Assembly (NCBI RefSeq): GCF_024362525.1
Contig: NZ_CP101460.1
Coordinates: 62,001-126,000, forward strand
Source of the DNA: Natrononativus amylolyticus
Lineage (GTDB): Archaea; Halobacteriota; Halobacteria; Halobacteriales; Natrialbaceae
DNA length: 64,000 bases
Direction: 5' to 3'
Part shown: positions 1 to 64,000 of the stretch, piece by piece
Layout of the letters: each line of letters opens with the position of its first letter
How positions within the stretch are numbered: position 1 is the stretch's first letter
Notes under the pieces: model-generated
What the model was told of the DNA's origin: nothing
Databases searched by the model: none
The model's input: only the letters and a program-made list of their open reading frames with translations
Program-made: the position numbers and the translations under genes

Positions 1-1
1 A

Positions 2-1102
2 CCGACGCCCGGCCAGCGTTGTGTCAGTGACCTCCAACCGTACGGCGTATTCGGCGTCGTTACCCCGTTCAACTTCCCGTTTGCGATCCTCGTAGGAATG
101 ACCACCGGTGCCCTGATTACCGGAAACACCGCAGTGGTCAAACCGGCGAGTACCACACCCCTTACGGCTCACCTCTTCGTCGAGATTCTAACCGAAGCGG
201 GCATCCCAGACGGGGTCGTCAACCTGGTTACTGGTGGCGGACGAGACGTCGGCCAGCCGATGATCGAGCACGAACACGTCGCCGGATTCGCTTTCACCGG
301 CTCACGCGAGGTTGGCCTCAAGATTCAGGAAACATTCGACGAGATGGGCAAACGAGGACCAGTCATCGCTGAGCTCGGCGGGAAAAACCCGGTGATCGTA
401 ACCGACTCTGCGGACATCTCGAAAGCCGTCTCGGGCGTTAAGTTCGGTGCGTTCTCGTTCAGCGGGCAGAAGTGTTCGGCAACGTCCCGCGTTTACGTCC
501 ATACGGACGTTATCGACGAGTTCACCGAACGCCTGGTTGAGGAAACCAATAAGCTGTCCATCGGCCGGCCGGAGGACGAGGACACCGTCGTGTCACCCCT
601 CATCGACGATGGTGCTCTCGAACGCTACAACGAGATTACCGAGCTGGCAGCGGCTGACGGCACGGTGCTGACTGGTGGCGAGACGGTCGACGACTCTGCA
701 CTGCCCGACGGCAGGTACGTACAGCCCACGGTCGTGGCGGACATTTCACACGGTCACGAGCTCGCCACGGACGAGCACTTCCTCCCGTTCGTTACTATCC
801 ACCCCGTCTCGAGCCTCGATGAGGCGCTCACAAAAGCCAACGATAGCGACTACGCCCTCTGTGCCGGACTCTTCACTGAAGAGGAATCAGAAGCTGAAAC
901 CTGGTTCGACCGTATCGAATCGGGAATGTGCTATGTCAACCGATCCCAGAGTGCGACGACTGGTGCACTGGTTCAGGCCCAGCCATTTGGTGGCTGGAAG
1001 TTCTCCGGTACGACCGGGAAGTTTGCCGGCGGCCCCTGGTATCTCCAGCAGTTCATGCGCCAGCAGAGCCGTACCGTCGTCGGCGACGTCGGACAGCCCT
1101 AA
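2..1102 (+). CDS. L-glutamate gamma-semialdehyde (1-pyrroline-5-carboxylate) dehydrogenase, 5' end outside window
   Basis: This is the C-terminal 366 residues of an NAD(P)-dependent aldehyde dehydrogenase. The reading frame is open from base 2, so the start lies before the window. The visible part has the cofactor-binding stretch TAVVKPAS, the ELGGKNP glutamate motif and the catalytic cysteine in SGQKCSA (codon at 473-475). The C-terminal block QPFGGWKFSGTTGKFAGG followed by YLQQF matches the P5C dehydrogenase subfamily better than general ALDHs. The enzyme would oxidise glutamate semialdehyde to glutamate in proline or arginine breakdown. Codon use is less GC-rich than in genes after 8.5 kb. 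Family assignment is firm; the exact substrate is inferred. Confidence 0.88.
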   Translation, partial: PTPGQRCVSDLQPYGVFGVVTPFNFPFAILVGMTTGALITGNTAVVKPASTTPLTAHLFVEILTEAGIPDGVVNLVTGGGRDVGQPMIEHEHVAGFAFTGSREVGLKIQETFDEMGKRGPVIAELGGKNPVIVTDSADISKAVSGVKFGAFSFSGQKCSATSRVYVHTDVIDEFTERLVEETNKLSIGRPEDEDTVVSPLIDDGALERYNEITELAAADGTVLTGGETVDDSALPDGRYVQPTVVADISHGHELATDEHFLPFVTIHPVSSLDEALTKANDSDYALCAGLFTEEESEAETWFDRIESGMCYVNRSQSATTGALVQAQPFGGWKFSGTTGKFAGGPWYLQQFMRQQSRTVVGDVGQP

Positions 1103-1359
1103 CACGTCTGATCCAAAGCTCATTCACCACATCGAGTCACCTCGGTTGTCGGCTTGACTCGACGCGATGTTTTGGTTCCGTCCGAATGTTTGGGTTCGTC
1201 GCTGGGCCAGGTCACACATCCCCCTGTCCAAACCCAATTCGTTCGGGAATTCTTCGCTCGAAGGGCAGCACGCGACGAATCAGATGATAACCCCCGTCCT
1301 GACAGTATCGAGTGGCGAGAGAGCACCGTACGTGGACGCTCTTGAGTAGTACTTTGTTG

Positions 1360-1930
1360 ATCCCTCAGTGTAGCTTGAATAGCATGTTTGAGTACTTCTC
1401 TCCCGACCTTTCGCAGTCATTCCGGTCGAAGCTGGAACGCTTGTGACTACTCCCACGACGGAAGTCATGGGCTTTCTCCTCGAATCTGTGTAAATACGTA
1501 TGTCCTTCGAAATGCCTCGGTGTAGCGAGAGCCACGGTCTCAGCAGCGACCCGGGGCTCTCGCAGGTATTGACATGGACATCTCCATGCGCGGAGTCGTC
1601 GCCACCCTGGACGACGTATTTGCGAGCGAATGCGTCGTCTCGTTGAGTCGTTCGTATCCTCGAAATCCATCGGTGTAGATGGTCAGTGGCTCCTTCTCGC
1701 TGTTGGCGGGAATGAGTTGAACTGCCTTCTCGCCGACAGCTTTGCGGGGGGTCACGTACTGGTTTTCAGCACCACGACCGACGATCGTAAACACCAACGC
1801 TTTGTCCGGTTCGTACGATCCCTCAACGTGGAAAGGGCCTCGTGAGTGCAACTCTCGTCGTACTCACGCCCTCTCGGCGCCAAAGAGACGGAGGATTTCG
1901 TCGATTTCGACCGGGTCGACTACAGTAGCC
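1360..1930 (-). pseudogene. IS1595-family (ISXO2-like) transposase remnant
   Basis: Read on the minus strand across several frames, this stretch gives consecutive pieces of an ISXO2-like DDE transposase: VDPVEIDE, then HVEGSYEPDKALVFTIVGRG, then LTIYTDGFRGYERL, then DVHVNTCESPGSL and LHRGISKD, and finally GREVLKHAIQATL. The pieces are in the order expected for the catalytic half of the protein, but they are split by several frameshifts and stop codons. The N-terminal DNA-binding part is missing. No terminal repeats were recognised. It is dead and clearly old. Confidence 0.8.
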
Positions 1931-2097
1931 ACTGAGAGTTAATGCACATATGATCGCCAGATGTAGAAGCGATCGGTGTACAAATAGTTTTAGTTGTTAC
2001 TATCGGTCAAGCAGAGTCGTGTCGAGTGCCTTCGCAAAGCGCCAACGGGCTGATGGATCGTCTGTAGTAGACGTTAGAATTATTTACTCGCACAGAG

Positions 2098-2612
2098 TTG
2101 CAGCAGACAGGGGACTACCTCGACGGGAACTCAGTCGAAGAGTTACAAGATGTCTCGACAACGTGGACGGAAAGAAGCCGACACAACGGCTCTTAGCCGC
2201 AATAGCGTACAAAACGGTGTCACACAGACTGAACTAGTCGAGTGGTACGGCGTGCAGCGACGGACGATATAGAGCTGGCTCGAGCAACTCGATACTGGCG
2301 AGTCGCTCGAGCAGGCCGTGACTGATGCTCATCGATCGAATTCGAAGATGATTTACTCATTGTGCTGGGTTGAGCGCCGTATTTTCAGGCGTCGGCCGTC
2401 ACGGATCTGGCGGCCCGTGACGACCTCGACTTCGTCACGTTACCGGCATACCCGCCAGAGACAAACTCTGTCGAGGAGTGCTGGAGACCGCTCCAAGCTG
2501 CCCTCAGTAACCACATCTTTGAGCCACTCGACGATTTTACAACGGCGATTGATACCGCTCTTGACCAGTTCGATATACCAGAAGTGAGTAATTATTTAGC
2601 GTTGTTGAGATC
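2098..2612 (+). pseudogene. IS630-family transposase remnant
   Basis: The left part encodes a helix-turn-helix region in pieces (DYLDGNSVEELQDVS, then KKPTQRLLAAIAYK, then TQTELVEWYGVQRRTI and a stop, then SWLEQLDTGESLEQAVTDAH). The right part encodes the C-terminal catalytic end: an APYFQASAVTDLAARDD segment, then LPAYPPETNSVEECW, the typical IS630 PE-N-EE-W signature, then the tail ending near SNYL. The central catalytic region is deleted and at least three frameshifts or stops are present. It cannot make a working transposase. Confidence 0.8.
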
Positions 2613-2734
2613 CTTCAGCGTTGACATTGAGAAGAGCGACTGTTACCACCGGATTTCGCGGATCTGATGCGAATCTAGCTTTTCAGCAAATCGCAAGACG
2701 GCAAGAGGGTTTCAACAGAGCTACCCAAGCGTAA

Positions 2735-2840
2735 GTACGGGCGTTTGTCCGTTCACGGCGCTGGTGGAAGCAGTTTCGTGAACTCGCCCTTGCGGGCCTC
2801 GTCCACGATCTCGACCGGGTGATCTACCGATCAGTACAGG
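2735..2840 (+). pseudogene. possible C-terminal fragment of another DDE transposase
   Basis: One frame reads RAFVRSRRWWKQFRELAL followed by AGLVHDLDRVI. This resembles the basic and tryptophan-rich end of IS4/IS5-type haloarchaeal transposases. It is short, has no start and no recognised ends, and sits between the IS630 remnant and thiC. The assignment rests on general resemblance only. Confidence 0.35.
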
Positions 2841-2936
2841 ATTACTACGAATTGATCGATGCAGTACCTATTCCCACCAGACGAATTAGTTATATAGGTT
2901 TCAGTCGGTTGGGTCAGAGGTATGACGTCACACCCG

Positions 2937-2947
2937 TAGCTATATTA
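2937..2947 (+). promoter_or_regulatory. TATA-like box of thiC
   Basis: The sequence TAGCTATATTA is centred about 29 bases before the thiC ATG at 2972. This is the spacing expected for a haloarchaeal promoter with a leaderless or nearly leaderless transcript. There is therefore little room for a thiamine riboswitch between promoter and start, and none was seen. Confidence 0.55.
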
Positions 2948-2971
2948 CCCTGTAGTACAACCAAGTTATAG

Positions 2972-4420
2972 ATGGCGAAGACACAGCTCCAGCGAGCGCA
3001 AGACGGTGAAATCACGCCCGCTATGAAACGCGTCGCAAAGCGAGAGAACTGCGATTCCGATTTCGTTCGTCAGCAGGTCGCTGAGGGGCAGGCAGTGATT
3101 CCTAACAATCACGCTCACGAGTCGCTTGACCCGATGATCATCGGTCGGGAGTTCGCCACGAAGGTCAACGCAAACATCGGAAACAGCAAGACGACGAGCG
3201 ATCTTCAAGAGGAACTACAGAAGCTACACACGGCAGTTCATCACGGTGCTGATACAGTGATGGACCTCTCGACCGGCGAGAACCTCGATGCGATACGCGA
3301 AGCGAACATCGCATATTCGCCAGTTCCGATTGGAACGGTACCGATCTATGAGGCTGTCAAGCACATAGAAAGCCCTGCGGACCTTACTCACGAACTACTG
3401 CTTGACGTCATCAAGAAGCAGGCCGAACAGGGGGTGGACTACATGACCATCCATGCGGGCGTGTTGATGGAACACCTGCCGCTGACCGACGGGCGCAAGA
3501 CGGGTATCGTTTCACGTGGCGGTTCCATTCTGGCCCAGTGGATCGAGGAGAACGGAATGCAGAACCCGCTGTACACGAAGTTCGAGGAAATCTGTGACAT
3601 CTTTACGGAGCACGATGTGACGTTCTCGCTAGGTGACGGGCTCCGTCCTGGCTGCTTGGCCGATGCGAGCGACGAAGCGCAATTCGCTGAACTCGACACA
3701 CTGGGCGGACTCACGCGTACCGCGTGGGACCACGGTGTGCAGGTGATGGTCGAAGGACCAGGTCACGTTCCGATGGATGAGATCGCCGACAACGTCGAAC
3801 GACAGCAAGCGGTCTGTAACGGGGCCCCCTTCTATGTGCTCGGACCCTTGGTGACCGACATCGCCCCGGGCTACGACCACATCACGAGTGCGATCGGTGC
3901 GACAGAGGCCGCACGTGCAGGTGCTGCGATGCTTTGTTACGTCACACCCAAAGAACACCTCGGACTACCCGACGAAGAAGATGTCCGAGATGGGCTTGCA
4001 GCCTACAGAATCGCAGCTCACGCCGCGGACGTCGCTAACGACCTGCCAGGTGCACGTGACTGGGATGATGCCCTTTCGGAGGCCCGCTACGAGTTTGACT
4101 GGCGTCGGCAATTCGACCTCGCACTTGACTCCAAGCGCGCACAGTCATATCACGACCAAACACTTCCTGGAGACAACTACAAGGAGGCGCGGTTCTGCTC
4201 GATGTGTGGCGTCGAGTTCTGCTCGATGCGTATCGACCAAGATGCGCGGAAGGCAAAAGGCGAGATGACGACTATCGGTGACGAAACCAAACTCGATGCA
4301 TCCCCTGCTGCAGAGGTGAATCTCCCCCCGGTCGGGACCCACGACACCAGTCGTGTTCCAGATGAAATCGAAATCAACGGGGTCACGTTCACACGGGAGC
4401 CGTCACACGCCGACGACTGA
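2972..4420 (+). CDS. thiC: phosphomethylpyrimidine synthase ThiC
   Basis: ThiC is a radical SAM enzyme that rearranges aminoimidazole ribotide into hydroxymethylpyrimidine phosphate for thiamine synthesis. The 482-residue protein is full length for archaeal ThiC. It carries the C-terminal iron-sulfur cluster motif C409-x2-C412-x4-C417 in [12 protein letters not shown]. Conserved core segments are visible, including [40 protein letters not shown] and [12 protein letters not shown]. The gene stands alone between transposase debris and an IS6-type element. Its codon use is moderately GC-poor, like the rest of the first 8 kb. Confidence 0.97.
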
Positions 4421-4520
4421 CTCTTCTCAAAATATCCGATATTCCTGTTCTATACATACGGAGAGTGAGCAGCAGTTTCACGAGAGTAGGTGTCTAAGCA
4501 ATAGAATTTCAAGGCGCTGT

Positions 4521-5245
4521 CTAGTTTAGCACCTCCTCAGCTGGCGTCGTTCCTTCGAGCGATTGATGCGGTCTCTGATGGTTGTAGTAATGCACGATTT
4601 GTTCAATCAATTTGCGGGCACTCCGCCGACTGCCCACCCATGAGGTATGGAAATGGTCGGCTCGCATTTTGAAGGTGTGAAACCACTTTTCGATGGGGTT
4701 TCGGTCGGTAGAGTCACCCCGACCGTTCAGTCCTAACCGAGCAAGGGCAGTCCGATAGCCAAACTGATCGACGAGAGATACCGCCTCGGAGAAATCATGT
4801 TTCTCGCGGAGTTCATGCAGGACGCAGCTGCCGGGTCGGTGCCGTGTCGTCCGAACAACTGGGCGTGAGAATCAACTTCGTGTCGAGGATTATTGTATCT
4901 CATACCCAAGACAGTCCGCCGTTGATTTTGATAGCGGTCTCGTCAACCGCGACCCGCGAGGGCTTCGCCCTCCGCGGATCTGGGACGGTGTCAGCCAGTC
5001 GACACACCAGTTCCAAACCGCTCCATGAGTGGGTTCAACGCCTAACTCGGCGAGAATTGTTGTTGTCTCCCGAAGCGAACACCCGGTCGCGTGGAGTCGG
5101 ACGGCGAACACCCTGACGGGCGTCCTCAGAACGCGTAGCGTTCTGATGGGCTGCATAAGAGCTTTGCTCTTGTGAACGTCGCCGTCCGCTCACGCTCCCA
5201 AGCTTCTTCTAAATCCGTGTCGTAGGACTCGCTGAGCAGGTCTGC
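4521..5245 (-). pseudogene. IS6-family transposase, frameshifted
   Basis: Minus-strand pieces give an IS6-type transposase: LLSESYDTDLEEAWERE, VRLHATGCSLRETTTILAEL, HGAVWNW, KPSRVAVDETAIKINGG, FGRHGTDPAAA, SLVDQFGYRTALARLGLNG, and an intact end running from DRNPIEKWFHTFKMR through the HYYN and QRPHQSLEGTTPAEEVLN blocks to the stop at 4521-4523. Several frameshifts separate the pieces. About 65 extra bases with two palindromes separate AWERE from TPVRV, which are nearly adjacent in intact relatives as I remember the family. Confidence 0.82.
5126..5171. repeat. pair of three-base-loop hairpins inserted in the IS6 transposase
   Basis: Two perfect palindromes lie close together. TCAGAACGC (5126-5134) pairs with GCGTTCTGA (5138-5146) across the loop GTA. 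AAGAGC (5157-5162) pairs with GCTCTT (5166-5171) across TTT. They fall inside roughly 65 bases that interrupt the transposase frame. The two-hairpin layout resembles the insert inside nrdA at 52466-52499. Confidence 0.6.
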
Positions 5246-5579
5246 GGGTATTTGTCCAAATCAACTCGACGACCTGCTCACTTCTCAAACTGACTCACTA
5301 GACAGTGCCGCGTCGAGAAAGAATCCAGAATAGATCCATCCTTCGGTCACTTGGTAACGGAACCGGCAGCTGAACCACTAGAACCCGCTCATCCTCGACG
5401 AAGCTAATGGACGGGTGGGTATAGACACAGTTCGCACTTTTCACACGGTGTGAACATTGTATCTTCTGTCGATTAACGGGGGAGTGGTAACATCAACTAT
5501 AGAATTTCGATTACCAGTATGAACAGATTCTCCCCTCTGCACGTCAAATACATACGGTACGAGAGACTACCAACCAATC

Positions 5580-6119
5580 ATGACCGAATCAACTCGGAAT
5601 GCGACGTTCGGCGGCGGTTGTTTCTGGTGTACTGAGGCCGCGATGAAGGAACTCGAGGGTGTCGAGAGCGTCACCTCTGGCTACGCAGGGGGCCAGACCG
5701 AGGATCCAACCTACGAGGCGGTCTGTCGCGGTGAAACTGGACATGCCGAAGTCGTCCAAGTCGAATACGATACCGAGATCATCAGTTATGACGAGTTACT
5801 GGAAGTCTTCTTCGCGACTCACGATCCCACTCAACTGAACCGCCAGGGGCCGGACGTGGGTACCCAGTACCGTTCGATCGTGCTGTTCCACAGCGATGAC
5901 CAGCAAGAGACAGCTCGAGCATACATCGAAGCACTTGACGAAGAATACACCGACGACGTTGTGACCGAATTAGAACCGTTAGAGACGTTCTATGCTGCCG
6001 AAGAATATCACCAAGATTATTTTGAGAAAAATCCGACCGATGCGTACTGCCAGATGCACGCGCAGCCAAAGATCGAGAAAGTGCGGGAGCGGTTCCAGAG
6101 TAAACTGAAAGAAGCGTAG
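5580..6119 (+). CDS. msrA: peptide methionine sulfoxide reductase MsrA
   Basis: MsrA reduces methionine-S-sulfoxide in proteins back to methionine and is a cytosolic repair enzyme. The 179-residue protein has the active-site motif GGGCFWC, with catalytic Cys14 and a second Cys17. It also has the family blocks SGYAGG, TGHAEVVQVEYD, FFATHDPTQLNRQGPDVGTQY and FYAAEEYHQDYFEKNP. Length is normal. A TATA-like stretch near 5546-5555 stands about 29 bases before the ATG. The gene sits on the GC-poorer side of the composition boundary, while a decayed GC-rich msrA lies at 8489-8630. Confidence 0.96.
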   Translation: MTESTRNATFGGGCFWCTEAAMKELEGVESVTSGYAGGQTEDPTYEAVCRGETGHAEVVQVEYDTEIISYDELLEVFFATHDPTQLNRQGPDVGTQYRSIVLFHSDDQQETARAYIEALDEEYTDDVVTELEPLETFYAAEEYHQDYFEKNPTDAYCQMHAQPKIEKVRERFQSKLKEA

Positions 6120-6285
6120 AGTGAAACCTCGAGGATTGAAATGGTGTAGACTGTTCCACAGAAGATCACCGGGTACGGAGAGGCTTTATTTCGATAACTC
6201 CCGCAACTAGCTAAGACCGGAGTGTGCCCCCACCGAGAGCACAACGGGCGGGACACGGTTCGAGTTTACGGATGTCGACGGGATC
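6120..6285. other. intergenic, no gene seen
   Basis: Between msrA and the small minus-strand frame at 6286-6465 I see no conserved protein, RNA or repeat. The 3' end of msrA is here and the stretch is AT-richer than the coding DNA. Confidence 0.5.
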
Positions 6286-6465
6286 TCACCGAACTGAATC
6301 GCCCGTAGACATGTTACACCCCGCGTTCTGCTCGAGAGCCGTACAGTAGTCCTGGCAGGTGCTACCCTGTGAGAATGGCAAACCCGTCTCTTTGAATAGT
6401 ATGTGCGATTCTGACGGGAGGGTGCGTCGGTTCGCAATCGATGGCTTATCGAGCAGAAGATCCAT
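6286..6465 (-). CDS. possible 59-residue cysteine-containing small protein
   Basis: Starting at the ATG at 6465, this frame encodes 59 residues beginning MDLLLDKPSIANRR, with a cysteine cluster near the end (TCQDYCTALEQNAGC). On the minus strand the sequence TATTTAGA begins 31 bases before this ATG, which is the leaderless promoter spacing used in this genome. I do not recognise a family. The frame could be real, because the start has a promoter and the stretch otherwise has no gene, or it could be chance. The divergent neighbour is the HalOD1 gene at 6543. Confidence 0.35.
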   Translation of the reverse strand: MDLLLDKPSIANRRTLPSESHILFKETGLPFSQGSTCQDYCTALEQNAGCNMSTGDSVR

Positions 6466-6542
6466 ATTTACACACGATTCCCCCAACCTCTAAATACGTG
6501 GGTGTTGCCATCAGTTAGCACACACCGGAGGCCAGTACATAG

Positions 6543-6818
6543 ATGCCAGATGCTTCTCCAGCCGAAATCGCTGTACAGAGTCAGTACGACTGGACACGCA
6601 CCTCACCGAGTCTTGCCATTGTTGACGCAATCGCCGCACTCGAAAACCGGGCTGCAACCGACCTACCGACAGCCCTCGGCGTGACGCTGTACGACTGTGT
6701 CGATCCGGAGGCACTCGATACGCTCGTCACTGCGAGTGATGAGATCACACTCTCGTTCACGGTTGCTACCTATCACGTGCAAATCGACGGGGACGAGTTA
6801 CGCATCCACACTGACTGA
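6543..6818 (+). CDS. HalOD1 output domain protein
   Basis: This 91-residue protein is a stand-alone HalOD1 domain, a small domain found almost only in haloarchaea and thought to act as the output part of signalling proteins. Recognisable features are SLAIVDAIAALENR, the DLPTALGVTLYDCVDPEAL stretch, and the closing pattern of a beta strand followed by YHVQIDGDELRI. It has no membrane segment or signal peptide. It lies just before, and on the same strand as, a membrane histidine kinase, so a shared signalling role is plausible but not shown. Confidence 0.85.
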   Translation: MPDASPAEIAVQSQYDWTRTSPSLAIVDAIAALENRAATDLPTALGVTLYDCVDPEALDTLVTASDEITLSFTVATYHVQIDGDELRIHTD

Positions 6819-6874
6819 CCGCCTCTCCACCTATAGACTTATTATCTGATACTCAGAGGGGGATAGCGAGGGTC

Positions 6875-7933
6875 ATGGTACACTGGTCACGCCTCATCAC
6901 CGCACTCGGGGGACTGTTCGTCGTGATCGCGGCGTGGCGAGTGATTTTCAGCGTGGTTGCGGGAACCCCGTTCACGACAGCGCTGATCGATTTCGTCCAG
7001 ATCGGTCTCCTGGGACTTGCGCTGTTGTACGGCGGATACCGGTTACCGAAGACTGGGCTTGACCCGGCTACGTATCCACGAATTGTCGCCTGGTGTCTCG
7101 CCGCGGTCGGCGTGATGACTGTCGCCATCTCCCTGCGGATCGTCGATCCGGGTGCGACCATTGAAGGGCCGCTCTGGTCGGCTGCACTGGCGATGGCACT
7201 CGGTGGCCTCATCGGCCTCGCAATCGGGGTCAGCGAAGCGCAAGCAGTCACCCGCGCTCGGGAGGCAGAACAACACAAACAACAGCTCCAACAACAGAAC
7301 GACCGCCTCGAAGGGTTCTCGAAAATGCTCGCACACGAACTGCGAAATCCGCTGTCGATCGCCCAACTCCATCTCCGGGCGGTTGCAGAGGGGGACGACG
7401 AAGCGTTCGATCGTGTCGACCATGCCCACGAACGGATCGACGAGATCATCAGTGTCCTCCTGTTGACTGCGCGAACGGGTGAGACGGCAACCCCGGGCGA
7501 ATTGATCGCGATCGCAGATGCGGCCACCGACGCCTGGGCGGACGTAGATTCCCCGTCAGCGACGCTCGTCGTCGAGACCGAGCAGTCGATCCGTGTCGAT
7601 CCGGTTCACTTCCATCATCTCCTCGAAAACCTGTTCAAAAATGCCGTCGATCACGGTGGTGACGACGTGACCGTTCGTGTCGGCGATCTCGAAGACGGGT
7701 TTTTCGTTGCCGATGACGGCCCCGGGATTCCACCGGAAGATCATGAGGCGGTCGTTGACGCCGGCTACACCACCGCCGAGGACGGGATCGGATTCGGTCT
7801 CTCGTTTGTCACCCAGATCGCCGACGCCTACGACTGGGAGTTCACCGTCACGGAAAGCGACTCCGGTGGGGCGCAGTTCGAGTGTACCGCCGCTGATGTA
7901 CCTGTTTCAGAGGAAACCCCTCAGCGTTCGTGA
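6875..7933 (+). CDS. membrane sensor histidine kinase
   Basis: A 352-residue two-component sensor kinase. The first 120 residues hold about four hydrophobic segments (roughly 7-28, 35-54, 70-88 and 100-120), followed by a glutamine-rich coiled region at 125-148. The dimerisation helix carries the phosphoacceptor His154 in MLAHELRNPLS. The ATPase domain follows with the N-box LLENLFKNAVDHG (249-261), the G1 box DDGPGIP (280-286) and the G2 box GIGFGLS (304-310). No PAS or other sensor domain is present, so sensing must involve the membrane part. No response regulator is adjacent; partner and signal are unknown. Confidence 0.92.
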   Translation: MVHWSRLITALGGLFVVIAAWRVIFSVVAGTPFTTALIDFVQIGLLGLALLYGGYRLPKTGLDPATYPRIVAWCLAAVGVMTVAISLRIVDPGATIEGPLWSAALAMALGGLIGLAIGVSEAQAVTRAREAEQHKQQLQQQNDRLEGFSKMLAHELRNPLSIAQLHLRAVAEGDDEAFDRVDHAHERIDEIISVLLLTARTGETATPGELIAIADAATDAWADVDSPSATLVVETEQSIRVDPVHFHHLLENLFKNAVDHGGDDVTVRVGDLEDGFFVADDGPGIPPEDHEAVVDAGYTTAEDGIGFGLSFVTQIADAYDWEFTVTESDSGGAQFECTAADVPVSEETPQRS

Positions 7934-8488
7934 GTGGGTCTAGTCGCAACACCTCTTACTACACGAGTCGTCTACAGAGTTGGCACTGTACGTGAGTTAA
8001 CAGTCACCACAGGTTTTACAACCGTGGAGGGATATTGTTCGTCTGTCGCCGGACTATAGCACGTCCTGGCGTTCGTCACCGAGTATCGCTTACCCGCGAG
8101 ATACGAACAGCCGGTCACGCGACCTCGTAGAAACGTGTGATGGCGAGGAAGACGAGGCTCCGTCCCCATTCCCTCGCGTGACCACTCGTTCCCCGGTAAC
8201 TACCCCCCGATGCTAACGAACCACCACCGTTAGCAGATTATTTCCAACCCCCTGCTACGTTCGCGTTTTGCATCTCCCAGACGTTTAGTGAACTGCCGAA
8301 CCGCTGTCAGTAACGGTGTGTAACAGCCAGAGCACGAGTGTAGCCGACGGGTGGCTTTATTTCACCCTTCCAACGCTGATGTACCCGAAAGGGAACCTGC
8401 GTATCGACCACTGGACGTTCTATCAGGACAAATAAATGTCCAGAGTTTTATTCAGAATTTAAAGTGTGAATATATCACAAGTATCAGA
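7934..8488. other. intergenic composition boundary with hairpins
   Basis: No gene is evident in these 550 bases. An inverted repeat TGCTAACG (8211-8218) / CGTTAGCA (8228-8235) could form a stem-loop. A second small one, GGACA / TGTCC, lies at 8426-8441. The AT-rich run ends near 8480, after which GC content jumps and stays high. This is the right edge of the GC-poorer segment. Confidence 0.5.
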
Positions 8489-8630
8489 TCAATCGTTGTG
8501 GTACTCTTCGGCCTCGTAAAACGTTTTGAGGGGGCTCGATCTCGTCGTCGTAGACGCCCGCAACCTCGAGTTCCTCGAGCCCCGCCTCGATACACCAGAA
8601 ACCGCCGCCGCCGAACGTTGCGCGTTCCAT
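8489..8630 (-). pseudogene. msrA relic, catalytic cysteine lost
   Basis: The minus strand opens with MERATFGGGGFWCIEAGLEE, an MsrA N-terminus in which the catalytic Cys of GCFW has become Gly. It then jumps to DDEIEP and, after one missing base, to LKTFYEAEEYHND and a stop. The middle of the gene, about 100 codons, and the last part are absent. The relic is GC-rich, unlike the intact msrA at 5580-6119, and it starts right at the composition boundary. It most likely is the resident copy left to decay. Confidence 0.85.
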
Positions 8631-8753
8631 GGGCGGTGGTCGGCCCGTGCGGGCGAAGGCGTGACGGAGCTCGGACGGGCTTCCGCAGGCCAATTCCGGC
8701 GCAGTCGCGGAGCGGTTCGCTGGTGCGTCGGGACAGCGGTACAGCGGACCCTA

Positions 8754-9074
8754 TCAGCGCTCGTCGCCGTCGGCGTCCTCCGGCCCACTCGAGCCCGGCA
8801 GCGCGTGGGGATCGGCGGGTTCGTCGCCGTGAACGGTGTCCTCCCGCTCGAAAGCGTAGAACACGAGCCCCGCGAGCGCGACCACGAGCGCGCCCGCGGC
8901 GGGTGCGCCGACGACGAGGTAGAGTACGCCGCCGAAACCGACGGTTACGAACACCAGTGTCGCCCACAGCGCGGGGCGCGAAAAGCCGACGCGGCGGCTG
9001 TCGTGGTAGACGGCCGCCGCGAGACCGAGCGTGACGATGGCGAGGACGAGCCCTCCGACAGTCGACATACTCAT
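8754..9074 (-). CDS. small membrane protein, haloarchaeal, unknown function
   Basis: A 106-residue protein with three hydrophobic segments in its first 75 residues and an acidic C-terminal tail. Two ATGs six bases apart (9074 and 9068) are possible starts. A T-rich box about 25 bases upstream on the minus strand fits either. I do not recognise a named family, and nothing in it points to a catalytic function. It is transcribed in the same direction as the cyclase gene upstream at 9138-9803. Confidence 0.7.
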   Translation of the reverse strand: MSMSTVGGLVLAIVTLGLAAAVYHDSRRVGFSRPALWATLVFVTVGFGGVLYLVVGAPAAGALVVALAGLVFYAFEREDTVHGDEPADPHALPGSSGPEDADGDER

Positions 9075-9137
9075 CCTCGGGGCCGCGAGCAAAAAATTCC
9101 GTCGACTGTCCGCGACCGGGCGTCCGGTCGTCGCGGG

Positions 9138-9803
9138 CTACACGATCGCGACCGCTCGCGTCGGCGCGCCGTCGGCGTCGCGGATCGGAAGCGGGTACGC
9201 GTGAACCTCGAACGGTGTGTCGGTCGGGAGGCGATCGAGCCCGCACAGGTTCTCGAGGACGAGGCGGTCGTCAGCGAACAGGGTTTGGTGAACCGGGTAG
9301 TCGTCGGGTTCGTCGGGCGCCGCGTTCTCCGTCGGCGTCGGATCGACGTTCAGCAGGTCGACGCCCAGGTGACAGCGCCACTCACACAGCAACTCGGCCG
9401 CCCGAGACGTCGGAAACGGATGGTCGAGATACCGGTCGTCTCCCCAGTGGGCGTCCCACCCTGTCCTGACGACCAGGAGGTCGACAGCCGTCAGAGCGGA
9501 CTCGTCGACGGCCTCGAGCAGGTCCCGCGCCGTAATCCTCTCGCGCGCCTCGAGCGGTCGCACGTCGGCGACCAGCGCCGTAAACCGGAACGTCTCCGGC
9601 GGATACTCCTCGAGGGTACGCCCCTCGGCGACCATGTGAGCAGGCGCGTCGAGGTGGGTGCCGGTGTGGGAGTCGAGGGAGAGCCGCGTCGTCCGGTAAC
9701 CGTCGGCGGCGACGGTCGCCGTCGGCTCGAGCGCTACCGGGTCGGTGCCGGGGTAGACGGGCATCTCGGACTCGATCGGGTGAGAGAGGTCGTAAGTGGG
9801 CAT
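9138..9803 (-). CDS. cyclase family metal-dependent hydrolase (kynurenine formamidase-like)
   Basis: A 221-residue member of the cyclase/KynB fold family. Members are metal-dependent hydrolases; the best known converts N-formylkynurenine to kynurenine. The family metal motif is intact as H46-x-G-T-H50-x-D52-x-P-x-H56 in HTGTHLDAPAH, after the typical opening YDLSHPIESEMPVYPG. I chose the ATG at 9803 because the protein then begins at the conserved first strand; an in-frame ATG at 9845 adds an unconserved basic stretch. The substrate cannot be told from the sequence. Confidence 0.88.
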   Translation of the reverse strand: MPTYDLSHPIESEMPVYPGTDPVALEPTATVAADGYRTTRLSLDSHTGTHLDAPAHMVAEGRTLEEYPPETFRFTALVADVRPLEARERITARDLLEAVDESALTAVDLLVVRTGWDAHWGDDRYLDHPFPTSRAAELLCEWRCHLGVDLLNVDPTPTENAAPDEPDDYPVHQTLFADDRLVLENLCGLDRLPTDTPFEVHAYPLPIRDADGAPTRAVAIV

Positions 9804-9884
9804 ACGTGCTCCTCGTCGGCGCCATCGAAGTGCGTTGTGACTCACAGCCCGCGCCGACGGCGCGGTTCCCTCGCGTGAGCGCGT

Positions 9885-10589
9885 TCACTCGTCGGTCTTC
9901 CACTCGCCGGGCTCTTCGTCGTGGAACTCCCCCATCGCCTGCCGGGAGTTCGGCCAGGCCGTTACGACGAGCAACGCGAGGTAGTAGAGCCCGACGACGG
10001 TAACGACGGTGGAGGCCGGAACCCCCGGAACGGTCGCCGTCTCCCGCCACGATTCCTCCGGGACGAAGAAGGTGATTCGGAACAGCCAGGCGACGAGCAG
10101 CACGCTCAACAGCGGGAAGTACACCCGTCGGAGCCGCCGCGTGACCGTCTCCCGGGCGGACACTTTGAGCGTCGGCGTCCGGAGGTCGGACGCGATCGCG
10201 GTCCGCCAGTCCTCGTGAACCGCCCCCGCCGGATCGAACGCGTTGGCGAACACGTTCTCCTCGATCATCCGAACGCGCGCCCGCGCCGCGTCGTACGACC
10301 GGTATCGCCTGATATCGAACAGCAGGAAGATCGTCAGCGCCAACATCCCGATCAGGAGCAGGTACGGCGGACTGTCCGCGGAGGCGAACGACAGGCCGAG
10401 AACGGCGGCGATGAGGCCGATCGCCCAGTCGGTCGTCAGATCGAGGCGGTCGAGTCGGGTCGCCATCTGTCCGACTTCACCGCGGTAGTAGTGTGGAAGC
10501 AGGGAGAGGAACTCGGAACTCTCCTCGCCGGCTTCTGCAGCGATTTCGCGGGCCTCCTCCGTCTCCGGATCGAACTCGTCGTCACTCAT
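9885..10589 (-). CDS. DUF2270 family integral membrane protein
   Basis: A 234-residue membrane protein of the DUF2270 type. It has an acidic N-terminus, the conserved LLPHYYRGEVGQMATRLDRL stretch, and then a hydrophobic pair around residues 55-95. Next comes the arginine-rich FDIRRYRSYDAARARVRMIE segment typical of the family, and two more membrane segments near the C-terminus. Function is unknown. The ATG at 10589 is preferred to an upstream in-frame ATG at 10628 because it begins directly before the acidic family N-terminus (MSDDEFDPE). Confidence 0.85.
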   Translation of the reverse strand: MSDDEFDPETEEAREIAAEAGEESSEFLSLLPHYYRGEVGQMATRLDRLDLTTDWAIGLIAAVLGLSFASADSPPYLLLIGMLALTIFLLFDIRRYRSYDAARARVRMIEENVFANAFDPAGAVHEDWRTAIASDLRTPTLKVSARETVTRRLRRVYFPLLSVLLVAWLFRITFFVPEESWRETATVPGVPASTVVTVVGLYYLALLVVTAWPNSRQAMGEFHDEEPGEWKTDE

Positions 10590-11004
10590 CTCATTTCGTA
10601 CGACCGCGAGCGCCAAAACGTTCGACACCGACGGACGTACCGCGGTCCGCCGGTCCTTCGTGCCCGAAAATGTTCGTACAACCCACTACTACCGAACACC
10701 GAGCGTGTAGTGACGCGACGTTGAAACAGAAGCCCTAGCTCTACTCCTTCTTTAGAGAGTTCTCGAGCCCAATGCGGAACTGTCACGGAGAATAAATCCG
10801 CCGTGAGAAGTGATTAGAATTCTGCTACTGAAACGAAGTATTTAGACAGGACTGGCCGTAGGTCTGCCGAAGCCCCGACGTATGGGCAATCAGTACAATT
10901 GTTTATATAATACAATACTGTCCCGAAAGCAGAGCGGGTGTACACGGAGTGAATACGGCGCGATGCACCAGCAGGACGACGATCGCGCTCGAGCGGGAGA
11001 GCGA
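10590..11004. other. intergenic, no gene seen
   Basis: About 415 bases between the DUF2270 gene start and the end of the SMC-like gene. The middle (10750-10930) is strongly AT-rich compared with its surroundings, with runs such as GTTTATATAATACAATAC near 10901. No conserved protein, RNA or transposon end was recognised. Confidence 0.5.
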
Positions 11005-12957
11005 TCAGATGCTGGTGACGCGTTCGTACTCGTCGTCCAGGGCGGCGGCGTCTTCCGGGAGCAGCGCGACAACGAGGGAGTCAGCGTACCCGGAGATGTA
11101 GTCGACGAGTCGTGCGATCCGGTCGGAGTCGATCGCCTCGAGCGAGTCGAGCAGGATGAACGGGACGACGTCGTACACGTCGTGAACCAGGTAGCCGGCG
11201 AGGGCGAAGACGAGCCCCGTCACCTCCCGTTCGCTCTCGCTCAGGTGCTCGATCGTGTCCTCGTAGGCCGCGTCGGAGTCGGTACTTCGGATGACGTGCA
11301 GGTCGAACGACGAGCGCTCGACCGTCCGTCGACCCTCGCGAACCGAGTTCGTCGTCCGCTCGATCCAGATCCGCTCGAGGTTCGAGTACTCGAGGATCTC
11401 GAGGACGGACTCCATGTGGTCGTTGAAGTGCTCGACGGCCTCCGTTTCGATTCGCTCGATCTCCGTCCGGCGCTCCGCGAGTTCGGCTTTGACCTCCTCG
11501 AGGCGCTCCTCGAGGTGGTCGCGTTCGTCGAGTCGGCTCTCGATCTCGTCGATTGCCGACTCGGTCGAGGCGAGTTCGTCCTCGAGGCGGTCGAGCGTGA
11601 ACTCGAGCTGGTTCACCTCGCGGTGGTGGGCGAGCATCTCCTCGTACTCGTCGCTGACGTCGAGCGATTCGACCTCGTCCTCGAGGGTCGCCACGCGCTC
11701 GGTCAGTTCGTCGCGCTGCTCGATGAGTTCCTCGAGGGTCGCCTCGCGGTCGTCGATCTCTCGTTCGGTTCGCTCGAGCCGGCTCCGCAGCCGCTCGCTG
11801 TTCTGGCGCTGGGATTCGAGGTCCGACCGGTTTCGCTTCAGCTCCGAGATCTCCGCCTCGAGATCGCGTCGAGTCTCGGATTTCTCGACTCTGAGCGCCC
11901 GGAGTCGCTCGATGGTCTCCTCGATACGCTCCGTCTCGACCTCGCTGCCGCAGGTCCAGCAGACGACGGTGTCCGCCGACAGCAGCTGATCGGTGAGATC
12001 GCCGTCCTCGTCGGTCTCGGTTCGGAGGGCCTCGGCGATCTCGTTGTCGGTGCCCTCGAGCATGCTCTCGTTGAACCGGACGATGCGCTGGAGGTCGTTC
12101 ACCAGCGTCTCGATCTCCTGTTTCTCGTCCCGGAGTTCGGCCAGTCGGGACTCGATCTCGTCGATCTCCGCCGCCGGCGTGGCGGACAGCGAGCCGACCT
12201 CCTCCTCGACGTCCTCGCGCTCCTCGCGGAGACTCTCGAGGCTCTCGCGCTGGGTTTCGACCTTGAACCGAACCGACTCGAGTTCGGAGCGGACGTCGTT
12301 GAGTTCCTCGAGGGTCTCCTCGAGTTCGGCCTTCTCCGAGCGGGTCTCCTCGACGTCCTGGTCGAACGCCTCGAGTTCGTCGGCCTTCTGCTCGTGTTCG
12401 GCGCGGGTCTCCTCGATCTCGGACTCGAGGCGAGTTCGTTCGCTCTCGAGGTCGGTGCGCCTGCGCTCGAGATCGTCGAGCTCCTCGAGTTCGTCGGCGA
12501 TCGACTGGCGCTCGGTGACGAGGTGGTCGATGTCGGCCTGGATCGCGTCGGTGTCGACCGGCCGCATGATGAGCTCGTGGAGGTCCTGCTGTCGTGCGAC
12601 CGCCTGTCGCGCCTCGTTGGTCTCGAGTAAGAACGCGAAGAGATCGGCCAGCGTCGAGTCGCCGAGGTACGGCTCCCCGTCGGTCGTCACCGTTCCGTTC
12701 TGTCGTTTCAGGGTCCGGGTGTACGTCTCGTCGCCGATCGAGAGTTCGACGTGGCCCGCGTCGGCGTCGCCTTTCAGCGAGACGTCGTCGCTGCCGAGTG
12801 CGGCCATGATCGAGCGGAGAAACGAGGTCCGGTTGGTCGCGTTCCGGCCGGCGAGAACCGTCACGCCGGGCGTGAATTCGACCTGCGCCTCGTCGATCCC
12901 GCCGACGTTCTCCACGTCGACGCGTACGGCTTCCTTCGAGAGAGATTCCTGTGGCAT
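11005..12957 (-). CDS. archaea-specific SMC-related protein (RdfA partner)
   Basis: A 650-residue SMC/Rad50-like protein. The N-terminal ATPase half has the degenerate P-loop GRNATNRTS (37-45), in which the usual lysine is Arg43. Two long Glu/Arg-rich coiled coils (about 150-330 and 340-545) flank a hook motif CWTC (Cys333, Cys336) that resembles the Rad50 zinc hook. The C-terminal half has the signature-like LSESEREVTG (572-581) and the Walker B-like strand FILLDSLEAI (600-609). The gene follows rdfA with a 57-base gap, the arrangement known from other haloarchaea where RdfA controls rod shape. A direct role in cell shape is inferred from this pairing. Confidence 0.9.
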   Translation of the reverse strand: MPQESLSKEAVRVDVENVGGIDEAQVEFTPGVTVLAGRNATNRTSFLRSIMAALGSDDVSLKGDADAGHVELSIGDETYTRTLKRQNGTVTTDGEPYLGDSTLADLFAFLLETNEARQAVARQQDLHELIMRPVDTDAIQADIDHLVTERQSIADELEELDDLERRRTDLESERTRLESEIEETRAEHEQKADELEAFDQDVEETRSEKAELEETLEELNDVRSELESVRFKVETQRESLESLREEREDVEEEVGSLSATPAAEIDEIESRLAELRDEKQEIETLVNDLQRIVRFNESMLEGTDNEIAEALRTETDEDGDLTDQLLSADTVVCWTCGSEVETERIEETIERLRALRVEKSETRRDLEAEISELKRNRSDLESQRQNSERLRSRLERTEREIDDREATLEELIEQRDELTERVATLEDEVESLDVSDEYEEMLAHHREVNQLEFTLDRLEDELASTESAIDEIESRLDERDHLEERLEEVKAELAERRTEIERIETEAVEHFNDHMESVLEILEYSNLERIWIERTTNSVREGRRTVERSSFDLHVIRSTDSDAAYEDTIEHLSESEREVTGLVFALAGYLVHDVYDVVPFILLDSLEAIDSDRIARLVDYISGYADSLVVALLPEDAAALDDEYERVTSI

Positions 12958-13014
12958 CAGTGGTCGCCCTTATTCGGGTGTACGTGAATAATTTTTGGTA
13001 GCCCGTCCACAGTG

Positions 13015-13668
13015 TCACTCCCCACTTCCGGTCGACGCACAGTCACAGCCGCCACGTCGCAGCAGCTCGTCGATCGAGTAGTCGACGCCACACTCCCGAC
13101 AGAACACCCGGATGTCGACGAAGACGTCGGCTTCGGTGACGGCGAGCTGGTCCGCCTCCTGGAGTCGCTCGACGGAGTTTCCGGTGACGGCTTCGGTTCG
13201 GCTCTGGAGGCGCCGGATCGTCTCGAGTTCCTTCTCCCGGCGCTCGTCGGGGCTCAGTCGCTCGCGCTCGTGACTGACGTCGCGGAACTTCGTCAGGTAG
13301 GTGTGAACCGCCTGGTGGGAGACGAACTCCCGCTCGAGGGCGTCGACGTCGACCCCGTCGCGCTCGAGGCGGTTTCGAACCTCGGTGCGGACGCCGGTCG
13401 TGACGTCGTCGTCGGTCAGCAGCCGGTACGTGTTCTCGGCTTCGCCCTCGATCGTCTCGACCCCCGCCTCCTCGAGGACGGCCTCGAGCAGCCGTCGGTT
13501 GAACACGTCGGCGAGCTCTCGCAGGCTCGAGCGCTCCTCGCTCGGCGCCGTCCACCGGTCGATCAGCTCCTGTTCGAGCCCCTCGAGGTCGTGCTCGTCG
13601 ATGAGGCGACCGACTTTGCTGTTCGTGAGCTTCGTCGCCGACCCATCCCGCTGCGAATCGTCGCTCAT
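13015..13668 (-). CDS. rdfA: rod-determining factor RdfA
   Basis: RdfA was described in Haloferax volcanii as a regulator needed for rod-shaped cells. This 217-residue homologue has the family opening SKVGRLIDEHDLEGLEQELI, then RSSLRELADVFNRRLLEA, the conserved TYRLLTDDDVTTGVRTEVR, and the block REFVSHQAVHTYLTKFRD. A predicted C-terminal metal site is formed by CRECG and a CDC close to the end. The start at 13668 is supported by a TATA-like box centred 26 bases upstream; longer in-frame starts lack this. It is probably cotranscribed with the SMC-like gene downstream. Confidence 0.92.
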   Translation of the reverse strand: MSDDSQRDGSATKLTNSKVGRLIDEHDLEGLEQELIDRWTAPSEERSSLRELADVFNRRLLEAVLEEAGVETIEGEAENTYRLLTDDDVTTGVRTEVRNRLERDGVDVDALEREFVSHQAVHTYLTKFRDVSHERERLSPDERREKELETIRRLQSRTEAVTGNSVERLQEADQLAVTEADVFVDIRVFCRECGVDYSIDELLRRGGCDCASTGSGE

Positions 13669-13689
13669 AGCGGAGACTCCGTCCAGGCG

Positions 13690-13697
13690 CCTAAAAA
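13690..13697 (-). promoter_or_regulatory. TATA-like box of rdfA
   Basis: TTTTTAGG on the minus strand is centred about 26 bases before the rdfA ATG at 13668. This fits a leaderless transcript and decides the start codon. Confidence 0.6.
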
Positions 13698-14224
13698 CCG
13701 TCCGGTTGCGGCTCGAGTCGCGCTCGTCGATTCGTCGTGCGGTCGCCATATGTAAAATAGCAAATATGTTACGCGAATAGCTCTGTAATCCCCGGAGAGT
13801 GCCACCACAGTTTACGCCGATGTCGTCGAAGTGAAGCGGCCGGAAGGACACCGCGCTCGCGAACCCCAGTATTGGGTAGTAAGAACATATTAACACATTT
13901 CTATAATCGATTCCTGTTTATCGATCGACACCACCGAGACGAATCAGAGTACCGTTCATCCGCACAACTCATACCGTCATAGAGAAGTTTGAAGGGTCTG
14001 TGTAAAGTGATCGTTCGTAGTACCGACGGTGGACTGGTAGCGTAGATTCGGAACCAGGCGAGATCGAATCCCCGCCTCGCCCCCAGTAGTATTTCTCTAA
14101 TTATACAATATCGAGTGATACTCGGCGGAGAGTGGGACCGACACACGGGCCACCCGGGTGTGCATCCTGTCTCGCCGGCGTCGCGATCAGATCGCTTTTC
14201 GTTTCGGCCCGCGTTCGGTCTCGC
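13698..14224. other. intergenic between divergent genes
   Basis: About 520 bases separate the rdfA promoter from the membrane protein gene at 14225. The stretch 13750-14110 is AT-richer than its surroundings. A CTTTT box near 14195-14199 lies at promoter distance from the ATG at 14225. A tRNA-like segment at 14040-14085 was examined and rejected. No gene was recognised. Confidence 0.5.
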
Positions 14225-14620
14225 ATGATCGGCTCTCGAGACGCCGTGCTGTACGGTCTCGCCGCTGCGACGGGTGTGTTCGTGCTCTTCGGGTTCGTCT
14301 CGGCGATCGTTCCGAATCCGTTTTTCGTCCGGATGGTCGAAATTACGACGCTCGATTACGCGTTTCTCGTTCTGACGTCGGCGCTCGTGGGCCTGTACGT
14401 CTTCCAGCGGACGGGGCTCGAGGGGTGTTCCGGCGACCGGTGTGCCTACGGCGGCGCCGCCGGCGGCTTTCTCGCCGTCGCCTGCCCGACCTGCAACGCG
14501 CTGTTCGTCGCGGCGGTCGGCTCGTCTGCGGTGATGACGTACGTCGACCCGCTGCGCCCGCTGTTCGGTCTCGTCGCCGTCGCGTTACTCGGGGGCGTCA
14601 TCTACAGCCGACGGTGGTGA
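14225..14620 (+). CDS. small membrane protein with conserved-looking cysteines, unknown function
   Basis: A 131-residue protein with four hydrophobic segments (about 7-28, 42-58, 72-95 and 105-125). It has a cysteine pair, CSGDRC, in a polar loop and a second motif, ACPTCNALFVAAVG, at the start of a membrane segment. CPTC motifs next to membrane helices occur in metal or redox membrane proteins, but I cannot name a family with confidence. I start at the ATG at 14225, which has a T-rich promoter box about 28 bases upstream; an earlier in-frame ATG at 14132 adds unconserved basic sequence. Confidence 0.75.
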   Translation: MIGSRDAVLYGLAAATGVFVLFGFVSAIVPNPFFVRMVEITTLDYAFLVLTSALVGLYVFQRTGLEGCSGDRCAYGGAAGGFLAVACPTCNALFVAAVGSSAVMTYVDPLRPLFGLVAVALLGGVIYSRRW

Positions 14621-14644
14621 CACTCACGGGCGGTGACCGGCGAG

Positions 14645-15277
14645 TCACGCGTCACCGGCGACCTCCCGCTCGAGGCGCTCGAGGTACGTCTCGACGAACG
14701 CGTGGCGCGACTCGGCCAGCGCGCGCCCTTCCTCGGTGTACATCCGCTCTCGCAGCGACAGGAGCTTCTCCTCGACGTGATCGATCGTCGTCTCCTCGAG
14801 GGCGCCGGCGCTCTCCGTCGGCGCCGACTCGAGGGAAACGATCGGAATGCCGTGCTCGCCGCCGTACGAAAAGGTTCGGGCGAGTCCGATCGCGCCGATC
14901 GCGTCGAGGTTGTCCGCGTCACAGAGGATCCGCGCAGCCGGACTCCGGGGTTCGACCGCGTTCGAGTACCGGTGCGCGCGAACGCAGTGACAGACCGCGT
15001 CTATCGTCTCGGCGGCGACGCCTCGAGCCGACAGCACCGCGCGCGCCTCCCGAGCGCCCCACTCGGCGTGGTCCGCGATCTCGCCGGCGTCCTCCCGCGC
15101 GCGACCGATGTCGTGGAGCAAGACGGCGGCCTCGAGCACCCGGTCGTCGACGTCCGTCCGGTCGGCGGCCAGTCGCGCCGCGAGCGCCTCGACGCGCTCG
15201 ACGTGGTGCCAGTCGTGGGCCGGGGAGACGCGGTCGTCGAAGTACGAGCGGGCGACGGAGCGGAGATCGTCCGACAT
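14645..15277 (-). CDS. HD domain phosphohydrolase
   Basis: A 210-residue HD-superfamily protein. The metal-binding pattern is complete: DWHH (22-25), the HD doublet His55-Asp56 in AVLLHDIGRA, paired histidines around HAEWGAREA and HCVRAH, and the distal aspartate in CDADNLDAIGAIG. Members of this YedJ/YpgQ-like group hydrolyse phosphate esters or nucleotides, but the substrate is unknown. The gene converges with the membrane protein gene at 14225 and is divergent from the nucleotidyltransferase gene at 15380. Confidence 0.88.
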   Translation of the reverse strand: MSDDLRSVARSYFDDRVSPAHDWHHVERVEALAARLAADRTDVDDRVLEAAVLLHDIGRAREDAGEIADHAEWGAREARAVLSARGVAAETIDAVCHCVRAHRYSNAVEPRSPAARILCDADNLDAIGAIGLARTFSYGGEHGIPIVSLESAPTESAGALEETTIDHVEEKLLSLRERMYTEEGRALAESRHAFVETYLERLEREVAGDA

Positions 15278-15379
15278 CGGGTCGGACGTCGAACTCCCGT
15301 CCTATAGGGCTACCCGTTCGACGCGAATCCGTCGCTTCGGATCGACAGACCGTTGTCGCCACGGCGCGAACTCGAGGCG

Positions 15380-16279
15380 ATGACGTCGGTTTCGGGAACT
15401 CTCGAGGCGTTCGAAGCCGAGCACGGGGTCACCGTTATCGCCGCCCGCGACGTGGGCAGCCGGGCCTGGAACCTCGCCGACGCGAACAGCGACCGCGACG
15501 TTGCCGTCCTCTTCGTCCAGGACCCCCTCGAGTACGCCACCCTCGACGGCTACCTCGACTCCGGGCGGCTGCGGACCGACGGACGGGACTGTCAGGGCTG
15601 GAACGTCCGCCGGTTCGCGGAGCTACTCGGCGAGTCGAACCCGACGGCGTTCGAGTTCCTGCACAGCCCGCGGCGCTACCGCGAGTGCGGGGCGCTCTCG
15701 CGGATCGAGGGCGACGTCGGCGACTCGTTCGTTCCGATCGCGCTGTACCACCACTACCGGTCGCTGGCCGAACGACAGTACCGGAAGTACCTGCAGGGTC
15801 GGCTGCTCGTAGACGGCGAACTCGCCTACCTCGTCCTCGAGGAGCACGACGGCGCCCTTCTCGTCGAACCCGCGGATTCGAGCGAGGGCGCCCGCTCGCC
15901 GCGAACCGTCGACGCCGACGCCTACGAGCGAGGGCGAACCGATCGGACCGTGAAACGCCACCTCTACGTCGCCCGCGGGGTGCTCTACGCGCGGTACGTC
16001 CGCGAGACCCACCGCTTTCCGACCCTCGACTTCCCGCGATTTCTCGAGGAGGTCGCGGACGAGGAGTGGGTCGACGGCGAGTTCCTCGAGCGAACCCTCG
16101 AACTGGTCGAACGGAAGCGCACAGGGGAGGGAGCGGCCGACGTCGGTCGGCTGTTCGCCCCCGAGGAGATCCGACTACCGGCGATCGACCCCGCCGTCCA
16201 CGGCCGCGACGGCGTCGATCGCACCCGACTGAACGCGTTCATCCGCGAGGCGCTCGAGGGCGTCGCTTCCGGTCAGTAG
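15380..16279 (+). CDS. predicted nucleotidyltransferase (COG3541-like)
   Basis: A 299-residue DNA polymerase beta-type nucleotidyltransferase. The catalytic GS-x10-D-x-D pattern is visible as GSRAWNLADANSDRDVAV near residue 26, followed by LRRFAELL-like and PTAFEFLHSP blocks and a C-terminal helical domain. The closest family I recognise is the predicted nucleotidyltransferase group COG3541. The biological substrate is unknown. The ATG at 15380 begins just before the first conserved segment; an in-frame ATG at 15353 is also possible. The 3' end overlaps the convergent reductase gene by seven bases. Confidence 0.83.
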   Translation: MTSVSGTLEAFEAEHGVTVIAARDVGSRAWNLADANSDRDVAVLFVQDPLEYATLDGYLDSGRLRTDGRDCQGWNVRRFAELLGESNPTAFEFLHSPRRYRECGALSRIEGDVGDSFVPIALYHHYRSLAERQYRKYLQGRLLVDGELAYLVLEEHDGALLVEPADSSEGARSPRTVDADAYERGRTDRTVKRHLYVARGVLYARYVRETHRFPTLDFPRFLEEVADEEWVDGEFLERTLELVERKRTGEGAADVGRLFAPEEIRLPAIDPAVHGRDGVDRTRLNAFIREALEGVASGQ

Positions 16280-16935
16280 TCGACGACCCACCGCAGCAGG
16301 ATGCCCTCGTCGAGCCGGGTCGCCGACTCGAGCGAGAGGCCCGGGAAGTCCGTGACGAACCCGTCGCCGTCGGCCAGCGTCGGGGCGTCCCGGCCGCCGA
16401 TCACCTGCGGGCCGACGAACACCGTGAGCTCGTCGACCAGGCCGGTCTCGAACAGCGAGAAGATGAGTTCGCCGCCGCCTTCGACCATGACCCGCTCGAG
16501 ACCCTCCCGCTGGAGGACGGCGAACGCCCGGAGGAGGTCGACCCGGCCGTCGCCGGCCGTGATCAGTTCAGCGTGATCGGCCAGGTCCATCCGCCGATCG
16601 ACGGAGACCGCGTCGTTCAGACAGAGGTAGGTGGTCGCGGCGTCGTCGAGAATCGCAGCGTCGACCGGCGTCCGCCCCCGCGAGTCGACGACGACGCGCG
16701 CCGGCTGGGGCGACCGCCCCTCCTCGCGGCGGGCGTCGACCAGCGCGTCGTCCTTGACCGTGAGGTGTGGATCGTCCGCGAGGACGGTGCCGACGCCGAC
16801 GACGACGGCGTCGCTGTCGGCTCGCAGTCGATCGACGCGCGCGAAGTCCTCCTCGCCGCTGATCCGGAGTTGGTCGCGGCGCCTCGAGGAGAGCTTTCCG
16901 TCGGCGCTCATCGCCGCGTTGACGAGGACGTGCAT
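16273..16935 (-). CDS. 2,5-diamino-6-ribosylaminopyrimidinone 5'-phosphate reductase
   Basis: This 220-residue protein is the stand-alone RibD C-terminal-type reductase used by archaea. It reduces the ribose side chain of the riboflavin precursor with NADPH, on the way to flavins and the deazaflavin F420. Family signatures are NAAMSADGKLSS, DAVVVGVGTVLADDPHLTV, VVVDSRGRTP, MVEGGGELIFS and GPQVIGGRDAPT. Length and order are normal. It is not clustered with other riboflavin genes in the window. Confidence 0.92.
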   Translation of the reverse strand: MHVLVNAAMSADGKLSSRRRDQLRISGEEDFARVDRLRADSDAVVVGVGTVLADDPHLTVKDDALVDARREEGRSPQPARVVVDSRGRTPVDAAILDDAATTYLCLNDAVSVDRRMDLADHAELITAGDGRVDLLRAFAVLQREGLERVMVEGGGELIFSLFETGLVDELTVFVGPQVIGGRDAPTLADGDGFVTDFPGLSLESATRLDEGILLRWVVDY

Positions 16936-17016
16936 ACCGGGTGTCTGTCGGGAGGCGTAAAGAAGCCACCGTGTGCGCCGGAAACCCGTCGTCTCGCGGC
17001 CGGGACGGTTCCGCCG

Positions 17017-17439
17017 CTACTCCGCGTCGCCGTCGCTGGCGATCCGGTCGAAGAGGCCGACGACACGCCGGTCGATCTCGTCGCGCTGCGCCCGCACGGC
17101 GTCGTCCCCGTCCGGGTGCGACACGTCCCACTGCTCGGCCGTTCCGGTCCACCCGTTGGGGGCGACGTCGGCCGCGTCGCAACCCATCGTGACGACGTAG
17201 TCGGCGTCGATCAGGTCCTCGTCCGCGATCGTTCGGGGAGACCTGTCGCCGACGTCGATCCCGACCTCGGCGAGCGCTTCGACGACCGCCTCGTGAACGT
17301 GGTCGCGCGGGTCCGTCCCGCCGGTGACGAGTTCGATCTCGTCCGCGAGGTCCCGGCGATCCCGTTCCCGCTCGGCGAACGCCGTCGCCATCTGACTGCG
17401 GCCGGCGTTGCCGACGCAGACGAACGCGATCTTGGTCAT
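17017..17439 (-). CDS. low-molecular-weight phosphatase / arsenate reductase-like protein
   Basis: A 140-residue protein with the low-molecular-weight phosphotyrosine phosphatase loop C-x5-R-S near the N-terminus (FVCVGNAGRS). The family middle DYVVTMGCDAADVAPNGW is also present; the cysteine there is in the position used by thioredoxin-type arsenate reductases. It could act as arsenate reductase or as a protein phosphatase. No arsenic efflux genes are nearby. The ATG at 17439 places the phosphatase loop at the expected distance from the N-terminus. Confidence 0.85.
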   Translation of the reverse strand: MTKIAFVCVGNAGRSQMATAFAERERDRRDLADEIELVTGGTDPRDHVHEAVVEALAEVGIDVGDRSPRTIADEDLIDADYVVTMGCDAADVAPNGWTGTAEQWDVSHPDGDDAVRAQRDEIDRRVVGLFDRIASDGDAE

Positions 17440-17567
17440 ACCGAGACTACCGCGGGCGGCCGACAAAAAGGTGGTGCAGAGTCGCTTCCGGACCGGGGCT
17501 TCCGACCGCCCGCCGCGCGGAACCGGTCCGGTCACGCGTCGCTGTCGGTGGACCTGTCCGTCTCCCC

Positions 17568-17777
17568 TTACGCGCTCCGGCGCGGGTCGTCGCTCGAGCC
17601 GAGCAGAATCCGGTAGACGACGTAGCCGATCAGCAGCGCGAACGCGAACGTCGCGACGGTTTCGGCGAACCAGATCGCCGCGTACAGCGCCCGCGTGAAC
17701 ACCCTGATGACGACGATCCCGCCGAAGATCGCGACCACGAACGCGAGACCGCCGAGGGCCGCACCGACTCGTTCCAT
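17568..17777 (-). CDS. small two-helix membrane protein
   Basis: A 69-residue protein with two hydrophobic stretches, LAFVVAIFGGIVVI and TVATFAFALLIGYVVYRILL, and a charged tail. The ATG at 17777 is preferred because it starts just before the first helix. I recognise no family. It is transcribed toward the phosphatase gene. Confidence 0.6.
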   Translation of the reverse strand: MERVGAALGGLAFVVAIFGGIVVIRVFTRALYAAIWFAETVATFAFALLIGYVVYRILLGSSDDPRRSA

Positions 17778-17873
17778 ACTCGCCTCGTTTTCGCGGCAGG
17801 CCATGAAGGTAGCGCTCGCGGGTGCGTCGACCGGGTTGGCCCGCACGTTCACTTTCACCCCACTGCGGGAACG

Positions 17874-17880
17874 CTTTTAA
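17874..17880 (+). promoter_or_regulatory. TATA-like box of the RPA operon
   Basis: CTTTTAA is centred 27 bases before the ATG at 17904. It fits a leaderless transcript starting at that ATG and argues against the GTG at 17901. Confidence 0.65.
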
Positions 17881-17903
17881 GGTGGCCGCTCGAACTGCCA
17901 GTG

Positions 17904-19175
17904 ATGGATCTCGAAGCACATGCCGAGGATCTCGCCTCCGATCTCGGTGTTGACACCCAGGAGGTCAAATCCGACCTGCAGAACTTGGTCGAGTACAGCG
18001 TGCCGATCGAGGAAGCCAAACAGAGCCTCCGCCGCAAGTACGGCGACGGCTCGACCGGCGGCGGAGCGCCCTCCGCCAGAGAGATCGGCGAGATCACGAC
18101 CGACGACGGCACCGTCACGGTGACGGGCGTCGTGCTGACCGCCGGCGAGCGCTCGATCCGCTACCAGGGTTCAGACCACGTCATCGTCGAGGGACGGCTC
18201 GCAGACGAGAGCGGCGTCATCGACTACACCGCCTGGGAAGACTTCGGACTCTCGCCGGGCGACGCGATCACCGCGGGCAACGCCGGCGTCCGAGAGTGGG
18301 ACGGCGAGCCCGAACTCAATCTGGGAGAAAGCACCTCGGTGTCGTTCCTCGAGGACGGCCCCGAGGTCTCCTACGAGATCGGCGGCGACGCCGCGCTCGC
18401 GGAGTTGCGAACCGGCGACCGCGCGGTGACCGTCGAGGTCCGCGTCCTCGAGTGCGAGCGCCGCACCATCGACGGCCGCGACGGCGAGACCGAGATTTTG
18501 AGCGGCGTCTTCGGCGACGAATCGGGGCGGCTGCCGTTTACGAACTGGGACCCCGCCCCCGAGATCGAGGAGGGGGCCTCAGTTCGCATCGAGAACGCCT
18601 ACGTCCGCGAGTTCCGCGGCGTTCCCGAGGTGAACGTCTCCGAGTACTCCCGCGTGAGCGCACTCGAAGAGTCCGTCGACGTCGGCGACGACGCGCCGGA
18701 GATGGGGATCGGCGAGGCGGTGTCGACCGGCGGCGTCTACGACGTCTGCCTCGTCGGCAGCCTGATCGCAGTACGAGACGGCTCCGGACTCATCCAGCGC
18801 TGCCCGGAGTGTGGCCGCGTCGTCCAGAAGGGGCAGTGTCGCACTCACGGTAGCGTCGACGGCGAAGACGACCTGCGGGTGAAGGCGATCCTCGACGACG
18901 GCACGGGCGCCGTCACCGCGATTCTCGACGACGAACTGACGAGGCAGGTGTACGGCGGCGGCCTCGAGGACGCCCGAGAGGAGGCCCGCGAGGCGATGGA
19001 CCAGGAGGCCGTCGCGGACACCATCCGCGAACGGATCGTCGGCCGCGAGTACCGCGTTCGGGGCCACCTCTCGGTCGACGAGTACGGCGCCAACCTCAAC
19101 GCGACCACCTTCGAGGAGAGCGACGACGACCCGGCCGCGCGTGCGACGGCATTCGTAGAGGAGGTGGGCGCGTGA
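17904..19175 (+). CDS. rpa1: replication protein A (single-stranded DNA-binding), large subunit
   Basis: This 423-residue protein binds single-stranded DNA in replication and repair. A short N-terminal helical domain (1-50) is followed by three OB-fold regions (about 65-160, 170-270 and 285-400). The last contains a zinc finger of C300, C303, C312 and H315 in CPECGRVVQKGQC plus RTH. It overlaps the next gene by four bases, forming an rpa, rpa-associated protein, phosphoesterase cluster. That order matches rpa1-rpap1-rpe of Haloferax and rfa3-rfa8-ral of Halobacterium as I remember them. The symbol follows this synteny; domain assignment is firm. Confidence 0.9.
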   Translation: MDLEAHAEDLASDLGVDTQEVKSDLQNLVEYSVPIEEAKQSLRRKYGDGSTGGGAPSAREIGEITTDDGTVTVTGVVLTAGERSIRYQGSDHVIVEGRLADESGVIDYTAWEDFGLSPGDAITAGNAGVREWDGEPELNLGESTSVSFLEDGPEVSYEIGGDAALAELRTGDRAVTVEVRVLECERRTIDGRDGETEILSGVFGDESGRLPFTNWDPAPEIEEGASVRIENAYVREFRGVPEVNVSEYSRVSALEESVDVGDDAPEMGIGEAVSTGGVYDVCLVGSLIAVRDGSGLIQRCPECGRVVQKGQCRTHGSVDGEDDLRVKAILDDGTGAVTAILDDELTRQVYGGGLEDAREEAREAMDQEAVADTIRERIVGREYRVRGHLSVDEYGANLNATTFEESDDDPAARATAFVEEVGA

Positions 19176-20770
19176 GCGTCGAAGGCGGCGGCCGCGAGGT
19201 CGCCTACCGGCTGTTCGCCGCGGAGTACGACGACGCCTCGCTCTCACACGCAGAGAGCGACGAGGAACGCGCGCCGAACTACGTGATCACGCCGACCGGC
19301 GCGCGCGTCAACCGCCTGTTCGTCGTCGGGACGCTCACCGAGATTACCCAGGTCAACGACGAGATGCTCCGCGCCCGCGTCGTCGACCCGACGGGCGCGT
19401 TCGTCATCTACGCCGGCCAGTACCAGCCGGACGAACTCGCCGCCCTGGAACGGCTCGAGCCGCCCGCGTTCGTCGCGGTGACGGGAAAGGCGAGGACGTT
19501 CCAGCCCGACGACTCGGATCGGGTGTACACGTCCGTCCGTCCGGAGAGCATCGCGACCGTCGACGCCGACACCCGCGACCGCTGGGTGGTCTCGACTGCG
19601 GAGCAGACCCGCGAGCGGATCGGCACCTACGCCGCCGCGGCCGAACTCGACGCTGCGGGCGAGGCGCTGACGGCGGTGCTGCTCGAGGCCGGCGTCAACG
19701 AGGGACTCGCAAAGGGGATTCCGCTCGCCCAGGACCACTACGGAACGACCCCGACCTACCTCGAGGCGCTCGAGGCGCTGTCGGTCGACGCCGCCCGCGT
19801 CGTCGCCGGCGACCTCGACCAGGTCGAGGGGCTCGGCCTCGAACCCGACGCGGCCGGCGGCACGACCGCGAGTTTCGGCGGGCTCGCGACGGTCGACCTC
19901 GAGTCGCCCGCATCGGTCACCGCGGACGCCGTGGCAGCCGACGGCGAGGCGACTCCGGCGAGCACGGCCACGACCGGCGAATCGACCGGCGTGGAATCGG
20001 ATTCGGACGTCGAGAGCGACAGTCCCTCCGCGACCGAGGAGGCGACGGCTGACAGCGACCTCGAGGCAGGCACCGACTCGAGCGCTGACGACGAGTCGAC
20101 AGCCGCCGGCGATTCCGGACACCTCGACGCCGACACGGGTGACGAACCGGAAACCGCAGACGAGACGGCCACGTTCGACGAAGACGAGGTCGCGGCCGAC
20201 GAGGCCGGCGGTGACGACCTCGGTGACTTCGAGTCGACCTCTGACCTCGGCGGTGAGATGTACGAGATGGACGACGACGAACGCGAGGAGCTCGAGGAGG
20301 AGTTCGGCGCGGAGTTCACCACGGGCGCCGACGTCGACGAGCCCGGAAACGCGGACATCGACGTCCAGGAGCCCGAAGAATCGACTTCGGAGACCGCAGT
20401 GGACGACGAGCCGACCGCGGAGCCGGGCGACGCGACCGCCGGGGCGGAAGACGAGGTCGCGGCCGACGGGGCGGACGAGGACGACCTCGAGCCGTCGTCG
20501 GACGACGAAGCGGAACCCGCGGGCAGCGACGAGCCGGCAGCGGACGACGAGGACGAAACGGTCGACCTCGAGGACGTCGACCTCCAGTCGCGGGTCGTCG
20601 AGACGATGGCCGACCTCGACGACGGCGACGGCGCGGATCGCGAGACCGTCGTCGAAACGGTTGCGAACGAAACCGGGGCTAGCGAGGGCGACGTCGAGGA
20701 CGCGATCGAGGAGGCGCTGATGGGCGGACAGTGCTACGAGCCGACCGACGGGAACCTCAAGGCGATCTGA
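19172..20770 (+). CDS. rpap1: RPA-associated protein
   Basis: A 532-residue partner of the upstream RPA, starting at a GTG that overlaps its stop (GTGA). The N-terminal 200 residues form an OB-fold module with PTGARVNRLFVVGTLTEI and RVVDPTGAFVIYAGQYQP, typical of haloarchaeal RPA-associated proteins. Residues about 250-455 are an extremely acidic, low-complexity linker. The last 60 residues look like a winged-helix domain (about 463-520). In Haloferax the two proteins form a complex and are co-purified; the same is inferred here from the gene pair. The long acidic linker is expected to be disordered. Confidence 0.88.
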   Translation: MSVEGGGREVAYRLFAAEYDDASLSHAESDEERAPNYVITPTGARVNRLFVVGTLTEITQVNDEMLRARVVDPTGAFVIYAGQYQPDELAALERLEPPAFVAVTGKARTFQPDDSDRVYTSVRPESIATVDADTRDRWVVSTAEQTRERIGTYAAAAELDAAGEALTAVLLEAGVNEGLAKGIPLAQDHYGTTPTYLEALEALSVDAARVVAGDLDQVEGLGLEPDAAGGTTASFGGLATVDLESPASVTADAVAADGEATPASTATTGESTGVESDSDVESDSPSATEEATADSDLEAGTDSSADDESTAAGDSGHLDADTGDEPETADETATFDEDEVAADEAGGDDLGDFESTSDLGGEMYEMDDDEREELEEEFGAEFTTGADVDEPGNADIDVQEPEESTSETAVDDEPTAEPGDATAGAEDEVAADGADEDDLEPSSDDEAEPAGSDEPAADDEDETVDLEDVDLQSRVVETMADLDDGDGADRETVVETVANETGASEGDVEDAIEEALMGGQCYEPTDGNLKAI

Positions 20771-20786
20771 TCCCCCTCGAGGCGCC

Positions 20787-21608
20787 GTGACACCCACAGA
20801 TCCCGGTCAGCAGGGTCCGCTCGTCGAACCGGTTCCCGGCGCGCCCGCGGCCGTCGCCACCCTCCACGACGAGCGGGCCCTGGTGATCGCCGACTACCAC
20901 GCGGGCTACGAGGCCGGCCTCCGGATCGAGCGCGGGGTCGACGTGCCGAGCAAGGCCGAGAGTCGGCGAGAGCGACTACTCTCGTTGCTCGAGCGGACCA
21001 GCGTCGGTCGCCTGATCGTCTGCGGCGACCTGATGCACTCGATCGGCGACCCCGGCGGCGCAGAACGGGGAGAACTCGAGGTGTTGTTCGAATCGCTTCC
21101 CTCCAAACTGTCGGTGACGCTGGTCAAGGGCAACCACGACGGGGCGATCGGAGCCTGGCTCGAGGGCTGCGAGATCGTTCCCGGTTCGGGGACGCGAGTC
21201 GCCGACGTCGGCGTCTGTCACGGCCACACGTGGCCCGCGCGCGAGGTCCTCGAGAGCCGGGTCGTCTGCCTGGGGCACGAACACCCCTGCGTGCGACTTG
21301 AAGACGAGGTCGGCGGCAGCCGCGTCGAACCGGCGTGGCTCCGGGGCCGACTGGAGCCGGCGGCGTTTCGAGGCCGCGACGAGTACGCGGGACTCGAGTG
21401 GCTCGAGGGCGATCCGGCGAGGACGGGATCGCGACCGGTCGAATCGCCGGCCATCGTCGTCCTCCCGGCGTTCAACGAACTGGTCGGCGGCACGTGGATA
21501 AACGTCGCCGGCCAGTCGTTTCTGGCGCCGTTTCTCCCCGCGGGGATCGCTCGAGGGGAGGCGTACCTGCTCGACGGAACGCGGCTGGGGCCGTATCGGT
21601 CCGTGTGA
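20787..21608 (+). CDS. rpe: calcineurin-like metallophosphoesterase of the RPA operon
   Basis: A 273-residue metallophosphoesterase. The dimetal motifs are visible: ADYHAGYEAG, GDLMHS, LVKGNHDG and CHGHTWP, with a later CLGHEHP. The start is a GTG 16 bases after the previous stop, so it belongs to the RPA operon. In haloarchaea the third gene of this operon is named rpe (ral in Halobacterium). Its substrate is unknown; a role at DNA ends or in nucleotide turnover during repair is only inferred from context. Confidence 0.87.
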   Translation: MTPTDPGQQGPLVEPVPGAPAAVATLHDERALVIADYHAGYEAGLRIERGVDVPSKAESRRERLLSLLERTSVGRLIVCGDLMHSIGDPGGAERGELEVLFESLPSKLSVTLVKGNHDGAIGAWLEGCEIVPGSGTRVADVGVCHGHTWPAREVLESRVVCLGHEHPCVRLEDEVGGSRVEPAWLRGRLEPAAFRGRDEYAGLEWLEGDPARTGSRPVESPAIVVLPAFNELVGGTWINVAGQSFLAPFLPAGIARGEAYLLDGTRLGPYRSV

Positions 21609-21688
21609 GCAGTACCGCGAAAATGATCACAGGTGGTGTGGCAACTGCAAGCGGGAGTCCCTTTTAACACCGCGTCGTCCAGTCGCGT

Positions 21689-21988
21689 ATGCCGATGAAA
21701 ACCTACCGTCTCGAGCTTCGGGACACGACCGACGGGATCGACGCCGACCTCCTCGACGAGGACGGGCTGGTCGAAACCTCGACGCGGATCGCCTACGAGG
21801 ATCACGGCCTCGAGCCGGCGGGCGACCGCGAGGAGCCCTCGTCGACCGACCGCGAGGTAACTGCGGACGTGACGACGCTCGACGTCCAGTACGAGCGCGA
21901 CGGCGACGGGTTCACCGTCCGCGTGCTCGGCGACCGCGAGGAGCTGGTGACCGAGCGCGTCGAGGACGAGGAGTGGGGGCTCGAGTGA
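21689..21988 (+). CDS. acidic haloarchaeal protein of unknown function
   Basis: A 99-residue, strongly acidic soluble protein with beta-strand-like alternation (TYRLELRDTTDG and LDVQYERDGDGFTVRVLGD). I do not recognise a named domain. A CTTTTAA box at 21661-21667 stands 25 bases before the ATG at 21689, which supports this start over the ATG at 21695. It is transcribed separately from the RPA operon upstream. Confidence 0.7.
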   Translation: MPMKTYRLELRDTTDGIDADLLDEDGLVETSTRIAYEDHGLEPAGDREEPSSTDREVTADVTTLDVQYERDGDGFTVRVLGDREELVTERVEDEEWGLE

Positions 21989-22075
21989 GTTCTCGAGACG
22001 GCAGGTACCAATTCTATCCGACGCGAAGCCGGTAAAGCAACGATCTTATCGGGATCACGGCCCTACCACGGACAG

Positions 22076-24901
22076 ATGACGCAGGGGGATCTCGCGGCCT
22101 TTACGCACCTCGGGCCGCCGGTGCGGGAGGCGCTCTCCGAGCGCGGGTTCTCGCAGCCGACGGCGCCACAGCGACTCGCCATCCCGCCGCTCGCCGCCGG
22201 CGAGGACACGCTCGTGATCGCGCCCACCGGGAGCGGCAAGACCGAGACGGCGATGCTGCCCGTCTTCGATCACCTCGTGGCCGACCCGCCGGAGGGCTTC
22301 GGCGCGCTGTACGTCACGCCGCTGCGGGCGCTCAACCGCGATATGCGCGAGCGCCTCGAGTGGTGGGGCGAGTACCTCGACCTCGAGGTGGACGTCCGCC
22401 ACGGCGACACGACCCAGTACCGGCGGGGGAAACAGGCAGAGAACCCGCCGGACGTGCTGGTGACGACCCCCGAGACGCTCCAGGCGATGCTGACCGGCGA
22501 GCGGCTTCGGGAGGCCCTCGCGGACGTCTCCCACGTCGTGATCGACGAGGTGCACGAACTCGCCGCTTCGAAGCGGGGAGCGCAGCTGGCGGTGGGACTC
22601 GAGCGCCTGCGGGAGCTCTCCGGGCGGTTCCAGCGGATCGGCCTCTCGGCGACCGTCGGCGATCCCTCGGAGGTGGGGCGCTTCCTGACCGGCGGGCGCG
22701 ACCCCGAGATCCGCGAGATCGACGTCGGGAGCAACGTCGACGTGACGGTTCGCGAGCCCGAAATCACGGACGAAGACGAGCGACTGTCGGGGAAACTGAT
22801 GACCGAGGCGGACACGGCGAGTCACGTTCGGCTGATCCGCGACCTCGTCGCGGAGAACGAGTCCACCCTGATCTTCGTCAACACCCGCCAGACCGCCGAA
22901 GCGCTCGGGTCGCGGTTCAAAGAGCTCGACTTACCGATCGGCGTCCACCACGGCTCGCTCTCGAAGGAGGCCCGAATCGACGTCGAGGACCGGTTCAAGG
23001 CGGGCGACCTCGAGGCGCTGCTCTGTACGTCCTCGATGGAACTCGGCATCGACGTCGGCCGGATCGACCACGTGGTCCAGTACCAGAGCCCCCGGCAGGT
23101 CTCGCGGCTGCTCCAGCGGATCGGACGGGCCGGCCACCGCCAGGACGAGGTCTCTCGGGGGACCATCGTGACGACCCGGCCGGACGACACGTTCGAGGCG
23201 CTCGCGATCGCCAGACGCGCCCGCGACGGCGAGGTCGAGCCGGCGGCAATTCACGAGGGGAGCCTCGACGTCGTCGCCAACCAGATTCCGGGGCTGGTCC
23301 ACAGCGGGGGCGCGCTGTTCGTCGCCGACGCCTACGAAATCGTGACGCGAGCCTATCCGTTCCGCGACCTTTCCGAAACCGAGTTTCGGACCGTCCTCTC
23401 CGAACTCCACCGCAATCGAATCGTCTGGCACGACGAGGGCGACGACCGCATCGAGACCTCCGGGGGTACGTGGCAGTACGTCTACGCGAACCTCTCGATG
23501 ATCCCCGACGAGGCGACCTACGAGGTCCACGACATCGCCTCGGGGAGCCAGATCGGCACCCTGGACGAGCGGTTCGTCGTCAACTTCGCGATGCCGGGCG
23601 AGGTGTTCATCCAGCGCGGGGAGATGTGGCGGATCGCCGAAATCGACGACGAGGGGGCGCGCGTGAAGGTGAGCCCGATCGAGGACCCCGCCGGCGAGGT
23701 CCCCTCCTGGATCGGCCAGGAGATCCCCGTTCCGTCGGCGGTCGCGGGCGAAGTGGGTGAGCTGCGCGGGGTCGCCGAACCCCAGCTCGCAGCCGGGGCC
23801 GACGCCGCCGCCGTCGGCCGCGACCTCGCCGGCCGATATCCCGCCGACGAGTACACCCTCGAGTCGGCCTGCCAGCAGCTCGCGGACCACGTCGAGAGCG
23901 ACTCGCCGATGCCGACCCACGACCGGCTGGTGCTCGAGCGCCAGGGTCGAACCGGCGTGCTCAATTCGGCGTTCGGCCACAAGACGAACGAGACCCTGGG
24001 GCGGGTGCTGTCGGCGCTGCTCGGCCAGCAGTCGGGCTCCGCCGTCGGAATGGAGATCGACCCCTACCGGATCGAACTCGAGGTTCCGGGAGACGTCGCC
24101 ACCAGCGACGTGGTCGGCGTGCTCACCGACACCGACCCCGCCCACGTCGAGACGATCGTCGAACTCGGGCTCAAACGCTCTGACGCCCTCGCGTTCCGGC
24201 TCTCGCAGGTCTCGGCGAAGTTCGGCGCGCTCAAGCGCTGGCAGGGGTCGGGTCGGTTCTCGAGCGAGCGGCTGCTGGCGGCGCTCGAGGACACCCCGAT
24301 GTACGACGAGGCGGTCCGAGAGGTGTTCCACGAGGACCTCGACACGGAGGGCGCGAGCGCGGTGCTCGCGGGAATCCAGTCGGGCGAACTGGCCCTCGAG
24401 ACGGTGCGGGGGCGCACCCCGGTCGGCCTCGGCGGGCGGTCCGCGGGAAAGGAGCTACTGGCGCCGGAGAACGCCGACGCGAGCGTCATCCGGACGGTCC
24501 GCGAGCGCATCCAGAACGACCGGGTGATCCTGCTGTGTACGCACTGTCGGGAGTGGACGAGCCGAACGAAGGTCAGACGGGTCCCCGATCAGCCGCGGTG
24601 TCCCGAGTGCGAGTCGACCCGGATCGCGGCGCTGAACCCGTGGGCCGACGAGGTGGTCCAGGCGGTCCAGGCCGAGGAGAAAGACGACGCACAGCGGGAG
24701 ATGACCGAACGCGCCTACCGGGCGGCCAGCCTCGTCCAGAGCCACGGCAAGCGCGCCGTGATCGCGCTGGCCGCTCGCGGTGTCGGGCCGCACAACGCCG
24801 CCCAGATCATCAACAGGCACCGCGAGAGCGAGGCGGAGTTCTACCGCGATATCCTCTCGAAGGAGCGCCAGTACGCCCGAACGCAGGCGTTCTGGGACTG
24901 A
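22076..24901 (+). CDS. lhr: Lhr-type ATP-dependent DNA helicase
   Basis: A 941-residue superfamily 2 helicase of the Lhr core type, which translocates 3' to 5' and is linked to DNA repair. Motif I is APTGSGKTETA (49-59), motif II is DEVH within VVIDEVHEL near 160, motif III is SAT, and motif VI is QRIGRAGHR. A winged helix and the Lhr-specific domain follow. A C-terminal zinc-finger-like region has CTHC (Cys821, Cys824) and CPEC (Cys842, Cys845). Length is usual for Lhr-core proteins. It is monocistronic as far as can be seen, with a CTTATC box about 28 bases upstream. Confidence 0.93.
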   Translation: MTQGDLAAFTHLGPPVREALSERGFSQPTAPQRLAIPPLAAGEDTLVIAPTGSGKTETAMLPVFDHLVADPPEGFGALYVTPLRALNRDMRERLEWWGEYLDLEVDVRHGDTTQYRRGKQAENPPDVLVTTPETLQAMLTGERLREALADVSHVVIDEVHELAASKRGAQLAVGLERLRELSGRFQRIGLSATVGDPSEVGRFLTGGRDPEIREIDVGSNVDVTVREPEITDEDERLSGKLMTEADTASHVRLIRDLVAENESTLIFVNTRQTAEALGSRFKELDLPIGVHHGSLSKEARIDVEDRFKAGDLEALLCTSSMELGIDVGRIDHVVQYQSPRQVSRLLQRIGRAGHRQDEVSRGTIVTTRPDDTFEALAIARRARDGEVEPAAIHEGSLDVVANQIPGLVHSGGALFVADAYEIVTRAYPFRDLSETEFRTVLSELHRNRIVWHDEGDDRIETSGGTWQYVYANLSMIPDEATYEVHDIASGSQIGTLDERFVVNFAMPGEVFIQRGEMWRIAEIDDEGARVKVSPIEDPAGEVPSWIGQEIPVPSAVAGEVGELRGVAEPQLAAGADAAAVGRDLAGRYPADEYTLESACQQLADHVESDSPMPTHDRLVLERQGRTGVLNSAFGHKTNETLGRVLSALLGQQSGSAVGMEIDPYRIELEVPGDVATSDVVGVLTDTDPAHVETIVELGLKRSDALAFRLSQVSAKFGALKRWQGSGRFSSERLLAALEDTPMYDEAVREVFHEDLDTEGASAVLAGIQSGELALETVRGRTPVGLGGRSAGKELLAPENADASVIRTVRERIQNDRVILLCTHCREWTSRTKVRRVPDQPRCPECESTRIAALNPWADEVVQAVQAEEKDDAQREMTERAYRAASLVQSHGKRAVIALAARGVGPHNAAQIINRHRESEAEFYRDILSKERQYARTQAFWD

Positions 24902-24914
24902 TCGAGGTCTCGAG

Positions 24915-25415
24915 CTACCGATCGACAGCGCGGACGCGAGGCAGCCACCGCGGAACCGCCTCGCAGTACGCCTCGTAGGCCGCCCCGTGTTTCTCTCGGA
25001 GATGGGGTTCTTCGTCGTCAACCACTCGGCGGTGGAAGCCGAGCCAGCAGCCGACGGCCCACCACAGCGCGAGCGGCGACCGCCGCAGGAGTCCGTGGCC
25101 GATGATACAGAGGAGGACGGCGACGTACATCGGGTTCCGAACGTGGGCGTAGATCCCGCCGCGAACGAGTTCGTCCGGCTCGTCGATCGGCGCGGGCGTT
25201 CCCTCGCCCTCGTCGGCGAACCGCCACGCGGTGTGGACGTACAGCGCGAGTCCCGAGAGGAGCGAGGCGAAGCCGGCGATGCGAGCCGGACGCGAGCCGA
25301 TCGGGAGCGTCCCTCGGTCCCGTCGAGCCAGCAAGGACGGGATGATCCCGGCGACGGTCCCCGGCACGACGGCCGAGAACAGTCCCGTCTTACAGAGAGT
25401 CAGCGGCGAAGCCAT
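24915..25415 (-). CDS. isoprenylcysteine carboxylmethyltransferase-family membrane protein
   Basis: A 166-residue integral membrane protein. Its C-terminal half matches the ICMT/phospholipid methyltransferase family: GIYAHVRNPMYVAVLL, then EEPHLREKHGAAYEAYCEAV, then PRWLPR. These proteins transfer methyl groups from S-adenosylmethionine to lipophilic substrates. Membrane segments lie at about 5-25, 40-62, 95-112 and 118-135. The substrate is unknown. It converges with the lhr gene. Confidence 0.85.
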   Translation of the reverse strand: MASPLTLCKTGLFSAVVPGTVAGIIPSLLARRDRGTLPIGSRPARIAGFASLLSGLALYVHTAWRFADEGEGTPAPIDEPDELVRGGIYAHVRNPMYVAVLLCIIGHGLLRRSPLALWWAVGCWLGFHRRVVDDEEPHLREKHGAAYEAYCEAVPRWLPRVRAVDR

Positions 25416-25478
25416 ACGGGGCACACGCCGTCCGGGACGAAAAAGACGGCGGTGACAGGGGCGAAAACGGCGCCGGGG

Positions 25479-26693
25479 TCAGGCCTCGAGGCGCTCGAGG
25501 CGGATGTGGCGGCCGGTCTGCCAGCCGGTGACGACGGCCACGAGGGTGCCGACGAGCAGGGCGATGGCGAAGCCGAGGGCGTACACCTCCGGAATCGGGC
25601 GGACGATGCGCTCGAAGCCGACGGTTACCGCCGAGACGTGGTTCAGACCGATCGCGATCGGGAGGGTCGCGACGACGCCGATCACGCCGCCGACGAGGCC
25701 GATGAGGAACCCCTGGACCCCGATCGTCCCGGCGAGGACACCCCGGGAGAGGCCGATCGCACGCAGCGCGGCGAGTTCGTCGCGCTGCTGGTAGGCGACG
25801 AGGACGAACAGGTTCGTCGTCAGGGTGATGCCGCCACAGACGGCGAGGCCGACCAGCGCGAGCGCGCTCGCGACGATGAGCAGCCGGTCTTGGACCATCG
25901 CGCCGAGTTGGTCGTCGTTAGTCCGGACGTCGTACTCGGGGTACTCGGCAGCGAGGTCGTCCCGGACGGTCTCGCGGTCGGCGTCGTCGGCGACGTTGAC
26001 GGTGACGAACGCCGCCCTGTCGCTGGCGGCCGATCCCGTGACCCCCTGGAGTTCGGTGAGCGGAACCGTCACCGTCTCCGCTCCGAGAAACTGCGAGTAG
26101 TACGAGCCGACGCCGACGACGGTGAACGGCTGGCCGGGGCCGTCCTCGCTGCCGACGTAGACGGTGTCGCCGACCTCGAGGTCGAACCGGTCTGCGACGT
26201 CCGGGTCGACGACGATCCCCTCGCCGGTGAGGCGACCCTGGTCGTCCTCGACATCCTCGCCGAACCCGTCGCCCGCCTCGAATTCGAAGTGTCTGTGCGT
26301 TCCCTGGACGCCGACGGCGGTGAGCCGCTCCCGGTCGTCGGGATCGGTCCCGATGTAAACGTCGTGGAGCGCGATCGTCCGCGCCTCGGAGACGTCGTCC
26401 CGGTCTTCGATCTCCGCGGTGAGCCGGTGGGCGTCGACGACCGCGTTCTCGCCGCTATCGGCCGAGTCGGCCGTCGGACCGCCGGTGATCCAGACGTCGC
26501 GGCCGGACTCGTCGAACCCCTCCTGGCCTGTTTCGATCACGCCGACGCCGAGGCTGGCCAGCAGCGTCACCGAGAGCACCGCCAGCGCGACGCCGAACGT
26601 GGCGAGGACGGCCCGCCCCTTCGACCGGCGGAGCTGGGCGACGGCGAGTCCGACGACGGCGCGCCCCCGCGAGATCGGCCGCCTGAGGCTCAT
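25479..26693 (-). CDS. ABC transporter permease (FtsX/MacB type), second subunit
   Basis: A 404-residue permease with one N-terminal membrane segment (about 24-50), a periplasm-facing domain of roughly 200 residues, and three C-terminal segments. This is the MacB/FtsX topology. It overlaps the preceding permease gene by four bases, and both follow an ATPase gene, so the three genes form one operon. Such systems export lipoproteins, peptides or antimicrobials, or transmit force to the cell surface. No partner protein is encoded nearby and the cargo is unknown. Confidence 0.88.
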   Translation of the reverse strand: MSLRRPISRGRAVVGLAVAQLRRSKGRAVLATFGVALAVLSVTLLASLGVGVIETGQEGFDESGRDVWITGGPTADSADSGENAVVDAHRLTAEIEDRDDVSEARTIALHDVYIGTDPDDRERLTAVGVQGTHRHFEFEAGDGFGEDVEDDQGRLTGEGIVVDPDVADRFDLEVGDTVYVGSEDGPGQPFTVVGVGSYYSQFLGAETVTVPLTELQGVTGSAASDRAAFVTVNVADDADRETVRDDLAAEYPEYDVRTNDDQLGAMVQDRLLIVASALALVGLAVCGGITLTTNLFVLVAYQQRDELAALRAIGLSRGVLAGTIGVQGFLIGLVGGVIGVVATLPIAIGLNHVSAVTVGFERIVRPIPEVYALGFAIALLVGTLVAVVTGWQTGRHIRLERLEA

Positions 26694-27925
26694 CGCTCGA
26701 CCTCCGCCAGGACGTCCGTTCTGGCGGCTATCGCGAGCGGATACGGTAGCGCGACCAGGACCGAAACGACCGTCACGACGAGCGCGTAGGGGACGAGAAC
26801 GGGATCGGAGACGGCCACCGCCCCGGGGGCGAACGTCGCCGTCGCCACCGCGTTGACGACGACGATGCCGGCGAAGCCGAGCGCGGTGCCCAGCAGCGCG
26901 CCGACGAGCGCGGTCGTCACCGTGGCGACGGCGACGATCGCAAGCCGGCTCCGACTCGAGAAGCCGAGCGCCGCGAGGACGGCGAGGGCGCGCCGGTCGC
27001 TATCGACGCTGAGGCCGACGGTCGTCGCGACGAACAGCGAACACAGCACGATGCCGGTCAGCAACGCGAGCACGCTGGTCACGAGCGCGAGGTCGTCGGC
27101 GAACAGCGACTCGAGGGCGACGCCGTCGGTCTCGACCGTCGCGTTCGGGTACGCCTCCTCGCCGGCGGCCTGTGCGGCGTCCTCGTCGCCCCAGACCAGA
27201 ATTCGGTCGGCGAGGTCCTCGCCGTCGGCGCCGGTGAGCGCCTGGAGTTCGCTCAGGTGAACGAGCGCGACCGCCTCGTCCTCGGCTGCGGGTTCGACGG
27301 CGGTCACCTCGTGTGACTGGGTCGTGCCGTCGGCGGCGCTCTCCAGGGCCACCGTCTCGCCGTCGTCGACCCCGAGGGCGTCCGCGGCGGCCGTCGAGAG
27401 AACGATCTCGCCGGCTCGCGGCCCGTCGTAGGCGCCGTCGGCGTAGTGTGGATCGCCCGGCTCGAGGTGCTCAGTCGACAGCCCGGAGACGGTGGTCGCC
27501 TCCGGCCCGGGGACGACGCCGACGACGGTGACGTACTCGGCGCGGTCGCTCTCGGGAGCGGTTACCAGAACCGGCTCGGACAGGGCGGGCGTGGCGTGAG
27601 TCACGCCCTCCCGGTCGGCGATCGGCGCGGTTCGGTCGTGTGCCGCGCCGAGGCGAACGCCCTCGGCGCCCGCGACCGACGACTGGGCGTCGCCGCCGCT
27701 CGCGACGATCCGGACGTCGGCGTCGTCGGCCGTCGGATCCGTGTCGGCGAGCGCGAGCGCGACCCCGGTCACGAGCACCAGGTTCGAGACCGTCAGCGCG
27801 ACGATGACGATCGTCGGCACCGTCAGTCCGGGCGTGTACCGCGACGCCTGGGCCCGAACCCTGGCGATCGAGAGCCGGACGAGACCGACCCACCGTGTTC
27901 TGCGGTTTCCGTCGCTACCGCCCAT
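26690..27925 (-). CDS. ABC transporter permease (FtsX/MacB type), first subunit
   Basis: A 411-residue permease with the same layout as its downstream neighbour: a first membrane helix near residues 30-58, a large acidic extracytoplasmic domain, and three helices in the last 130 residues. The two permeases are divergent in sequence, so they probably form a heterodimer. The start overlaps the end of the ATPase gene by 11 bases, implying coupled translation. Confidence 0.87.
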   Translation of the reverse strand: MGGSDGNRRTRWVGLVRLSIARVRAQASRYTPGLTVPTIVIVALTVSNLVLVTGVALALADTDPTADDADVRIVASGGDAQSSVAGAEGVRLGAAHDRTAPIADREGVTHATPALSEPVLVTAPESDRAEYVTVVGVVPGPEATTVSGLSTEHLEPGDPHYADGAYDGPRAGEIVLSTAAADALGVDDGETVALESAADGTTQSHEVTAVEPAAEDEAVALVHLSELQALTGADGEDLADRILVWGDEDAAQAAGEEAYPNATVETDGVALESLFADDLALVTSVLALLTGIVLCSLFVATTVGLSVDSDRRALAVLAALGFSSRSRLAIVAVATVTTALVGALLGTALGFAGIVVVNAVATATFAPGAVAVSDPVLVPYALVVTVVSVLVALPYPLAIAARTDVLAEVER

Positions 27926-28688
27926 CGGCGACCACCGTCCCGTCGCGGAGTTCGATCACGCGGTCGGTCACGTCGAGGGTGGCGTCGTCGTGGGAGGCGA
28001 CGAGGACGGCGCGGTCGGCGGCGACGTCGGTCAACACCTCGAGAACGGTTTCGCCGGTCGCCGTGTCGAGTTCGCCGGTCGGCTCGTCGGCGACGATCAC
28101 CGCCGGCTCCGTCGCGAGCGCCCTGGCGATGGCGACGCGCTGCTGTTCGCCGCCGCTCAGCTCGCCGGGCAGGTGCGTCGTCCGATCCTCGAGGCCGACC
28201 CGCTCGAGCAGCTCCGTCGCCCGCTTTCTGCGCCGGCGCCGGGGGACGCCCGTCTGGACGAGCGGGAGCGCGACGTTCGCGCGGGCCGACAGCGACGGGA
28301 GGAGGTGAAACCGCTGGAAGATGATGCCGACGTCTCGCCTGCGCGTGCGCGTCCGCTCGGCGTCGGAAAGCGCGGTGAGGTCGGTTCCCAGCAGTTCGAC
28401 GCAGCCGGCGGTCGGCACCAGCAGACCGGCGACCGCGTGGAGGATCGTCGACTTGCCGCTGCCACTGGGGCCGGCGAGGCCGACGATCTCGCCGGCGTCG
28501 ACGGAAAGGGAGACGTCCCGCAGGGCCATCACCGACCGGCTCTCGCTCGAGCGTCCGCCGCGCCCGCTCGAGCCGTACTCGTGGCTGACGCCGTCGAGAC
28601 GGACGGCAGCCGTCGGGCCGGCGTCCGCATCGGTGGACTCACTCGCGCTCGCATCCGCGGCCGATCGGGAACGGGAAAAGATACTCAC
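27915..28688 (-). CDS. ABC transporter ATP-binding protein (LolD/MacB type)
   Basis: A 257-residue ATPase of the LolD/MacB/FtsE group. Visible motifs are Walker A GPSGSGKS, the Q-loop region GIIFQRFHLLP, the signature LSGGEQQR, Walker B VIVADEPTGELD and the switch histidine in VLVASHD. The N-terminus has a non-conserved, serine- and alanine-rich extension of about 30 residues before the ATPase domain. It is the first gene of a three-gene operon with two permeases. A near-perfect palindrome at 28761-28776 lies upstream and may be an operator. Confidence 0.93.
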   Translation of the reverse strand: MSIFSRSRSAADASASESTDADAGPTAAVRLDGVSHEYGSSGRGGRSSESRSVMALRDVSLSVDAGEIVGLAGPSGSGKSTILHAVAGLLVPTAGCVELLGTDLTALSDAERTRTRRRDVGIIFQRFHLLPSLSARANVALPLVQTGVPRRRRRKRATELLERVGLEDRTTHLPGELSGGEQQRVAIARALATEPAVIVADEPTGELDTATGETVLEVLTDVAADRAVLVASHDDATLDVTDRVIELRDGTVVADGR

Positions 28689-28760
28689 GGGTGTAGTCTT
28701 GGCTCAACGGAGCCCACCTCGCGGCATTGTTCCTACCCGCCTACCCCAGTTTGGACGAAC

Positions 28761-28776
28761 ATACACCCCGGTGTAT
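28761..28776. promoter_or_regulatory. palindrome upstream of the ABC operon, possible operator
   Basis: ATACACC (28761-28767) and GGTGTAT (28770-28776) form perfect inverted 7-base arms around CC. The site is about 75 bases before the ABC ATPase start and 47 bases past the end of the membrane protein gene at 28823. The size and symmetry suit a dimeric repressor. No adjacent regulator gene is present. Confidence 0.4.
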
Positions 28777-28822
28777 CCGGAAGCTAGAGGGCGTAGCCCC
28801 TCCGGAACCGTCGCGCCGAACG

Positions 28823-29146
28823 CTACCGACCGGCGTTCGCGCGGTCGCCGTCGGCCGGGTTCGCCGGCTCCGGACCGGCCGCACGCCACCACTCGTAGCC
28901 GTAGCCGACGACGACCGCGATGGCGTAGCAGCCGGCGAAAAACGGCACCCAGTACACCCAGAAGGCGAACCGTTGTGCGAGCGCGTTACCGACGGCCGTC
29001 CCGATCACGAAGATCAGGTAGCCCGGCAGCGCCAGCGGCGTCATCAGGGCCGTCTTGAACGCCCCCGCGACGAACGGGACCACCAGCAGCGCGTAGGTCA
29101 GAAGCGTCGCCGGCCCCGCGAGCACGCGCCGGATCGAGACGCTCAT
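28823..29146 (-). CDS. small membrane protein, unknown function
   Basis: A 107-residue protein with three hydrophobic segments (about 12-32, 38-58 and 62-86) and a polar, alanine- and proline-rich tail. No family recognised. Its ATG overlaps the stop of the aspartoacylase-like gene by four bases, so it is probably translated with it. Confidence 0.68.
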   Translation of the reverse strand: MSVSIRRVLAGPATLLTYALLVVPFVAGAFKTALMTPLALPGYLIFVIGTAVGNALAQRFAFWVYWVPFFAGCYAIAVVVGYGYEWWRAAGPEPANPADGDRANAGR

Positions 29147-29952
29147 CGGGGCTCACCCGACTCGAGTAAGCCGTGGAACTCGAGCAGTTTCGCGACCGCG
29201 AGGCGGGTCCACTCGTTCATCGTCTCCTGGTCGAGCAAGAAATCGGTCGTTTCGAACAGGTAGGCGGTCGCCTCGAGTTCGCGGTAGGCCTCGTGAAAGA
29301 GCAACGGCCCGTTCATCGTGCTGGTGCTCGCGGTGAAGTCGTGAAACGGCATGTACCACGGGATGGCAGCGTCGTTGAGCGCGACGGCCAGGTCCTCGCC
29401 GTAGGCGTCGGGCGAGTGGAAGATCGCCTGACCGACGTACTGCTGGTGGACGCCGTAGATGCCCAGCGAGCGGTGGAGGTCGATGACCACGTCCGGATCG
29501 TGGCGCTCGACGGCGGCCCAGATCCCGCGGGCGAGTTCGCTCTCCGGCTCGCCGCCGGGCGGAAAGTGGCGGTTCAGATCGCCGTCGACCCCGCCGCGCC
29601 GGTCGTTTTTCACCGCGACGACGTCGGTTTCGGGGATCACCACGAGGGTTCCGGCGTCGGGCTGCCAGCTCGCCGCCTCGTGGGCGACGACGATCCCGTT
29701 GTACTCGTCGCCGTGGACGCCGCCGAACACCATCACTGTCGGCCCGTCCTCGGCCGCGTCGATCTCGTACAGTGGCGTCTCGTGAACCGTGTCCGGGAGG
29801 AGCGTCTCGGTGTTCGTCGTAACGTCGCCGACGGCGGCGGGGGCTCGAGCCGCCTCGAGCGCCTCCGAACCGCCGGACGGACGCCCCCAGGCGCCCGCGA
29901 TAGCGGTCCCGGCGAACACCCCACCGGCGGCGAGAACGCGACGTCGCCTCAT
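29143..29952 (-). CDS. secreted succinylglutamate desuccinylase/aspartoacylase-family zinc hydrolase
   Basis: A 269-residue M14-type zinc carboxypeptidase-like protein. The N-terminus MRRRRVLAAGGVFAG has the arginine-rich and hydrophobic pattern of a twin-arginine signal, so the protein is probably exported. The first zinc motif is GGVHGDEYNG, the arginine-containing motif appears as DLNRHFPPG, and the second zinc ligand is in VIDLHRS. The glutamate near TAYLFETTD is in the position of the catalytic acid. Substrate unknown. The ATG at 29952 is the only start that puts the signal peptide at the N-terminus. Confidence 0.87.
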   Translation of the reverse strand: MRRRRVLAAGGVFAGTAIAGAWGRPSGGSEALEAARAPAAVGDVTTNTETLLPDTVHETPLYEIDAAEDGPTVMVFGGVHGDEYNGIVVAHEAASWQPDAGTLVVIPETDVVAVKNDRRGGVDGDLNRHFPPGGEPESELARGIWAAVERHDPDVVIDLHRSLGIYGVHQQYVGQAIFHSPDAYGEDLAVALNDAAIPWYMPFHDFTASTSTMNGPLLFHEAYRELEATAYLFETTDFLLDQETMNEWTRLAVAKLLEFHGLLESGEPR

Positions 29953-30115
29953 CGTCGGATGCAAGTACGTCCTCCCTAATGCACCTTGCCATCCCGGTAA
30001 CTGTACGTAACGCGAGAGGTGTGAGAGCGCGACGGCCTCGCGGTTTCCCGTGAGTCGACCGCCGCCGGAACGTATCTCCGTAACGGCCAAACGCTTCGAC
30101 CCCGTCGTGGGGGAC

Positions 30116-30853
30116 ATGAACTTCGCACCGGGGGCCTGGCGGTACGCGATCGTGCCACTGCTCGTCGCACCGTTCGCGCTGCTGTTCAGCGTCGGCGCGA
30201 GCGTCGCGGCGCTCGCGGTCGGACTCGGAACGCTCGCGTTCTTCCGGGACCCCGATCGGACGCCGCCGCCGACGGGCGTCGTCGCGCCGGCCGACGGGAA
30301 GGTGTCGGTCATCCGGCCGGAGGGCGACCGGCTGCGTGTCGGGATCTTCATGAACGTCCACAACGTCCACGTCGTTCGCGCCCCGTTCGACGCCGCCGTC
30401 GAGCGACTCGACCACGAGCCGGGAACGTACAAGCCCGCGTTCTCGAAGGACTCCGACCGCAACGAGAAACTTCACGTCCGCCTTCGCGACGTCGACCTCG
30501 AGGCGGCACGCTCGGGCGAGGGACCCGATCAGACGTCGTCCTCGAGCGCCGACGTGACGTTCATCGCCGGCGCGTTCGCCCGGCGGATCCACCCGTACGT
30601 CGACGCCGGCGACGACCTCGAGCGCGGCCAGCGCCTCGGCCACATCGCCTTCGGGAGCCGCGTCGACGTCCGCTTCCCGCCTGGAATCGACCGCGAGGAC
30701 CTTGCCGTCAGCCGGGGCGAAACCGTCACCGCCGGCGAGACGGTGCTGCTCGAGACGGACGACGATCCCCTCGCCGACCTCGGCTTCGACGCGGACGCCG
30801 ACGGTCTCGACGACGAGGAGTCGACCGACGGGAGCGCCGTCGATACGCCGTAG
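30116..30853 (+). CDS. pssD: archaeal phosphatidylserine decarboxylase-family protein (PssD-like)
   Basis: A 245-residue decarboxylase that would turn archaetidylserine into archaetidylethanolamine. Two membrane segments (about 8-25 and 28-45) precede the catalytic domain. The family stretches GVVAPADGKVSVI and FMNVHNVHVVRAPFD are clear. The self-cleavage site is expected at the serine in HIAFGSRVDVRFP. In haloarchaea PssD acts with PssA in lipid anchoring of surface proteins by the archaeosortase system. No pssA gene is in the window. The acidic C-terminal tail of about 30 residues is haloarchaeal. Confidence 0.88.
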   Translation: MNFAPGAWRYAIVPLLVAPFALLFSVGASVAALAVGLGTLAFFRDPDRTPPPTGVVAPADGKVSVIRPEGDRLRVGIFMNVHNVHVVRAPFDAAVERLDHEPGTYKPAFSKDSDRNEKLHVRLRDVDLEAARSGEGPDQTSSSSADVTFIAGAFARRIHPYVDAGDDLERGQRLGHIAFGSRVDVRFPPGIDREDLAVSRGETVTAGETVLLETDDDPLADLGFDADADGLDDEESTDGSAVDTP

Positions 30854-30864
30854 TCCGGGGTTGG

Positions 30865-31479
30865 TTAGGCGAGTTCGATCGCGATCTCGTTTCGCCGGAG
30901 AAACGGCGGCGTGAGCGGATCGGCGTACCCCAGCGAGAACGGCTCGCCGGCCGTCTCGAGGCCGTGTTCCTCGAGCGCCTCGAGCAGCGCTCCCGTGTTC
31001 CGCTCGACGCGCTCCGGCGTCGCGTACCACGAGAACGAGCGGACAGCGACGGTCCGGGGTTCCTCGACGGTGAGCGTCACCGTTTCGTCTTCGGGTTCCG
31101 GCGCAGCCTCCGAGTCGTACTCCTGGGGCAGGAAGAAGCCCATCGTCACGTCCGGACCCGCGCCCGGCCAGCCGGCAGAACCCGGCGGTCGGGACCGCTC
31201 GTGGGTTCGAACCGGCGCCGTCATCGGGAGCTCCTCGTCGCCCTCGTTCGCGCCCGTCAGGTAGCCGTAGAGGCGTCCGAACGCCGTCCGGTCGCTGTCG
31301 GCGGTCGTCTCGACGAGAACGAGCCGCGGGTAGCGGCGGATCTCGACCCCGTCGATCGTCCGGACGAGCGCGTAGTCGACTCTCGGTGTCGTCGCCAGCA
31401 CGTACAGTCCCCAGCCGATCCAGGCCGCGAGGAGCGTGCCCGCGGCGGCGAGCCAGCGCGCGTACGGGTGTCGGCGCAT
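30865..31479 (-). CDS. SOUL family heme-binding-like protein
   Basis: A 204-residue SOUL-domain protein anchored by one N-terminal membrane helix (about 9-30). Family traits are VEIRRYPRLVLVETTAD, RLYGYLTGANEGDEELPMTAPV and the closing FLRRNEIAIEL. Eukaryotic SOUL members bind heme, but many prokaryotic ones have no proven ligand. It converges with pssD. Function in archaea is unknown. Confidence 0.88.
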   Translation of the reverse strand: MRRHPYARWLAAAGTLLAAWIGWGLYVLATTPRVDYALVRTIDGVEIRRYPRLVLVETTADSDRTAFGRLYGYLTGANEGDEELPMTAPVRTHERSRPPGSAGWPGAGPDVTMGFFLPQEYDSEAAPEPEDETVTLTVEEPRTVAVRSFSWYATPERVERNTGALLEALEEHGLETAGEPFSLGYADPLTPPFLRRNEIAIELA

Positions 31480-31575
31480 ACGGGCCGTTCCCCGGCCGGC
31501 GACAAATACCGCGTTGCCGGTCGCGGTGACGGTCAGGCTGCGAGACGGGTCGACGCAGTTCCGATCGCTGCCCGG

Positions 31576-34024
<2,449 letters not shown>

Positions 34025-34066
34025 GCCAGCGTACCGCCGTCGACGCCACGGACCGCTCTCGCCGGC

Positions 34067-34320
34067 TCAGTCCGACTCCTCGAGGCGCGCTCGATGCTCG
34101 ACCGCGAGTTCCGCGGCCCGCTCGCGGGTCTGTGCCTCCTCCCAGCGCACTCGTTCGCCGTCGCCGTAGGCGAGTGCCGTTTTGAGTTCGTCCGTAACAC
34201 GCCCGAGTCGACGGAGAGAACGGTGCCGTCGGCCGCGCCGAGCTCGTAAACGCCGGGGCGGGCCGGCGCCCGAGCGACCGTCTTTCGGTCGAGGTCGCGC
34301 CAGGGTTTTCGAAGCGGCAT
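34067..34320 (-). pseudogene. haloarchaeal conserved protein with a single-base frameshift
   Basis: The frame opens with MPLRKPWRDLDRKTVARAPA, RPGVYELGAADGTVLSV and then DSGVLR. At that point the homologous continuation DELKTALAYGDGERVRWEE, then AQTRERAAELAVEHRARL, lies in the next frame and ends at a proper stop (34067-34069). One base is missing in the CGGAC sequence near the middle, probably one G of a short G run. The start overlaps the stop of the DUF5796 gene (TGATG). It may be a recent mutation or a sequencing error. Confidence 0.8.
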
Positions 34321-34742
34321 CAGCCGGTCAGTTCGTAGGCGTGCTCGCTCATCTCGTCCTCGGCGAAGACGAAGACGCGGCCGTCGACGACCTCGAGGTC
34401 CGCCTCGACGCGAACGGAGTACCCCTCAGTTTCGACCGCGACACCGGGGAACAGCTCCTCGCGCTCGTCGGGCGCGAGCATGAGCCGACCGACGCCGGTC
34501 GCCTCGAGGATGTCGTTGTGGGTGTTGCGGTCGTTGACGTACGTCATCACGCCCTCGACGCCGTCTGTGTCGGTGACGAGAACGTGCACTTCCTTCCCGG
34601 GGGGCGTCTTGACCGCCCCCTCGACCCGCTCGGGAACGCCGTTGTAGAACGTCTCCCGGCCGTCGAGGTACTGGACGACGACGCCGCCGTCGACGAGGTC
34701 GACCGACAGCGTGCTGGGAGCGACGTTACTGCGCGTGCTCAT
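34320..34742 (-). CDS. DUF5796 family protein
   Basis: A 140-residue haloarchaeal protein of the DUF5796 family. Recognised blocks are APSTLSVDLVDGGVVVQYLD, FYNGVPERVEGAVKTPPGKE, VHVLVTDTDGVEGVMTYVND and DILEATGVGR. It is soluble and acidic. Function unknown. It is translationally coupled to the frameshifted gene downstream and diverges from shikimate kinase. Confidence 0.85.
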   Translation of the reverse strand: MSTRSNVAPSTLSVDLVDGGVVVQYLDGRETFYNGVPERVEGAVKTPPGKEVHVLVTDTDGVEGVMTYVNDRNTHNDILEATGVGRLMLAPDEREELFPGVAVETEGYSVRVEADLEVVDGRVFVFAEDEMSEHAYELTG

Positions 34743-34873
34743 ACGACGGGGTTCGAACGCCCCGGGGAAAAGACGTGCGTTTGTCTCGCCCGGCGGACCG
34801 CGGGACCGCGAGAGTGGCGGCCAGAACCGCACGGACCGCCAGCCGTAAGTACTCCCTGCGAGTGATCCCAGAT

Positions 34874-35746
34874 ATGAACGGCCAGGCCGCCGCCCCCGCG
34901 GCCGGAACGGTACTCAACGCGCTCGCGACCGGGACGGGGTCGGCGTTCGCGATCGACCTCGAGACGACGGCCGCCGTCGAACTCGTCGACGACGGCGAGG
35001 TAACGGCCGAGATCGCCGGTCACCCCGACGCCGACACCGCGCTCGTCGAACGCTGCGTCGAGCGCACCCTCGAGCGGTACGCCGCCGACGCCGGGCTCGC
35101 AGAGACCGCCGTCGGCGCCGACGTCAGAACCGAAAGCGAGGTGCCGATGGCCTCCGGGCTGAAGAGTTCGAGCGCCGCCGCCAACGCGACGGTGCTCGCG
35201 ACGCTCGACGCACTCGAGATCGCGGACGCGGTCGAGCCCGTCGACGCCTGCCGACTCGGGGTGCAGGCGGCCCGCGACGCCGGCGTCACCGCCACCGGCG
35301 CGTTCGACGACGCCAGCGCGAGCATGCTCGGCGGCGTCACCGTTACCGACAACACCGCAGACGAGCTGCTCGCGCGCGAACGCGTCGAGTGGGAGGCCCT
35401 CATCTACACCCCGCCCGAGCGGTCGTTCAGCGCCGACGCGGACGTCAGCGCCTGCGAGCGGATCGCCCCCCTCGCGGAGCTGATCGCCGAACTCGCCCTC
35501 GAGGGGCGCTACGGCGAGGCGATGTCCGTCAACGGCTTCGCGTTCTGCGCCGCCCTCGAGTTCCCGACGGCACCGCTGCTCGAGGCGCTGCCCGCAGTCG
35601 ACGGCGTCTCGCTGTCCGGAACCGGCCCGAGCTACGTCGCCGTCGGCGACCGGACGGCGCTCGAGGACGTCCGCGAGCGGTGGGAGGCTCGAGCGGGAAC
35701 GACGCGGCTGGTAGAGACGCGAAACGACGGAGCACGAACACTATGA
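34874..35746 (+). CDS. aroK: shikimate kinase, archaeal GHMP type
   Basis: A 290-residue GHMP-superfamily kinase that phosphorylates shikimate in aromatic amino acid synthesis. The GHMP ATP loop is MASGLKSSSAAANA (about 92-105), and the C-terminal GHMP motif is LSGTGPSYVAV. It is unrelated to the bacterial P-loop shikimate kinase. The ATG at 34874 is followed at once by the first conserved strand (AAGTVLNALATGTGSAFAID). Its stop overlaps the start of the chorismate mutase gene by ATGA, coupling two steps of the same pathway. Confidence 0.94.
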   Translation: MNGQAAAPAAGTVLNALATGTGSAFAIDLETTAAVELVDDGEVTAEIAGHPDADTALVERCVERTLERYAADAGLAETAVGADVRTESEVPMASGLKSSSAAANATVLATLDALEIADAVEPVDACRLGVQAARDAGVTATGAFDDASASMLGGVTVTDNTADELLARERVEWEALIYTPPERSFSADADVSACERIAPLAELIAELALEGRYGEAMSVNGFAFCAALEFPTAPLLEALPAVDGVSLSGTGPSYVAVGDRTALEDVRERWEARAGTTRLVETRNDGARTL

Positions 35747-36066
35747 CACGGGACGAACGCGACACCGACCGAGACGAGACGGGCCGAGAACCGGACGAGA
35801 TGGACCTAGACGAGCTTCGAGACGAGATACAGGAGATCGACAGCGATCTCGTCGAACTCATCGCACGGCGGACGTACGTCGCCGACACGATCGCGCAGGT
35901 CAAGGAAGCCGAAGGGCTGCCGACGACGGACGAACAACAAGAAGAGCGCGTCATGGAGCGGGCGGGAGCGAACGCGGATCGGTTCGACGTCGACGCAAAC
36001 CTCGTCAAGGCGATTTTCCGGCTGTTGATCGAACTGAACAAGGTTCATCAACGGGAAAATCGATAG
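35743..36066 (+). CDS. chorismate mutase, AroQ type
   Basis: A 107-residue AroQ-class chorismate mutase, which converts chorismate to prephenate. After an acidic N-terminal extension of about 18 residues come the three helices: LDELRDEIQEIDSDLVELIA with RRTYVADTIAQVK, then EEQEERVMERA-like text, then KAIFRLLIELNKVHQREN. The Arg, Lys, Glu and Gln side chains of the active site are in place. It overlaps aroK by four bases. Confidence 0.93.
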   Translation: MTRDERDTDRDETGREPDEMDLDELRDEIQEIDSDLVELIARRTYVADTIAQVKEAEGLPTTDEQQEERVMERAGANADRFDVDANLVKAIFRLLIELNKVHQRENR

Positions 36067-36179
36067 TAGAATACGGGCATTTCAGCCGTATATCGGGGTT
36101 TTAGGGGCAGAGTATTCTTCCGATAGCTGTTCTTTCCATATTTGCTACGGTAGCGAAACCAACGTCACGTAGGCGTCGT

Positions 36180-36566
36180 TCATTCCTCGTCGGTCGGTTC
36201 TAACGGTACTCTCTCCACCTCGATGTCCTCGTATTCTTTTTCGGACGAAAGCACGTCCATGCCCCGTGTCTCCGCAGTTGCTGCATGGAACGCGTCGAAC
36301 GACGTCATCCCCTCCTCGTAGTAGGTGACGGCTTTCAAAACGATCTGTTTCTCTTCTTCGTCCCGCACAGGGGCGAGTTCCAGGAGGTTCGCGACGAGTG
36401 GTATGTAGTCGAACTCGTACCGTTCCCGGGCGAGGAGCAGTTCCAGGTACGAAAACGCCGACGTTTCGACTTCGTATTCATCCAGCGCCTCCTCAGCCGA
36501 ACGCTGCAACCAATCGGAGTCCTTCGCGAGCGCCAGCAGGAAGTCCGTTTCAACGTATACCGTCAT
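36180..36566 (-). CDS. PIN-domain toxin VapC
   Basis: A 128-residue PIN-domain protein, the RNase toxin of VapBC modules. Acidic active-site residues are in MTVYVETDFLLALAKDSDW (the first Asp), in the LELLLARERYEFD region, and in SFDAFHAATAETRG (the C-terminal Asp). It overlaps the upstream antitoxin gene by four bases. The surrounding DNA is AT-richer than the core, which suggests acquisition. Confidence 0.88.
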   Translation of the reverse strand: MTVYVETDFLLALAKDSDWLQRSAEEALDEYEVETSAFSYLELLLARERYEFDYIPLVANLLELAPVRDEEEKQIVLKAVTYYEEGMTSFDAFHAATAETRGMDVLSSEKEYEDIEVERVPLEPTDEE

Positions 36567-36808
36567 CTATCGGTGTCCTTCTGTCGGGCCTGGGTTTTGG
36601 CTTCCGCTTCGACGTCGTCTCGAACGTCTTCGATCGACGCGTCGCGGAGCTCACCTGCCGCCTCGCGAACGGCGGCAAGCGGGTCGTCTGCGACCGGGAT
36701 CAGTTCGATTCTGTCTTCGTACGTTACGATATGGTACTTCTCACCGTACTTTTCTCGCACGTCTTTCGGGATGTACAGCCGGCCTTGCCGGTCCGTCTCG
36801 GTTGACAT
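36563..36808 (-). CDS. AbrB/SpoVT-type antitoxin (VapB)
   Basis: An 81-residue protein with an N-terminal swapped-hairpin AbrB DNA-binding domain (DRQGRLYIPKDVREKYG) and a C-terminal acidic helical region that would cover the toxin. It is followed directly by vapC. Such antitoxins usually repress their own operon. The ATG at 36808 gives the standard domain start. Confidence 0.88.
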   Translation of the reverse strand: MSTETDRQGRLYIPKDVREKYGEKYHIVTYEDRIELIPVADDPLAAVREAAGELRDASIEDVRDDVEAEAKTQARQKDTDR

Positions 36809-36908
36809 GGATTGAGATAGGATGGTAGGAAGTAAGAATCTTACCATCAAAACGAGAGTGGTGGTGTATCGAAGTTCGTTTCATGCCGATCCATGGTGGA
36901 TCTCAGCT

Positions 36909-36954
36909 ACCTGAACAAAGTACACCAGCATGAGAACCGGTAGCAATTAGCACG
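36909..36954. repeat. left copy of a 46-base direct repeat
   Basis: This 46-base sequence matches 37662-37707 at 40 positions without gaps. It begins ACCTGAACAAAGTACAC and ends with AGCACG. The two copies bracket the ribbon-helix-helix/RelE cassette. No protein or RNA function is evident. Confidence 0.75.
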
Positions 36955-37046
36955 GACTTCACGTATCTACTACTGTTTCTTCTCGCCAATAGCTTCAGCG
37001 TTCGGACGCCGAAACACCTACAGTAACACGCGAGTAACACGTACAT

Positions 37047-37331
37047 ATGTCCGAAGCAGCCACAAACAACGGCGACGACGAGATTGTCACGGTAAACTTC
37101 AAAGTCACACGGTCGTTTCTCAACGAGATCGAAGACACGTGGCAAGGACGAGGATTCAACAGCCGTAGCGAATTTATTCGGTATACCTTACGCGATGCCG
37201 TCGAACATCCCACGTTCGACCGCGATGAACTTGTCGCACTCCTTCAAGCGGAGGGGGATTTCCGTGAAAAACGGACGATGAGCGCCGAAGAAGCACGCGA
37301 ACGATTCGGCACTGACGACACGAATGAGTGA
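37047..37331 (+). CDS. ribbon-helix-helix antitoxin
   Basis: A 94-residue antitoxin. The N-terminal half is a ribbon-helix-helix DNA-binding domain (VTVNFKVTRSFLNEIEDTWQ, FNSRSEFIRYTLRDAV). The C-terminal half is acidic and would wrap the RelE-type toxin. It overlaps the toxin frame by eight bases, as in working modules. The partner is now broken, so this gene survives without an active toxin. Confidence 0.87.
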   Translation: MSEAATNNGDDEIVTVNFKVTRSFLNEIEDTWQGRGFNSRSEFIRYTLRDAVEHPTFDRDELVALLQAEGDFREKRTMSAEEARERFGTDDTNE

Positions 37332-37608
37332 CGACGGGTGGGCGTGAGAACTCGCATCGAAAGCACAGGACGACCTCAATGCACTCAATCCGAACGAGCA
37401 GCAACGCATTATCGACAAACTCGACGAAATCGTCGATTCTCCGTGGCGCGACCCACCAGACTATGGCGAACCGCTTCAGAACAGCCCACGCCGTAAGGTA
37501 CGTATCGGTGAGTTCCGTCTCGCGGTCACTTTCCATCGAGACGAGTACCGAATGGTCGTTGCTCGAATCAAACGTCGTGGAGGCGCGTATACCGCTGACG
37601 ACGACTGA
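37324..37608 (+). pseudogene. RelE/ParE-type toxin with premature stop at codon 8
   Basis: The frame starts MSDDGWA, meets TGA at 37345-37347, and then continues in the same frame for 86 more codons that are clearly a RelE-family toxin: ELASKAQDDLNALNPNEQQR, DKLDEIVDSPWRDPPDYGEP and RVVARIKRRGG-like text ending AYTADDD. The residue at the stop is tryptophan in the homologues I recall, so TGG to TGA is the likely change. No good internal start exists, so the toxin is probably not made. Confidence 0.87.
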
Positions 37609-37661
37609 GTAGAGGTACCAGAAACCGGCAAAGTAGACGAAATCTGTAACATTAGTCTGAG

Positions 37662-37707
37662 ACCTGAACAAAGTACACTGGTGAGAGAACCGGTAGCAAT
37701 CAGCACG
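37662..37707. repeat. right copy of a 46-base direct repeat
   Basis: The partner of 36909-36954, with 40 of 46 bases identical in the same orientation. The differences are clustered at the centre of the repeat. The remaining bases to 37947 hold no gene; a CTTTTCAG box near 37918-37925 fits the promoter of the next gene. Confidence 0.75.
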
Positions 37708-37947
37708 AGGTTCGGTCGTCTTACTCGACAGCTGGAATTTATTGAAGAATTTCACGGATAAAGCGAGCAAGTTCAGATTGTTCACGACTCGCATGCACAG
37801 AAACACTGGCTGCTCAGCTGTGACCTGGTGTAAACCGTTTCGACGACTACTGTAGCCGGACCGTCGGGTAGCGACAGGAGGAGGTGATTTCGACCGAACA
37901 TCTGTCGAAGGAAAACGCTTTTCAGCGCAATCAGAGTCGGTTCTACT

Positions 37948-38830
37948 ATGCAAATCGCAGTTCTCGGCGCCGGAAGCATGGGCCACGGGATCGCACAGGT
38001 CTCGGCGATGGCGGGCCACACCGTCGTCCTCCGAGACATCGACGAGGAGTTCGTCGAGAGCGGCCTCGAGGGCATCCGCGACAACCTCCAGGGCGGCGTC
38101 GACCGAGACAAGGTCACCGAGACGGAGCGCGAGGAAACCCTCGAGCGACTCGAGGGGACGACCGATCTCGAGGCGGCGGTCGCCGATGCCGACCTCGTGA
38201 TCGAAGCGGTACCCGAGGAGATGGACCTGAAGAAGGAGGTCTTCTCGGATGTCGAGGCAGCCGCCCCCGAATCGGCGGTGATCGCCTCGAACACCTCCTC
38301 GCTGTCGATAAGCGAGATGGCGAGTGCGCTCGAGACCCCCGAACGGGTCGTCGGCCTCCACTTCTTCAACCCGCCGCACCTGATGGATCTCGTCGAGATC
38401 GTCGTCGCGGAGCAGACCGACGAGGCGACGGAGGCGTTCGCGCTCGAGTACGTCGAGGGAATCGAGAAAGAACCCGTCGTCGTCCGGGACAGCGCCGGCT
38501 TCGCGAGTTCGCGACTGGGGCTTGCGCTGGGACTCGAGGCGATCCGGATGGTCGAATCCGGCGTCGCCAGCCCCGAGGCGATCGACACGGCGATGAAACA
38601 GGGATACGGCCACCCGATGGGGCCGATCGAACTCGGCGACCACGTCGGTCTCGACGTGCGACTCCACATCGCCGAACACCTCCGGAAGGAACTCGGCGAG
38701 CGGTTCAAGCCGCCGCAGTCACTGCGGCGGAAGGTCCGTGCGGGAAAGCTCGGCAAGAAGTCCGGTGAGGGATTCTACGTCTGGGAAGACGGCGATCCCG
38801 TCGCGATGAGCGGCGAGTGGGGTGAGGACG

Positions 38831-38838
<8 letters not shown>
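37948..38838 (+). CDS. 3-hydroxyacyl-CoA dehydrogenase
   Basis: A 296-residue NAD-dependent dehydrogenase oxidising 3-hydroxyacyl-CoA to 3-ketoacyl-CoA. The Rossmann glycine motif is GAGSMG (7-12). The family signature is SNTSSLSISEMASAL followed by GLHFFNPPHLMDLVEIV, with the catalytic His-Glu pair. The C-terminal domain has GYGHPMGPIELGDHVGLD. It overlaps the enoyl-CoA hydratase gene, so two consecutive steps of beta-oxidation (or of 3-hydroxybutyryl-CoA conversion) are coupled. Confidence 0.93.
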
Positions 38839-39652
<814 letters not shown>

Positions 39653-39789
39653 CGCCCTCGAGCCGTCCCCCTTCGTCACCTCGTACCAGTGGTTCGAGAC
39701 AAGCCGTGTCAGTCGCTAGTTTAAGCTCGTGTCGCGCCTACAGTACGTGATCGCGTCGAGAGTCTCGGCAAGCGGTCGAGGAACTGATC

Positions 39790-40485
39790 ATGTTAGCAGA
39801 AGCAATCGGATACCTGAAATCGAGTGACGACGTCTGGAAGACGAGTGTTATCGGGGGGCTGCTCCTGGCCTTCGGCTTTCTACTGATTCCGCTCTTCGTC
39901 GTCTGGGGCTACGTCGTCCGGGTCGTCGACCGGACCGCCCACGACGACGAGGAGGCGCCGGTGTTCGAGGACTGGGGCGAGATGACGGTCGAGGGAGCGA
40001 AGGCGTTCGCCATCCTCCTCGTCTACGCGCTCGTACCGCTCGTCGTCGGCTCGGTGATCGTCGGCGGCGTCTGGGCCGCGACCGGCGGCGCGCCCGGCGC
40101 AGTCGGCGGTGCGATCATGGCCCTCGGCGGGTTGCTCACCGTCGCCTTGCTCATCGCAGCGGCGTACGTCGGCCCGGCGGCGATCGCTCACTTCGCCGAG
40201 GAGCGGCGGTTCGGCGACGGGTTCGACTTCGAAACCCTCCGGCCGGTGCTCTCGAGTGGCACCTACGCGACCCGGTGGCTGCTCTCGCTCGCCGTCATCG
40301 TCGTCGCCGCGGCCGTCTCGGGCGCGCTCAACGCGATTCCGATCGTCGGGATCTTCCTGGGCGCGGTCGTCTCGTTCTACGCGCTCGTGACGGCCTACTA
40401 CATCATCGGCCACGCCTGGGCCGACGCGCGGCCGGTTTCCCTCGAGGACCGCGGCGACTTCCCGCGCGAGAAGCCGGCGGTCTGA
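39790..40485 (+). CDS. DUF4013 family membrane protein
   Basis: A 231-residue protein with about five to six membrane segments, built of glycine- and alanine-rich helices. The opening MLAEAIGYLKSSDDVWKTSVIGG and the central DWGEMTVEGAKAF match DUF4013. Function unknown. It stands alone between the enoyl-CoA hydratase and uridine kinase genes. Confidence 0.85.
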   Translation: MLAEAIGYLKSSDDVWKTSVIGGLLLAFGFLLIPLFVVWGYVVRVVDRTAHDDEEAPVFEDWGEMTVEGAKAFAILLVYALVPLVVGSVIVGGVWAATGGAPGAVGGAIMALGGLLTVALLIAAAYVGPAAIAHFAEERRFGDGFDFETLRPVLSSGTYATRWLLSLAVIVVAAAVSGALNAIPIVGIFLGAVVSFYALVTAYYIIGHAWADARPVSLEDRGDFPREKPAV

Positions 40486-40587
40486 GCTGACGGCGGGCGC
40501 AGTTGCGGAGTGGAAACGTCTCCAGTGGCGGTTCGTTTTCCCGGGCCTGTCGGCTCGGTACCACGATCCGTCGGAGATCACGACCTT

Positions 40588-40593
40588 CTTAAC
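40588..40593 (+). promoter_or_regulatory. TATA-like box of uridine kinase
   Basis: CTTAAC within ACCTTCTTAACCG lies 26 bases (centre) before the ATG at 40616, consistent with a leaderless mRNA. Confidence 0.55.
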
Positions 40594-40615
40594 CGTCGAT
40601 TTCGAGGTACCACCG

Positions 40616-41338
40616 ATGAGTATTCCCTCGTTCGTTATCGGCATCGCGGGGGGGACCGGTGCCGGCAAGACGACGGTCGCGCGCGAGGTCGCGGACACCG
40701 TCGGCGAGGCCGTCACCCGGATCCCGCTCGACAACTACTACAAGGACCTCTCACACCTCGCCTACGAGGAGCGCACGGAGGTCAACTACGACCACCCCTC
40801 GGCGTTCGAGTGGGAACTGCTGTCGGATCACCTCGACTCGCTGCTGATGGGCCAGCCCGTCGAGATGCCCCAGTACGACTTCGAGATCCACAACCGCAAG
40901 GACGAGACCGTCCGCGTCGAGCCGACGGACGTGATCGTTCTCGAGGGCATTCTCGCGCTGTACGACGAGACTATCAACGATATGCTCGACCTTCGGGTGT
41001 ACGTCATGACCGACGCCGACGTCCGCATCCTCCGGCGGATCCAGCGGGACGTGATCGACCGCGGCCGCGGCCTCGAGGGCGTCATCACGCAGTACCTGAA
41101 CACGGTGAAACCGATGCACGAACAGTTCGTCGCGCCGACGAAAAAGCACGCCGACATCATCATCCCGGAGGGGGCAAACCGGATGGCCATCGACCTGCTG
41201 ACCGAGAAGGTCGAGGCCGAACTCGTCGGCGACGACGTCGACGTACTCGACGAACTGGCGAGCGAGTCACTGGAGGGGGCGACGGAACAGGATTCCGCGG
41301 CCGGCTCGGACGACGGCGGGGGAACCGAACGCTGGTGA
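40616..41338 (+). CDS. udk: uridine kinase
   Basis: A 240-residue P-loop kinase that phosphorylates uridine and cytidine for pyrimidine salvage. The P-loop is GGTGAGKT (12-19). Family stretches are PLDNYYKDLSHL, NYDHPSAFEWELL, PQYDFEIHNR, VIVLEGILALYD and RRIQRDVIDRGRGLEGVI. The haloarchaeal acidic tail follows residue 205. A promoter box stands at 40588. Confidence 0.95.
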   Translation: MSIPSFVIGIAGGTGAGKTTVAREVADTVGEAVTRIPLDNYYKDLSHLAYEERTEVNYDHPSAFEWELLSDHLDSLLMGQPVEMPQYDFEIHNRKDETVRVEPTDVIVLEGILALYDETINDMLDLRVYVMTDADVRILRRIQRDVIDRGRGLEGVITQYLNTVKPMHEQFVAPTKKHADIIIPEGANRMAIDLLTEKVEAELVGDDVDVLDELASESLEGATEQDSAAGSDDGGGTERW

Positions 41339-41462
41339 CCGACCGACGCGCGACTGGTATCACCGTTCTGTCACGGTAGTCACGGACTAGCCGCGTCGGT
41401 CCCGGTGAGTGTTCACACGGGATGAAAAATGATTGATGTGTCGGGTCGAGCAACCCGGTGCC

Positions 41463-43229
41463 ATGACAGCGTTCGACCGACGGCGGTTCCTCCGGACGGC
41501 GACGGCGGCGGCGATACTGGGAACGGCCGCCGCCAGCACGGCGCGTCCGACCGCCGAACCCGGGTGGCAGTATCGGACGGTGGCCGATCAGGGGAGTTCG
41601 TTCGCCCACGTCCAGCGAACCGACGAGGGGTACCTGGCCGTCGGGAGCGCCCGCGACGAGCCGTTCACGACCGAAGGCGTCGCGACCGCGCTCGCGCCGG
41701 GCGGGGAGACCGTCTGGAGCGAGCGGTATCTCTCCCCACCGCAGCGGGAGACGCGGGAGCGGGAAATCGCCACGGGACCCGTGCCGGAAGACTGGCTCTC
41801 CTTCTCGCTCGAGACCGCCGACGGCTACCTGCTCGTCGGCTGGACCTACTACGACAGCACGGCGGTCGACGTCGCTCGCGTCTACCGGGTCGCCGCTGAC
41901 GGCACCGTCCTCGAGACGCACGACCTCGGCGACCTCGAGAATGCGGCCGCCTACAGTCACCTCGCCGACGGGGTGGAGACGGGAGACGGCTTCCTCTGCT
42001 GTGGCATCGAGTCGCCGGGGGTCAGCCTCGGTGGCGCGGGCTGGCTGGTCTGGCTCGACGACGACGGCGCCGTGGACCGCCACGAGCGGTATCCGGCGAC
42101 GGACAGGGACCTCGAGCAGACGACGCGGCGCGACGTCTTCAACGCGATCGCGGCGACCGACGGGGGGTACGTAGTCGCCGGCGCGTGCGAACTCGAGCGC
42201 ACCGAACCGGCCCACGGCTGGGTCGTCGGCCTCGACGAGAGCGGGAACGTCCGGTGGGACGACCGGTTCGCCCTTCCCGGAGACGAGCCGACCGTCGTTT
42301 ACGACGTCGAGCCAAGCGAGAGCGACCAGTACGACCTCCTCGTCGTCGGCGCGACCGGCACGAACCTGCAGCGGGCGACCGCGACCAGATTCGACGTACC
42401 GCCTGGAGACGAGACGCGCATCGACGGCGACGGCTTCGTCGCCGCCTACACCGCCGAGGGCGAGCAGCGCTGGCTCGAGACGCTCTCGGACACTCCGCTG
42501 TTCTGTGCCGAGTCAACCGCCGGCGGAATCCTCGCCGGCGGCGCCCGCGACGGGCGCGGGTGGGTGGGAACCGTCTCCCGGACGGCGTTTCACGCGGACC
42601 ACGAGAGCGTCGTGGCGTCGCTCTCTCGCTCACACCGGGACGGCCTGATCGCCGCCGGGCGAGCCACCGACGGCGACCGGGTCGAGGGGTGGGTGCGCGC
42701 GCTCGAGGACGTCGACGGCGACCCGGAAGAGGAACCGACGTCCGAAGAGACGAAAGAGGACGCGGACGACGGCGAGAGCGAAACCGACGAGACGGAAGAC
42801 GAACAGCCGCGGGACGGCGAGCCGGTCGAGTTCGTCGACTGCCTCCGGGCGCGGCTCGTCGGCGACTACGACGACGTCATTCTCAGGCTGGTGTTCGAGG
42901 CCGAAGACGGGATGCCCGGAACGATCACGGAACCGGTCGGCGGCGTCGACGGCGAGCGCGTCGTCGACGGTGCCGCGGAGTTCGGGCTCCCGCCCGACCG
43001 GACCGTGCTCGCGTCGGTCGAGCTGTTCGAAGACGAGGGCGTCGCGACACCGGGGCTCGGCGATCTGCTGGTCGAGAATCCGGATCTCGAGGCGTGCGAG
43101 CGCGACCGGCTCGAAGGTGAATCGTCGGACGCGACGGGCGAAACCCCGGCGGACGAGGCGGACGGTCCGGAGGCGGAGAACGAAGGCGACGGGGCAGAGC
43201 CGCGGGACGGCGCTGGCGAGGACGAATAG
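41463..43229 (+). CDS. Tat-exported repeat (beta-propeller-like) protein, unknown function
   Basis: A 588-residue secreted protein. The N-terminus has a twin-arginine signal, DRRRFLRTATAAAILGTAA. Residues about 35-420 contain degenerate repeats with patterns such as GYLAVGSARDE, GYLLVGWTYYDS, GWLVWLDDDGAVDRHERYP and GWVVGLDESGNVRWDDRFAL, which look like propeller blades. An acidic linker (about 425-455) leads to a C-terminal domain of about 90 residues and a final acidic tail. I know no function. The ATG at 41463 puts the twin arginines at the right distance; an ATG at 41433 is less likely. Confidence 0.78.
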   Translation: MTAFDRRRFLRTATAAAILGTAAASTARPTAEPGWQYRTVADQGSSFAHVQRTDEGYLAVGSARDEPFTTEGVATALAPGGETVWSERYLSPPQRETREREIATGPVPEDWLSFSLETADGYLLVGWTYYDSTAVDVARVYRVAADGTVLETHDLGDLENAAAYSHLADGVETGDGFLCCGIESPGVSLGGAGWLVWLDDDGAVDRHERYPATDRDLEQTTRRDVFNAIAATDGGYVVAGACELERTEPAHGWVVGLDESGNVRWDDRFALPGDEPTVVYDVEPSESDQYDLLVVGATGTNLQRATATRFDVPPGDETRIDGDGFVAAYTAEGEQRWLETLSDTPLFCAESTAGGILAGGARDGRGWVGTVSRTAFHADHESVVASLSRSHRDGLIAAGRATDGDRVEGWVRALEDVDGDPEEEPTSEETKEDADDGESETDETEDEQPRDGEPVEFVDCLRARLVGDYDDVILRLVFEAEDGMPGTITEPVGGVDGERVVDGAAEFGLPPDRTVLASVELFEDEGVATPGLGDLLVENPDLEACERDRLEGESSDATGETPADEADGPEAENEGDGAEPRDGAGEDE

Positions 43230-43244
43230 TCCGATCGCGGCTCG

Positions 43245-44444
43245 TTACCAGCGGTGAGTACGTTCCGGTAGCCGCCCCTCGTCGACCCCCGGCGCCGGCT
43301 CGAGGTCCTCGACCCGTCCGCGGACCATCCCGATGCTGAGCGCCCGGGCGAGGTCCGAGCGGGTGACGAGTCCGACGACGTCCCCCCGGTCGTCGGTGAC
43401 GAGCAGTCGCCCGTAGCCGTCGCGCTGGAGCGACAACAGCGCGCCGATGGCGTCCTCGCTCGCGTGGATCGTCGTCGGAGAGCGGCGCATCACGTCGCGG
43501 ACCAGCCGCGCGTCGCGCTCGACCGGCGGCACCGATCGGACGTCCTCGAGCGTGACGAACCCCACGACTCCGGTCGAATCGGTCACCGGAAACCCGGTGT
43601 GTCGGTGGACGAACATTCGCTCGAGGAGCTCCCGAACCGTCGCGTCGGGGTCGACAGTCACGAGCGCCTCCCGCGGCGTCATCACGTCGGCGACGCGCAC
43701 CCCGCCGACGGCCGCCTCGAGGGCGGTCTGTCGGGCCTCACCCGCCGCGGCGATGTAGACGAACAGGGCGATCGCGATCATGAAGACGTTGATCGTGAAC
43801 AGCCCGAACAGCCCGAGGACGAACGCGAACAGCTGGCCGACGCGGGCGGCCTGGGCCGTCGCCACCTCGTAGGGCCGGTTGCGTGCGAGCAGCGCACGCA
43901 GCACGCGGCCGCCGTCGAGGGGAAAGCCCGGCAGCATGTTGAACGCCGCCAGCACGACGTTCATTACCGCGAGGTAGGCGAGGACGAACCGCAGCGGCTC
44001 GAGCGCGTCGGGGGTCGCGAGCAACAGCCCGTATGAGCCGACGCCGATGGCGACGCTGACCGCCGGTCCGGCGACGGCGATCGCGAGCTCCTGGTGCCAC
44101 TCCTCGGGCGTGTCGGTCAGCTGGGCGACGCCGCCGAGCAGCCAGAGCGTGATCGACTCGATCGGCACCCCGTAGCGGAGCGCGACGACGGAGTGGCCGA
44201 GTTCGTGGAGAAGGACGCTCGCGAACAGACCCAGCGCGGCGAGCGAACCCAGAACCCAGATCCAGCCCGTCCCCTCGAGCGCCGCGACGTCGAGGTCGGT
44301 TCCGAGGACGACCTCGAGGACGACCGCGAGTTCGACGACCTGGCCGGCGATCAGCCACGCGAAGATCGGGAGGATGAGCAGAAACGTGACGTCGAGTTTG
44401 ATCGGAATACCGAGAACCGATCCGATCCGGTAGCTCCTGAACAT
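43245..44444 (-). CDS. site-2 protease-type zinc metalloprotease with CBS domains
   Basis: A 399-residue M50 intramembrane protease. The zinc motif HELGH is at 80-84 inside a membrane helix, and the distant aspartate is in NMLPGFPLDGGR (Asp177). Six or so membrane segments precede two CBS domains (about 240-300 and 305-365) that bind adenine nucleotides in other proteins and could gate activity. The substrate is unknown; no anti-sigma-type target can be expected in archaea. It converges with the Tat protein gene. Confidence 0.92.
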   Translation of the reverse strand: MFRSYRIGSVLGIPIKLDVTFLLILPIFAWLIAGQVVELAVVLEVVLGTDLDVAALEGTGWIWVLGSLAALGLFASVLLHELGHSVVALRYGVPIESITLWLLGGVAQLTDTPEEWHQELAIAVAGPAVSVAIGVGSYGLLLATPDALEPLRFVLAYLAVMNVVLAAFNMLPGFPLDGGRVLRALLARNRPYEVATAQAARVGQLFAFVLGLFGLFTINVFMIAIALFVYIAAAGEARQTALEAAVGGVRVADVMTPREALVTVDPDATVRELLERMFVHRHTGFPVTDSTGVVGFVTLEDVRSVPPVERDARLVRDVMRRSPTTIHASEDAIGALLSLQRDGYGRLLVTDDRGDVVGLVTRSDLARALSIGMVRGRVEDLEPAPGVDEGRLPERTHRW

Positions 44445-44486
44445 AGGGAGGCTACGACGGGCAGGGCAATAGGGACTTCCAGCGGG

Positions 44487-44900
44487 TTACTTGACGACCG
44501 TCACCGGCACCGGCGACCGGCGGACGACGAGTTCGGCCACGCTCCCGAGCAGCAGCCGCGCCGCGCCGTCGCGGCCGTGGCTCCCCATCACGACGTGGTC
44601 GACGTCGTTCTCCTCGGCGAAGGTAACGATCTCCCGCCACGGCGAGCCCGTCTCGAGAGCCGTCTCGAGTGTACGGCCCTCGGCGTCGACCTGGGACGTT
44701 ACTCCCTCGAAGTACCGCGTCGCGGCCGCTTTCTGGTCGGTGCGCCACTCCCGGGACGCCGCCGTGTCGTCGTCGACGTCGACCGGATCGGCGACGTACA
44801 GGAGCGTTATCGTCGCGTTCGGGAACAGTTCGAGCGCCGTCTCGAGTGCGGCCGTCGACTGCGTCGAGCCGTCCACCGGAACGACCACGTTGGAACTCAT
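44487..44900 (-). CDS. universal stress protein (UspA family)
   Basis: A 137-residue UspA-fold protein. The ATP-binding pattern G-x2-G-x9-G-S/T is present as VMGSHGRDGAARLLLGSVAE. The opening VVVPVDGSTQSTAAL is typical. It is one of three usp genes in 1.6 kb and shares its C-terminal motif closely with its upstream neighbour, pointing to local duplication. Confidence 0.9.
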   Translation of the reverse strand: MSSNVVVPVDGSTQSTAALETALELFPNATITLLYVADPVDVDDDTAASREWRTDQKAAATRYFEGVTSQVDAEGRTLETALETGSPWREIVTFAEENDVDHVVMGSHGRDGAARLLLGSVAELVVRRSPVPVTVVK

Positions 44901-44936
44901 GCACGGACGTTGGGGAGTCCGGAAAATAACACTTTG

Positions 44937-45365
44937 TCACCTGACGACGGTAACCGGCACCGACGCGCGGCGGACGACGAGTTCCGCCACGCTCCCGAGC
45001 TGGAGCTTCATCGCCCCGCCGCGGCCGTAGCTCCCGACGACGATCCCGTCGACGTCGTTCTCGTCGGCGTAGGCGACGATCGTCTCCGCCGGCGAGCCGA
45101 CGCGGGTGTCCCGTACCACCTCGGGGGTGGCCTCGAGCCCCTCGAGCGCGCGGTCGAACAGCTCGTCGGCCCGCTCGCGTTCTGCCTCGAGCCAAGCGTT
45201 CGACAGCGGGGCCGGCGCGTCGGCGTCGGTCTCCGGGTCGCGGTCGAAGGGGTCGATCGCGTGAAAGCAGACGAGCGTCGCGTCGGGGAACGTCTCGGCC
45301 GCGTACCGGAGGGCGGCGCTCGAGCGATCGGAGCCGTCGAGACCGACGAGAATGCGTGGCGACAT
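44937..45365 (-). CDS. universal stress protein (UspA family)
   Basis: A 142-residue UspA-fold protein beginning MSPRILVGLDGSDRSSAAL, with the nucleotide loop VVGSYGRGGAMKLQLGSVAE. It has a larger acidic insertion around residue 50 than its neighbour. The ATG at 45365 is chosen because it precedes the first strand directly. It reads in the same direction as the usp gene at 44487, 36 bases apart. Confidence 0.9.
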   Translation of the reverse strand: MSPRILVGLDGSDRSSAALRYAAETFPDATLVCFHAIDPFDRDPETDADAPAPLSNAWLEAERERADELFDRALEGLEATPEVVRDTRVGSPAETIVAYADENDVDGIVVGSYGRGGAMKLQLGSVAELVVRRASVPVTVVR

Positions 45366-45474
45366 AGGGGCCCGTACGATGAGGGCCGACAAAAGGGTTC
45401 ACGACTTCGACAACCGACTTTCTTTCAGTCTGAGTCGTCGAGGGCGGTAACGGTCAGTACAGCAACCTCTTTTA

Positions 45475-45597
45475 CCGGGGGCATCGGCTGGCGTCGGAGA
45501 CGCCAGCCTCAACCCCCGGCAAAACCCGTTGATGCCAAAAAGCCGCCGTCGCGGACTTCGTCCGCTTCGGCGGGGAAACGCCTCGCTTCGCTCGGCG
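45475..45597. repeat. block of three strong hairpins between usp genes
   Basis: Three palindromes follow one another. The first has an outer stem CCGGGGG/CCCCCGG and an inner 10-base stem GGCTGGCGTC/GACGCCAGCC with loop GGA (45475-45519). The second has stems CCGCCG/CGGCGG and GCGGAC/GTCCGC with loop TTC (45543-45573). The third has CGCC/GGCG and GC/GC around TTC with a two-base mismatch (45579-45597). No protein is encoded. It may be a structured RNA or the remains of a small mobile element. Confidence 0.7.
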
Positions 45598-45688
45598 TAT
45601 GCTCCAGGATGAATGTACGTTCACTAAGCAGTTGGACTTTGCACTTCTCGAGTCAATCCTTTCACCCTCCGCCACGAATCCACGTCCG

Positions 45689-46093
45689 ATGTACGACGCG
45701 ATTCTCGTCCCGACCGACGGTCGGGAGAACACCGAACGGGCGATCGATGAGGCGATCGAACTCGCTCGCGTTCACGACGCGACGCTGCACACGCTGTACG
45801 TCGTCAACTCCTCGGCGATCGCACCCGGGATCGACTTCGACGATCTCGAGGAGATCGGGGCCGAGGCCGTCGCGTACGTCGCCGGCCGGGCTGGCGAGGC
45901 CGGCGTCGAGGACGTCGAGACCGCCGTCACCCACGGGCTGCGCCACCAGGCGATCCTCGACTACGCCGCCAGAAACGGGATCGAACTGATCGTGATGGGG
46001 CGCCAGCGGCGCCTCGAGCGACTGTTTCGCGGCGGAACCTCCGACCGCGTCTCCGAGGAGGCCTCGGTGCCGGTGCTGGTCGTCGAGCGGTAG
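45689..46093 (+). CDS. universal stress protein (UspA family)
   Basis: A 134-residue UspA-fold protein beginning MYDAILVPTDGRENTERAID, with the loop IVMGRQRRLERLFRGGTSD in place of the usual G-x2-G pattern. The nucleotide loop is therefore less canonical than in the two other usp genes. I begin at the ATG at 45689; an upstream in-frame ATG at 45599 lies within the hairpin block region and is unlikely. Confidence 0.87.
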   Translation: MYDAILVPTDGRENTERAIDEAIELARVHDATLHTLYVVNSSAIAPGIDFDDLEEIGAEAVAYVAGRAGEAGVEDVETAVTHGLRHQAILDYAARNGIELIVMGRQRRLERLFRGGTSDRVSEEASVPVLVVER

Positions 46094-46161
46094 TCGTCCC
46101 TGCGCCGAACCCGTCAGCGATCGAACGGCTTTTGCGGGGCGCACCGGAACTCGAGGGCGAG

Positions 46162-46467
46162 ATGGACGAGCAAGACCGCGTCGCGGCGTTCGTCGACCGC
46201 CACGGGATCGACGAACCGCCCGCGTACCGGGCACTCGATCTCGCCTCGGAGGTCGGCGAGGTCGCCAAGGAGGTCACCGAATCGAGCGACTACGGGGCGT
46301 CGCCGGACGACGTCGAGATCGCGGGGGACGAACTCGGCGACGCGCTGTTCGCCCTGCTCGCGCTGTGTGAGTCGGTCGACGTCGACGCCGGGGCGGCCCT
46401 CGAGGCGGCGCTGGCGAAGTACGAGGCCCGACTCGAGGAGACCGGGTCGCCGGCCTCCGGTGAGTAG
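46162..46467 (+). CDS. MazG-like nucleotide pyrophosphohydrolase
   Basis: A 101-residue all-alpha NTP pyrophosphohydrolase of the MazG family. The metal-binding E-x-x-E motif appears in LASEVGEVAKEV and the second acidic pair in DELGDALFALLAL. Such proteins remove abnormal or excess nucleoside triphosphates. A CTTTT box about 31 bases upstream of the ATG at 46162 may be its promoter. Confidence 0.88.
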   Translation: MDEQDRVAAFVDRHGIDEPPAYRALDLASEVGEVAKEVTESSDYGASPDDVEIAGDELGDALFALLALCESVDVDAGAALEAALAKYEARLEETGSPASGE

Positions 46468-46543
46468 TCCGAGGCCGACGGCCCGGCGGCCGGATGGAGA
46501 GCGGTCGACACCGCTAACCGTCCCCGGTCCCGTAGCACCCGGT

Positions 46544-47182
46544 ATGAACCGACGCGCGTTTCTCGGTGCGACCGTCGCCACCACCGCGGCGGCGGTCGCC
46601 GGCTGTACGGCGCTGTTTCCGGCCTCGCTACCGGACGAACTCGAGGGGGTCGACGGCGACGCCGACCAGCTCCCGACGCCGACGCTCGGCGACGGCGGCG
46701 TGACGGTCGAGGTCTACGAAGACCTGGGCTGTCCCGGCTGTCAGGAGTTTCAGCGGACCGTGATGCCGGAGCTCGAGGCCGACCTGCTCGAGACCGAGCG
46801 GGCGACGTACCACCACTACGACTTCCCGCTACCCGCGGACGACCGGTCGATCGCCGCGGCCAACGCGGCACGAGCGGTCCAGGACGACACCCGGACAGAC
46901 GACGAGCCGAACGGCGCGTTCTTCGAGTACAAGCGGACGGTGATGGAGACCGACGACTGGAGCGACGACCGGCTCGTCGACCTCGCGGAGGACGAAGGGG
47001 CCGATCCCGTCGTCGTCGGTGACGCCCTCGAGGAGGACGCCTACTACCCGACGCTCGTGGCGGACTGGAACCGCGGCGACGACCGGGGAGTCACCCAGAC
47101 GCCGACCGTACTGGTCGACGGCGAGGAGGTCGACGATCCGACGGCCGAGGAGATCGGCGCCGCCGTCGACGAGGCCGAGTGA
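46544..47182 (+). CDS. DsbA/thioredoxin-fold lipoprotein
   Basis: A 212-residue thioredoxin-fold protein of the DsbA-like group. The N-terminus MNRRAFLGATVATTAAAVAGC combines a twin-arginine motif with a lipobox ending in Cys21, so it is expected to be a lipid-anchored surface protein. The redox motif is CPGC (Cys63, Cys66). The cis-proline loop is seen in GVTQTPTVLVDG. It probably forms or shuffles disulfides outside the cell. Confidence 0.88.
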   Translation: MNRRAFLGATVATTAAAVAGCTALFPASLPDELEGVDGDADQLPTPTLGDGGVTVEVYEDLGCPGCQEFQRTVMPELEADLLETERATYHHYDFPLPADDRSIAAANAARAVQDDTRTDDEPNGAFFEYKRTVMETDDWSDDRLVDLAEDEGADPVVVGDALEEDAYYPTLVADWNRGDDRGVTQTPTVLVDGEEVDDPTAEEIGAAVDEAE

Positions 47183-47299
47183 GGGCGTGAGCGGTCGTAT
47201 CAGGCACCCCCGTGGGATAGTGTATCGAATCGAAACCGGTTGGGACTGCCGCGTAAGGAAGCTCTTTTTGTAACCGTTGATAAGCTCCGCCAGATTCTC

Positions 47300-48808
47300 G
47301 TGGCCCGGATTCCGAACCCGTTCCGTCTCGCGATCCTGTGGATCGGGCTCGCACTCGCCAGGATCGGCCTGATCGAGGCCGAGCGGGCGCGCCGGACCAC
47401 GGACCTCGCCTGGCCGCGCATCGTCACTGGCATCGCGCGGATGTCCAAGAGCGCGGTCGACGTCGCGATGGTCGGGATTGCCGTCGGCTCGGCCGCCATC
47501 GCCGGCGTCGGCTTCGCCTCGCCGTTCTGGGGGCTCGCGTTCTCCATCGGCGGCGGGATCGCCGGCGGAACGATCGCGCTCGTCTCCCAGCGCTACGGCG
47601 CCGAGGCGTTCGACCAGCTCGGCCAGGCGGTGCGCTCGAGTGCCGTCCTCGTCGTCGCGATTTCGCTGCCGGTGACGGCCGTCTTCTGGGTGTACGCGAC
47701 CGAGCTCATCTCGCTGATCAGCAACGACCCCGAGGCGATCAGGCTCGGTGCGACGTACCTGCAGATCGTGAGCCTCGGCATCCCGTTTGCGGGACTCAAC
47801 CTGATCGGGAGCCGCATCTTCGTCGGCATGGACGACGCCTGGACGCCGATGGTCGTCCGCGCCGGCGGGGCGCTCGCCAACATCGGGCTGAACGCCGTGC
47901 TCATCTTCGGTCTCGACCTGGGCGTTGCGGGGGCGGCGCTCGGAACCGTCCTCGCGAATCTCGCCGTGACGGCGACGTTCGCCCTCGGGCTGATCGCGGG
48001 CCGACTCCCCGGCGTGGGGACGTTCGACGTCACCATCGACCCGTTCGGGACGTACCTCCACGGGGAGACGCTCAGGGACCTGATCACGATCGGCCTCCCG
48101 GTGATGGGGCGAAACCTCGTCTGGACGATCGCCGAGTTCCCCATGCTCGCCGTCGTCGACATCTTCGGGCAGGACACGGTCTCCGCCTACGTCATCGCCC
48201 GGCGGATCTGGGGCGTCATGAACACGCCCGGCTGGGGCTTCGGCCTCGCGGCCTCGAGTCTGGTCGGCCAGGAGCTCGGAACGGGCGACGAGGGCACCGC
48301 AGAGCAGTACGGCCGGGAGATCGTCCGCTTCGCGGTCGCGGTGTACATCGTCTCGGCGACGATCATCTTCGTCTTCGCCGAGCCGATCACGCTCCTGTTC
48401 ACCGACGACCCGTCCGAACTGTCGGTCTCGACGACGGTGTCGCTCGTGTACGCCGCCTGCGTCGCCGTCGTCCTGCAGGGGGTCGCCGGCGGCGCCTCGG
48501 GTGCGCTCGACGCGACCGGCGACACGCGCTGGCCGTTCTACAGCCAGGCGCTCGGGATGTTCGGCTTCGCCATCCCGATCGCTTACCTCGGCGCCGCGGG
48601 GCTTTCGATCCCCGGCTTCGTCGTTCCGGTCGTCGACGTCGCGGTTCCCGGCGTCTCGATTCCGGCGCTCGGGATCGGCGCGCTGTACGTCGCGTTCGTC
48701 GCCGAAACGGCCGTCCCGGCCGCGATCAACTACCACCGATTCCTGAGCGGGAAGTGGAAGCGGATCAGCCGCGGCTACCGCCCCGAGACCCCCGCGGCCG
48801 ACGACTGA
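47300..48808 (+). CDS. MATE-family multidrug/sodium efflux transporter
   Basis: A 502-residue transporter with twelve predicted membrane segments. Family blocks are SKSAVDVAMVGIAVGSAAIA, IALVSQRYGAEAFDQLGQAV, YLQIVSLGIPFAGLNLIGS and ARRIWGVMNTPGWGFGLAAS. MATE proteins export cationic drugs or metabolites in exchange for sodium or protons. The start is uncertain; I use the GTG at 47300, which follows a CTTTTTG promoter-like box at 47263-47269, while a TTG at 47240 would add 20 residues. Confidence 0.9.
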   Translation: MARIPNPFRLAILWIGLALARIGLIEAERARRTTDLAWPRIVTGIARMSKSAVDVAMVGIAVGSAAIAGVGFASPFWGLAFSIGGGIAGGTIALVSQRYGAEAFDQLGQAVRSSAVLVVAISLPVTAVFWVYATELISLISNDPEAIRLGATYLQIVSLGIPFAGLNLIGSRIFVGMDDAWTPMVVRAGGALANIGLNAVLIFGLDLGVAGAALGTVLANLAVTATFALGLIAGRLPGVGTFDVTIDPFGTYLHGETLRDLITIGLPVMGRNLVWTIAEFPMLAVVDIFGQDTVSAYVIARRIWGVMNTPGWGFGLAASSLVGQELGTGDEGTAEQYGREIVRFAVAVYIVSATIIFVFAEPITLLFTDDPSELSVSTTVSLVYAACVAVVLQGVAGGASGALDATGDTRWPFYSQALGMFGFAIPIAYLGAAGLSIPGFVVPVVDVAVPGVSIPALGIGALYVAFVAETAVPAAINYHRFLSGKWKRISRGYRPETPAADD

Positions 48809-49849
48809 TCACGGCGCCGGCCGCGCCTCGAGCGTGAGGTCGACCGTCTCGGACTCCCCGTCGCGGACGATCTCGACGGCGATCGTCTCGCCCGGGGTGG
48901 TCTCGAGGGCGAGGTACGCCGAGAGGCGGTCCTGGCTCGGGATCTCCTGGCCGTCGATGGCGACGAGCACGTCCGCGCCGACGGGGACGAATCCGCCGTC
49001 GACGACCGCCACGTCGTCGACCGCCTCGAGAATTCCGTCCGCGGGCGAGCCGTCGACGACGTCGATGATCAATACGCCGCCCGTGTGATCGGTGTCGTAG
49101 AACTCGGCGATCAGCGGCGTGAACGGCGCCGTGGCGACACCCAGGTACGGGTGTTCGTACTCCCCGTCGTCGATCAGCGCGGGGACCACCCGCCGGACGA
49201 GCGCCGCGGGGATCGCGAAACCGATGTTCCGTCCCCCGCCCGCGAAGACGACGCCGATGACGTCGCCCTCGAGGGTCGCGAGCGGTCCCCCGCTGTTGCC
49301 GGGATTGACCGGCGCGTCGGTCTGGATCGCGGCGGGTATCGAGAAGCCGGTCGGGCTCGGGAGCGAGCGATCGACGCCGCTGACGATCCCCTGCGAGATC
49401 GAGGCGTCGAGCCCCAGGGGGTTTCCGAGCGCGACGACCTCCCTGCCGACGACCGGCTCGGCCTCGGAGACCGAGAGCGGATCGGCCCCGAGCTCCTCGA
49501 CGCGAACGACGGCGAGGTCGCTGTACGGGTCGGTTCCGACGACCGTCCCCGAGCGCCAGCGTTCGTCGGTGAACTGGAGGTCGACCGCCTCGGCGTCGGC
49601 GACGACGTGGTCGTTCGTGAGGACGTGTTCGTCGTCGTAGACGAACCCCGATCCCGTCGAGCCACTCCCGTCGGGGGAGTCGAGGACCTGGATCAGCACG
49701 ACGGAGTCGATCAGCGCCCGGTAGACGTCGGCGTACGGTCCGTCGTCCTGCGCAGCCACCCTCGAGGACGGCGAGACGACGACCCCAGCCGCAAGTGCGG
49801 TTCCGGCGGCCTCGAGGAATCGACGGCGGTTCACTCGGTCGCGACTCAT
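48809..49849 (-). CDS. HtrA-like serine protease, Tat-exported
   Basis: A 346-residue trypsin-fold protease with a C-terminal PDZ domain. The catalytic triad is complete: His81 in LTNDHVV, Asp111 in DPYSDLAV and Ser186 in NPGNSGGPL. A twin-arginine signal, NRRRFLEAAGTALAAG, directs export in the folded state. The PDZ domain covers about 235-340. It likely degrades or refolds damaged surface proteins. It converges with the MATE gene, and the two stops are adjacent. Confidence 0.94.
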   Translation of the reverse strand: MSRDRVNRRRFLEAAGTALAAGVVVSPSSRVAAQDDGPYADVYRALIDSVVLIQVLDSPDGSGSTGSGFVYDDEHVLTNDHVVADAEAVDLQFTDERWRSGTVVGTDPYSDLAVVRVEELGADPLSVSEAEPVVGREVVALGNPLGLDASISQGIVSGVDRSLPSPTGFSIPAAIQTDAPVNPGNSGGPLATLEGDVIGVVFAGGGRNIGFAIPAALVRRVVPALIDDGEYEHPYLGVATAPFTPLIAEFYDTDHTGGVLIIDVVDGSPADGILEAVDDVAVVDGGFVPVGADVLVAIDGQEIPSQDRLSAYLALETTPGETIAVEIVRDGESETVDLTLEARPAP

Positions 49850-50363
49850 AGGGTAGTCACCCCACCGAGAGAGTTAAAATGGGTGGGCAAGGCGCCGTTC
49901 TATCGGCCACTCGGATCACGGACTGGCGCGCCGATTTATCGGCGCAACCGCGGGTTCGTGGCCGCGTCAGAAATCACGGGCAGCCCTCCGTATCGCCGGC
50001 AGCGGTGAACGGAATACAAGGCTGGAAGCCGGTAGGTGGTGGTGATGTCGAACGGCCGTTCCAGCCTCGCACTGGATTCGAAGCCCCGATCCGATTTAAA
50101 CTCTCGCCCTGAAGTCCGCGGTCGCGTCCGGTCGAGGACCTCCATCTGGGTCGCAGCGCTCGAGACCGCTCGTACCCCCGACTCGGACGCCTCGAGCGGG
50201 GCCGATGACCGGACAGCGTCGACGTGGCGTCGTTCACTGTGCGTTACTGCACTAACGCACAGTAGATGGGGGTTAGTCTAATTCCCGTGATTTCGTGCCC
50301 CTCGAGTGCCCTACAACTCGTTCTCCACTCGGATAAACTACTGTTTGCTATATAGAAACGAGT
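49850..50363. other. intergenic region with a 10-base inverted repeat at the left edge of the nrd block
   Basis: No protein gene was recognised. ACTGTGCGTT (50236-50245) and AACGCACAGT (50254-50263) form a perfect inverted repeat around ACTGCACT, 100 bases past the end of nrdB. It may act in transcription termination or be a binding site. Base composition drops from GC-rich to moderate close to 50270. Confidence 0.5.
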
Positions 50364-51356
50364 TTACCAGTCGAGGCTGCCTCCACTCTGGTATTCCGTC
50401 ACCTGCGTCTCGAAGAAGTTCTTTTCTTTGTTCAGGTCGACCTGTTCGGACATCCACGGAAACGGGTTTTCTGTCCCGTACTGTGCCGATAAGTCGAGTT
50501 GCCCAAGTCGCCGGTCTGCGATGTGTTCGACGTATTCGGCGAACTGCTCGGCACTCATTCCGAGGATTCCGTCAGGACATGCCTCGTAGGCGTAGATTTT
50601 CTCTAACTCGACAGCCTCAGTTATCAGGTCGACCACTTCGTCACCGAACTCGTCGGTCCACACACCAGGATTCTCCGTCCGGATCTGGTCGATAAGATCA
50701 ACCCCAAACCCCAGATGGAGTGACTCATCGCGCATGATGTACTCGAACTGTTGACCAACGCCAACCATCTTATTCTGGCGTTTCAGGCCAAGCATCATCG
50801 CGAATCCGGCGTAGAAGAAAATCCCCTCCATGATGACGTAGAAGCCGACGAGGTCACGGAGGAAGTTCCGCAAGTCCTCGTCAGTCTCGATGGTGAACCC
50901 GTTTTTGTTGATCACCTGCGTCAAGTCGACCACGAATTCGTCTTTCTCCTTGATCGAGGGGACCCGGTCGTACATCCCGTAGAGGTACTCGGGGTCGAAT
51001 CCGAGCGAATCACAACAGTAAATGAACGTGTCCGTGTGAATCGCTTCCTCGTAGGCTTGACGGAGCAGGTACTGGCGGCACTCGGGTGCGGTGACGTGAT
51101 CATACACTGCCAGGACGATGTTGTTAGCTGTCAGGGACTCGGCCGTCGAGAAAAATCCGAGGTTCCACTCGATGAGCTGTCGCTCGGCATCCGAGAGGGC
51201 GTCACCGTTCCACTGGGTAACGTCGTCTTGCATCGGAATCTCCTCGGGCACCCAGTTGTTGTTGACTCCGGCTTCGTAGTACTCTCGAGCCCAGTCGTAG
51301 TCGATCGGCAGTATCTTGTTCGGATCGTGTTCGGCGTCGGTGTTGATGATCGGCAT
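50364..51356 (-). CDS. nrdB: ribonucleotide reductase radical subunit NrdB, class Ic signature
   Basis: A 330-residue R2 protein that stores the radical-generating cofactor for ribonucleotide reduction. Metal ligands can be read as Glu73, Glu104, His107, Glu177, Glu211 and His214. The first ligand is Glu instead of the Asp of class Ia. The residue at the tyrosyl radical position is Phe111 (YEEAIHTDTFIY). Both changes are those of Chlamydia-type class Ic enzymes, which use a manganese/iron centre. As I remember the Chlamydia numbering, all seven positions fit with a constant offset of 16. The gene follows nrdA after 53 bases. Confidence 0.95.
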   Translation of the reverse strand: MPIINTDAEHDPNKILPIDYDWAREYYEAGVNNNWVPEEIPMQDDVTQWNGDALSDAERQLIEWNLGFFSTAESLTANNIVLAVYDHVTAPECRQYLLRQAYEEAIHTDTFIYCCDSLGFDPEYLYGMYDRVPSIKEKDEFVVDLTQVINKNGFTIETDEDLRNFLRDLVGFYVIMEGIFFYAGFAMMLGLKRQNKMVGVGQQFEYIMRDESLHLGFGVDLIDQIRTENPGVWTDEFGDEVVDLITEAVELEKIYAYEACPDGILGMSAEQFAEYVEHIADRRLGQLDLSAQYGTENPFPWMSEQVDLNKEKNFFETQVTEYQSGGSLDW

Positions 51357-51409
51357 TGTCGTAGTGATTGAGGAGAGGTTGTTGATTGAGGGGTGGTTAT
51401 TTGCGCGTG

Positions 51410-53899
51410 TTATTGACAAGCTTCGCACGTCGGATCCTCAACTTTGCAGAGGTCGTCCTCGTCGGCGGGACGACCGGCGTCGGACCCGATCTTCTCTGAG
51501 GAAGAATCACTTCGGTGCTGTGTCTTGCCATACTCTGACATGTCCAGCGTGGATTTCTCGATCTGGGATGCTCCGAGGGTGCGGAGATAGTACGTCGTCT
51601 TCAGACCCAGTTCCCACGCGGTCTCATAGACGTCCGTCAGGAGAGACCCGTCTGTTGACGGGAAGAAGACGTTGTGCGAGACGGACTGGTCGATCCACGT
51701 CTGTCGGTGTGCAGTCAGTCGAATCTGGTGGCGTGGGTCGATTTCGAACGCACCACGGTAGCGGTGCTTCAGTTCGTCCGGGATCGCGTCGATCTCCTGA
51801 ATCGATCCGTCGTGGTACTTGATACGATCGACCATCTCTTCGTCCCAGAGGTCCAGTTCTTGCAGATCTTCGACGAGCTGGTCGTTGATAATCGTGAAAT
51901 CACCCGACATATTCGACTTCACGTACAAATTCGAATACAGCGGTTCAATGGACGGCGTCGTCCCGTTGATCGTAGAGACGGTTGCCGTCGGTGCGATGGC
52001 CATCGTGTTCGAATTTCGCATCCCGTGCTCTTCGACGTGTTCTCGGACGACGTACCAGTCGAGCGTCTCCTCGCGGTCAGTCGGAATCTCGCGACCACGT
52101 TCTCTCTCGAGGCGGTCGACGGTATCGTGGGGAAGCAGGCCGCGGTCCCACTTCGAACCCTTGTACGAGGGGTACGGGCTCCGCTCCGCTGCGAGCTTCG
52201 AGGAGTTGAGAATCGCGTGATAGGAGACGAACTCCTGCCAGCGGTTGGCCTTCTCCACCGCCGCTTCGGAATCCATCGGAACCTCCAGTTGCAGTAAGGC
52301 GTCGTGAAAGCCCATCGTACCGAGTCCCACGGGTCGATGCTGCATGTTCGAGCGTTCAGCCTCGTCGGTCGGGTAGAAACAGCGGTCGACGACGTTGTCG
52401 AGCATCCGCATCGCGGTCTCGATGGTCTCTGCGAGGTACTCACGGTCGAGCCTCGCGGTCGAGCCAGACCGCTCGGTCTCCGCGGAACGGTGTTCCGCGC
52501 TCCCCCCGCCTGAGACGTGGGTGGCGAGGTTCACACTCCCCAGGTTACAAACAGCGTGCTCGTCTGCACTCGTGTTGAGCGTGATCTCTGTACAGAGATT
52601 CGAGGAGTGGACCGTCCCGACGTGGTCCTGTGGGGAGCGAACGTTGCAGGGGTCTTTGAACGTCAGCCACGGATGGCCCGTCTCGAACAGTCGCGTGAGC
52701 ATCTTCCGCCAGAGCTCCTCGGCGTCGACGCGTTCGTACTGTCTGAGTTCGCCCTCGTCGGCCCGCTGCTCGTATTCGCGGTAGCGCTCTTCGAACGCCT
52801 CACCGGAGAGGTCGTGGAGGTCCGGGACTTCGTCGGGGCTGAACAGCGTCCACTGCTCGCCGTTTTCGACGCGCTTCATGAAGAGATCCGGAATCCACGC
52901 AGCCGTGTTCATATCCGGTGTGCGGCGACGCTCGTCGCCGGTGTTCCGCTTGAGGTCAGTGAACGCCGGGAAATCGAGGTGCCAGCAGGCCAGGTACGCA
53001 CACGCGGCCCCGCGACGTTTTCCGGAGCGGTTGATGGCAGCCGTGACGTCGTTGCTGATCCGGAGAAACGGAACGACACCGGTCGACTCCACGCCCGTAC
53101 TCTCGATGAGTGCGCCCGCCGACCGGAGGTTCGTCCAGTCGGTGCCGAGCCCGCCGCTCCACTTCGAGAGCTGTGCGTGATGTTTGTACGAGTCGAAGAT
53201 GTTCTCGAGGTCGTCCTGTACTGTCGTCAGGTAACACGAGGAGAGCTGGGGATGGGTCGAGCCGCTGTGGAACAGCGTCGGCGTCGAGGGCGTAAACTCC
53301 AGTTTCGAGAGGACGTCGTAGAACTCCTTGGCACGCTCTTGTGGCTCGTCTTCCTCGATCGCGATCCCCATCGCGATCCGCATCCAGAACGCCTGCGGGA
53401 GTTCGAGGTGGTCTCCGTTTTGCTCGGTCTTGAGGAAATACCGCTGGTACAGCGTCTCCATTGCCATGTACTCGAACGTCCGGTCGCGCTCGAGTTCGAG
53501 GTAGTCGGCGAGATCGTCGAGGTCAAATCGTTCGGTGAGGCGCTCGTCAAGAAGATCGAGGTCGACGGCACGGTGAAGATTCGTGATGAACGTCTCGCGG
53601 TATGCGCGGTCGAGTTCGAATCCAGCCAGATCCTCGCCGAGTATCTCGTGGTAGTATCGCTGCCGGAAGACTGCGGCTGCGACGCGTTTGAGCTTCGGCT
53701 CGACCTCCACGCGCGCGGTCAGCGCGTGGATAGTAGCCCGGTACACCTCATCGGTGGATGCACCATCGTAGAGGGTGCGCTCGATCTCGGTGAGCAGATC
53801 GTCCCAGTCTGCTGGAGTAAGAGTCGTCTCGATGTCAGTGCGTGCGCGGTCGATGATCGATCGGCTATCGAGAGTCGTTGCGGTAGGTTGCTGGCTCAT
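51410..53899 (-). CDS. nrdA: ribonucleotide reductase catalytic subunit NrdA
   Basis: An 829-residue R1 protein reducing ribonucleotides. The active-site cysteines are Cys222 (HPQLSSCYL), the thiyl Cys436 (SNLCTEI) and Cys451 (AVCNLGSVNL). The tyrosine pair of the radical path is in KTTYYLRT, and the redox tail ends CEACQ. The N-terminus seems to lack the first strands of an ATP cone (no KRDG motif), so overall activity control may be reduced. Residues about 463-483 are a GC-rich insert (GGGSAEHRSAETERSGSTAR) encoded by paired hairpins. It overlaps nrdR by four bases. Confidence 0.95.
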   Translation of the reverse strand: MSQQPTATTLDSRSIIDRARTDIETTLTPADWDDLLTEIERTLYDGASTDEVYRATIHALTARVEVEPKLKRVAAAVFRQRYYHEILGEDLAGFELDRAYRETFITNLHRAVDLDLLDERLTERFDLDDLADYLELERDRTFEYMAMETLYQRYFLKTEQNGDHLELPQAFWMRIAMGIAIEEDEPQERAKEFYDVLSKLEFTPSTPTLFHSGSTHPQLSSCYLTTVQDDLENIFDSYKHHAQLSKWSGGLGTDWTNLRSAGALIESTGVESTGVVPFLRISNDVTAAINRSGKRRGAACAYLACWHLDFPAFTDLKRNTGDERRRTPDMNTAAWIPDLFMKRVENGEQWTLFSPDEVPDLHDLSGEAFEERYREYEQRADEGELRQYERVDAEELWRKMLTRLFETGHPWLTFKDPCNVRSPQDHVGTVHSSNLCTEITLNTSADEHAVCNLGSVNLATHVSGGGSAEHRSAETERSGSTARLDREYLAETIETAMRMLDNVVDRCFYPTDEAERSNMQHRPVGLGTMGFHDALLQLEVPMDSEAAVEKANRWQEFVSYHAILNSSKLAAERSPYPSYKGSKWDRGLLPHDTVDRLERERGREIPTDREETLDWYVVREHVEEHGMRNSNTMAIAPTATVSTINGTTPSIEPLYSNLYVKSNMSGDFTIINDQLVEDLQELDLWDEEMVDRIKYHDGSIQEIDAIPDELKHRYRGAFEIDPRHQIRLTAHRQTWIDQSVSHNVFFPSTDGSLLTDVYETAWELGLKTTYYLRTLGASQIEKSTLDMSEYGKTQHRSDSSSEKIGSDAGRPADEDDLCKVEDPTCEACQ
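52466..52499. repeat. pair of hairpins inside nrdA, translated in frame
   Basis: AGACCG (52466-52471) and CGGTCT (52474-52479) pair around CT. CGCGGAAC (52481-52488) and GTTCCGCG (52492-52499) pair around GGT. Together they code for most of a 20-residue stretch about 11 residues after Cys451 of NrdA. They are much more GC-rich than the gene around them. Confidence 0.65.
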
Positions 53900-54399
53900 G
53901 TGTTAGGCGATTGGTCGTCTGCTGTCGCTGGTTCGAAGTCTTCGACTTCGGAATCGAGGACTGCATCAAGTTCGCGAAGGAACTCTTCGGGTTCGGAGAA
54001 GGCCCTGTAGACCGAGACGAATCGGATGTACGCGACTTTGTCGACGTCGCGTAACCGTCCGGAGACGAGTTCGCCGATGAGACTCGACGAGACGATGCGT
54101 GTCTCTCGATCTTGAAGTGCGCTCTCGATGTCGTCTACGAGATTCGTCACTGTTGGCTCGGACACGTTACGCTTCTCTACAGCTCGTTCGATCCCTGCAC
54201 GAAGTTTCGCACGGTCGAAGGGTTCGATGGTTCCATCGCGTTTTTTCACCTGGAGGGAGTCCCACTCCGGACGTTCGTAGGTCGTGAAGCGGAACGAACA
54301 TCGCTGACACTCACGACGCCGTCGAACCGATGTTCCGTCGGCGCTCGTCTCGGTATCGATGACGCGTGTTCGCTCATCCCCGCAGTCCGGGCAGTCCAT
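53896..54399 (-). CDS. nrdR: transcriptional repressor NrdR
   Basis: A 167-residue NrdR with a zinc ribbon (Cys3, Cys6, Cys31, Cys34) and an ATP cone (about 50-140, VKKRDGTIEPFDRAKL). NrdR senses adenine nucleotides and represses ribonucleotide reductase genes by binding paired palindromes. It is common in bacteria and found in some haloarchaea. Here it is the first gene of nrdR-nrdA-nrdB and its own promoter carries NrdR-box-like palindromes, so autoregulation of the operon is expected. The ATG at 54399 gives the standard MDCPDC start. Confidence 0.95.
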   Translation of the reverse strand: MDCPDCGDERTRVIDTETSADGTSVRRRRECQRCSFRFTTYERPEWDSLQVKKRDGTIEPFDRAKLRAGIERAVEKRNVSEPTVTNLVDDIESALQDRETRIVSSSLIGELVSGRLRDVDKVAYIRFVSVYRAFSEPEEFLRELDAVLDSEVEDFEPATADDQSPNT

Positions 54400-54431
54400 A
54401 GTTGTCACTAGTTGTCCCTCCAGCATCTTAG

Positions 54432-54474
54432 CCCCATATATGGGGGCCGTCGATTTTAGCCGCAATATCTGGTG
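54432..54474. promoter_or_regulatory. predicted tandem NrdR boxes over the nrdR promoter
   Basis: CCCCATATATGGGG (54432-54445) is a perfect 14-base palindrome whose core fits the bacterial NrdR-box consensus (C-x-ATATAT-x-G). A weaker copy, CAATATCTGG at 54463-54472, lies 29 bases further upstream on the same DNA face. The ATATAT core may also serve as TATA box, about 39 bases before the start codon, so binding would block the promoter directly. Confidence 0.6.
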
Positions 54475-54607
54475 CCAGCGCCACCCACATAAATCCTTCC
54501 AAGATAGGTTGGAGTAGTGCAACTGAGCTTGGATTGGGTGGGAATCGAGCAGATAGAATGGGACTATGCAAACCAGGAGCGGAGCGGTGTCAATCTCTGA
54601 AAAATGC

Positions 54608-55108
54608 TTATGACTCAGACATCTTCGCGAGCTTCTGTCGACGCTCTTGACGTTGCTCTACTGCAACCTCACGCAATTCTTCCTGAGCTTCTGTTGGACA
54701 GTGGAGTGCTGGGACAGGTGTGGGGTTTTCGCTCGCGTCAAGGGCAACGAAGCTAAAGAACGAGGTCGCAGCCTCGTCGGTCTCATTCTCCCCCGGCCGT
54801 TCGGCCTGTACATCGACTTTAACGTCCATGCGTGTTCGACCAGTATCGAAAACGTAGCCCGTGATAGTTACGACGTCGCCCAGCTCTATTGGAGCGATAA
54901 AATCAACGTGGTCCATCGCAGCTGTGACCACCTGGCGATTAGAGAAACGACGCGCAGAAATCGCTCCACAGATATCCATCCAGTGGAGAACGGAGCCACC
55001 GAGGGCCCGTCCGAGATTATTTGTGTCGTTCGGCATCAAGATCTCGCTCATTTCTGTGTGAGAGGTTTCCAGCGTCGCTGTCCTACTCGCTGATTGTTGG
55101 AATGGCAT
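54608..55108 (-). CDS. acyl-CoA thioesterase, hotdog fold
   Basis: A 166-residue hotdog-fold thioesterase of the YciA/ACOT type, hydrolysing acyl-CoA to free acid and CoA. Family motifs are SEILMPNDTNNLGRALGGS followed by VLHWMDICGAISARRFSN, and MDHVDFIAPIELGDVVTITG. The ATG at 55108 starts right before the conserved strand; another in-frame ATG at 55132 is possible. It is transcribed in the same direction as nrdR, 208 bases before it. Confidence 0.9.
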   Translation of the reverse strand: MPFQQSASRTATLETSHTEMSEILMPNDTNNLGRALGGSVLHWMDICGAISARRFSNRQVVTAAMDHVDFIAPIELGDVVTITGYVFDTGRTRMDVKVDVQAERPGENETDEAATSFFSFVALDASENPTPVPALHCPTEAQEELREVAVEQRQERRQKLAKMSES

Positions 55109-55462
55109 ACTCAATGTCAGAGAAGGAGCCACAAAACACTATCTAAATTGTTATTGTGCAAGCTTACTTGTATAGAGAGGCGCTATAGGAGACTGCCTGT
55201 TGAATGTCCATTATCTGAGATACCCTGCACCGGCGAGGTTACCTCGGATTAAGTCATTGTAATTCGAAAACGTAGTAGTTTGCGTCTACATGATGTGTTC
55301 GGAGGACGGAAATGGATGTATTGAGATGACCAGTCTCAACTATTGCGTCAGCGACAGCCGGTCAGTCACGGCAGATCGCCCGGCCGGATCGGAGCGGTTC
55401 GTGGACGGTCGCACCCGACCGAAAGGAAGATGTGGCGGGATAGAACAGTGTACGGTAGCCAG
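55109..55462. other. intergenic, right edge of the GC-poorer nrd block
   Basis: About 350 bases without a recognised gene. The AT-rich part ends near 55330 and the sequence turns GC-rich. A weak hairpin TTGAGA/TCTCAA lies at about 55321-55340. No attachment-site duplication matching the left edge near 50270 was seen. Confidence 0.5.
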
Positions 55463-55582
55463 ATGACCGACGACGGCTGTCAGCGTGTTCGGCCGCCGTG
55501 GGACGGCACCGTCACGGCGGCGGGCGTCCGGACGACGCCCGCGTTCGAACCGGTCGGCGACAGCGAGGTGGGGGTACCGTGA
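55463..55582 (+). CDS. possible 39-residue protein coupled to the recombinase-like gene
   Basis: An ATG at 55463 opens a 39-residue frame (MTDDGCQRVRPPWDGTVTAA onward) whose TGA overlaps the GTG start of the recombinase-like gene (GTGA). Translational coupling is typical of haloarchaeal operons and suggests the frame is real. No family is recognised. Confidence 0.4.
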   Translation: MTDDGCQRVRPPWDGTVTAAGVRTTPAFEPVGDSEVGVP

Positions 55583-56700
55583 GCGGAGTCACGGTCCGTG
55601 ACGCCGTCTCCACCTACCTCCAGCGCAAGGCCGTCGGCGACCCCGACGGCCCCGGCGCAGGGACGTACGCCTCGAACGCCGGGTCGATCCTCCGGCGGTG
55701 GGCCGACTGGCTCGAGGCCGACCACGACCTCGTCTCGCTGGTCGACCTCGAGGCCGACCACCTCCGGTCGTACGCGCGAACGCTCGAGGGACGAACCCGA
55801 GGCGGCGAGTACACCGCCTCGACCGCACGAACCTACTACGCGGTGGTCCGGGCGTTTCTCTCGTGGTGCGTTCGCGGCGGCCTCCTCGAGACCAACCCCG
55901 CCACTGCAGGCGACGCCAAACAGTTGCTGCCGGCAGCCGACCGCCGCCCGTCCGACCAGTTCTGGACGCCGACACAGCGCCAGCACCTGGAGGGGTTCGT
56001 CCGCGAGCGGGCGCTCGAGGCCGACGGCGAGAGCAGACACGAGCGCCTGGGACGCCTCCGCGAGTACGCGATGGTCGCGGTGCTCGCCCACTCGAACGTT
56101 CGCGGCGCTGAGCTGTTTCGCGTCCCGGAGGACGAGCGTCGCACCGGCGCAACGTGGGACGACGTCGACTTCTATACGGGAACAATTCGCGTCCTCGGAA
56201 CGTCCCAGCGACTCGAGGACGTCAGCCTGCCCGCGGCGGCCAGGACGCCGCTGCGGCGGTACCGCGTGGTGCTCGATCCGCCGTCGAACGAGTGGCCGCT
56301 GTTCCCGACGCGACACGCGCCCTCGATCGCCCGGCGGGTCCGGGCGGGACTCGCCGAACGGGGGTACGACGCGGCGGGGATCGACGACCGCTTCGAGGAG
56401 TCGACGGCGGTCGAACTCGCCCGCGAGTACGCCATCGCGCCGCCGGCGATCACGACCGAGGGGGCGCGGTCGATTCTGAAGCGTCTCTGCGAACAGGCCG
56501 CCCTCGACGTCGACGGCGAGTACCTGAAACCGCGCGGCGCGCGAGCGGGCCGCGACGACCGGCGGTACCGTCAGGCGGCGACGTCGTCACAGCCGGGGCT
56601 GCGTGCGTCGGTGCTGGAGCAATCGATCGCCGTCGTCGAAGATCACACGCGGTCGCTCGCCGCACGGCCGGAGTCCGACCCGCGCTCGGAGGACGACTGA
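55579..56700 (+). CDS. degenerate tyrosine recombinase/integrase-like protein
   Basis: A 373-residue protein with the phage-integrase layout. An N-terminal SAM-like DNA-binding domain (1-110, TVRDAVSTYLQRK and TARTYYAVVRAFLSWCVR) is followed by a catalytic-like domain with LAHSNVRGAELFRV as the first arginine box. The second box is only GARAG and no tyrosine is found at the expected nucleophile position near VVEDHTRS. It is therefore probably not an active recombinase, though it may still bind DNA. It starts at a GTG and lies directly beyond the GC-poorer nrd block. Confidence 0.8.
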   Translation: MSGVTVRDAVSTYLQRKAVGDPDGPGAGTYASNAGSILRRWADWLEADHDLVSLVDLEADHLRSYARTLEGRTRGGEYTASTARTYYAVVRAFLSWCVRGGLLETNPATAGDAKQLLPAADRRPSDQFWTPTQRQHLEGFVRERALEADGESRHERLGRLREYAMVAVLAHSNVRGAELFRVPEDERRTGATWDDVDFYTGTIRVLGTSQRLEDVSLPAAARTPLRRYRVVLDPPSNEWPLFPTRHAPSIARRVRAGLAERGYDAAGIDDRFEESTAVELAREYAIAPPAITTEGARSILKRLCEQAALDVDGEYLKPRGARAGRDDRRYRQAATSSQPGLRASVLEQSIAVVEDHTRSLAARPESDPRSEDD

Positions 56701-56882
56701 CCTCGACGGGGCGATAAGGGGGTGCCCAACGGCGACTGCAACGGCTTAGGTTCCAGATAGTAATAGGGTAACACCCCGTTTATTCGAACGGTTCCGACGT
56801 GGAGCCAGGGCGGCGCACACGCGCAATTGAGGTACCCACACCCAATCGCCGCCCGAATTTCTGTCCGACTCGAGTCGCCGAG

Positions 56883-57968
56883 CTACTGGACCGCCGGCGT
56901 TCGCTGTGGCCGACCCTGGACCGGGAGGCCGGCCTGTGCACACAGCAGATCCGCGACGAACGAGGCGACGTCGATCTTCTCCGCGACGAGACGCTCGCGG
57001 CGGCGCGCCCACGTCTCGAGGGTCGTCGGATCCGCGATCAGCTCCCGAACCGTCTCGATCGCCTCGTCCTCGTCGGGCGTCGAGCGGAGCAGGTCGTACT
57101 CCTCCTGGAGCTCCACGAAGTTGCTCATGTCCGTCTCGCGCGCGGCGAACGACTGGACGCGAACCGCGGGCGTTCCGAGGACCGCGGCCTCGGTCGCCAT
57201 CGTCGCGGAGTCGCCCGCGTAGCAGTCGGCGTGGTACAGCAGGTCGTGGACGAGGTGGGGCGGCACCGGGAGGCGGTAGGGCTCGAGGTCCGGGGGAAGC
57301 TCGTCGGTGCTGGTGATGTACACCTCGCCGTGGTCGTCGAGCAGAGAGACGAGCCGACGCTTGCCCGCCGCGGAGAGGCCGAGTTCGCCGACGTCGTGGA
57401 GCGCGTCCCACTTGCGAAAGCGAAGCAGGAAGTACCGTTCGTCGGGATCGACGCCGTGGGCGCGCAGCCGGTCAGGGTTCGGGACGAACCGGTCGGGGTG
57501 GAGGTACGCGAGTTCGTGGTAGCCGTCGTACCGGACGTGTTTCTCCCCGTACTCGTCGTCGAACCGTCGCGGCGTACAGACCGCGTGGGCGAACGGCGTG
57601 GTGATCCGGTGGGAGGTGACGCCCTCGTTGTCGATGAAGACGACGCTCTTGGCGCCGACGAGTGGGGCGACGTGTGAGACCGCGACGCCGCCGATGGCGG
57701 TCATCACGTCGGGGTCGATCCGGCGGGCCCGCCGGAGCAGCCGCGCCTCGTAGGTCAGCTGTACCTTCGCCAGTCCGAACAGCGAGTTCTGCGGGCCAGC
57801 GAGCACCTCGTGGGGGATCCCGTACTCCTCGAGCAGCGGGACCGCGAGGTCGTTCTCGCGGGCGAAGACGAACACCTCGTGGCCGTCAGCCTCGAGGATG
57901 TCGATCACGTTCCGGTAGAAGTGAACGTGCGCCGGGTGCTGGATGGTGACGACGACGCGCATGGTCAT
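56883..57968 (-). CDS. DUF354 glycosyltransferase-like protein
   Basis: A 361-residue protein of the DUF354 family, related in fold to GT-B glycosyltransferases. The N-terminal domain opens MRVVVTIQHPAHVHFYRNVID, with a long EADGHEVFVFARE stretch. A C-terminal nucleotide-sugar-like region has YAGDSATMATEAAVLGTPAV. It overlaps the upstream glycosyltransferase gene by four bases, so both likely act on one surface polysaccharide or glycolipid. Specificity is unknown. Confidence 0.88.
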   Translation of the reverse strand: MTMRVVVTIQHPAHVHFYRNVIDILEADGHEVFVFARENDLAVPLLEEYGIPHEVLAGPQNSLFGLAKVQLTYEARLLRRARRIDPDVMTAIGGVAVSHVAPLVGAKSVVFIDNEGVTSHRITTPFAHAVCTPRRFDDEYGEKHVRYDGYHELAYLHPDRFVPNPDRLRAHGVDPDERYFLLRFRKWDALHDVGELGLSAAGKRRLVSLLDDHGEVYITSTDELPPDLEPYRLPVPPHLVHDLLYHADCYAGDSATMATEAAVLGTPAVRVQSFAARETDMSNFVELQEEYDLLRSTPDEDEAIETVRELIADPTTLETWARRRERLVAEKIDVASFVADLLCAQAGLPVQGRPQRTPAVQ

Positions 57969-59059
57969 TCCACCCTCACCACCGTCTCCGCGTTCTCCTC
58001 GCGGTCGAACGCCATCGCCAGCAGCACGCTCAGCGACGACAGTACCAGCAGAACGAGCGAGGCCATCGCCCGCCCGCCTGCGGAGTCGGCGTTCGACCGG
58101 GCGGCCGCCGCGGCGCCGAGGCCGGCCAGGGCGACCGCGCTCGCGGCCGCGCCGAGCGCGTACAGCAGCGCGAGCGGGTGAAAGTCGCGCAGCACGTACT
58201 TCCGACCCAGGCGACGGACGAAGCTGCGGAGCAACAGCCACGACAGGCGAGGGACGAACGACCGGTAGCGGATGTGGCTCCGCTCGTCGCCGTACACCGC
58301 CGGCATCGAGACGTCGGCGATCCGGACGCTCTGGGTGTTCAGCGCGACTAACAGGTCGTTCGTGAAGCCGTACCCCTCGTACAGCCGGTCGAGGTCGACC
58401 GCCTCGAGCGCCTCCCGGGAGATGACCGTGTAGCCGTTCTGGGGGTCCATCATCCCCCAGTAGCCGCTGGCGACCTTCGTCAGCAGTGTCAGCGTGAGGT
58501 TTCCGAACAGCCGCCAGGCCGACATCTCCCGCGAATCGCCCTCCGAGAGGCGGTTCCCCTTCGCGTAGCCCGCCCGCCCGTCGACGACCGGCTCGAGGAG
58601 GGACTCGAGCCGGTCGGGGTCCATCTGGCCGTCGCCGGCCATCACCGCGACGGCGTCTACCTCGTCGGCGAGCGCGCGCCGGTAGCCGGTCTTGATCGCG
58701 CCGCCGACGCCGCGATTTCGCTCGTGGCGGATCGGAACGACGACCGGGTGAGCCGCCGCGCCGCCGTCTGCGACGGCGTTGTCACCCCCCGTCGACAGGT
58801 CGCCGGGCGGATCGCGCGCGCGGTCGGCGAGGGACGTCTCGGGGTCGTCCGACCGGACTCCCTCGACGTCGGACTCGGCGTTGGCCGACCGGGCGTGGCG
58901 ACGTATCTCGGCCCAGGTGTCGTCGGTCGAGCAGTCGTCGACGACGTAAACGCGGTCGACGTAGGCGGGAACGGTGTCGATCACGTCGCCGACGAACCCC
59001 GCCTCGTTGTACGCTGGAACGACGACGGCGACTGCGGAGTCTTCGTACACGGGCGTCAC
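57965..59059 (-). CDS. family 2 glycosyltransferase (dolichol-phosphate-sugar synthase-like)
   Basis: A 364-residue GT-A enzyme. The opening VAVVVPAYNEAGFVGDVIDT, the first aspartates in VVDDCSTDDTW, and the DGQMDPDRL metal site are visible. Two membrane helices at the C-terminus (about 292-318 and 327-350) suggest it acts at the membrane on a lipid-linked substrate, as dolichol-phosphate mannose synthases do. A variable acidic insert occupies about 62-100. Confidence 0.9.
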   Translation of the reverse strand: MTPVYEDSAVAVVVPAYNEAGFVGDVIDTVPAYVDRVYVVDDCSTDDTWAEIRRHARSANAESDVEGVRSDDPETSLADRARDPPGDLSTGGDNAVADGGAAAHPVVVPIRHERNRGVGGAIKTGYRRALADEVDAVAVMAGDGQMDPDRLESLLEPVVDGRAGYAKGNRLSEGDSREMSAWRLFGNLTLTLLTKVASGYWGMMDPQNGYTVISREALEAVDLDRLYEGYGFTNDLLVALNTQSVRIADVSMPAVYGDERSHIRYRSFVPRLSWLLLRSFVRRLGRKYVLRDFHPLALLYALGAAASAVALAGLGAAAAARSNADSAGGRAMASLVLLVLSSLSVLLAMAFDREENAETVVRVE

Positions 59060-59352
59060 CTCGAGACCCCGTCCGTGCGTCGGGTCCTCTGTGCCAGAGC
59101 CGGCTGTGTGGATATAGCGTTCGCCCTCATCTATGCCGCCAGTCCGTCCCTCGTGTAATTGTTATTCGACGCGTGTCCGTGGGTAGTCCCGGGCTAGCCA
59201 CGCGGGAGCGAGCCGAGACGGTGACGAGGGGGAACGCTCGAGGAGAGCCTCATCGCCCCGGCTGGCGGTCGCCGATGGACGGACCGGATCTCGACGGGTA
59301 TCCCGAACGTACCGAACGGTAACGGGAACGAACAGACGAAAGAGAGCCCGGC
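59060..59352. other. intergenic, no gene seen
   Basis: About 290 bases between the glycosyltransferase gene and the antiporter operon end. No gene or clear hairpin was recognised. Confidence 0.5.
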
Positions 59353-61188
59353 TCAGACGAGCAGCCAGAGCACGATCGTCAGGATGACGGTCAGCAAGAG
59401 CACCGTCAGTCCGATGCTCGCGCGCAGGTGGATCGTCGACGGCCGCCCGCCGTCGGCCGGCCGGTGCTCGTCGACCTCGACGACCCAGTTCGGCAGCCGC
59501 CGCGCGGTGTTATCGACGGCCAGCACCGGGTTGGTACCGACCCAGTAACACTGCCGGACGAGCGAGACCGCGGCGGCGTCGACGGCCGCGAAGGTCCCCG
59601 TTACCGCGCGCATCGTTCCCCGGCCGAGGTAGAACGTCGCCGGGTTGACGATCAGTGCCGGGTCGGAGTAGTCGAGCTTCGACAGCGGCTTGCGGATGAT
59701 CATGAACCCGATCACGGAGACGGTGATCAGGATCAGCGCGTCGGTCAGGTGGCCGGCGCTGTAGGGGTTGAGCGCGGTGTCCATCTCGGTCACCGTGACG
59801 CCGTCGACCAGCGGCAGCAGGTCCGCGAAGACCGGCCAGCCGACGAACGGCAGGCCGAGGAGCAGACACGCGCCGCCCACCGAGAGCATCGAGACGCTCT
59901 GGCCGGGCCTCGAGTCCGGCACCGACCGGTCGGCCGGGCCGTGGAGGAACACGTAGTAGCCGAGCTTGATGAACGAGAGGAAGGTACCGATGGCGCCGAT
60001 AAAGAGCAACCAGTACAGCGCCTGGTACTCGGGGGCGCCGTAGTAGCCCGGATCGGCCGCATCGAGGATCATCCCCTTGCTGATGAAGCCGCTGAAACCG
60101 GGCACAGCCGTAATGGAGAGCGCACCGATGGCGAAGGCGATCGCCGTGATCGGCATCTCCTTCCAGAGCCCGCCGAGCTTGTAGAGGTCGTTCTCGCCCG
60201 TGCGGTAGATGACGACGCCGACGGCCATGAACAGCAGGCTCTTGTAGAGGACGTTGTTGAACAGGTGGCCCATCGCCCCGGAGATCCCGATCGCGGTGCC
60301 GATCCCGATGCCGGCGACCATGTAGCCGAGCTGGGCCTGGATGTGATAGGACAGGAGCGCGCGCATGTCGTGCTGGAGCAGCGCGAAGACGACGCCGTAG
60401 ACCGCCATCAGCCCGCCCATGTAGGCGAGCCAGAGGTGGCCCTCCGGGAACGCCCGGTAGAGGATCAGCGCGCTCGTCTTCGTCGTAAACGCCGCGAGGA
60501 AGACCGAGGCGGCGAAGTGCGGCTGCGGGTAGGTGTCGGGCAGCCAGGTGTGGAAGCCGATGAAGGCGACGTTGACGCCGATCCCCAGCACGGCGAGGAT
60601 CGCGGGGATCCCCGGACCGATGCCGACGTCGCCGTCGACGCCCGCACCGTAGATGAACGAGCCCTCCTGGGCGTAGTGGGCGATCACCGCGAACAGGACG
60701 AGACTGCCGCCGATCCCGTGGGCGATGGCGTAGCGGTAGCCCGCCCGCACGGCGGTGCCGCCGTAGTGCCACACCAGCAGCGTGCTCGTTACCGCCATGA
60801 TCTCCCACATGAAGACGAGGGTGAGCCAGTCGCCCGCGAACACGGCGCCGATCGCGCTCGAGACGTACGCCAGCGCGAAGGCGGCCATCACGTTCGAGGC
60901 CTCGCTCGAGTAGGCGTAGATCACGGCGAACGCGCCGAGGAAGCCGAGACCGAGCGCGACGAGTCGGGTGAAGCCGTCGTCGTCGACGTAGAACGGCTGG
61001 ACCTCGAAGCCGAGGAACGTACCGGTGAGCAGCGCCCCTTCTGGGGCGAACAGCGCGACGGCCATGACGCCGACGAGGCTGAGCGCCCCCAGCGCGAAGC
61101 CGACGATCCGGGGCAAGACGAGGATCAACAGCGCCGCGGCGAAGACGAGCAGCGGCGGGTACATCATCGAGAGTGCTTCAGTTGCCAT
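59353..61188 (-). CDS. Mrp-type cation/proton antiporter subunit D-like protein
   Basis: A 611-residue membrane protein of the proton-conducting NuoL/M/N-MrpD family with about 14 membrane segments. Family traits are FMWEIMAVTSTLLVWHYGG with its conserved glutamate, FHTWLPDTYPQPHFAASVFL with the helix-breaking prolines, a central lysine in FTTKTSAL, and SGAMGHLFNNVLYKSLLFM. The last of three adjacent D-type genes, it overlaps the previous one by 11 bases. In haloalkaliphilic archaea Mrp complexes expel sodium. Confidence 0.9.
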   Translation of the reverse strand: MATEALSMMYPPLLVFAAALLILVLPRIVGFALGALSLVGVMAVALFAPEGALLTGTFLGFEVQPFYVDDDGFTRLVALGLGFLGAFAVIYAYSSEASNVMAAFALAYVSSAIGAVFAGDWLTLVFMWEIMAVTSTLLVWHYGGTAVRAGYRYAIAHGIGGSLVLFAVIAHYAQEGSFIYGAGVDGDVGIGPGIPAILAVLGIGVNVAFIGFHTWLPDTYPQPHFAASVFLAAFTTKTSALILYRAFPEGHLWLAYMGGLMAVYGVVFALLQHDMRALLSYHIQAQLGYMVAGIGIGTAIGISGAMGHLFNNVLYKSLLFMAVGVVIYRTGENDLYKLGGLWKEMPITAIAFAIGALSITAVPGFSGFISKGMILDAADPGYYGAPEYQALYWLLFIGAIGTFLSFIKLGYYVFLHGPADRSVPDSRPGQSVSMLSVGGACLLLGLPFVGWPVFADLLPLVDGVTVTEMDTALNPYSAGHLTDALILITVSVIGFMIIRKPLSKLDYSDPALIVNPATFYLGRGTMRAVTGTFAAVDAAAVSLVRQCYWVGTNPVLAVDNTARRLPNWVVEVDEHRPADGGRPSTIHLRASIGLTVLLLTVILTIVLWLLV

Positions 61189-63019
61189 CGAGAATCACCT
61201 CCCCGGTCGCCTCCTCGACGATGTAGCCGACCAGCTCCAAGAAGACGGCGTAGTCCGGAACGACGCCCAGGACGACCGCCCCCGTGACGATCACCGAGAT
61301 CGGCATAACCATGAGCCAGGTGCTCTCCGTGAGCGGCGAGTGGCGCACCCAGCCGCCCTCCGGCGGGCCGCCGTGGTGGTGGTCGCCGTGATCGTGGTGG
61401 TCCTCGGCGTGAGCCTCGTGGGCCGGTTCGTCGCGACTCGTCTCATCGTCGGTCGTGTGGTCGCTCGGATACCTGTCGACGGCGTACTCGTACTCCTCGT
61501 CGTCGTCCTCGCGGCCGCCGTCGGTGGCGAGCTGGCCCGTCGCGATGCCGTACGATTCCGTCCGACCGCCCAGCGGGAACTCGAGCAGCGGCTTCGCGTC
61601 GTGGCGCTCTTCGCTCTCGAAGAACGCGGTGTAGACGACCGGCCAGAGGTAGGCGATGTTCAGGATCCCGGAAACGATCAGGGCGGTCGCGAACCACCAG
61701 TAGGTGCCGCCGACGGAGCCGGCGCCGATCAGCAGGTAGAGCTTGCTGACGAACCCGGCGAGCAGCGGGATGCCGGCCATGCTCGCAGAGCCGAGCGCGA
61801 AGGCGGACATCGTCAGCGGCATCCGCTTGCCGATGCCGGCCATCTCGCTGACGTAGTCGGTGTGGGTTTCGACGTGGACCGCCCCCGCACAGAAGAACAG
61901 GGTGAGTTTCCCGAACGCGTGGGCGGGAATGTGCAACAGCGCCCCGAAGATCGCGAACGGATTGAGCAACGAGAGTCCCAGCACGATGTAGGAGAGCTGG
62001 GCCGTCGTCGAGTACGCCAGCCGGCGCTTGAGGTGGTCCTTTCGAAGGGCGATGATGCTCGCCGCGGTGAGGGTGAACGCCGCGAGAATCGCGATCGGGA
62101 CGTTCAACCCGACCTCGCCGACGACCGGGACGGAAAGGGGGAGTTCGCGGATGGTGTCGACGCCGAACACCTCGAGGATCACCCGCGCGACCCCGAACGC
62201 TCCGGACTTGACGACGGCAACCGCGTGCAAGAGCCCGGAAACGGGCGTCGGCGCGACCATCGCGTCTGCGAGCCAGGAGTGAAGCGGCATCACGGCGGCC
62301 TTGACGCCGAAGCCGGCGATCAGGAGGTAGAATGCGGCCTGGGCGATCGTCGGATCCGCTGCCGCGGCCTCCGAGAGCGCGCTCATACCGCCAGCTTCGA
62401 AGGTCAGCGTCGGATCGCCGACGTTGCTGGTGAGCCAGTAAACGAGGACGGTGCCGGCGAGCAGGAACACCCCGCCGCCGAAGAACGTGTAGGTCAGGTA
62501 CTTCCGGCCCGCGATCCGGGCCTCGTCGTCCTCGTTGTGGGCGACCAGCGGGTAGGTGACGAGACTCAGCAGCTCGTAGAAGATGAAGATCGTCAGGATG
62601 TTCGAGGCGAACGCGATCCCCACTGCAGTCGACAGGCTCGCGGCAAAGGAGGCGAAAAAGCGCGTCTGGGCGTGTTCGTCGAGCCCGCGCATGTACCCCG
62701 CCGCGTAGAAGGACGTGAAAATCCAGAGGAAACTCGCGAGCAGGGCGAACAGCAGGCCGAGCGGATCGGCCCGGAGCGCGAAGTCGATGCCAGCGACGAA
62801 ATCCAGACCGGTGCTCTCGGCGAGACTCCACTCGTAGACGGTGCCGTCCATGACGCCGGGGATCATGCTCGCGACGATCCCGAACTTGGCGAGCGCCGCC
62901 AGGACGGACCAGCCTTCGCGGACGTTCGGACGGCTATACGACGCGACGATGAGAACGACCGCAACGGCCGAGACGAGCACGGCGGCCAGCGGACGCGGAT
63001 CGGTAACGACTTCAGACAT
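61178..63019 (-). CDS. Mrp-type antiporter subunit D-like protein with histidine-rich loop
   Basis: A 613-residue member of the same family. Core motifs are FIFYELLSLVTYPLVAHNED, MPLHSWLADAMVAPTPVSGL, LHAVAVVKSGAFGVAR and LHIPAHAFGKLTLFFCAG. Between membrane segments near the C-terminus lies a loop of about 80 acidic residues ending in a histidine cluster (EDHHDHGDHHHGGPP). That could bind metal, though this is inference. It shares one base with the stop of the gene upstream. Confidence 0.9.
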   Translation of the reverse strand: MSEVVTDPRPLAAVLVSAVAVVLIVASYSRPNVREGWSVLAALAKFGIVASMIPGVMDGTVYEWSLAESTGLDFVAGIDFALRADPLGLLFALLASFLWIFTSFYAAGYMRGLDEHAQTRFFASFAASLSTAVGIAFASNILTIFIFYELLSLVTYPLVAHNEDDEARIAGRKYLTYTFFGGGVFLLAGTVLVYWLTSNVGDPTLTFEAGGMSALSEAAAADPTIAQAAFYLLIAGFGVKAAVMPLHSWLADAMVAPTPVSGLLHAVAVVKSGAFGVARVILEVFGVDTIRELPLSVPVVGEVGLNVPIAILAAFTLTAASIIALRKDHLKRRLAYSTTAQLSYIVLGLSLLNPFAIFGALLHIPAHAFGKLTLFFCAGAVHVETHTDYVSEMAGIGKRMPLTMSAFALGSASMAGIPLLAGFVSKLYLLIGAGSVGGTYWWFATALIVSGILNIAYLWPVVYTAFFESEERHDAKPLLEFPLGGRTESYGIATGQLATDGGREDDDEEYEYAVDRYPSDHTTDDETSRDEPAHEAHAEDHHDHGDHHHGGPPEGGWVRHSPLTESTWLMVMPISVIVTGAVVLGVVPDYAVFLELVGYIVEEATGEVILDGN

Positions 63020-64000
63020 CAGTTGAACACCTCGTCGGTAAACGGCTCGAGCAGCTCGAAGAACACGTCACCAGCGAAGCCGAGGACGACCGCGGTGATC
63101 GCCACGAAGACGATCAGCGCGAGCATCTCGGCGGTGACGAGATCCGGTCGGCCGCGGCGGACACCGCCGTCGGTCGCAACCCCCGGCGGGTGGGGCGATT
63201 CGACCGGCGTCGGCGGCGTGAAGTACATCTTCTCGAGGATGCGCGCGGCGTAGGCGAGCGTGAGCATCGTCGAGAGGAAGATGACGGCGGCGACGAGCCA
63301 GGCTTCGGCCTCGATCGCGCCGACGGCGATGTACCACTTGCCGATGAAACCGACCGACGGCGGAATGCCGATCAGCGTGATCAGCAGGACGGCCATCGAA
63401 CCGGCGGCGACCGGTCGACGAGAGGCGAGGCCGGCGTACTCGTCGACGGTGCGGGCGCCGTAGCCCAGTGCGACGACGGCCACGACGAGGAACAGCCCCG
63501 CTTTTATCAACCCGTGGCCGATCAGGTGGACGATCGCGCCGACGAACGCGGTCTGCGTGACCAGCCCGTAGGCGGCGACGATCAGCCCGAACTGGGCGAC
63601 CGAGGAGTACGCGAACATCCGCTTGATATCCTGCTGGATCACCGCGAGCGTACTGCCGGCGAGGACGCTCACCGAGCCGACGACCACGACGACCTCCGTC
63701 GCGTACGGCGTCGCGAGCAGGAACTCGGGGCCGAAAACGTCGTACATGAGTCGCCCGAGCGCGTACGCCGACACCGTCGAGACGAGCGCCGCGATCAGCG
63801 CCGTCACGCCGTCGGGGGCGTGCTGGTAGGCGTCGGGCTGCCAGGTGTGCAGCGGCCACTGGGCCACTTTGATGGCGAATCCGATGAAGATAAACGCGAA
63901 CGCGGCGTGCAGGAGCGTCAGGTCGCCGCCGCCGGCCGCTGCGACCTCGGGGATTGCCTCGCCGAGGACCTCCATATTGAGCGCACCGGTCGCCATAAAC
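63019..64000 (-). CDS. Mrp-type antiporter subunit D-like protein, 5' end outside window
   Basis: The C-terminal 326 or so residues of a third D-type subunit; the frame is open to the window edge. Visible motifs are FAIKVAQWPLHTWQPDAYQH with APDGVTALIAALVSTVSAYA, FAYSSVAQFG, and LIGHGLIKAGLFL. The last 110 residues hold the C-terminal helices and an arginine-rich loop. It is cotranscribed with the two D-type genes that follow on the minus strand. Confidence 0.9.
   Translation of the reverse strand, partial: FMATGALNMEVLGEAIPEVAAAGGGDLTLLHAAFAFIFIGFAIKVAQWPLHTWQPDAYQHAPDGVTALIAALVSTVSAYALGRLMYDVFGPEFLLATPYATEVVVVVGSVSVLAGSTLAVIQQDIKRMFAYSSVAQFGLIVAAYGLVTQTAFVGAIVHLIGHGLIKAGLFLVVAVVALGYGARTVDEYAGLASRRPVAAGSMAVLLITLIGIPPSVGFIGKWYIAVGAIEAEAWLVAAVIFLSTMLTLAYAARILEKMYFTPPTPVESPHPPGVATDGGVRRGRPDLVTAEMLALIVFVAITAVVLGFAGDVFFELLEPFTDEVFN

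Follow-up and report, generated by a model that had tools for sequence, protein, structure and literature searches.

We found that the region upstream of nrdR in the window (the whole 64-kb stretch of DNA that was analyzed) carries what is, from its sequence conservation, almost certainly a conserved pair of NrdR sites placed just downstream of an archaeal promoter. The two boxes, at 54431 to 54446 and 54460 to 54475, very probably constitute a paired operator through which NrdR would repress the nrdR-nrdA-nrdB operon that includes its own gene, with the BRE and TATA elements lying apart from them; the binding and the repression in this reading are taken over from bacterial NrdR. The haloarchaeal operator is a variant of the bacterial NrdR system. 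The genes and control elements of the locus are the following.

50364 to 51428, minus strand: nrdB, class I ribonucleotide reductase (RNR) small subunit (PRK07209, 546 bits; PF00268).
51410 to 53899, minus strand: nrdA, class I RNR large subunit (PRK07207, 1,092 bits; TIGR02506), with an ATGA overlap with nrdR.
53896 to 54408, minus strand: nrdR, transcriptional repressor (TIGR00244, 166 bits; Zn_ribbon_NrdR and ATP-cone Pfam domains), with an alternative ATG at 54399.
54417 to 54421, minus strand: Shine-Dalgarno-like GGAGG (GGAGG in 32 of 66 relatives, GGAG or GAGG in 43 of 66).
54431 to 54446, minus strand: predicted proximal NrdR box, CCCCCATATATGGGGC, which holds the palindrome at 54432 to 54445.
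54460 to 54475, minus strand: predicted distal NrdR box, GCACCAGATATTGCGG, more conserved than any other element of the promoter; the predicted transcription start overlaps it.
54463 to 54466, minus strand: predicted transcription start region, placed 24 to 28 nt from the center of the TATA box and falling inside the distal box.
54488 to 54493, minus strand: TATA box TTTATG; of the 63 aligned haloarchaeal promoters, 62 have TTTA or TTAA in this same place.
54494 to 54502, minus strand: BRE-like element TTGGAAGGA, of the GGGAAG type, which is conserved and adjoins the TATA box on its 5' side.
54499 to 54531, minus strand: upstream element CAAGCTCAGTTGCACTACTCCAACCTATCTTGG (CAA-N6-TTG-N8-CAA), a candidate activator site common to class II nrdJ and cobalamin genes.

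In the product of nrdR, a zinc ribbon with two CxxC motifs precedes an ATP cone, the architecture by which the family is recognized. It scores 166 bits against the TIGR00244 cut-off of 124.65, exceeds the cut-offs of both PF22811 and PF03477, and matches solved NrdR structures at an E value of about 1e-32. Its RRRR motif (VRRRREC) is kept in almost all relatives, and its D15 is kept in nearly all of them. The window lies on a 241-kb contig, and a class II reductase is encoded on a 2.98-Mb contig of the same genome.

The original prediction centered on a perfect palindrome, CCCCATATATGGGG (window positions 54432 to 54445), said to lie 32 bases before nrdR; this distance is correct when taken to the ATG at 54399 of the minus-strand gene, and the gap to the preferred GTG start at 54408 is 23 bases. 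A second copy 29 bases away was likewise confirmed as the minus-strand distal box, with the distance measured from center to center. Its description as a weaker copy is apt in that the distal box is the less perfect palindrome, but it does not extend to conservation across haloarchaea, in which the distal box is the better conserved of the two. The segment initially singled out as the operator takes in the palindrome and the distal box, and the TATA box and the elements 5' of it fall outside that segment. With up to three mismatches allowed, the palindrome occurs once in the window, and its only exact copy in the 3.99-Mb genome is at this site. The paired-box pattern likewise has a single occurrence in the window, where our operator model R1 matches positions 54432 to 54474 with 42.2 bits, and a profile of the pair searched against the whole genome recovers this site only, even at E ≤ 10 (E = 2.6e-10). 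The box pair is far beyond chance, and a chance palindrome was rejected as an explanation. Both boxes show a C-N8-G palindromic core around ATATAT (CCATATATGG and CCAGATATTG); the flanks of the proximal box are of the CCC/GGG type and do not match the bacterial consensus ACA/TGT. The pair sits in the promoter of an RNR operon, with nrdR-nrdA-nrdB directly downstream.

We then compared the upstream regions of nrdR orthologs from other haloarchaea, the check that had been proposed for the palindromes, and found the paired boxes in 63 of 66 distinct promoters (drawn from 77 loci), these 63 being alignable when anchored on the distal box. In the alignment, the distal box has the consensus CACCAnATATTGCGG, with most core columns at 95 to 98%, and the proximal box is kept as CCCCAnATATGGGGT. 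The box centers are separated by 29 bp in 30 of the 63 promoters and by 30 bp in 27, with a spacer of 13 to 14 bp; the number of helical turns is that of the bacterial pairs, and the spacer stands at the lower edge of their range or slightly under it. The gene itself was found in 63 of 391 sampled genomes of the class Halobacteria, and a wider sample of the phylum yielded, above the family cut-off, halobacterial matches plus a single one at the edge of a contig, the assembly being incomplete and 5% contaminated. The pair profile, a sequence-only model built from nrdR promoters, was run over the same 391 genomes and matched 53 of the 63 that have nrdR, as opposed to 5 of the 328 that lack it; nrdR promoters match this profile by construction, and the informative part is its near absence elsewhere. 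One of the five genomes matched without nrdR (G381) has a contig edge directly after the operator, another (G172) holds a deletion relic in which the operator is followed by only four codons of nrdR, and the other three matches (E = 0.003 to 0.009) are about as many as expected by chance. Conserved upstream of nrdR orthologs and tracking the presence of the gene, the pair supports the proposed bacterial-type NrdR operator.

Four class I nrdA promoters from genomes lacking nrdR (L223, L238, L243, and L278) are devoid of NrdR boxes and retain the upstream element, the BRE, and the TATA box. At two loci where nrdR is truncated or degraded (L161 and L162, from G034 and G091), the boxes are eroding and their cores are being lost.

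The individual loci offered some further observations. At L161 and L162, the nrdA gene downstream of the damaged nrdR still reads through. At the deletion relic (L159:7001-7045), the boxes and leader are recognizable before the four-codon nrdR, and no nrdA or nrdB is present in the 9 kb read. A Haloquadratum MAG (L006) shows stops and frameshifts in nrdA, with an nrdR and an operator that look intact. Two loci (L117 and L208) encode an NrdR with Ser in place of Asp15; there the proximal box is kept and the distal box is not recognizable. One genome (G340) has two nrdR copies on a single 167-kb contig (L078 and L094), and their operators score equally.

Read 5' to 3', the aligned promoters carry the upstream element and a GGGAAG-type BRE, followed by TTTATG; a stretch without conservation leads from there to the distal box, and a variable spacer separates the distal box from the proximal one. 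In haloarchaea, TTWT has been published as the TATA motif and CGAAA as the BRE motif (PMC4983044). The palindrome is predicted to lie in the leader and not on the TATA box. This predicted leader is ~55 nt long and has the GGAGG 8 nt before the GTG at 54408, which is probably the start of nrdR in preference to the ATG at 54399, because 47 of 66 relatives preserve a V-T-T before the annotated ATG and ATA replaces this ATG in one relative.

The haloarchaeal system resembles the NrdR-NrdR box system of bacteria such as Streptomyces coelicolor, Escherichia coli, and Listeria in its zinc ribbon plus ATP-cone repressor, in its two C-N8-G palindromes with an ATATAT core set about three helical turns apart, and in its placement at the promoter of an RNR operon, the bacterial systems being often autoregulated. 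It differs in having a promoter of the archaeal TBP/TFB type, in its flanks and spacing (CCC/GGG with box centers 29 to 30 bp apart, versus ACA/TGT and 31 bp in bacteria), in having one recognized target in the genome of the window, and in residue 17 of the repressor. In Streptomyces NrdR, D15 and R17 contact bases and the R17A substitution abolishes binding (PMC9110341); the importance of R17 is known from this one bacterium, S. coelicolor, and is not part of the curated definition of the NrdR family. The NrdR of the window has E17 in its place, and most haloarchaeal members carry Glu, Gly, Thr, or Ala. Position 5 of the distal box follows this residue: it is G or T in 9 of 9 loci with R17 and C in all 54 loci without it (63 loci). 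Loci fetched later gave the same picture, with no C in any of four clear R17 cases and C in eight of nine clear non-R17 cases (the exception is L185). The association is suggestive and falls short of formal proof, because on the tree residue 17 can be taken to have switched independently only about twice. We infer from it that haloarchaeal NrdRs read a changed code, in which residue 17 is no longer Arg and operator base 5 is C.

The promoter layout bears on a further part of the original prediction, by which the ATATAT core of the palindrome could itself be the TATA box, leaving NrdR and archaeal TBP to compete for the same bases. The position would suit such a promoter, as the center of the palindrome is ~27 nt before a point 3 to 4 nt upstream of the GTG, a distance that fits a transcript with almost no leader, and leaderless transcripts prevail among haloarchaeal genes. 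However, TTWT occurs in none of the 63 proximal boxes and none of the 63 distal boxes, and 54 of the 63 promoters have it at the TATA site, upstream of the distal box. Moreover, no conserved BRE precedes the palindrome in haloarchaeal nrdR promoters, the spacer between the boxes is variable, the core is often CACATATG in relatives, and a GGAGG before the start is conserved in many of them. With a separate conserved BRE and TATA box upstream of both palindromes, the core does not appear to be the TATA box, competition for shared bases is not supported, and we accord this arrangement very little probability. The palindrome, which is predicted to lie in the leader close ahead of the GGAGG, could alternatively act in the RNA as a hairpin with a CCCC/GGGG stem that controls translation. 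We rejected this as extremely improbable: the stem, no longer than 4 bp, is disrupted in many relatives (e.g., ACACCACATATAGGGT in L077), the ATAT core is conserved, and so is the distal box, for which no hairpin of this kind can be drawn.

That most haloarchaeal NrdRs lack Arg17 could also be taken to mean that the boxes bind another DNA-binding protein, one that merely co-occurs with nrdR. We regard this as very unlikely in view of the NrdR box anatomy of the sites (C-N8-G around ATATAT, paired at three helical turns), their occurrence only with nrdR or nrdR relics, and the change of base 5 along with residue 17 of NrdR. Features that count against an NrdR operator are the replacement of Arg17 by Glu, a spacing 1 to 2 bp below the bacterial optimum, and the CCC/GGG flanks. 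Bacterial boxes have centers 31 bp apart and spacers of 14 to 17 bp (PMC9110341 and PMC12051234), and with a 13-bp spacer the four bacterial NrdRs examined bind less well, the size of the loss differing among them (PMC12051234).

For the favored reading, autorepression by NrdR through the paired boxes, we propose a mechanism in which the binding, its dependence on ATP and dATP, the bending of DNA, and the repression are modeled on bacterial NrdR. In Streptomyces, NrdR tetramers loaded with dATP and ATP kink the DNA on binding to a pair of boxes that are three turns apart (PMC9110341). In the window, the BRE and TATA box (54488 to 54502) would recruit TBP and TFB, and transcription would start inside the distal box. 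At high dATP, an NrdR tetramer would occupy both boxes, which lie about three turns apart on one face of the helix, and the bound tetramer would bend the DNA. Situated over the start site and the early leader, it would block RNA polymerase at or just after the start and leave the TATA box free.

Haloarchaeal class I RNR operons were acquired from bacteria, as reported by Lundin et al. in 2010 (PMC3019208), who already described both the nrdR-nrdA-nrdB and the nrdR-nrdB-nrdA gene orders and the location of some of them on plasmids or second chromosomes. What our analysis adds to that account is the operator and the observation that a single nrdR-promoter cassette serves both types, with scars of in-place replacement. 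Two unrelated class I RNRs stand behind this nrdR and operator, nrdA-nrdB (about 70 to 92% identity to the window) and nrdB-nrdA (21 to 26%), and the boxes persist where an unrelated reductase has replaced the one downstream. The NrdRs associated with the two reductase types intermingle on the tree, with at least four changes. In Halosegnis rubeus (L004), nrdR is followed by a remnant of the old nrdA, its first 26 codons, and the new genes are followed by one of the old nrdB, its last 35 codons; therefore, the reductase was exchanged in situ while the old regulator stayed. These scars are at L004:5501-5575 and 8480-8584, and others were seen at L095, L099, L105, and L008. DNA related to nrdR or nrdA is also present on ten plasmid records.

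The upstream element has a distribution of its own. CAA-N6-TTG is present in 55 of 59 nrdR promoters, and a second CAA follows 20 nt after the first in 52 of those 55 (52 of 59 overall). Searches with the exact pattern recovered 93 sites in 79 of the 391 genomes, compared with 2 for a reversed control, and the sites lie mostly before RNR and cobalamin genes (loci L219 to L279). In the 60 loci that we read, the classed genes were class II nrdJ, class I RNR genes with or without nrdR, cobyrinic acid a,c-diamide synthase, cbiT, and cobT, together with one possible cobalt transporter that had no NCBIfam confirmation; 13 sites were not classed. Ahead of the class II nrdJ in the genome of the window, the element occurs with a single mismatch (L279, G000:C1:1877500-1880500), and it is this copy that needs the Y allowed at one C position of the element. 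Compared with class I promoters, most nrdJ promoters have an additional 10 bp, or one helical turn, between the element and the TATA box. The element looks like a control site shared by RNR and cobalamin genes, and we treat it as a candidate for that role. As to its regulator, TrmB was set aside since its published motif, TACT-N7-8-GAGTA, differs, and CdrS was considered, with no RNR gene seen among the ChIP targets listed for it. We are evenly divided on a wider proposal that a bacterial repressor-operator pair was rebuilt for an archaeal promoter, with the Arg17 contact lost, C5 recognized, and a phasing of 29 to 30 bp, and that the same promoter carries the site of a regulator coupling the class I RNR, the class II B12-dependent RNR, and cobalamin synthesis in haloarchaea at large.

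NrdR has been described as rare in archaea, and a 2014 review held NrdR boxes to be absent from them (PMC4009431). Our search of the openly accessible literature found no earlier work on haloarchaeal NrdR boxes. Contrary to that review, the predicted NrdR boxes appear to be conserved in most haloarchaea wherever nrdR is kept. Their arrangement shows how a bacterial repressor could act on an archaeal TBP/TFB promoter, that is, at or downstream of the transcription start and not on the TATA box. The natural replacement of Arg17, together with the matching base change in the operator, makes the NrdR recognition code directly testable. A second activator of cobalamin genes has been inferred in Halobacterium (PMC3794607), for which the upstream element is a candidate site, and the element might also account for the reported finding that nrdJ and cobalamin genes are induced together on virus infection (PMC12542753).
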